From a virus: a stretch of DNA of 23,234 nt. Each line of letters opens with the position of its first letter. Position 1 is the first letter of the stretch. The stretch lies in the IMG/VR virus record IMGVR_UViG_3300028794_000019, positions 1-23,234 of that record. The stretch is one strand, 5' to 3'. The notes under the pieces were generated by a model that saw only the letters and a program-made list of their open reading frames with translations, searched no databases and was not told the DNA's origin. Shown here in pieces: positions 1 to 23,234 of the stretch. The position numbers were made by a program, and so were the translations under genes.

Positions 1-906
1 ATCAATTTCGGCAACCAGTTCGCTTGGAAGATTGCCGATGGCGACGCACCCGACCGGCGCGAGCGCGCGGGCCAAGCGGGTTGCTGGATCTTCAAGTTCA
101 AAACCACTTGGGACATCAAAGTGGTGGACGCGAACAACCAGCCCATCAACGCGGCCATCCTGCGCACTGGCTTTTGGTGCGATGTGCTCGCCAACATCGC
201 GGGCAACGGCAAGCTCGATCACACCGCCGGCCTCTACACCAATCCGGTTTTCGTCCGCTGGCTATTCCAAGGCTATGGAGACGAGATTTTCCCAGGACCG
301 CAGGCCGACAAGGCCATGGGCGCCGCGCCGACACAGCTTCCACCAGGGGCACAGCCGCAGGCAAACCCTCAGCATGCCCCGCATGCGGGGCAACCGATGG
401 CCAACCCAAATACGGGGACATACCCGCAGCATTCGGCCGGATCCCCGCAGGCGGGTGGCCAACAGGCCACATATACGCCGCCCGCTGGTATTGCACCTGG
501 TGCATCCCCTTCTAGCCCAGGAGGTTGGCAACAGCCGCAGGTAAACCCTCAATACCCGGCTATGGGCAATGGAGGACAAGGCGCGGCGCCGATGCCTGGA
601 AACGCACCTAACGGAGGGCAGGGAGGCGGAAACCCTCAACAGGCGGCCCATGCTGGTCATGCGGTACCTGGACAACATCAGCCCTCATCGGGCCAGGCAC
701 ATGGGAATGTGCCGAATGCGACGACATACCCTTCTAGCCCGAGCCCTACGCCGCAGCCCGGCGGCCCTGCCAGCGGCCCGGCTGCACAGGCGAGCGCATT
801 GCCGGCCGGTGCCCACTATACGCAAGCGCAACCGGGCTCACCGACTGCATACCCTTCTAACCCTGTGCATGGCTTCGCTCACGGCAACCCTACCCCGAAC
901 GGTTGA
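1..906 (+). CDS. Phage ssDNA-binding-like protein, 5' truncated
   Basis: The frame is open from the first base of the window, so the N-terminus is missing; 301 codons plus a stop are visible. The first ~100 visible residues form a compact domain with the segments CWIFKFKTTWDIKVVDANNQ and GLYTNPVFVRWLFQGYGDEI. The 'VVDANNQPI ... G.W..V...I.....' pattern resembles phage single-stranded DNA-binding proteins (DUF2815-like), which coat ssDNA during replication. This is family resemblance recalled from memory, not a search. The remaining ~200 residues are low-complexity, rich in Pro, Gly, Gln, Ala and His, with recurring YPSSP, YPSNP and NPQ(H/Q)A units, and are probably disordered. A long flexible C-terminal tail fits an SSB-type protein. 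The position upstream of the polymerase supports a replication role. Other DNA-binding or structural functions are not excluded. Confidence 0.55.
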   Translation: MNFGNQFAWKIADGDAPDRRERAGQAGCWIFKFKTTWDIKVVDANNQPINAAILRTGFWCDVLANIAGNGKLDHTAGLYTNPVFVRWLFQGYGDEIFPGPQADKAMGAAPTQLPPGAQPQANPQHAPHAGQPMANPNTGTYPQHSAGSPQAGGQQATYTPPAGIAPGASPSSPGGWQQPQVNPQYPAMGNGGQGAAPMPGNAPNGGQGGGNPQQAAHAGHAVPGQHQPSSGQAHGNVPNATTYPSSPSPTPQPGGPASGPAAQASALPAGAHYTQAQPGSPTAYPSNPVHGFAHGNPTPNG

Positions 907-924
907 CCGCATGCCGTGAGCCTC

Positions 925-952
925 GCGGCCGGTAGCCCCTGATACCGGCCGC
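925..952 (+). terminator. Perfect 10-bp hairpin after the SSB-like gene
   Basis: GCGGCCGGTA (925-934) and TACCGGCCGC (943-952) are exact inverted repeats around an 8-nt loop, 18 bases after the stop codon. The following bases (ACTTCCCTC) are only weakly T-rich. It could be a partial terminator or an mRNA 3'-end stabiliser rather than a strong rho-independent terminator. Confidence 0.5.
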
Positions 953-1026
953 ACTTCCCTCAACCGCTTACCCACCCGCAAGGCCAACGAGTGGGCACGC
1001 ATCCTCATGGCCAAATGGAACTTCAC

Positions 1027-1716
1027 ATGATCAAGCTGGAATTCAACGGGCTATCAGCCCAACAAGCGCACCACATGGTGGAAGCCTATGCCGAGGCAAT
1101 GTCCTTCGTCACGCATGAGGCCGACGGCGTCGTATCGGAGCGGCAGGAAAAGGTTACAGATTTTGCTCTGCAATCTTATCGAAACAATGCAGCAGCCGAT
1201 GCATTGGTTGGCGAGGCGGCCGACCAAGCCGCCGCGGCGGGTAAGGTCGATGGGCGCGGCGTGCCGTTCCATGGTGATTACCATTCTGGGAAGCTCAAAG
1301 ACGATGGCACGTGGGGGCGTCGGCGCAATCACAACAAGGCGCTGGCCGACGCATTCGAGGCGCCATACCTTGCCCCAAAGCCCCCGCTTGCACCACAGAC
1401 GGTTGCCACTACGGCGAGTACTGCCGCACCGACACCTAGCGCCACGCCCGTGGCCACGGCGCCGACAGACGGCACATGGTCCGTGCCATCGGCGAGCCCC
1501 TCGCCGGCCGCACCCTACGTGCCCACCGTCGAGGAATACAAGGCCAAGTGGGTTGACCTTTGCCAAAAGCAACAGGTGACCGGCGAGCACCAGAAGTTCA
1601 TTGAGACGACGTTCAAGCATCACCCATGTGACCCGGCGTTGATGGCTATCGAGGCAAACCGCCTCGCCATCTGGGCGCATTTCGAGAACTGGGCGAACGG
1701 CGTCAAAGGGTTCTGA
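1027..1716 (+). CDS. Phage protein with DGTW..RRR motif, function unknown
   Basis: A 229-aa protein if started at ATG 1027; in-frame GTG 991 and ATG 1015 would add 12 or 4 residues, and none of the three has a clear ribosome binding site. Residues ~1-30 (MIKLEFNGLSAQQAHHMVEA) look like a helical N-terminal domain. A central block, GVPFHGDYHSGKLKDDGTW followed by GRRRNHNKAL, resembles a motif I associate with phage proteins near recombination and ssDNA-binding genes (GIPWD.RIH......DG.WK.RRG). Here it is divergent: F replaces W and HGDYH replaces the usual acidic-Arg segment. An Ala/Pro/Thr-rich linker (roughly residues 110-165) leads to a predicted helical C-terminal domain with paired Cys and His residues. 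The location next to an SSB-like gene fits a replication or recombination accessory role. The function is not known. Confidence 0.75.
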   Translation: MIKLEFNGLSAQQAHHMVEAYAEAMSFVTHEADGVVSERQEKVTDFALQSYRNNAAADALVGEAADQAAAAGKVDGRGVPFHGDYHSGKLKDDGTWGRRRNHNKALADAFEAPYLAPKPPLAPQTVATTASTAAPTPSATPVATAPTDGTWSVPSASPSPAAPYVPTVEEYKAKWVDLCQKQQVTGEHQKFIETTFKHHPCDPALMAIEANRLAIWAHFENWANGVKGF

Positions 1717-1730
1717 TACCTGTGCGACGC

Positions 1731-1754
1731 GGCGAGCACCCTCGGGTGCTTGCC
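1731..1754 (+). other. Intergenic 10-bp hairpin with CTCG loop
   Basis: GGCGAGCACC (1731-1740) pairs with GGTGCTTGCC (1745-1754), with one G-U pair, closing a CTCG tetraloop in the short gap before the next gene. There is no T-tract after it. It is more likely an RNA stability or attenuation element than a classic terminator. Confidence 0.4.
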
Positions 1755-1766
1755 CACCTCTAGGAG

Positions 1767-2033
1767 ATGATGATGCTCAAAACCATTAAAACTATGCTTG
1801 AAAGCATCCGGCGCCGCCTTGGCTGGTTGGCTCCGTGTCCGGCATGCCACGGCAACGCAAGGGAGATAATCAACTATGGAAACGGTGACATCAGAGACTT
1901 ACCCTGTTCCATGTGTGACGGACATGGAAGCTTTCGAGCATATGCGCTTCGCCGAGACGCGGATATCGCTGCAATCAATGCGCCGCGACGCTGTGGCTGC
2001 CCTGAATGCAGCGGCGAGTGGGACCGTTATTAG
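1767..2033 (+). CDS. Small zinc-binding protein with DnaJ-type cysteine motifs
   Basis: An 88-aa protein preceded by TAGGAG about 6 bases before a run of ATGs. It carries CPACHG (near residue 24), CSMCDGHG (near residue 48) and a third pair, CGCPEC, near the C-terminus. The first two pairs resemble half-sites of the DnaJ central zinc finger (CxxCxGxG). The N-terminus is a basic amphipathic stretch (MLKTIKTMLESIRRRLGW). The protein probably binds zinc; its partner and job are unknown. Similar but shorter proteins occur at 6738-6875 and 6872-7003. Its 3' half overlaps another plausible gene in a different frame. Confidence 0.7.
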   Translation: MMMLKTIKTMLESIRRRLGWLAPCPACHGNAREIINYGNGDIRDLPCSMCDGHGSFRAYALRRDADIAAINAPRRCGCPECSGEWDRY

Positions 2034-2238
2034 TTGGGATTTGGCGAGCACTGGCAGATACAAACCGCTGTCGCCTCGCCGCGCACGCGAGTTCCGCGAC
2101 CGTCACCTAAAGCATCTGTTCGGCGATCGTAAGCGGCGTGCCCAGCGCTGGGCAAACATCAACAGCAAACACGGCAGACAGATTGCCGAATACTTGAGCA
2201 GGAGGGGCGATAATGTCGCGCGGACCACGCAAAATTAG
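1876..2238 (+). CDS. Basic hypothetical protein overlapping the zinc-protein gene
   Basis: A 120-aa frame whose ATG follows AAGGGAG by about 10 bases and which overlaps the preceding gene by 158 bases. Only the C-terminal ~75 residues lie in otherwise empty DNA. They are rich in Arg, Lys and helix-formers (SPRRAREFRDRHLKHLFGDR ...). An internal start at 1978 (ATG) or 2041 (TTG) would remove most of the overlap. It also overlaps the start of the next gene at 2213. No family is recognised. The C-terminal part is probably genuinely translated; the N-terminal part is less certain. Confidence 0.5.
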   Translation: METVTSETYPVPCVTDMEAFEHMRFAETRISLQSMRRDAVAALNAAASGTVISWDLASTGRYKPLSPRRAREFRDRHLKHLFGDRKRRAQRWANINSKHGRQIAEYLSRRGDNVARTTQN

Positions 2239-2368
2239 CGATGAAGACAAGAAACGCAAGGATCAAGGTGAGCCGCAAGAGGAAGATATTGCGGATGGCC
2301 TGCGCAAGAAACGCATTCCGGTCACCTTGCCCAAGGTCAAATGGAAAGATAGGGAGGATCCCAAATGA
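2213..2368 (+). CDS. 51-aa highly charged small protein
   Basis: A short gene preceded by the strong ribosome binding site AGGAGGGG, about 6 bases upstream of ATG. It encodes 51 residues, about half of them charged (MSRGPRKISDEDKKRKDQGE at the N-terminus; VKWKDREDPK at the end). The stop overlaps the next start as ATGA at 2365, indicating translational coupling to the deoxyribosyltransferase-like gene. No family is recognised, and the composition suggests a flexible, possibly nucleic-acid-associated protein. Confidence 0.65.
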   Translation: MSRGPRKISDEDKKRKDQGEPQEEDIADGLRKKRIPVTLPKVKWKDREDPK

Positions 2369-2805
2369 AACTCTATGTTGCTAGTAGCTGGCGCAATCCT
2401 CATTACTTTTCGGTAATAGAAGCGCTACGCAATCGAGAATTCAATGTTTGGGATTGGAGAAATCCGCCGACTGGTGGAAGTGGTTTTCGTTGGCAGGATG
2501 CGGGTTTTCCAGATTATCAACATGGTGACAAGGTTACGGCCGAACAATGGAATGCCGCCTTACATCATCCTGCTTCCGCAATTGGTTTCGCTTCCGATTT
2601 GTGTGGAATGAATTGGGCGGACGAAGGAATTCTATTACATCCTTGTGGAAGATCGGCCCATTTAGAGGCGGGTTGGATGGCAGGTAGAGGCAAAAAAGTC
2701 CACATTCTTGCAATGGAACCTGTTGAGCCTGATTTGATGATCTTGGCATTGAACGGTTCTCTTTGCGATAATCTTGACACATTGATTGAGAGAATTGGCA
2801 AATGA
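2365..2805 (+). CDS. Nucleoside 2-deoxyribosyltransferase-like protein
   Basis: A 146-aa protein beginning MKLYVASSWRN, the typical first beta strand of the nucleoside 2-deoxyribosyltransferase superfamily. It continues with VWDWRNPP and the segment LLHPCGRSAHLEAGWMAGRG. In this superfamily the S/A-H-x-E-x-G-x-A motif holds the catalytic Glu (here in AHLEAG) and binds the nucleoside. Enzymes of this group exchange or hydrolyse bases on deoxynucleosides and are common in phages, where they may salvage host nucleotides. The start follows AGGGAGG closely and overlaps the previous stop; the stop overlaps the next start at 2802. Codons are distinctly richer in T and A at third positions than in neighbours, suggesting more recent acquisition. 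Substrate is unknown. Confidence 0.8.
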   Translation: MKLYVASSWRNPHYFSVIEALRNREFNVWDWRNPPTGGSGFRWQDAGFPDYQHGDKVTAEQWNAALHHPASAIGFASDLCGMNWADEGILLHPCGRSAHLEAGWMAGRGKKVHILAMEPVEPDLMILALNGSLCDNLDTLIERIGK

Positions 2806-3029
2806 CACCCGCAATCATCACCGGCGCCAACTGTCTGTTGACCGCGCCAACCGACTGGGATGCCGCCACCCACGGCGAGTGCTGCTCGCTCGCCGTGCGC
2901 AAGGACGGCGACACCGTGCAAAGCGCCTGGATCCCCGACGCTGACGAACTGGCGGCCCTCAATGCCGGCGGTGTCGTGGTCCTGACGCTCTACGGCGCAA
3001 TCCCGCCGGTGTCGCTCCATGTGGAGTAA
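2802..3029 (+). CDS. Phage hypothetical protein, 75 aa
   Basis: Starts within an ATGA overlap with the preceding gene. It opens MTPAIITGANCLLTAPTDWD and contains a C-terminal beta-rich segment (GGVVVLTLYGAIPPVSLHVE). The pattern 'ITGAN..L.AP..WD ... SAW.P...ELAALNAGG.V.L...G..PPV.L.V' looks like small conserved proteins I associate with phage replication regions. Function is unknown. It is GC-rich like the polymerase and unlike the gene before it. Confidence 0.65.
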   Translation: MTPAIITGANCLLTAPTDWDAATHGECCSLAVRKDGDTVQSAWIPDADELAALNAGGVVVLTLYGAIPPVSLHVE

Positions 3030-3282
3030 CTCGCTGGTCCGCCTGTTGCACGGCGCTTTCGGTATCTGGTGGCTCACGGCCGAGGACAAAGCGCTTTGCC
3101 GTGAGGTTTACACCGAGTACCTGCGCAAGCCGCCGGCCGGCGGCAACTGGATCGCCAGCCGCTATGGTCGCAATGGATGGAACTTCGCCAAATGCATCGG
3201 CGGCGAAGGCGGCACGGTAAGGCTGTGCCGCTGGACCGAACCGCCAATCATCCTAAAAAACCCTGCGAGATTTCAGAGATAA
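3019..3282 (+). CDS. Hypothetical protein upstream of DNA polymerase, 87 aa
   Basis: The ATG at 3019 overlaps the stop of the previous gene, and its TAA overlaps the polymerase start as TAATG at 3282, so it sits in a tightly coupled unit. The N-terminus is hydrophobic and aromatic (LLHGAFGIWW), followed by a basic segment with Trp and Gly (GGNWIASRYGRNGWNFAKCI). No motif or family is recognised. The coupling implies co-expression with the polymerase. Confidence 0.6.
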   Translation: MWSNSLVRLLHGAFGIWWLTAEDKALCREVYTEYLRKPPAGGNWIASRYGRNGWNFAKCIGGEGGTVRLCRWTEPPIILKNPARFQR

Positions 3283-5195
3283 TGCCCCAAGTATATGACA
3301 CCGAGGCTTTCCCTAATTTCTGGTCGATGTGCATCAAGCCCATGGGCGAGCCCGGTGTTTTCTACGAGATCTCGGACAGGCGTCGCGACAATGCTGCCCT
3401 GTGGCGCCACATCGCTGCAACGGACCAGATGATAGGCTTCAATAATCTCGCCTATGACTGGCCGATGGTCCAACATTTTATGGAACATCCCGACATCGAT
3501 GCGGCCGGCATGTACGCCAAGAACCAGGAACTATTTGCGAGCAACGATCGCTTTAGCAACATCATCTGGCAACCGGCCGTGCCGCAAGTTGATCTGTTCA
3601 CGATCCACCATTTCAATAATCGCGCCAAGTCCACCAGCCTAAAGAAACTCCAGTTTAACATGCGATCCAAGAATGTAATGGATTGCCCTATCCCATTTGG
3701 GGTACATCTAAACTATGACGAAATGGATATCGTCTTAGGTTACAACGCGCACGACGTGACGGAAACTGAGCGGTTCTATCACGAGAGCAAAGACAAGATT
3801 GACCTTCGCTGCGCGATCAATCCCGAATGGATCAACCAGAGCGATACTGGCCTCGGCCGCCGCTATTTTGAACGTGAGCTAAAAGCCCTCGGCGTGGAAA
3901 CCCACGGCCGCAACGAACTGGGCAAGCGCGTGCCGCTCCAAACGCCCAGGCCGGACGGCGTCAAGCTGCGGGATGTGATTTTCCCCTACATCCATTTCGC
4001 GCGGCCAGAGCTTGCCCACTGCCTCGATACCTTCCGGCGTGTCTGGATCGATGAGACGGGAAGCTTTGCGCTGCTCGACGGTAACGCCTGGTCCTCGCAC
4101 AGCTTCCTGCTCGACGGCGTCGCGGTTACCGCCGGCCTCGGCGGCATTCACGGTTCCATCGATCGCAAGATGGTCCTCGCCGACAGGCACCACGACATCA
4201 TCGATGTGGACGTGACGAGCTTCTATCCGAACATCGCCATCAAGAACCGCATCTTTCCTGCCCACCTCGGCCCGGCATTCTGTGACATCTACGCGGCCCT
4301 GCTCGCGCGCAGGCTCCAGAGCGCCAAGGGAAGCCCCGAGAACCTCGCAATCAAGCTGGCGCTGAACAGCGTCTACGGATCCGCCGGAAGCCCCTGGACG
4401 TGTTTCTTTGACCTTGCATGGATGTTCGCCGTGGCCATCAACGGGCAACTGCTCATCCTCAAACTGGCCGAGATGATGCTTGCCGTGCGCGGCGTGCGCC
4501 TGGTCCAGCTCAACACGGACGGAGTGACGGTCGTGTGCCCCGTCGAGCAGCGGGAGGCGCTCGCCCACGCCTGCGCGCAATGGTCGGCCGCGTCTCTCAT
4601 GCCGCTCGAAACGAACCGCTACAGCCGTATGTGGGTGCGCGATGTGAACAACTACCTCGCCGAGTATGCCGAGACAGGCAAGCTCAAGCGCAAAGGCGCC
4701 TACAATCCCGAGCGGGAATGGCACCAGAACCACAGCATGCCCATCATCCGCCACGCGGCGGAAGCGGCCATGGTGCGCGGCGAGAACCCAGAGCAGTTCA
4801 TCGCCCAGCATGACAACCCGTGGGACTTCCTCATGCGCCTGGATCTCAGCAAGTCCAGCCACCTCCAGCTCGATGACGGGACCAGCCAACATGGCATCGT
4901 GCGCTATTACGTCAGCCCCACCGGCCGGAGCGCGGTCAAGCACATGCCCAAGACGACGACGCGGATCCATGCCCGTGGGCACGCCGACGTGATCGGCCGG
5001 CGCGGATCCTGGTGCTGCACGGCCTGCTATTCGTTTTTCCCCACCAAAAAAGAATGGGAAGCCCACGCCGACGCCGAGCACGCCAGCAAGCTGCGGCTCG
5101 CACAGCAATACAACGGCGAGCCCATCGACTACGACATGAGGTTCTATGCCGGCGAGACAGAAAAACTCATCATTAGGGAAAGGTTTTATCCATAA
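3282..5195 (+). CDS. DNA polymerase, family-B-like, with 3'-5' exonuclease and C2H2 finger
   Basis: A 637-aa replicative polymerase, starting at MPQVYDTEAF because ATG 3282 overlaps the previous stop; an in-frame ATG at 3177 would add 35 unrelated-looking residues. Exonuclease motifs: Exo I D6-x-E8, Exo II GFNNLAYD (N54, D59) and Exo III YNAHD (Y154, D158). Polymerase motifs: A, DVTSFYP (D310); B, KLALNSVYG (K358, N362, Y365); C, NTDG (411-414), where the usual DTDS is reduced to a single Asp (D413). This matches a group of short phage polymerases lacking long insertions. The C-terminus adds C579-x2-C582-x12-H595-x4-H600, a textbook C2H2 zinc finger. The role is phage genome replication with proofreading. 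Confidence 0.92.
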   Translation: MPQVYDTEAFPNFWSMCIKPMGEPGVFYEISDRRRDNAALWRHIAATDQMIGFNNLAYDWPMVQHFMEHPDIDAAGMYAKNQELFASNDRFSNIIWQPAVPQVDLFTIHHFNNRAKSTSLKKLQFNMRSKNVMDCPIPFGVHLNYDEMDIVLGYNAHDVTETERFYHESKDKIDLRCAINPEWINQSDTGLGRRYFERELKALGVETHGRNELGKRVPLQTPRPDGVKLRDVIFPYIHFARPELAHCLDTFRRVWIDETGSFALLDGNAWSSHSFLLDGVAVTAGLGGIHGSIDRKMVLADRHHDIIDVDVTSFYPNIAIKNRIFPAHLGPAFCDIYAALLARRLQSAKGSPENLAIKLALNSVYGSAGSPWTCFFDLAWMFAVAINGQLLILKLAEMMLAVRGVRLVQLNTDGVTVVCPVEQREALAHACAQWSAASLMPLETNRYSRMWVRDVNNYLAEYAETGKLKRKGAYNPEREWHQNHSMPIIRHAAEAAMVRGENPEQFIAQHDNPWDFLMRLDLSKSSHLQLDDGTSQHGIVRYYVSPTGRSAVKHMPKTTTRIHARGHADVIGRRGSWCCTACYSFFPTKKEWEAHADAEHASKLRLAQQYNGEPIDYDMRFYAGETEKLIIRERFYP

Positions 5196-5217
5196 ATAAA
5201 AATTATTTACATTTTAG

Positions 5218-5249
5218 TATTGACAACCGCCCATAAGCAGCCCATATTA
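5218..5249 (+). promoter_or_regulatory. Promoter repeat copy 1 (sigma70-like)
   Basis: TTGACA at 5220-5225, a 17-base spacer and CATATT at 5243-5248 form a near-ideal sigma70 promoter with a perfect -35 and optimal spacing. The upstream ~25 bases are A/T-rich like an UP element. The 32-bp segment is repeated exactly at 5460-5491. Inside it GCCCATA occurs twice, 11 bp apart (5229 and 5240), a possible operator on one helix face. The predicted transcript starts near 5255, just ahead of the 52-aa gene. Confidence 0.8.
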
Positions 5250-5276
5250 GTAATCAGAAGCAACGGAGGAAGTCAG

Positions 5277-5435
5277 ATGAAACTCTACAAATACATACTC
5301 AAGCACTACGGAGAAACGGAAGATCAAGAACTAGCAGAAATCTTCGGAGACCTACACAGACACCTAACAGAAGGAACCGGAAACAAAGACGAGATTGGAC
5401 ACCGGTTCGCAAAATGGGAAAAGAGGGGGATTTAA
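5277..5435 (+). CDS. 52-aa hypothetical protein under promoter copy 1
   Basis: The ATG at 5277 has a strong ribosome binding site (CGGAGGAAG) and lies ~20 bases after the predicted transcription start; the longer in-frame start at 5220 would sit inside the -35 box and is rejected. The product (MKLYKYILKHYGETEDQELA ...) is helical and charged, ending in HRFAKWEKRGI. Its codons strongly prefer A endings (CTA, ACA, AGA, GAA), unlike the GC-rich polymerase gene. The stop lies inside a hairpin terminator, so it looks like a monocistronic unit. It may be an early host-takeover-type protein by context, but no function is recognisable. Confidence 0.7.
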   Translation: MKLYKYILKHYGETEDQELAEIFGDLHRHLTEGTGNKDEIGHRFAKWEKRGI

Positions 5436-5450
5436 TCCCCCAACTATTTT
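5425..5450 (+). terminator. Hairpin terminator overlapping the stop codon
   Basis: GGGGGAT (5425-5431) and ATCCCCC (5435-5441) form a 7-bp stem with a TTA loop, followed by AACTATTTT. The stop codon is part of the loop and stem. It separates the 52-aa gene from promoter copy 2. The T-tract is interrupted, so strength is uncertain. Confidence 0.6.
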
Positions 5451-5459
5451 AAAATTAGT

Positions 5460-5491
5460 TATTGACAACCGCCCATAAGCAGCCCATATTA
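5460..5491 (+). promoter_or_regulatory. Promoter repeat copy 2 (sigma70-like)
   Basis: An exact copy of the 32 bp at 5218-5249: TTGACA at 5462-5467, a 17-base spacer and CATATT at 5485-5490, with the same two GCCCATA half-sites 11 bp apart (5471 and 5482). A/T-rich DNA precedes it. Transcription should begin near 5497 and run into the structured leader and the exported-protein gene. Confidence 0.8.
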
Positions 5492-5496
5492 AGTAC

Positions 5497-5651
5497 ATAG
5501 AAAGACGAACCGGCGCTGCGAAGGTCCCGAGTAAATCGGGGGAACCCTAGAAAAACCAGCGGAAACCGGGGAGGACCTAAAAAGTCCCTGTCCTAAAATA
5601 ACCGACGCTTTATGCGGTGGGATTAGACCCACCGTATGGGAGACTAAATAA
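5497..5651 (+). ncRNA. Structured leader RNA candidate
   Basis: About 155 bases between promoter copy 2 and the next ATG have no coding frame but several clear hairpins. H1: GGT+CCCGA (5523-5530) with TCGGG+ACC (5536-5540, 5544-5546), a GGA bulge and GTAAA loop. H2: GGAC (5573-5576) with GTCC (5584-5587) and an A-rich loop; AGGAC can instead pair with GTCCT at 5590-5594. H3: ATGCGGTGGG (5612-5621) with CCCACCGTAT (5628-5637), 10 bp with one G-U, loop ATTAGA. H3 ends directly against the GGGAG ribosome binding site. It matches no riboswitch class I recognise. It may be a cis-regulator or a separate small RNA. Confidence 0.5.
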
Positions 5652-5957
5652 ATGGCTAAAGTTGTTACGATATTAGCAGCCGCACTGATGATCTCAACTG
5701 CTTCGACCTGCCAGGCTGAACCGCTCACGCCTGGCAATTATTGTGAACATCTTGGAAATACTTGGCAGGGTTTCAAATGTGCATGGAAGGCACAACGTTC
5801 CGTCGATTTGATGAGACGTGCTGACCATGACGAAGTTGAAGCAAACTTTGCTAGAAACGAAAACGACAAGGTTTGGTACAAAAACAGCGCCGCAATGAGA
5901 CGGCTCAAAGCTGAACAATACGCCGAAGAATACCGCCGGACATACGCTCCCAAGTAA
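5652..5957 (+). CDS. Small exported protein with signal peptide
   Basis: A 101-aa protein with a classic signal peptide: MAKVV, a hydrophobic core (TILAAALMIS), then a polar region ending CQA before EPLTPGNYC, where signal peptidase I could cut. The mature ~80 residues contain two Cys (YCEHLG, FKCAWK), suitable for a periplasmic disulfide, and then a charged helical tail (MRRLKAEQYAEEYRRTY). The start follows GGGAGACTAAATA. The gene has its own promoter and a long structured leader. By analogy, an exported early phage protein could act at the envelope, such as in superinfection exclusion, but nothing in the sequence proves this. Confidence 0.7.
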   Translation: MAKVVTILAAALMISTASTCQAEPLTPGNYCEHLGNTWQGFKCAWKAQRSVDLMRRADHDEVEANFARNENDKVWYKNSAAMRRLKAEQYAEEYRRTYAPK

Positions 5958-5970
5958 AGCACGAGACGGT

Positions 5971-5988
5971 CGGCCCCGCGAGGGGCCG
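5971..5988 (+). terminator. GC-rich hairpin after the exported-protein gene
   Basis: CGGCCCC (5971-5977) and GGGGCCG (5982-5988) make a perfect 7-bp stem with a GCGA tetraloop (GNRA type), 14 bases after the stop codon. No T-tract follows. It probably marks or protects a transcript 3' end, and termination itself is uncertain. Confidence 0.45.
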
Positions 5989-6051
5989 GCTGATCCCACC
6001 GCATAGCGCGTCGCTATAACCCCGCAACATGGTCACACAGGAGACGATATT

Positions 6052-6369
6052 ATGACCACACCCGCACAGATTAAAGCATTGCTCGCCGCGCACGAAGCTG
6101 GCGGCGCACAGAACACCGGCGTCAACACCCGCAACGGCAGCAACCTGCGGATGATCAAACGCCTTGTCGCCGATGGCCTGCTTACCGCCGAATATGCGAT
6201 CACGGAGCGCGGCAAGGAAGCCCTGCGGCACGCCGGACACCTGAAGGACAAGCGCTCCTTCAAGGTCCGTTACGAAGGCGAGATCTGGACGATAACCGCA
6301 CCGGCCGTCGCCACCAAGGCCATGCTCGCCGAGTTCGCCGCTCGCATGTTCACCGCAACCGTTATCTAA
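6052..6369 (+). CDS. Small winged-helix-like hypothetical protein
   Basis: A 105-aa protein with a good ribosome binding site (CAGGAGACG) before ATG. The segment NLRMIKRLVADGLLTAEYAI followed by TERGKEAL resembles the recognition helix and wing of small winged-helix domains ('...L...GLI......T.KG...L'). The C-terminal half is a separate patch (FKVRYEGEIWTITAPAVATK). This suggests DNA binding, but the similarity is weak. It stands alone between two hairpins, with a strong terminator downstream. Confidence 0.65.
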   Translation: MTTPAQIKALLAAHEAGGAQNTGVNTRNGSNLRMIKRLVADGLLTAEYAITERGKEALRHAGHLKDKRSFKVRYEGEIWTITAPAVATKAMLAEFAARMFTATVI

Positions 6370-6376
6370 TACCCTT

Positions 6377-6416
6377 GCCGCCGGGCTATGCCACTGGGAG
6401 GCCCGGCGGCTTCTTT
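6377..6416 (+). terminator. Rho-independent terminator
   Basis: GCCGCCGGGC (6377-6386) and GCCCGGCGGC (6401-6410) form a perfect 10-bp GC-rich stem with a 14-base loop, followed directly by TTCTTT. It lies just after the stop of the winged-helix-like gene and is the most convincing + strand terminator in the window. Confidence 0.85.
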
Positions 6417-6442
6417 GCTCAAGCTCAACAGGAGAAGACATT

Positions 6443-6664
6443 ATGAGCATGAAGCCGATGCCTGACAACGTCGCCGATCAGCTCGCCGACGCGCGCAAGG
6501 TCGCAATCCACTGGATCAACATGCAGCGGAAGGCCGATTTGCACCTGATCAACACCGGCCGGCGTGACAAATTCATTGGCCACGAACTCCGCGCGGTCCG
6601 GTTGCGCGGCGAGATGGCCATGCAAATCATCGAGACAATTAAACGGGAGTACCCCACGCGATGA
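6443..6664 (+). CDS. Hypothetical protein, 73 aa
   Basis: ATG follows CAGGAGAAG. The product is helical and charged (MPDNVADQLADARKVAIHWI ... MQIIETIKREYPTR). No family is recognised. Its stop overlaps the next start as ATGA at 6661, beginning a chain of nine further tightly packed small genes that runs to 8130. Confidence 0.65.
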   Translation: MSMKPMPDNVADQLADARKVAIHWINMQRKADLHLINTGRRDKFIGHELRAVRLRGEMAMQIIETIKREYPTR

Positions 6665-6741
6665 ATGAGTTCGATATTATCGCATTACTTGCAGGCATGA
6701 TCGTAGGTTACGTCATCATAACAATGGGGACGCGCAGATGA
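6661..6741 (+). CDS. 26-aa single-pass membrane peptide
   Basis: A tiny frame starting in an ATGA overlap and ending in overlap with the next gene. It encodes MNEFDIIALLAGMIVGYVII then TMGTRR. A ~17-residue hydrophobic helix is flanked by an acidic N-terminus and a basic C-terminus, which is a well-formed transmembrane segment. Perfect start/stop coupling on both sides argues that it is translated. Function is unknown. Confidence 0.55.
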   Translation: MNEFDIIALLAGMIVGYVIITMGTRR

Positions 6742-6875
6742 TGTCCTACGAGCCCAAGACAAAGGCATGTCCGACCTGTGGAGGATCGGGCGTGCTGCGG
6801 ATCGTTGGCCCTACGACCGAGCCACGCGAGCGCCCATGCCCACGTTGCAACGGAACCGGAAGGGTTGCCAAATGA
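6738..6875 (+). CDS. 45-aa DnaJ-type zinc mini-protein A
   Basis: Starts at the ATGATG overlapping the previous stop. It contains CPTCGGSG and, about 23 residues later, CPRCNGTG, which are two CxxCxGxG repeats exactly as in the DnaJ cysteine-rich domain and sufficient to hold one zinc ion. No J domain or other chaperone part is present. The next gene encodes a second protein of the same design, overlapped by ATGA. Such stand-alone zinc half-domains occur in phages; their partner is unknown. Confidence 0.75.
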   Translation: MMSYEPKTKACPTCGGSGVLRIVGPTTEPRERPCPRCNGTGRVAK

Positions 6876-7003
6876 AGGTTGCTTGCCCAGTCTGTGGGGG
6901 CACAGGCAAAGCCACGTGGTGGGAGAAAGACGGCCACGGCGGTATGAAGAAAGTCACGGGGAACTGCCCCAACTGCAAGGGAAGCGGAAAGGTCGATAGA
7001 TGA
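6872..7003 (+). CDS. 43-aa DnaJ-type zinc mini-protein B
   Basis: The start at ATG 6872 is chosen because it overlaps the previous stop and begins directly at MKVACPVCGGTG; an upstream in-frame ATG (6767) would read through the preceding zinc gene. A second pair, CPNCKGSG, lies near the C-terminus. It is a sister of the protein at 6738-6875 with a different spacer (WWEKDGHGGMKKVTG), so the pair looks like an old tandem duplication. Probable zinc-binding protein; role unknown. Confidence 0.75.
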   Translation: MKVACPVCGGTGKATWWEKDGHGGMKKVTGNCPNCKGSGKVDR

Positions 7004-7125
7004 ATATCATTGTCCGAATGCTTTCAAGCATATTCCCCACTTGCAGCTGTGATGTTTGCGAGTGGGAACGCGATCACCCGAACGACAGTCCTCTAATTAC
7101 AAGGTGCAGATATGCCAAAAATTAA
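7000..7125 (+). CDS. 41-aa cysteine-containing small protein
   Basis: Starts in an ATGA overlap with zinc mini-protein B and overlaps the next gene by 14 bases. The product, MNIIVRMLSSIFPTCSCDVC ..., has a CSCDVC cluster and another Cys near the end (TRCRYAKN), so it may bind a metal. No ribosome binding site is needed if translationally coupled. No family is recognised. Confidence 0.5.
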   Translation: MNIIVRMLSSIFPTCSCDVCEWERDHPNDSPLITRCRYAKN

Positions 7126-7324
7126 ACCCGGTGAAATGAACTTTGACCACCCGGCCGTCACTGGAACCGAGCGCGGTATCCGCCAGCGTGCGGGCAACGC
7201 GGCAACCAAGGCCGGCATCGCCCGCGAATACGGCAATCCCAACATCGGCCGCATGATGGATGCCGAGGCCGAGCGGCTACACAAGCAGGCCGATGATCTG
7301 GCGAAGGGGCGCAAGGGCAAATGA
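7112..7324 (+). CDS. Hypothetical protein, 70 aa
   Basis: ATG follows AAGGTG. The product is basic and hydrophilic (MPKIKPGEMNFDHPAVTGTE; end: HKQADDLAKGRKGK), with helix-forming Ala/Glu/Arg content. Its stop overlaps the next start as ATGA at 7321. No family is recognised. Confidence 0.6.
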   Translation: MPKIKPGEMNFDHPAVTGTERGIRQRAGNAATKAGIAREYGNPNIGRMMDAEAERLHKQADDLAKGRKGK

Positions 7325-7470
7325 GAACGTTCGCCAAACTCATCCTGCTCTATTTCGCGGCCGTCGCCGTGTTGAGCATAGCGAACAACTGGCTCAAGCC
7401 TGGTTATGACCAACGCGTGAGGAACGATCAACTTCGCCAATGGGAGTTGCAGGCTAAGGGATACAAATGA
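7321..7470 (+). CDS. 49-aa membrane protein
   Basis: Coupled by ATGA to both neighbours. The N-terminus MRTFAKLILLYFAAVAVLSI is a transmembrane helix or uncleaved signal anchor, followed by a ~27-residue soluble tail with many Arg, Gln and Lys (GYDQRVRNDQLRQWELQAKG). The layout suggests an inner-membrane peptide with an exposed charged tail. Function is unknown. Confidence 0.6.
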   Translation: MRTFAKLILLYFAAVAVLSIANNWLKPGYDQRVRNDQLRQWELQAKGYK

Positions 7471-7670
7471 ACGCCTATAACACAGCAGAACTATCGAGGA
7501 AGGTAGACAGTCTTGAACGTCGGTTGGAAGCTTCCGAGAATAGAGAGCGCAAACTATTTGAAGTTCTGCTCAAGTTCGCGAGAATACTTAGAGTGGAACA
7601 ACATCCACCATCATCAAATAACCATTACAAGTTTGTCGATGAGCTACTAGAATGTGATCCCGATACATGA
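7467..7670 (+). CDS. Coiled-coil hypothetical protein, 67 aa
   Basis: Starts and ends in ATGA overlaps. The first two thirds (LSRKVDSLERRLEASENRER ...) have heptad spacing of Leu, Val and Ile typical of a short coiled coil, so it likely forms an oligomer. Codons are more A/T-rich than the zinc genes upstream. No function is recognised. Confidence 0.6.
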   Translation: MNAYNTAELSRKVDSLERRLEASENRERKLFEVLLKFARILRVEQHPPSSNNHYKFVDELLECDPDT

Positions 7671-7900
7671 GCGAGCACTACACCGCCGCTAGGTGGAAGA
7701 TAGCGTTTACGACATGCTTTGCTCGTATGCGCTATTACAAGAGTTTCCTCAAAGCGAAACACATTCGCGGCGGACTATCACACTGGGATATCCGCATGTG
7801 CGAAGTGTTCAACACCGGCTTTCTAGTCGAGGGGGCAAAACCCGATCGCGTCCTAGAGGAAAGCTTAGACATCATCCATTACGAGATGTTCAAAAAATGA
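7667..7900 (+). CDS. Hypothetical protein, 77 aa
   Basis: Coupled by ATGA overlaps on both sides. Basic and aromatic-rich N-terminal half (WKIAFTTCFARMRYYKSFLK), acidic C-terminal half (RVLEESLDIIHYEMFKK). No motif or family is recognised. Confidence 0.6.
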   Translation: MSEHYTAARWKIAFTTCFARMRYYKSFLKAKHIRGGLSHWDIRMCEVFNTGFLVEGAKPDRVLEESLDIIHYEMFKK

Positions 7901-8130
7901 GTGAGCTAATTGACGATGTAGTTGATGTTATCGGCGTCGCTGTTCATAACTATGATCGCGCCTGGAATAACGATGACTGGGTCATTCACTACAATACATG
8001 TCAGGAGATAGTGAAGCGGCTCACGGATAGCGGCATGTCCGAAACCGCCATCCGCAATATGCTGGTGAACTATCAGCCTACCGTCACGGAGGCATCACCG
8101 GCAGCCGAGGACGGCTTGCCCACTGCCTGA
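7897..8130 (+). CDS. Last + strand gene, hypothetical, 77 aa
   Basis: The start at ATG 7897 is chosen for its ATGA overlap with the preceding gene; a longer in-frame start at 7693 would read antiparallel to that gene's frame and is unlikely. The product begins MSELIDDVVDVIGVAVHNYD and is acidic, with an Ala/Pro/Glu-rich end. Its last 58 bases lie opposite the end of the convergent - strand holin-like gene, so the two operons meet tail to tail here with no spacer. Confidence 0.6.
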   Translation: MSELIDDVVDVIGVAVHNYDRAWNNDDWVIHYNTCQEIVKRLTDSGMSETAIRNMLVNYQPTVTEASPAAEDGLPTA

Positions 8131-8675
8131 GTTGCTGCGGCCGCAATGGGTGTGGCCGTCAACCCACCAGCCACGGCCGGCGTTGTGTTGGCCGTGACGC
8201 CTACCGGAAAATAGTCGGGGATGGTGGCGATCACCATGTCTTCAAGCTTGCGGCGCATCTTCTCAGGATCCGGGTAGAACCGTTTCAGGATCCCAGGCGC
8301 CGCTTCCTGGGCGTAGTCGGCGGCCACCTTGATAAACCAGTTGTCCACCGTGATCCGCGCCAGCCCGCTGCCTTCCTTGGACACCTCACTCTTTGCCAGC
8401 GTCATGGCGTACTGGATCCCTCGGCCGATGATCCCGCGCAACTGGTCCACAAGCGCAGCCTCTTGCTGCGCGTTAAGCAGCGCGGCCCGGCTGTTGAGGA
8501 ACCGCACCAGGAAACCTGCCACCACGCCGCCCACGATCGTCGCTGCGCCGCCTATCCAGTCAATGACGGCTACGGCAGTGGGCCGCACGTCCACGGTGCT
8601 CTGCGCCCACGCTGCGCCGCCTAGCAGCACCATCGCCACCAGGAACGTCAATCCCCATCTCAGTCTCATGTTCAT
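8073..8675 (-). CDS. Putative holin-like membrane protein
   Basis: A 200-aa protein. Residues ~5-25 (WGLTFLVAMVLLGGAAWA) are a signal peptide or first membrane helix. A second hydrophobic segment follows (AVIDWIGGAATIVGGVVAGF), then an amphipathic soluble domain (NAQQEAALVDQLRGIIGRGI ... FIKVAADYAQEAAPGILKRF) and an Ala/Thr-rich tail. A membrane helix plus a cytoplasmic helical domain next to an endolysin resembles LL-H-type holins, which form the lysis pore, but the similarity is by layout only. Its start overlaps the previous stop as ATGA. It is the last gene of the - strand late operon. Confidence 0.5.
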   Translation of the reverse strand: MNMRLRWGLTFLVAMVLLGGAAWAQSTVDVRPTAVAVIDWIGGAATIVGGVVAGFLVRFLNSRAALLNAQQEAALVDQLRGIIGRGIQYAMTLAKSEVSKEGSGLARITVDNWFIKVAADYAQEAAPGILKRFYPDPEKMRRKLEDMVIATIPDYFPVGVTANTTPAVAGGLTATPIAAAATQAVGKPSSAAGDASVTVG

Positions 8676-8845
8676 CTTTCAATCTCGGGTTGAGGAATAA
8701 TAAAACCGCCGCTCATGATGTGGCGAATGCGGCAAGAGACACAGCCACATTGCACCTGCTTGCCGACGCGACCATGAGCCTCAAAAGTCAGAGCCCATAT
8801 TGCGGCGAGTTGCTCGGCCGATAGAGTTTCTGGAGGCTCTACCAT
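8672..8845 (-). CDS. 57-aa protein with CxCxxC cluster in the lysis region
   Basis: The start at ATG 8845 overlaps the endolysin stop (ATGGTAG) and its stop overlaps the holin-like start as ATGA, so it is a coupled small gene; a longer in-frame start (9064) would run inside the endolysin gene. The product begins MVEPPETLSAEQLAAIWALT and contains QCGCVSCRIRHIMSG, which could bind a metal. No family is recognised. Confidence 0.55.
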   Translation of the reverse strand: MVEPPETLSAEQLAAIWALTFEAHGRVGKQVQCGCVSCRIRHIMSGGFIIPQPEIER

Positions 8846-9504
8846 CCGAACAATGCCAGCATGCGCGCCATGATCCCAGGCGCGGCCGGTAGCGGCGCAG
8901 GCACCGGCGGCCGATCTATCATCACCTGGTGCTCGCCGGCCGCCTCCAGCTCGGCAATGGCCTTGGCAATGGCCACGGTGCCGCATTGCTGGCTTACCGC
9001 CGTCGCACTGTAGCGGCCATCGGCGACATATTTCCCAGCCTGATACTGGTTCGTGAAGCTCCACAGGTAAGGCGAGTTCACGGCCTTGGCGACATAGCCG
9101 AACCCGTTATAGCGCTCCCACTCGTAGAGACACCGCTCTATCTCCCAACTGGGCACGCCCTGGAGGCTGTGCGGCGGCATGGTGATGGCGTCGCGCGCGC
9201 TGGCTTCCCAGGTGAACGGAGGCGAGCCAGAGGCCGGCCTACCGGCGGGAACGTGCGTGGTGCGCGCGGTGAGCGGATCGCCGTTGTGGAGATGCCCTTT
9301 CCAGCTCTGGCCACTCTCAAGGCTATGCACCGCGGCGACCCAAGTCCACGGCATGCCGTGTGCCACGGTCGCAGCCGCGACGTACCGCGCCTTGCTCGCG
9401 AGCGCGCGTTGCGCAATGAGCGCGGCGGCCTGTCGCCGCTCCGGCCGCGTGCGCGCCGCGCGCCAGAGATTGCCGTAGCCGACATGGGATTGCTCGTAGT
9501 TCAT
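8839..9504 (-). CDS. Endolysin (lysozyme family)
   Basis: A 221-aa protein that probably cleaves host peptidoglycan at the end of infection. Residues 59-67 (VHSLESGQSW) hold a Glu (E63) in a context typical of lysozyme or transglycosylase folds. This is followed by LHNGDPLTARTTHVPAGRP, PPFTWEASARDAITMP, a WEIERCLYEWERYNGFGY helix and SPYLWSFTNQYQAGKYVADG. That sequence layout is characteristic of the 'lysozyme family protein' group (COG5526-like) found in phages. There is no signal peptide, so export would depend on a holin. The start overlaps the preceding gene as ATGA. The Pro/Ala-rich stretch near the C-terminus precedes a short hydrophobic end. Confidence 0.8.
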   Translation of the reverse strand: MNYEQSHVGYGNLWRAARTRPERRQAAALIAQRALASKARYVAAATVAHGMPWTWVAAVHSLESGQSWKGHLHNGDPLTARTTHVPAGRPASGSPPFTWEASARDAITMPPHSLQGVPSWEIERCLYEWERYNGFGYVAKAVNSPYLWSFTNQYQAGKYVADGRYSATAVSQQCGTVAIAKAIAELEAAGEHQVMIDRPPVPAPLPAAPGIMARMLALFGW

Positions 9505-9926
9505 CGGCTGGTGTCACCCTTGTCGCGCATCGTTACGCCAATTCCCCACCCACGTTCAACACGTTGGGCGAGAAAGTCAATGTCCTTCCTCATGGCGGTG
9601 CGTGTCTCGCTGTTGACCGCATTGACGACGTAGGTAATGGCGCCGACCGATGCGCCGAACAGCGTCACGGCGCCGACAGCCACGCCGATGCCGACCGAGA
9701 CGGCGCGTACCCAGTCCGTGGGCTTATTGAATTCTTGGCGCGTCGTGAGCCCGGTCAAGGCAGTCACCACGGCGTCAAGCTTGCTGTCCAGCCCGGTCAT
9801 TGCCTCGCCCAGGCTGTTGACGCTGCGCTCCACATGGATGAGCCTGTTGCGCTGCTCCATGACTTCGAGCTTTAGGCTTTGCGTGTCGTGCTTTGTCGCT
9901 GTTGGCTGCGCAGCCGTTCCCGCCAT
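9501..9926 (-). CDS. Coiled-coil plus membrane-helix protein of lysis region
   Basis: Start chosen at ATG 9926 (141 aa), which follows AAGGGG; an in-frame ATG at 9950 sits against the upstream terminator hairpin and would add 8 residues. The N-terminal half is a heptad-rich coiled coil (LEVMEQRNRLIHVERSVNSL ...). Next come one or two membrane helices (VSVGIGVAVGAVTLFGASVG AITYVV) and a basic C-terminus. Location just upstream of the endolysin suggests a holin or holin-partner role. A tail-associated membrane protein is also possible. Confidence 0.6.
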   Translation of the reverse strand: MAGTAAQPTATKHDTQSLKLEVMEQRNRLIHVERSVNSLGEAMTGLDSKLDAVVTALTGLTTRQEFNKPTDWVRAVSVGIGVAVGAVTLFGASVGAITYVVNAVNSETRTAMRKDIDFLAQRVERGWGIGVTMRDKGDTSR

Positions 9927-9954
9927 ACCGCCAAGCCCCTTGAAATGCATAAAA

Positions 9955-9980
9955 TAAATCCCCCACGATAGGGGGATTTA
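9955..9980 (-). terminator. Perfect 10-bp hairpin between late genes
   Basis: TAAATCCCCC (9955-9964) and GGGGGATTTA (9971-9980) are exact inverted repeats with a 6-base loop. On the - strand the stem is followed by TTTTAT, fitting a rho-independent terminator between the tail and lysis parts of the late operon. The arm GGGGGATTTA is identical to the start of the hairpin at 5425-5434. Confidence 0.75.
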
Positions 9981-9991
9981 CCTTTGTTCCC

Positions 9992-10186
9992 TTACTCGTG
10001 CAACCCGTCTTCGCTAGCCGCCGCAAACTGGGCGCGCAGCTCGGCGACTTCCTTGTCTTTGTCTTCGAGCGCGCGGCGAGTATCCGCGAGATCGGCTTGC
10101 ATCATGACAATGGCATTCAAGGCATTGTCGCGCTGTTGCTGCATTGCAGTCAGCATATCTTGGGCACGCTGTAGCTCTTTGTTCAC
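9992..10186 (-). CDS. Coiled-coil small protein after the tail fibre gene
   Basis: A 64-aa protein starting at GTG 10186, preceded by AAGGAG at ideal distance; an ATG one base away is out of frame with an immediate stop. Nearly the whole length is a coiled coil (ELQRAQDMLTAMQQQRDNAL ... ALEDKDKEVAELRAQF). It follows the fibre gene by a few bases. It could be a fibre-assembly helper or a small structural protein. Function is unproven. Confidence 0.65.
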   Translation of the reverse strand: MNKELQRAQDMLTAMQQQRDNALNAIVMMQADLADTRRALEDKDKEVAELRAQFAAASEDGLHE

Positions 10187-10195
10187 ATTCGCTCC

Positions 10196-12130
10196 TTACG
10201 GTCCGGCGTCTCGCCAAGCACCTGATGAATAGAAATAGAGTTTATTGTTTGTCGTGTTTACCACGATGGGCGCGCGTCCTGTAAATGTTGTTGGCGTTCC
10301 TGTTGGCGTTCCCGCGCACGTTGGAACATATAGAAATCCATCTGTTGCATTTGTGGCAATCGCGGCAGTATTTATCAAAACGTTTCCTGCATTCGTAACG
10401 CGCAGCCGCTCGACGGCCGCAGCGGCGCCATCCGGCGTTGTCGAGATGATCAGCGCGCCCGGCATGTCGTTCGTGCCCGGCGTGCCGTCCGACCTTCCCT
10501 CGATCAAAACGCCGTCAATGAAGCCGGTGCCGTCCGACCCGCAAAAGCGGATGATGCCGAACGTGTCGCTCGCCGTGACCACGGTATGCGCGCCCAGTGT
10601 CGCACTGCGCGACTTGGACAACATCATGCTCGGCCCTGTCGCACCATTCGAGAAGCGGCCCACGCCCATGCCGGCCGCGTCGCCGGATATGACTTGCACG
10701 CGAGGCGTTAGGCTTGGCCCAAGCGCAACGGCCGCAGTGTGGTTCATCACCAATGGGACTTGCCCGGTGATGCGATCGGTGTAGATTTGTAGCGCTGCTA
10801 CGGCGTCAACTACAAGGTTCCAAGCATTTAAGCTTGAAGAGAATGTAAGATAATCATTCCCTGTATCTGCGGGAAATCTATCAACGCTGTCAGTATCTAC
10901 AAGTGCATTACCGTAAATTCGATTATCGGCTTTGAGTGCAATTGCGGCTTGATTTGTATATGTCCCGTGAACAAGATCAATGCCATATTGAATTGGCCCT
11001 ACGGCTTGGAATGCAACATTCGCAGGCTGTGAACCAATGGATTGAACACGGAAACCTCCCCACCATGCTTTAATGGCGCCGGTTATATTGGTACGGTTCA
11101 TAACCATATTCCAACCTAACGCAGCAACATCAAACCCATTATCATGCATTTGCGTTTCGGCAGGATTTAAATACACGCCATTTGCACCGGCAAACAATGC
11201 ACCGGCAAACATAGATAAAGCAGGACTAGCTAAAACGTGCGTTGCGCCCGGTAATGTATTAGCTACAACACCATTAATATAAATACCAAGCATGTCACCT
11301 TGGCCAGCATTGGCCATTTGAATTCTAATAGGTGCGCATGCTGTTCTACCATCATTCCCGGACAACTGCTCGTTGTGCCCAGATGAATTGAAAACATTTA
11401 TATAAATTGGTGACGTTTCTGGATCGGCTTGATAGCCGGTTGCTGGCGTGCCTAGTGTCGCCGAACCAGTAATCCGGTGTTCCATGGCAATTTGCACTTT
11501 GGACAAATCGCCGTTGAATGCTGTCGTGACCGCGTCATGATTGCCAAAGCTCGAAGGCGCCGCTTTGATTGCCGAGAACCATGGACCGCGCAGATTATTG
11601 GAACTGTCGCGGATCTGACCGCTGCCCCAATATGGTCCGTCGAGATCGCTGGCCGTCAGCGTCACATCGTAAATACCCGATGGGACGAACTTGCGCGGCG
11701 CCAATGCATCCGCTGTCGTAACTGCTCCAGTATCGTCGGCACTCCCATTACCGATAGCACCAAAGTCTTTTATACTGAATAAATCAGCCAAGTGATCAAC
11801 GAGTGGCCTAGATGCAGTGGTTCCAGTAGCCGTTACACTAAAACCGTCGAAATCTTCTTCCGCCATAGTGCCGATGCCAACATAGCGCCATGTGCGCGTG
11901 AATGCGCCGAGTGTCGCCGTGATCTGATAGGCGCCGCCAGCCACATGGAACGCGGCGAAGCCGTCCGCATCGGCCGTGATCGGATTGCCCGTCGATACAA
12001 CACCCGCTCGGTCGCTGAACAAGTTAGCGAGCGGATTGCCGGAAGTCTCTTCGCGCACGGTCACGCTCGCGGCCGGCTGCACATTGCCCGCGTCGTCTAC
12101 GATCGTCGCTTGCCAGCGTGCGAGCACCAT
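10196..12130 (-). CDS. Tail fibre or tailspike protein
   Basis: A 644-aa protein. ATG 12130 is chosen because it overlaps the hub gene's stop as TAATG and follows GGAGG. Residues ~1-90 form a beta-rich attachment domain (VLARWQATIVDDAGNVQPAA ... YQITATLGAFTRTWRYVGIG). Residues 121-134 (KDFGAIGNGSADDT) are the start signature of pectate-lyase-like beta-helix tailspikes. The middle is a long beta-rich region with no visible catalytic motif. The end (TGRAPIVVNTTNNKLYFYSS GAWR) is a common fibre C-terminal motif. The protein probably recognises a surface glycan and may cut it. The middle third is clearly more A/T-rich than both ends, as expected for a swapped receptor-binding module. Confidence 0.85.
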   Translation of the reverse strand: MVLARWQATIVDDAGNVQPAASVTVREETSGNPLANLFSDRAGVVSTGNPITADADGFAAFHVAGGAYQITATLGAFTRTWRYVGIGTMAEEDFDGFSVTATGTTASRPLVDHLADLFSIKDFGAIGNGSADDTGAVTTADALAPRKFVPSGIYDVTLTASDLDGPYWGSGQIRDSSNNLRGPWFSAIKAAPSSFGNHDAVTTAFNGDLSKVQIAMEHRITGSATLGTPATGYQADPETSPIYINVFNSSGHNEQLSGNDGRTACAPIRIQMANAGQGDMLGIYINGVVANTLPGATHVLASPALSMFAGALFAGANGVYLNPAETQMHDNGFDVAALGWNMVMNRTNITGAIKAWWGGFRVQSIGSQPANVAFQAVGPIQYGIDLVHGTYTNQAAIALKADNRIYGNALVDTDSVDRFPADTGNDYLTFSSSLNAWNLVVDAVAALQIYTDRITGQVPLVMNHTAAVALGPSLTPRVQVISGDAAGMGVGRFSNGATGPSMMLSKSRSATLGAHTVVTASDTFGIIRFCGSDGTGFIDGVLIEGRSDGTPGTNDMPGALIISTTPDGAAAAVERLRVTNAGNVLINTAAIATNATDGFLYVPTCAGTPTGTPTTFTGRAPIVVNTTNNKLYFYSSGAWRDAGP

Positions 12131-14454
12131 TAGACGTTCCTCCAAATCAAAACGATTATACCGTTGCCGCCGGTTCCGCCGACACCCACACCGCTACCAC
12201 GGCCGCCACCACCCGCGCCACCGCCGAAAGCACCGCCCGCGCCACCATTCGCCGAGCCGCCACCGCCCGCGCCACCGCCGCCTGGTCCGGCCGCAGTGAT
12301 AGGAGCAATCGTTTGCGTCCAAATCTGCTCACCGGCGCCACCGGGTCCACCTTCTATACCGTTACCGCCGCCGAACCCACCGCCACCCTCATCACCGCTC
12401 GGCGTGCTGCTGTTGCCTCCACCGAAATTGAAACGGTTATTGCCGCCGGGTTGCGTACCAGTGTCGCCGCCATCAAAGCCGCCATCAGCCCCACCACCGC
12501 CGCCACCTTCGCCGCCGCCGCCATTTGTTCCACGTGATCCCTCAGCCCCATCGCCATTTGGCCCGGCGGCTCCCCCACCGCCGCCGCCGCCATTGCGCGA
12601 GCCGCCGTTGCCGCCGTCACCCGCGTCGCCGCCGGAATGCTTAGTGGTGCCGATACCAGATGCAGACGCACCGCCAGCGCCGCCATCCGTTACCGCGCCC
12701 GTAGTGCCTCCCTTGGCCCCTACGCTGGACGCGGCGAGGCTGGCGCCATTGAACCAGGTGTCAGTACCGTTGACGCCGGCCGCACCACCTACACCCACAT
12801 GATAGGTGAGCATCGCGCCCGGTGTGAGCACCTTGTTGACTATGGCCGAGTACGCACCTGCACCGCCGCCGCCGGCCGCCAAAACCGCGAATATAGGCGT
12901 ACCGCCGCCGCCGCCGCCGCCGATCGTGTGAATGGAATTATCGGCGTCGTTCCATGTCGCGGGAACTTCAAACGTTGTGCCGCTCAACAGGAACACCACG
13001 TTCACCAGCGCCGGCAAGTCGCCGCTCGCAAGCATCTCTTCCGCTTCGACCTCGATGCGGTCACTGTAGATTGCAATCTGCGTGACCTGGATCAACGCAG
13101 GAATGGCCTCGCCGAGCGCGTTTTGGCTTGCCCACCACCTTAGCGTATATCCCGTCACCAGGCTGATGAGTTCGCTCGGCGCAACTGAAAACTTGAAGTT
13201 CCGCGGCGGATCTTGGAAGCGGGAAAGCTGGATAGCATTTAGCCGCTCGGCCGCGTTCTCGGTCTCGATCCATGTTCCATCGATCTTGACGATTTGCGAT
13301 GAGCCGTATTCGTCTTCCTTCTCCAGGTTGACGCTCGCGAGCGCGGCGCGGAAGTTGTCTTCCTTGGCCCCCAGGTTAGTAGGGTCACGCGTCCCGTAAT
13401 ATGTCCAAATCTGAGAGATACGCGTCGCCGGTTGCTCCTTCACGCGCATCGATCCGGCGATAATGTTGTCCTCATCGAACGTCGCGGTATCCGTGGAGAT
13501 CTCGCGCAGGACGGCCAAGCCGATCTTAAGCGCGCGATCGTCCCACCACACCGCAAGCGCGGCTTGCTCGATCATCTCGGCCACCAGCTGGTTGACGCTC
13601 GTTGGCTCCGTGATCGTCCGTGCGTAGATCACGCCGAGGTTTGCCGACGTCTCGGCCTGCCATGTAGCGAGATCGATGTAAGACGGATCCACGCCGGCGT
13701 AACTGGTCAAAAGATCGTAGATGATATCGGCCGCATCATCGCCCGTATAGCGCAACACCAATTGGGCGCGGTCGCCAGCATCATGCGCCGAGGCGATCGA
13801 CCCGAGTTGACCGCGCACGATGGTCAGCACATCGCCCGCGCGCGTGAAGCTGACCACCTCCCGACCGCCAAGCGACACATGACCAGATGCAGGATATTCC
13901 GCATTACCAATCCCCGACGGTGAGAGCGTTGCCGTGGTCGTGCTGATGTTGATGGAACCGGCGAGCGATCCGTTCGACAGCGCGGGCGCCTGGGCGCGAT
14001 CATCGTCAAGGAACTTGAGGATGTCCTTGCCCTCGATCACATAGGCGCCGCTGTTCGGATCTGGTCCGGCGCTCGCATCGATCAGGTAATGACGAATATC
14101 CATGTCGGCCAGCGCTTGGCCAACCGAGCCGCGAATGATCCGCATCGGGCAACCGCGCAACGTGGTCCCATACCGCCCGCGCCATTTCCCCCAAAACGTT
14201 CCTTGGCTGTACGGCTCGCCGTCGAAGATGTGACGATGATCCATGAACGTCACAGAGATCTTTGCCCGCTGGCCCAGGTCTTTACCGAGCGAGACGAGCA
14301 TGGGCGTGAAGCTCACGGACGAGATAGACGGAATGCAATCAATCTCTGGTGGCAAGTAATCCGTTGGCAACGCAAAGCGGAATGTGCTCGTGGGCTGTGG
14401 GCTAGCAATTGCGAACGATGGCACATCGATCTCGACATAGGTAAGCGCGAACAT
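12130..14454 (-). CDS. Tail hub/host-specificity protein with glycine-rich adhesin domain
   Basis: A 774-aa protein. ATG 14454 overlaps the previous stop as TAATG; an upstream in-frame start at 14538 would read into that gene. Residues ~1-490 look like a baseplate/hub tail protein of lambda-like siphophages (e.g. GKWRGRYGTTLRGCPMRIIR, WWDDRALKIGLAVLREIS). Residues ~490-774 switch to a Gly-dominated region beginning TTFEVPATWN ... HTIGGGGGGG and ending GGTGGNGIIVLIWRNV. This is the pattern of phage glycine-rich domains, where polyglycine helices form a receptor-binding tip. Fusion of hub and Gly-rich tip in one chain is notable. The - strand partner downstream is the fibre, so two host-recognition proteins lie side by side. 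Confidence 0.8.
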   Translation of the reverse strand: MFALTYVEIDVPSFAIASPQPTSTFRFALPTDYLPPEIDCIPSISSVSFTPMLVSLGKDLGQRAKISVTFMDHRHIFDGEPYSQGTFWGKWRGRYGTTLRGCPMRIIRGSVGQALADMDIRHYLIDASAGPDPNSGAYVIEGKDILKFLDDDRAQAPALSNGSLAGSINISTTTATLSPSGIGNAEYPASGHVSLGGREVVSFTRAGDVLTIVRGQLGSIASAHDAGDRAQLVLRYTGDDAADIIYDLLTSYAGVDPSYIDLATWQAETSANLGVIYARTITEPTSVNQLVAEMIEQAALAVWWDDRALKIGLAVLREISTDTATFDEDNIIAGSMRVKEQPATRISQIWTYYGTRDPTNLGAKEDNFRAALASVNLEKEDEYGSSQIVKIDGTWIETENAAERLNAIQLSRFQDPPRNFKFSVAPSELISLVTGYTLRWWASQNALGEAIPALIQVTQIAIYSDRIEVEAEEMLASGDLPALVNVVFLLSGTTFEVPATWNDADNSIHTIGGGGGGGTPIFAVLAAGGGGAGAYSAIVNKVLTPGAMLTYHVGVGGAAGVNGTDTWFNGASLAASSVGAKGGTTGAVTDGGAGGASASGIGTTKHSGGDAGDGGNGGSRNGGGGGGGAAGPNGDGAEGSRGTNGGGGEGGGGGGADGGFDGGDTGTQPGGNNRFNFGGGNSSTPSGDEGGGGFGGGNGIEGGPGGAGEQIWTQTIAPITAAGPGGGGAGGGGSANGGAGGAFGGGAGGGGRGSGVGVGGTGGNGIIVLIWRNV
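12140..12925. repeat. Low-complexity GCC/ACC triplet region
   Basis: This segment encodes the glycine-rich domain on the - strand and so reads as dense GCC, ACC and CCG triplets on the + strand, with local runs such as consecutive CCG units near 12901-12921. Imperfect triplet repetition makes slippage and length change between related phages likely. Confidence 0.8.
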
Positions 14455-15293
14455 TAAATGACGCCTTCCATCTGGAAATCGATTTGCATCATACCATTGT
14501 TGCGCTGGTTCTTGGGTATCGCATCTTGCGACAACCAAGCGTAGCCGATCTCATTGGGATAACTACTCGGCCGCCATGCAAAGAAAAATGGGATTTCCTC
14601 GGCCGCCAGAACGAACGGCGCCATATATGTCCGGTACCAGTCCGGCGTTAGGTTTTGCAACGAGACTTGCGTGCCCACCTTGCGGCCGAGCACGATCCTG
14701 CCGAGGAAGTTTCCGCTCACGCTACGGTTGGATACCGGCATGATAGCGCGGCCCATGGTAATGGGCGTGTGGCCAACATACATGCGGCGCTGGAGAACCA
14801 GGAGTTCACCGGCGTAGAGCACGGCCGCAGTCGGCGCCGCGCTACCGGGTTGCAGGCGAAGCCGGACGGCCGCGTAGGCGAGCTTGGGAAACCGGAACAG
14901 CGCAGGACCATCGCTCGGCAGGATCACCGGCGCAATCAGTTCCTCCCAACTATCAGGGCTTGCATCAATATCGAGAAACTCGACGCTAACCGCAATCTGC
15001 GCCGTAAAGAAATTATGTCGCGCAAATGCAACATAGTCGATAGCTTCCACATCATTGTTTGTTATCGTCAAATATTCATCGTCTTCCGGCGAAGATACCA
15101 GCCCCTTCCAACGAAGATGTGTTGCCGGATTAGTGAGATTGATTACCGGAAAATCTGGATCTTCCGTTGTCGATGTAAGGTTCGCAGGCACAACGATGTT
15201 ATCATAACCGATCAATGGATTATCGGCCGTGATAATACCGCCACCCGAGATGACATCGGATATTACAACACTGGACGAGATGACAATGCTCAT
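14454..15293 (-). CDS. Distal tail/baseplate structural protein
   Basis: A 279-aa protein starting in an ATGA overlap with the tape-measure stop. The N-terminal half (NLTNPATHLRWKGL ... DYVAFARHNFFTAQIAVSVE) resembles the beta-sandwich start of siphophage tail-tip proteins ('NL.NP.....W... I.. .HN.'). The C-terminal half carries GRIVLGRKVG, WYRTYMAPFV, PFFFAWRPSSYPNEIGYAW and ends in an MQIDFQMEG strand, a pattern seen in phage proteins after the tape measure. It likely forms part of the tail tip connecting tube to hub. The family is inferred from position and pattern. Its first ~100 codons are A/T-richer than the rest. Confidence 0.65.
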   Translation of the reverse strand: MSIVISSSVVISDVISGGGIITADNPLIGYDNIVVPANLTSTTEDPDFPVINLTNPATHLRWKGLVSSPEDDEYLTITNNDVEAIDYVAFARHNFFTAQIAVSVEFLDIDASPDSWEELIAPVILPSDGPALFRFPKLAYAAVRLRLQPGSAAPTAAVLYAGELLVLQRRMYVGHTPITMGRAIMPVSNRSVSGNFLGRIVLGRKVGTQVSLQNLTPDWYRTYMAPFVLAAEEIPFFFAWRPSSYPNEIGYAWLSQDAIPKNQRNNGMMQIDFQMEGVI

Positions 15294-17032
15294 TTGATTA
15301 ACACCTGTCCGCCGTCTTTCTGATATGCAATCAATACATTAGCCAGTTCACGAACCTGACCGCCGCTATACTTGTCGCTGTCATTGATACCTTGGATCGT
15401 GAGCAGTTGTGGCGAGTTGCCCGCACCGCCGCCACTGTTGGCCGAGGCACCGCTTGACGAACTTCCGCCGCCACCCGAGGACGACTTAGACGTACTGCGG
15501 ATATTGGCCACCTGGGCGAGGCCGGCCGCGACCACGGCCGCCGCAGCCGCATAGTTGAATGGAGGCGGGTAAGCGGCGAGTGCCTTGGTGGCTCCCTCGA
15601 ATGTGTTGATCAGCGCCGAGGCAATGGCCACGCCCTTAGAGTGGTCGAACACCTTCTCCAGATTGCCAGCAATGTTCGATGCCATGCTCGCATAGGCGCC
15701 GACAGCAACGAGCGTCGCTTTCTGCATCGCTCGACCATAGGTATCCGCATCGATCGCGCCAGCCTGCAACAAACGATTGAGCTTTTCTTGCTGCGTAATC
15801 ATCAGTTCTTCCGGCGTGGAGATGTCCTGAATGATCTTCAAGCCCTCACGCCGCAAGGTATTGTAGCGGTCCAACTCCTGGTTCATCTGGCGTTGCGCGT
15901 CGCGCTCGGCCGCGAGGCGCTTTGCCTTCTCGTCATCCGTTTCTTTGATGTCGGGGAGCTTGTCTGTCGGCGGCGCCGCGTTCGGCCCCATCGCGCCGCT
16001 TGTCGTGCGGTCAAGCTCACCTTGCGCGATGGCGAGTTGCTGATTGATCGCGTCGAGTTGCCCCTGTCGCGTCTTAACGATGTTTTCCAGGCCCACGGCG
16101 CCCGGTTGCTTGGCGAGCCGTTCCTGTGCATCGGATAGGGCGTTCGTGGCGTCAGCGGCTTTCGTGGTCAGGCTCTCGACGGCTTGGGCGGCCGTGGTGG
16201 TGAACGCGCTTTTGATCGCCTCGCTGATGCCCTGGATTGAGACGATCACCACCCGCGCCACATCGACAAGGCCGAGCAGCAATGGCGTGACCAGGATCAC
16301 CGCGTTTTTGAGCGTGACGCCAAACGCTTCCGAGCTTTCATCCACGGCAACCGTGAGCAGGCGGATTGCCTCGGCGAAGTCGGTTCCAACTTTGACGGAA
16401 GCGCCAGACATCACCAGACCAAGGCCGGCGGCCTCGGCTGACATCTTGGTAATGCCCGCACTGCCGTTCGACAACAAGCGGGTAAGCTGTTCTGTATTTG
16501 CACCGAACGCCGCGTTTGCCAACTCGCTGCGCTTGGCCTCAGTTGTCAATTCATTGTAATGATCGGCCAGCAACTTGAGCGCTGCTACAACGTCGGTTGT
16601 GCTGCGAAGTGTCGTTAGAAACGCCGCATCGTTTTCTTTCAGCTTATCAACAAGTTCGCCGCTTCCATCATGCGCTTCCTTGAGGCGATCTTTGAACGTC
16701 TTCAACGTCTCGTTAAATGCCTCATGATCGAGCCCGGCTTGACGTGCGACGTGGCCGAGTTCTTGCAACTGCGTCGAGGTCACGCCGATATCGTCGGCCG
16801 TTTTGGCTAGGTCGTGCAAGCTGTCGGCGACCTTCACGATACCGGCGATTGTGAAGCCTGCGCCGATTGCGGCTATCCCACCCTTCAGCGCCGTGCCGAT
16901 CAGGCCGCCCACATTGGTCGCAGTGGCCGCAAGCGACTTGATGGTGTCCTCGGCCTTGCCCACGCCCTTGACGAAGTCGGCCGCATCGAAGCCGAGCCGA
17001 ACGCGCAACGCACCAATTTCGCTTTCAGCCAT
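15290..17032 (-). CDS. Tail tape-measure protein
   Basis: A 580-aa protein that sets tail length and is threaded through the tube. The N-terminus (GALRVRLGFDAADFVKGVGK) is typical of tape-measure starts. Long Ala-rich helices follow, with hydrophobic segments (GGLIGTALKGGIAAIGAGFT; TLKNAVILVTPLLLGLVDVA), a coiled coil around residues 290-430 and a Ser/Gly-rich linker (SSSGGGGSSSSGASANSGGG) near the C-terminus. The segment KVFDHSKGVAIASALINTFE ... followed by an Ala-rich stretch is common near tape-measure C-termini. It is short for the family, implying a short tail. Its ATG overlaps the frameshifted chaperone extension. Confidence 0.88.
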   Translation of the reverse strand: MAESEIGALRVRLGFDAADFVKGVGKAEDTIKSLAATATNVGGLIGTALKGGIAAIGAGFTIAGIVKVADSLHDLAKTADDIGVTSTQLQELGHVARQAGLDHEAFNETLKTFKDRLKEAHDGSGELVDKLKENDAAFLTTLRSTTDVVAALKLLADHYNELTTEAKRSELANAAFGANTEQLTRLLSNGSAGITKMSAEAAGLGLVMSGASVKVGTDFAEAIRLLTVAVDESSEAFGVTLKNAVILVTPLLLGLVDVARVVIVSIQGISEAIKSAFTTTAAQAVESLTTKAADATNALSDAQERLAKQPGAVGLENIVKTRQGQLDAINQQLAIAQGELDRTTSGAMGPNAAPPTDKLPDIKETDDEKAKRLAAERDAQRQMNQELDRYNTLRREGLKIIQDISTPEELMITQQEKLNRLLQAGAIDADTYGRAMQKATLVAVGAYASMASNIAGNLEKVFDHSKGVAIASALINTFEGATKALAAYPPPFNYAAAAAVVAAGLAQVANIRSTSKSSSGGGGSSSSGASANSGGGAGNSPQLLTIQGINDSDKYSGGQVRELANVLIAYQKDGGQVLIK

Positions 17033-17243
17033 CGCCGTATGCCTCGTAATAAATGTCCGCTACGTCATCCTCGGACATGCCGCCGCAGTATTCTGGCGAG
17101 GGTTTCAGATGATCAAGCCACCACCATATTTCTATAGGCTGCATTGACCAGAAATCCGAACGGATTACGCGGCTTGTGCAGACTAGCGCTTGGTATGCGC
17201 CCCTGACTGTTTTTCCTTGGTGCGCCCGCGAGGCGCGCGGGCG
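17025..17243 (-). CDS. Tail assembly chaperone gpT-like extension (-1 frameshift)
   Basis: A 72-codon frame with no clear start of its own, lying -1 relative to the gpG-like gene and open from the GGGAAAC heptamer to a TGA that overlaps the tape-measure start by 8 bases. It encodes SDFWSMQPIEIWWWLDHLKP and, near its end, GGMSEDDVADIYYEAYGDG. Trp-rich 'FW.M...E.WWW' followed by 'MSEDDVADIY' is the kind of short signature seen in gpT-like tail chaperone domains. With residues 1-116 of the upstream product it would give a 188-aa fusion. Such G/GT pairs bind the tape measure and recruit tail tube subunits. Without frameshifting this stretch would be an unexplained 150-base gap. Confidence 0.75.
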   Translation of the reverse strand, partial: RPRASRAHQGKTVRGAYQALVCTSRVIRSDFWSMQPIEIWWWLDHLKPSPEYCGGMSEDDVADIYYEAYGDG

Positions 17244-17590
17244 TTTCCCCTTGCTGGTGCCTCGACAACATCGGCCGCAGCCGCGAACACGGAAGGCGGT
17301 ATCATCATCACGAGCAGCGTCTCGACGGCCCGGCGGATCTGTGATGACAGGTCACCGGCGAACATGCCGGCGTAAACCTCATCATCGCTCACGCTCGCGC
17401 CAGCGTAGCGAAGGATATCCCCATACGTGCGCGACAACGTAGTAAGCGAAAGCTTTTTACTGTTTACCGCGTCAGCAAGATCTTGAAACGTGAAGTATTC
17501 TTCAATGATGGCGATAGCACCAAGGATGCGATTTGGCGGGATGGTGTAAGTCTGATCTCCCCAATCTAACTCGACTTGTTTAAATATCAC
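17183..17590 (-). CDS. Tail assembly chaperone gpG-like
   Basis: A 135-aa protein starting at GTG 17590 in a GTGA overlap with the gp10-type gene and preceded by AGGAA. The N-terminus (MIFKQVELDWGDQTYTIPPN) and helical middle (LADAVNSKKLSLTTLSRTYG) match small tail chaperones located between the tail tube and tape measure. The C-terminal ~20 residues after codon 116 are basic and Pro/Arg-rich (ARAPRGRTKEKQSGAHTKR), which fits an in-frame product that ends just after a frameshift site. It likely works with its longer frameshifted form during tail assembly. Confidence 0.75.
   Translation of the reverse strand: MIFKQVELDWGDQTYTIPPNRILGAIAIIEEYFTFQDLADAVNSKKLSLTTLSRTYGDILRYAGASVSDDEVYAGMFAGDLSSQIRRAVETLLVMMIPPSVFAAAADVVEAPARGNARAPRGRTKEKQSGAHTKR
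17223..17249 (-). promoter_or_regulatory. Programmed -1 frameshift signal
   Basis: On the - strand the heptamer GGGAAAC (17249-17243) sits in the zero frame as G-GGA-AAC, codons 115-116, an exact X-XXY-YYZ slippery site close to lambda's GGGAAAG. It runs directly into CGCCCGCG (17243-17236), which pairs perfectly with CGCGGGCG (17230-17223) around a 5-base loop. The hairpin has almost no spacer from the slip site, shorter than usual, so its role as a stimulator is less certain than the heptamer. Confidence 0.75.
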
Positions 17591-17997
17591 TTTCCTATCG
17601 CTTTCTGTATTTCAGACCATAATTCATTTTTGACATCGCTAAGCAATTGATCCTTGCCCGCGTCCCATGCCGGCCGCATGAAAGGTTGGGCAGGAAGACT
17701 GGACGTGCCGAACTCTTGCAAAGTGGCTTGAGGTAGCGCACCCGCTCCGGCGTATATGTTGACGTTGTCACCCTCACCACGAGCGAGCAAGTATTGACGA
17801 CGAGATAACCTTGTCGATACTTTGATAGAACGCTTCAACTTCCCGGACCGTCGAGGGGCAAGCGACCGAGCTTTGTCGGCGATCGGCGCAAGCACCTTCC
17901 GGCCGACCCGCTGGAGCGTGCTGCGCTGCACGCCCTTTGGAAGCTCTTTGAATTTGGCGAGCAGCTCGGCAAGCCCCTCGATCCTGAGTTCGTCCAT
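17587..17997 (-). CDS. HK97 gp10-family tail/neck protein
   Basis: A 136-aa protein with the family's typical layout: N-terminal IEGLAELLAKFKELPKGVQR, basic middle with ARSLAPRRSGKLKRSIKVST, then the signature ATLQEFGTSSLPAQPFMRPA near residues 92-111. HK97 gp10-type proteins act at the head-tail joint or in tail completion. The start lies just after the tail tube stop. The gene normally comes before the tail terminator and tube; here it comes after both, which is an unusual order. Confidence 0.88.
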   Translation of the reverse strand: MDELRIEGLAELLAKFKELPKGVQRSTLQRVGRKVLAPIADKARSLAPRRSGKLKRSIKVSTRLSRRQYLLARGEGDNVNIYAGAGALPQATLQEFGTSSLPAQPFMRPAWDAGKDQLLSDVKNELWSEIQKAIGK

Positions 17998-18000
17998 GGC

Positions 18001-18417
18001 TTAGGCCGGGCTGCCAGGCGTGTAAGTGACCGTGCCGCTACTGTTGAGCGTCGCCTCAAACGTCATGGCGTCCTTATAGCTCGCGGTTTCCTTGAAGCTG
18101 GCCATGAAGAACGTACCCGTCAACGTCGCGCCATCGGGGAAGATCAGCGTCAACGCCTGCATCCGGTTTGTCGAAGACGCGCCAGCGAACCAATCGTTCT
18201 TGAGCCGCGCGTTCTTCGTCACTCCGTTGATGCTGATGTTGACCTGGTTCTCGCCCGCGATGGTGAGAAGCGTGCGCCATCCGTCATCCTCATCGCTGGT
18301 GATGTCGATCGGCTCGCCGTTGAGTTCGATACCCTTCTCGCGCACACCAGGAATTTCCACCTGTGGGCTGTCATCGCCCCACAGGAACGTAACTTGTCTG
18401 CCTGCAACTGCGACCAT
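18001..18417 (-). CDS. Major tail (tube) protein
   Basis: A 138-aa protein with a good AGGAG ribosome binding site. Motifs include NGEPIDITSDEDDGWRTLL, VNISINGVTKNARLKNDWFA and LTLIFPDGATLTGTFFMASF, which match TP901-1-type (Phage_tail_2) tube proteins, a beta-sandwich that stacks in hexamers around the tape measure. Length fits the family. Its abundance in virions would predict strong translation. Located just after the DUF3168 gene, as expected. Confidence 0.88.
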   Translation of the reverse strand: MVAVAGRQVTFLWGDDSPQVEIPGVREKGIELNGEPIDITSDEDDGWRTLLTIAGENQVNISINGVTKNARLKNDWFAGASSTNRMQALTLIFPDGATLTGTFFMASFKETASYKDAMTFEATLNSSGTVTYTPGSPA

Positions 18418-18418
18418 C

Positions 18419-18805
18419 TTAGACGCTCCTGCTCAAAACGATGAAATCCATAGAAACCCTATACTCGTACGCGGCTTGATTTGCACCACCCTCGCGCAAA
18501 TCGCGCACGACGTCGAGCGAGATGTAAGGGAAGTTCGTGTCCTCATATCCCGAGATCTGGGCACGCACCTCGCGCGCTACCGCCGTCGAGGCCGAGAAGC
18601 TGCTCGCCCAGGTGTCAATCTGGACGCGAACTTCGTCCAGCCCCACCTCGCCTTCATCAGCATACAGCGGCCCACCTGACACCTTGTTGAGCGTCACGGC
18701 AGGTAGCGCGGCGGCCTGCTCGCGCGATCCCCAATTCATGCGAGTGCCCACCAGGGCAACAAGCGGGCTGCTCGCTTGCAGCACCGCCAGCAACAGCTCT
18801 TCCAT
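18419..18805 (-). CDS. DUF3168-type tail terminator/completion protein
   Basis: A 128-aa protein starting in a TAATG overlap with the adaptor gene. The pattern VLQASSPLVALVGTRMNWGS ... LPAVTLNKVSGG ... VRVQIDTWA ... VREVRAQI and a final VSMDFIVLSR strand fits DUF3168 proteins, which form the ring at the top of the tail. Position between the adaptor and the tail tube agrees. Confidence 0.85.
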   Translation of the reverse strand: MEELLLAVLQASSPLVALVGTRMNWGSREQAAALPAVTLNKVSGGPLYADEGEVGLDEVRVQIDTWASSFSASTAVAREVRAQISGYEDTNFPYISLDVVRDLREGGANQAAYEYRVSMDFIVLSRSV

Positions 18806-19155
18806 TACGTGGTCTCCACCGCCGCGATGTCATCGCGAGCAACCGTGTCAATCTCGATCCAGCGGCGCCGTTGCTTCTGACGAACGCCGGTGATGTTGTA
18901 AGTGCGGCCGTCGAAAACGATGCGATCGAGCGGATTGAGCGTCGCGAGCGTGGGGCTATAGCGGACCGTGAAGCGCGTCGAGAGTTGCGCACCCACCTCC
19001 TGGGCGCGGAACGCCTCACCGGCGGAGACGTCGGCGCGTTGTGCCTTGCGCTGGGCTAGCGTGGTCCAAGCCTCCACGCCTTCGCCCAAGCCGTTACGCT
19101 CGATCGTGACGCGCTGCAAGGTGATAACGTCCGTGAGTATCGCCGCGCCTGTCAT
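18805..19155 (-). CDS. Head-tail adaptor (SPP1 gp16-like)
   Basis: ATG 19155 is chosen because it overlaps the preceding stop as ATGA; an in-frame start at 19233 lies inside the upstream gene. The 116-aa product contains ITLQRVTIERNGLGEGVEAW, AQRKAQRADVSAGEAFRAQE, RFTVRYSPTLATLNPLDRIV and FDGRTYNITGVRQKQRRRW. These match the beta-barrel head-closure family (Phage_H_T_join). It joins the portal/connector to the tail. It is the first recognisable structural gene after the biosynthetic cassette and is directly coupled to it. Confidence 0.85.
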   Translation of the reverse strand: MTGAAILTDVITLQRVTIERNGLGEGVEAWTTLAQRKAQRADVSAGEAFRAQEVGAQLSTRFTVRYSPTLATLNPLDRIVFDGRTYNITGVRQKQRRRWIEIDTVARDDIAAVETT

Positions 19156-19967
19156 AGCCCCACCGCCTCGGCACAAAAGCCGCTTTCCATTTCTTCCCGC
19201 GAGTATTGGCACCAGGCGAGCCGCGCCGCCCATGCCGATCGGTCGGGAAACGCTAGTCTGTCAGTTGGCACAATATCATGAGCCGCAATATCCCACACCA
19301 TGCTGCCTGGATCCATGGCCACGGTCGCGCGGCCGGCGAGCACCGCATCCACGCCGCTGTTGCTGTTGAAGGTCACCACCAGACCGGCATTGTCGAGCAC
19401 CTCGGCGAGGCTACCGCGCGCCTCCTTCATTCCGTGACACTGGCCAACCACACCTCGCGCGCCTGGGTGCGGCCGAAACCGCACGTCGTAGCCGGCGGCG
19501 ATACAGCCGGCCGCCGCCGTCCGATACCAGTTCCCAATGTTGACGTGCTTCACGCTTTGGTCGCCGAGTACCTGCCCCATGATCACCGCCGGACCGCGCC
19601 GCGTCGAGAAGTCTGCCCACGGCCACATGATGAGATCCAGCTCGGCGAACCGCTCAATGCCGACACCCGGCGGGATGACGAACCGGCCGCGACCGTTGAG
19701 CCCACCGCCAAAGCTAACGCTGGTCATGGTGAAGCGGTCGCCCAGATAGCCGCGCTCCAGAATGCACACCTCGCCGCCGGCCGCTTGCTGTTGGCCGATG
19801 GCCACCTTGTTGCGCACGCCCCACATCACAATGAGATCGGCCGGCTTGTAGCTGGTGCTGACTTCCACGCGCCAGCCGCACCGCGCCAATCCCTTGGCAA
19901 AGGATCCGCCGAAGCTGGCGTGATGCGGCAAGCTCTCGTTGGCGATGATGACCGCTCTACGCTGCAT
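19152..19967 (-). CDS. Capsule-synthesis-like glycosyltransferase
   Basis: A 271-aa protein. The C-terminal half has RFRPHPGARG (163-172) and VVTFNSNSGVDAVLAGRATV (197-216) followed by AMDPGSM. This arrangement, a 'RxHP' motif and then 'T.NS..G.DA.LAG.P', is typical of capsule polysaccharide synthesis proteins of the KpsC/KpsS type (Capsule_synth), which use a GT-B fold to move Kdo or other sugars. The N-terminal part (AVIIANESLPHHASFGGSFA ... DLIVMWGVRN) fits the other Rossmann half. It is short for the family. It overlaps the upstream gene by 11 bases and the head-tail adaptor by ATGA. It likely adds sugar to an unknown acceptor. Exact donor is unknown. Confidence 0.6.
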   Translation of the reverse strand: MQRRAVIIANESLPHHASFGGSFAKGLARCGWRVEVSTSYKPADLIVMWGVRNKVAIGQQQAAGGEVCILERGYLGDRFTMTSVSFGGGLNGRGRFVIPPGVGIERFAELDLIMWPWADFSTRRGPAVIMGQVLGDQSVKHVNIGNWYRTAAAGCIAAGYDVRFRPHPGARGVVGQCHGMKEARGSLAEVLDNAGLVVTFNSNSGVDAVLAGRATVAMDPGSMVWDIAAHDIVPTDRLAFPDRSAWAARLAWCQYSREEMESGFCAEAVGL

Positions 19968-20535
19968 GCGTAACCTCGTGGTGCTTAAACGCCTTGATTG
20001 CGCTGTTGGGATTGCAGTTGATCACCTCGATCCCTGCTCGCTCATAGTGCCGCGCGACCCGCGTGAAGCTGTCCACCACCTCACGCACCGCCTTACGAGG
20101 AAACGGCTTGTCGTCAAAGAAGTAGCTGTAAGGCTGGTGGAAGTCATAGCCGTAGAGGTAGATGCGCTCAGCGCCGAGCGCTGCGGCGAGGTTGATGGCG
20201 ACATATCCTGAGCAGCCCGGCGTGGTGCCTGGTCCGCTCGACAGCGTAGCGCCGTCGAGCATCGGCATTGCCTGGGCAACCCGCCGCCACAGCTGGACGC
20301 GCCAGCCTTCAAAGTGGTGGAAATTCTTATGGTAGGTGCAAATGTGCAACTCGGTCGAACTGGGCAAGCGGGTAATGCGCTCGCGCGCGGCGCGGGCGTA
20401 GTTGTGATCCAGGGTGAACCAGGCATGGCACGGCTTGAGCAAGCCGGCGTCGTTCACGCCGATCACCAGGCCGGGCAACTGCTCCGTATCGAGATCCTTC
20501 GCCGATGGGCCGCCACCGATGATGCACGCGATCAT
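19957..20535 (-). CDS. DUF115/MptE-like Rossmann protein
   Basis: A 192-aa protein started at ATG 20535 in an ATGA overlap; an in-frame GTG two codons earlier is possible. It begins MIACIIGGGPSAKDLDTEQL with a Gly-rich nucleotide-binding loop, continues VIGVNDAGLLKPCHAWFTLD and has SGYVAINLAAALGAERIYLY followed by GYDF. This resembles the DUF115 / 6-hydroxymethylpterin pyrophosphokinase-like fold and motility accessory factors (Maf) that add nonulosonic acid to flagellin. Its neighbour at 20532-21239 has a related layout. Together they suggest transfer of an activated sugar or phosphate-linked group. The real reaction is unknown. Confidence 0.55.
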   Translation of the reverse strand: MIACIIGGGPSAKDLDTEQLPGLVIGVNDAGLLKPCHAWFTLDHNYARAARERITRLPSSTELHICTYHKNFHHFEGWRVQLWRRVAQAMPMLDGATLSSGPGTTPGCSGYVAINLAAALGAERIYLYGYDFHQPYSYFFDDKPFPRKAVREVVDSFTRVARHYERAGIEVINCNPNSAIKAFKHHEVTHAA

Positions 20536-21239
20536 GCCCACACCTTCTCGGCAAACCGCAGGCCGAGGCCGAGCCGCCGCGCCATGCTCTCAAGCAATAG
20601 CCGCTCGGCGATATAATCGTGATTGCCTTCCTTCGTCGCGCCGGCCTTGTAGCCGTCCATGCCCCAAAAGCCGCCGTGCGCCTGATAGGTGGGCGAGAAG
20701 GCGGCGTCAGGGGCGAGCGCGACACCGGCGGCGATGTTGTCGAACCCCACCAGGATGAGTTCGCCGCCGGGCGCCGCGTTCTCCATTGCCCAGCACGCCG
20801 CGATACCGCCGCGCGTGAGTTCCCAGTTCCCCGTCTCGCCACAGCCCTCGATACCGGCCGCACGGCCTTCCTGCTCGATCCACCGGCTATGCTGCTCGAC
20901 GGTAATGGAGCGCTCTGGCAACGTCGAGAACGTCCCGCGCGGGCAATTGAGGATGGATGCTACCCATGCCTCGGCCGGCATGCGGCGGTTATGCTCGCGC
21001 CATTGCTTGATAATCTTGGGATGCGTTTCGATTATGCCGACGTCGTAGCGCTCGCCGTAATCGGCCGGATCCTGCCAATCCCAATTCCACATGCGCACGA
21101 CGCGGTCACAAGCGTCTATGCGAGTTCCCCAACCTCGGCCCTCGGGAGATCGGCCGTGGCCGATGATGGCCGTGGTTCCTGCCAGGCTTTGACGTGATTG
21201 AAGCCGTGCAAAGTTCCGTCTGTATTGCAATTGCTGCAC
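20532..21239 (-). CDS. GT29/DUF115-like glycosyltransferase candidate
   Basis: The recognisable domain begins TTAIIGHGRSPEGRGWGTRI DACDRVVRMW, like the N-terminal loop and 'ID..D.V.R.N' strand of GT29-type sialyltransferase-like proteins. It ends ELILVGFDNIAAG ... HDYIAERLLLESMARRLGLG. Start is uncertain: GTG 21239 follows GAGGGG well (235 aa), TTG 21230 is next, and a CTG at 21185 would start right at the domain. Any choice but the last gives a 115-124 base overlap with the radical SAM gene. The frame stays open upstream to 21425, but that part lies inside the radical SAM gene. Likely acts on a sugar donor with the other cassette enzymes. Confidence 0.6.
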   Translation of the reverse strand: MQQLQYRRNFARLQSRQSLAGTTAIIGHGRSPEGRGWGTRIDACDRVVRMWNWDWQDPADYGERYDVGIIETHPKIIKQWREHNRRMPAEAWVASILNCPRGTFSTLPERSITVEQHSRWIEQEGRAAGIEGCGETGNWELTRGGIAACWAMENAAPGGELILVGFDNIAAGVALAPDAAFSPTYQAHGGFWGMDGYKAGATKEGNHDYIAERLLLESMARRLGLGLRFAEKVWA

Positions 21240-22054
21240 GGATTGATCCCCTCGCGGCCCGCGAATAGCTGACGCCGCCGCTTGTGCATAGCTGGAGATG
21301 TCCAGATTTCCCAAAGACTTTGATGCACCAAGTTGCCGTAGCGAACGCGTTTCGACCAATCTTGCACACAAAGCAGCACGTCCCCATTCCAGTCCACAGT
21401 CATTTGATAGGCGAGATAGTGACACGGCCGCTCCGGCTGTACCGCATCTTGCTTACCCACCGTCACGGCTCCCGCGCGGTTTGTCAGCTTGAGCCCGAAA
21501 CCATCTTCCTCGGTGTGCCATCGATCGCGCAGAATATAACCGTCACCCTCGACAAGCCCGGCGCCGTCGAGCATCGCCTTGAACCTGAGCACCTGGTGCG
21601 GCCCGTCATACATGCTCACGACGATGCAATCGAGCCCAAGGCGCGCGAGATCGCGGGCGCCGTCCTCGGTCAATCTGTCGCCGTTCGTCACCAGCTCGAC
21701 GCGCCAGCCGTGGCCGCACAGCTCGGCGACGATGGCGAGGAAGGCCGGATGCAACATCGGCTCGCCGAACCCGCACAGCACAACGGCGCCCTGGAAATCG
21801 AGGCCGAGCAGTTCCGTGCGGATCCGCTTGACCAGGCCGAGCGGCATGTGAAGCGCCTGGTTCGGATAGGTCGCGGCGTCAATGCGCGGGCAGAAGACGC
21901 AAGGGCGCTTGCTACCGGCGGAACGGTTGCACAACTCCGTCAGGTTCAAATCGATCCAGCTCGGCATAGGCGAGCCGCCAGGCCCTGTCTGCACGTCGTC
22001 AATGAACCCCGACTTGCGGCGCAGGTTCGCCTTTGTTGCCTCGGTCAGCGCCAT
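21116..22054 (-). CDS. Radical SAM/SPASM-domain protein with unusual cysteine spacing
   Basis: A 312-aa protein started at ATG 22054 in a TGATG overlap. C42, C52 and C55 (LCNRSAGSKRPCVFCPR) should bind the 4Fe-4S cluster, but as CX9CX2C instead of CX3CX2C. The SAM-binding GFGEP follows at residues 95-99, then ELVTNG and VVSMYDG strands. The C-terminal SPASM-like part has RPCHYLAYQMTVDWNGDVLL CVQDW, GNLVHQSLWEIW and CSNCNTDGTLHGFNHVKAW. Such proteins use a 5'-deoxyadenosyl radical for difficult C-H chemistry, with a second cluster in the SPASM region. The last ~20 residues after KAW overlap the next gene and look like an added tail. Substrate is unknown, and a sugar or peptide is plausible. 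Confidence 0.8.
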   Translation of the reverse strand: MALTEATKANLRRKSGFIDDVQTGPGGSPMPSWIDLNLTELCNRSAGSKRPCVFCPRIDAATYPNQALHMPLGLVKRIRTELLGLDFQGAVVLCGFGEPMLHPAFLAIVAELCGHGWRVELVTNGDRLTEDGARDLARLGLDCIVVSMYDGPHQVLRFKAMLDGAGLVEGDGYILRDRWHTEEDGFGLKLTNRAGAVTVGKQDAVQPERPCHYLAYQMTVDWNGDVLLCVQDWSKRVRYGNLVHQSLWEIWTSPAMHKRRRQLFAGREGINPCSNCNTDGTLHGFNHVKAWQEPRPSSATADLPRAEVGELA

Positions 22055-22725
22055 CACGCAACCTTCGCCAGCTTGCGGAAGATCATCAACCCGTCATGCA
22101 GGCCCCCGAGCGCATCCTCGCGGTAGCGGGCTTCAAGCAACTGCAAGCGCGGCCAATGGGAGAACGCCTCCACCGCGCCGCGAAAGCCGTTGATCGTCTT
22201 GAGCGCATAACGCTGTTCGCCAATCGGCAAGAAGGCTTGATGCACAACAAATAAACCGCCGTCCGCAAGCATACCCATACTGTTATCAAGCGACGCAAGG
22301 AACTTCTCGTAAGGCTCTGCCACATACCAAAGCATTTGCGACCAGATGACTATATTGAATGCATGCTCAAATGCCGGAACAGGTTCGGATATGTCAGCAT
22401 GAATAAATTGCATGCTCGGATGGATTGCAGCGGCCTGTTGCAATGCGGCTATACTTATATCCATCCCGCTCCACTTGCCGCCGCACTCGCTCCAAAGCTG
22501 GGCGAGCACATGACCGTGACCACAACCGATCTCTAGCCCCTCGACGCGCTCGCCGAGCATGCGGTTCAAACGGCCCATGAGGTGGTCACGCGCCCAGCGG
22601 TAATAGGGCGCGCGCTCGCCGCTCGTGGCGCTCTGTCCCCACGGATCCGCATCAGTTTCGTAAAGCCGCTCGAAGTCGCCTACGAACTGGAGCGTGCCGT
22701 TCTCAAGTTCTTGGAATACCGTCAT
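22054..22725 (-). CDS. Class I SAM-dependent methyltransferase
   Basis: A 223-aa protein with motif I LEIGCGHGHV (64-73), an acidic residue after the next strand (GMDISIAALQQA), FIHADI and the motif FNIVIWSQMLWYV. The layout resembles NodS-like N-methyltransferases and other small-molecule methyltransferases, not DNA methylases: no DPPY or PC motif is present. The start overlaps the aminotransferase stop by 23 bases, and the two may act in order, placing and then methylating an amine. The central part (22230-22450) is more A/T-rich than the ends. Confidence 0.85.
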   Translation of the reverse strand: MTVFQELENGTLQFVGDFERLYETDADPWGQSATSGERAPYYRWARDHLMGRLNRMLGERVEGLEIGCGHGHVLAQLWSECGGKWSGMDISIAALQQAAAIHPSMQFIHADISEPVPAFEHAFNIVIWSQMLWYVAEPYEKFLASLDNSMGMLADGGLFVVHQAFLPIGEQRYALKTINGFRGAVEAFSHWPRLQLLEARYREDALGGLHDGLMIFRKLAKVA

Positions 22726-23234
22726 AAACGCTCCAGAATTTCTGCATCAGTTCGATGCTACCGCATGTGACCATGAAATAGCCGCCGTCGAGCCCGGTCA
22801 CATTGCGCATTAGCACGCCGCGCGCGGCCATCTGCTCGCATATGCCGGCCGGATCCGGGTATTCCACCAGGACGCTATTGCCATGCAACCCCCACGCGGG
22901 CAAGCCAGACATTTGGAACTGACGACGCAACCAATCACGGCCGCCGATCACCTCGCTTGTCCAGCCTTCCACCTCAAGCCAGTTGTCCATAAGCACACGA
23001 GCGGTTGCCATCGATAGCGCGCCCACTTCGCCGCTCGGCCGGATTGCGTCCAAATAATCGAGCGTCGAGCGTGCGCCGACAGCATAGCCAAGGCGGATGC
23101 CGGCCGCGCCGAACGCTTTAGAGAAGGTTCGCAGCACGGTCAGGTTTTTGAACTGGGCATGGCCGCCAATAGCGCTCTCGGCGCCGAACCCATGATAAGC
23201 CTCATCGACGGCAACCCATGTGTCGGGAAGCCGT
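22703..23234 (-). CDS. PLP-dependent aminotransferase, 5' truncated (HisC-like)
   Basis: The frame is open to the window edge, so the N-terminal half is missing; about 177 residues are visible. RLPDTWVAVDEAYHGFG holds the Asp-Glu-Ala-Tyr strand that contacts the cofactor, and LRTFSKAFGAAGIRLGYAVG carries the Schiff-base lysine (in FSKAFG) and the following G.R.GY loop. This matches class I/II aminotransferases of the histidinol-phosphate aminotransferase subgroup. The C-terminal domain has GLHGNSVLVEYPDPAGICEQ and RGVLMRNVTG. In a sugar/small-molecule cassette it likely transfers an amino group to, or removes one from, a keto or phosphorylated intermediate. Confidence 0.88.
   Translation of the reverse strand, partial: RLPDTWVAVDEAYHGFGAESAIGGHAQFKNLTVLRTFSKAFGAAGIRLGYAVGARSTLDYLDAIRPSGEVGALSMATARVLMDNWLEVEGWTSEVIGGRDWLRRQFQMSGLPAWGLHGNSVLVEYPDPAGICEQMAARGVLMRNVTGLDGGYFMVTCGSIELMQKFWSVYDGIPRT

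Follow-up and report, generated by a model that had tools for sequence, protein, structure and literature searches.

A head-module gene cassette of a phage with candidate enzymes for ulosonic acid editing and transfer

Virion glycosylation is in itself a known kind of system. In the mycobacteriophages Che8, Corndog and Myrna, phage-encoded glycosyltransferases modify virion proteins, according to the account of Freeman et al. 2023 given in PMC12363180, and glycosylation is reported for both capsids and tail tubes of mycobacteriophages (PMC12619734). In bacteria, Maf proteins O-glycosylate flagellin with nonulosonic acids in the cytoplasm; these transferases have a central domain that resembles Cst-II and, in E. 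coli, use CMP donors to modify protein Ser/Thr with Neu5Ac and Kdo. CbMaf accepts CMP-Neu5Ac and CMP-Kdo, and a linked Kdo increases the mass by 220 Da (PMC11339370). Retaining Kdo transferases have a QXXXD nucleophile motif and a (K/R)XHP CMP-binding motif (PMC10148158, PMC12887879), and the radical SAM enzyme BtrN, the 2-deoxy-scyllo-inosamine dehydrogenase of the butirosin pathway, is a two-electron alcohol-to-ketone oxidase (PMC9012708).

Here, we analysed a 23,234-nucleotide stretch of viral DNA (the window; positions 1 to 23,234 of IMG/VR record IMGVR_UViG_3300028794_000019), in which a six-gene cassette runs into virion genes. Based on gene order, protein families, folds, motifs, conservation, purifying selection and the recurrent position in head modules, we suggest that the cassette is part of a head-module glycosylation system that edits a ulosonic acid and attaches the glycan to the virion, likely to head proteins, a reading that we hold with little better than even confidence. 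As in Che8, Corndog and Myrna, phage glycosyltransferases would act on virion proteins, here proposed from the genes. In contrast to those systems, compared here by description, the cassette combines CMP-ulosonate-type transferases with a radical SAM/aminotransferase/methyltransferase editing set, and the one cultured host found for it, Mesorhizobium loti, is Gram-negative.

Layout and conservation of the cassette

The cassette and the virion genes downstream of it are arranged as follows.

22703..23234, minus strand: AT, HisC/CobD-like PLP aminotransferase, C-terminal 176 aa (PF00155 8.8e-14)
22054..22725, minus strand: MT, class I SAM methyltransferase, weakly NodS-like (PF13649 2.8e-10; PF05401 NodS 0.0015)
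21116..22057, minus strand: rSAM, BtrN-like twitch/SPASM radical SAM enzyme (PF04055, PF13186; BtrN 4m7t 6.9e-27)
20532..21188, minus strand: GT29-like, predicted sialyltransferase-fold protein, start uncertain (predicted fold and sialyl motifs)
19957..20535, minus strand: DUF115b, GT42/DUF115-type transferase (PHROG 4603 'alpha-2,3-sialyltransferase' 1.9e-16; family profile A4 against CstII 2.4e-5)
19152..19967, minus strand: KPS, KpsC/WbbB-type putative retaining Kdo transferase (WbbB 5fa0 profile 0.008; two motifs)
18805..19155, minus strand: head closure/head completion protein (PF05521 1.5e-19; PHROG 25 7e-17)
18419..18805, minus strand: tail terminator/tail completion protein (PF11367 1.2e-12; PHROG 347)
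18001..18417, minus strand: tail tube protein (PF06199 5.3e-16)

A chain of six genes with start-stop overlaps had been described in the sequence-only reading, and ORF positions, overlaps and family assignments confirm it. All six ORFs are intact, except that the 5' part of AT lies beyond the contig end. By their coordinates, AT and MT overlap by 23 bp, MT and rSAM by 4 bp, and DUF115b and KPS by 11 bp; GT29-like and DUF115b share an ATGA at 20535-20532. The ATGA between KPS and the next gene (19155-19152), read directly in the sequence, is likewise as described earlier, while the supposed head-tail adaptor behind it turns out to be a head closure/completion protein. The GT29-like gene starts within rSAM, and its frame is open to 21425; its conserved N-terminus has no ATG or GTG, with CTG in the window and TTG at the equivalent position of the related locus L002. 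The earlier family calls for AT, MT, rSAM and DUF115 are matched by profiles, whereas the GT29-like and "capsule-type" (KPS) proteins have no accepted family match and are placed by fold and motifs.

The cassette genes are under purifying selection, with dN/dS values between the window and L002 of 0.02-0.20, compared with 0.056-0.065 for the adjoining virion genes. No promoter-like sites were found on the cassette strand inside the cassette, and the window contains no RNA families or tRNAs.

Candidate transferases and sugar-editing enzymes

All three transferases of the window resemble enzymes that use CMP-ulosonates, i.e. CMP-sialic acid or CMP-Kdo. The AlphaFold model of the GT29-like protein (pLDDT 90.8) has only GT29 enzymes as its top Foldseek matches (ST6GALNAC2 at 7e-6, ST8SiaIII and ST3Gal1). 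The model aligns to CstII with a VIA Z of 13.4 and, in the GT29 fold test, gives a VIA Z of 12.8 and an rmsd of 3.5 over 179 residues, with unrelated folds mostly below 4; sialyltransferases occupy the ranking throughout before Z drops below 4, the exception being an MptE-type HPPK at 9.4. Sialyltransferases are marked by the sialyl motifs L, S and VS (HX4E). In the GT29-like protein these read GHGRSPEGxGWGxxID..VVRMW, TRGxxAACWA..LVGFD and HDxxxE, respectively, and they are present in all full-length rows of alignment A5. The predicted assignment rests on modelled fold and motifs. The protein of the window does not match Pfam PF00777, and its relative at L023 scores 14.6 bits against a gathering score of 23; because this score is not reached, we refer to the protein as GT29-like rather than GT29. 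Searched against PDB sequences, the profile gave chance matches only. Unlike GT29 sialyltransferases, the protein is about 215 aa long, reaches no family model and belongs to a phage without a CMP-sialic acid pathway. By sequence pattern, it is fused to a DUF115-like domain at L023, L024 and L033, the last being a prophage of Mesorhizobium loti DSM 2626 with the order AT-MT-rSAM-GT29/DUF115.

The DUF115 proteins score 16.8-29.8 bits against PF01973, under the gathering score of 34.6. Their family profile links them to the GT42 enzyme CstII, from which DUF115b differs in its size of about 190 aa and in not reaching the family model. With Maf, the phage DUF115 proteins share a cytoplasmic setting and a Cst-II-like MptE/DUF115 domain; unlike Maf, they are single-domain proteins of about 200 aa that adjoin a capsid gene, and their acceptor and donor are ones that we infer. 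The cultured Pseudomonas phage D3 has a homologue of a further such transferase, DUF115a (see below): orf7, 32% identical, lies between the capsid and adaptor genes and is already labelled alpha-2,3-sialyltransferase. A methyltransferase, orf13, follows further on, and AT, rSAM, GT29-like and KPS are not among the annotated genes of the D3 head region. If correct, our proposal would explain the sialyltransferase label on a D3 head-operon gene.

KPS matches WbbB (5fa0) weakly at profile level (0.008), with 0.67 for KpsC, and its AlphaFold model is poor (pLDDT 50). It carries QXXXD (as QVLGD) and (K/R)XHP (as RPHP) in the same order as KpsC (GT107), WbbB (GT99) and KrkA (GT140); all 18 single-copy members of its family have both motifs, with a D-to-H spacing of 30-33. 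KPS differs from these enzymes in being about 270 aa long and in lying in a phage head operon rather than in a capsule or O-antigen locus, and its assignment as a Kdo transferase is predicted from sequence.

Turning to the editing set, the full-length AT homologue at L002 has 345 aa and matches HisC in the PDB (3euc, 8.7e-22), and the window's AT has the PLP-lysine region (TFSKAFGAAGIRLGY). Against TIGR01141 (hisC), AT, scored on the truncated protein, reaches 96.6 bits with a cut-off of 276.55; being below this equivalog cut-off, it is a HisC relative and not a HisC. The nearest solved structure to rSAM is BtrN, a full-length profile match, and the matches among solved structures (BtrN, BlsE and DesII) are all small-molecule enzymes. 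As in BtrN, there are a twitch domain, four auxiliary cysteines (C212, C230, C274 and C277, invariant in alignment A1) and a partner aminotransferase. Unlike in BtrN, the cluster motif is CX9CX2C in the window's subgroup (window, L002 and L003; CX3CX2C at L005 and L007 in the same alignment), the aminotransferase is HisC-like, and the activity is predicted. Identification of rSAM as a named peptide maturase was rejected, with NCBIfam scores far under every cut-off. Bacterial rSAM relatives are located in glycan loci, some of them for nonulosonic acids: at L036, two NeuB genes, NeuA, a class I/II aminotransferase and a GNAT surround rSAM, and at L032, rSAM is paired with a class III aminotransferase and two methyltransferases.

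Position in head modules and possible targets of the pathway

An independent contig of 38,972 bp has the same block between the capsid and head closure genes. Together with the many relatives that share these junctions, it rules out a misassembly of a host glycan locus onto a phage. The genes are not scattered in other phages, either: the order AT-MT-rSAM-(0-2 genes)-GT29-like is found in about 12 phage lineages, where its neighbours are terminase, portal or capsid genes. The head modules concerned are HK97-type, P22-type, Mu-type (with a PHROG 145 portal) and lambda-like (with a PHROG 21 portal). The expectation that more pathway genes lie to the right of 23234 is mostly not borne out by the nearest relative, in which the major capsid gene, one more DUF115 transferase (DUF115a) and a gp6-like connector precede the remainder of AT. 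DUF115a, which would lie beyond the window's end, is a neighbour of the capsid gene in both HK97-type and P22-type phages. The L002 capsid protein has 32 viral relatives with at least 57% identity on contigs that extend far enough, and DUF115a stands behind the capsid gene in 29 of them, mostly with KPS before head closure; L073, L076 and L077 (59-61% identity) lack it there, and seven distant relatives (38-45%) have neither DUF115a nor KPS. Within this head lineage, the core of capsid-DUF115a...KPS-head closure is largely constant, and the sugar-editing island enclosed by it varies. A CMP-sugar synthetase is present in 1 of 20 related records, in that phage's island, and absent from the window and from G001; therefore, the host has to supply the donor.

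In the model that we favor, rSAM would act on host Kdo or a nonulosonic acid, either free or attached to CMP, and oxidise one hydroxyl to a ketone, AT would convert the ketone to an amine, and MT would then methylate the aminated ulosonic acid. The Kdo8N pathway (KdnA/KdnB) is a precedent for amination of Kdo. The CMP-ulosonate transferases would act in series in the cytoplasm, DUF115a first as a Maf-like protein O-transferase and then KPS, GT29-like and DUF115b, so that virion proteins would receive a short acidic glycan during assembly; the likely acceptor is a head protein, be it the major capsid protein or a different one. From the same genes, we infer the order of these reactions, the product and the benefit. 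Because the DUF115a and KPS core brackets a variable island, related phages would have unlike particle coats, with possible effects on recognition, charge or stability. The idea of a late pathway that attaches an aminated, methylated sugar to something fits this evidence and is partly supported, and its three proposed targets can be ranked, with the virion first, host surface glycan second and packaged DNA weakest.

Late gene placement alone is no proof of a virion target. Phages can alter host O-antigen, Kdo transferases normally act on LPS or capsule, KPS resembles a group acting on capsule and O-antigen, and the bacterial rSAM relatives sit in surface-glycan and nonulosonic loci; remodelling of host LPS or capsule might block superinfection or keep released progeny off debris. 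We nevertheless regard such remodelling as unlikely: the genes lie within the head operon of unrelated phages and overlap head genes, a place unlike that of lysogenic-conversion genes, the six include no gene of the membrane flippase/acetyltransferase type on which conversion usually relies, and late expression postdates the time when exclusion pays most. A glycan on tail or receptor-binding proteins is less likely still. It would agree with the tail tube and tail completion genes directly downstream and with the glycosylated mycobacteriophage tail tubes (PMC12619734), but DUF115a adjoins the capsid gene in two head types, and at distant DUF115 loci the capsid is most often the nearest head gene.

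Hypermodification of packaged DNA we consider very improbable. Radical SAM enzymes, PLP enzymes and glycosyltransferases do occur in known phage base-modification pathways, and a P-loop kinase and possibly ParB-like genes are found in the islands of L053 and L082. Against this, the cassette transferases are of the sialyl/Kdo type, and the thymidylate synthase family is absent from 18 related records (several of them fragments), with 9 of 14 control genomes positive; the search with a 5hmU kinase family model carries no weight, as it matched no control genome. On phage base-modification pathways, see Pyle et al. 2024 as cited in PMC12619734. The slimmest chance goes to a product that has nothing to do with glycans, either a diffusible natural product or a modified peptide: SPASM enzymes often mature peptides and there are sub-threshold NCBIfam maturase matches, but the cassette has no recognisable precursor-peptide gene, rSAM matches small-molecule enzymes, and three transferases of one donor type stand alongside it.

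Returning to virion glycosylation, a Ser/Thr-Pro loop is common to the DUF115a-bearing capsid proteins. It was set aside as a general glycan acceptor because one clade is a single event; with the loop missing in the D3 and S20 capsids, no acceptor site is identified. We speculate, as a possibility only, that many unrelated phages share head-module CMP-ulosonate glycosylation, that this subgroup adds an rSAM-driven route, in which an alcohol becomes a ketone and then an N-methylated amine, leading to a new kind of amino-ulosonic acid on the capsid, and that the island between DUF115a and KPS acts like an antigenic-variation cassette for virus particles. If true, ulosonic acid decoration, hitherto tied to bacterial flagella, capsules and LPS, would be a common part of phage head assembly, and radical SAM chemistry would have a role in virus particle assembly. 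The cassette would also be a source of compact bacterial transferases of GT29-type fold, and it would become testable why close relatives with the same capsid gene differ in the sugar-editing genes next to it.

Among 50,697 GenBank phage records, GT29-like and DUF115b have zero matches, rSAM matches solely 29%-identical Campylobacter phage proteins, and a single environmental podovirus has a KPS relative. The DUF115 transferases have relatives encoded on 396 viral contig stretches, and 36 of 74 distant DUF115 loci lie less than 1 kb from a recognisable head or connector gene.

Gene chain in the window and its nearest relative

The window comprises one entire virus record of 23,234 bp. Its left part holds the early genes for DNA polymerase and single-strand binding protein on the + strand, and its right part the virion genes on the - strand. 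The six cassette genes (19152-23234, -) follow one another without gaps and lead into the head closure gene (18805..19155, -); the first, the aminotransferase (AT), is truncated by the contig end. The nearest relative, L002, a separate record of 38,972 bp, carries these genes too, with protein identities of 91-98%. Because this independent contig has the same genes, the cassette is no artefact. L002 also supplies the gene content past the window's end, from terminase through connector, in the order terminase, portal, protease, major capsid protein, small protein, DUF115a, gp6-like connector, AT, methyltransferase (MT), radical SAM enzyme (rSAM), GT29-like protein, extra gene, DUF115b, KpsC/WbbB-type protein (KPS) and head closure; the extra gene is missing from the window. 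The gapless KPS/head closure junction recurs in the related loci L020, L047, L048, L053 and L054, while L002 is an exception with a gap of ~180 bp. dN/dS is 0.02-0.20 for the cassette versus 0.056-0.065 for the adjoining virion genes.

Recurrence in head modules and a variable island

About 12 distinct phage lineages carry the block AT-MT-rSAM-(0-2 genes)-GT29-like, and in none of them were its genes seen scattered. L018 lacks MT, and its sequence ends inside rSAM; L033 lies within the Mesorhizobium loti DSM 2626 genome.

Head genes adjoining the block (no head type recognised for L027)
L002, L003, L007, L020: HK97-type capsid genes
L005, L021: P22-type coat gene, named by eye
L017, L024, L033: Mu-type portal or head morphogenesis genes (PHROG 145, 241)
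L026: lambda-like portal/protease genes

The L002 capsid protein has 32 viral relatives with identity >=57% and enough sequence downstream of the capsid gene; DUF115a lies there in 29 of them and is absent in L073, L076 and L077. Most DUF115a-bearing relatives also have KPS ahead of head closure (exceptions, L060 and L074). Neither gene is found in a distant capsid group with 38-45% identity (L083-L086, L088-L090). DUF115a and KPS form a largely conserved core enclosing a variable island.

Island between DUF115a and KPS
Window: AT-MT-rSAM-GT29-like-DUF115b
L050: methyltransferase
L048: proteins without family assignment
L053, L082: methyltransferase-like genes, plus P-loop kinase and possibly ParB-like genes (the latter two at 8677-9700 in L053 and 8089-9082 in L082)
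L055 (11855-18965, behind the connector gene): four tandem KPS-like paralogues, two methyltransferase genes (one FkbM), CMP-sugar cytidylyltransferase (PF02348, 3.3e-17), endonuclease/exonuclease/phosphatase-family gene

The kinase and possibly ParB-like protein of L053 and L082 recall DNA base modification clusters.

Transferases and their proposed target

The GT29-like, DUF115-type and KPS proteins are predicted to be three transferases of a single donor type. For the GT29-like protein, a confident structure model (pLDDT 90.8) returned sialyltransferases alone at the top in Foldseek (ST6GALNAC2, ST8SiaIII, ST3Gal1), and VIA gave Z 13.4 for CstII, 12.8 for ST6GALNAC2 and 9.4 for MptE-type HPPK, with all others <4. 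Conservation of the sialyl motifs L, S and VS extends over 14 sequences, one of them truncated before VS. Since the Pfam GT29 model was not reached, the label stops at "GT29-like". A joint DUF115a and DUF115b profile matches Cst-II, and DUF115b matches PHROG 4603. In KPS, QXXXD and (K/R)XHP, motifs common to retaining Kdo transferases, are present in 18/18 single-copy members, 30-33 residues apart; the L055 and L081 paralogue arrays have lost them in part. The L081 array (2379-5642) is a run of four KPS-like paralogues, which possibly have other activities. Judged by sequence pattern, L023 (9995-11227), L024 (9995-11266) and L033 (11972-13204) each encode a GT29-like protein with a DUF115/GT42-like domain fused at its C-terminus; these three fusions suggest that the two act jointly.

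We propose that the transferases would modify virion proteins while heads assemble in the cytoplasm. Maf transferases can attach Neu5Ac and Kdo to protein Ser/Thr residues through a Cst-II-like domain, and they do so in the cytoplasm (PMC11339370), which is also where phage heads are built. Virion glycosylation itself is already known in mycobacteriophages (PMC12363180). DUF115a adjoins the capsid gene across different head types; in D3, a cultured phage, the homologue (orf7) sits between the capsid and adaptor genes, and the head region of SfII, which has a related capsid, contains no homologue. Among 74 more distant DUF115 loci, a head/connector gene was recognisable in 50/74 fetched stretches (same strand in 50/50) and lay within 1 kb in 36, counts that are lower bounds and lack a proper random control. 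That the cassette instead targets the host surface is less likely but keeps an appreciable probability; the late gene placement and the capsid-gene neighbour speak against it without being decisive.

D3 (L092, 7394-8789) also has orf12, an unassigned protein that is possibly a glycosyltransferase, and orf13, a methyltransferase, between head closure and an HK97 gp10-like gene. Tetraselmis viridis virus S20 (L094, 3233-10663) carries a pair of sialyltransferase-like genes, together with two glycosyltransferases and a methyltransferase, close to its presumed capsid gene, apparently a further glycan island in the head module of a sequenced phage.

Proposed sugar editing and likely donor

rSAM is closest to BtrN over nearly its full length (6.9e-27), followed by BlsE and DesII; the substrates of all three are sugars or cyclitols. 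BtrN turns an alcohol into a ketone by oxidation, and its single auxiliary cluster is ligated by four cysteines (PMC9012708); rSAM has four conserved counterparts. By analogy, rSAM would convert an alcohol to a ketone, a natural substrate for the adjacent PLP aminotransferase; MT is weakly NodS-like. This editing logic draws support from bacterial relatives. The rSAM of L032 has two methyltransferases and a class III aminotransferase as companions, the latter differing in class from AT, and a possible DUF115-like protein is encoded close by; in L036, rSAM is surrounded by NeuB (two copies), NeuA, a GNAT and an aminotransferase of class I/II. NeuA-like genes are also close to rSAM in L034, L037 and L041. 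Because a CMP-sugar synthetase is encoded in only 1/20 phage records, the donor is likely host CMP-Kdo or CMP-nonulosonate.

The rSAM cluster motif (window 21890-21931, C43-C56) is CX9CX2C in the window, L002 and L003 versus CX3CX2C in L005 and L007, i.e. six additional residues within an otherwise strictly conserved site. On the small L006 contig (5200-7560), which belongs to a different phage type, 2OG-like, KPS-like and BtrN-like rSAM genes follow one another among apparent structural genes. Cultured Campylobacter phages, including CP20, CPt10 and vB_CjeM_WX1 (H1-H6), encode a BtrN-like rSAM with about 29% identity to that of the window.
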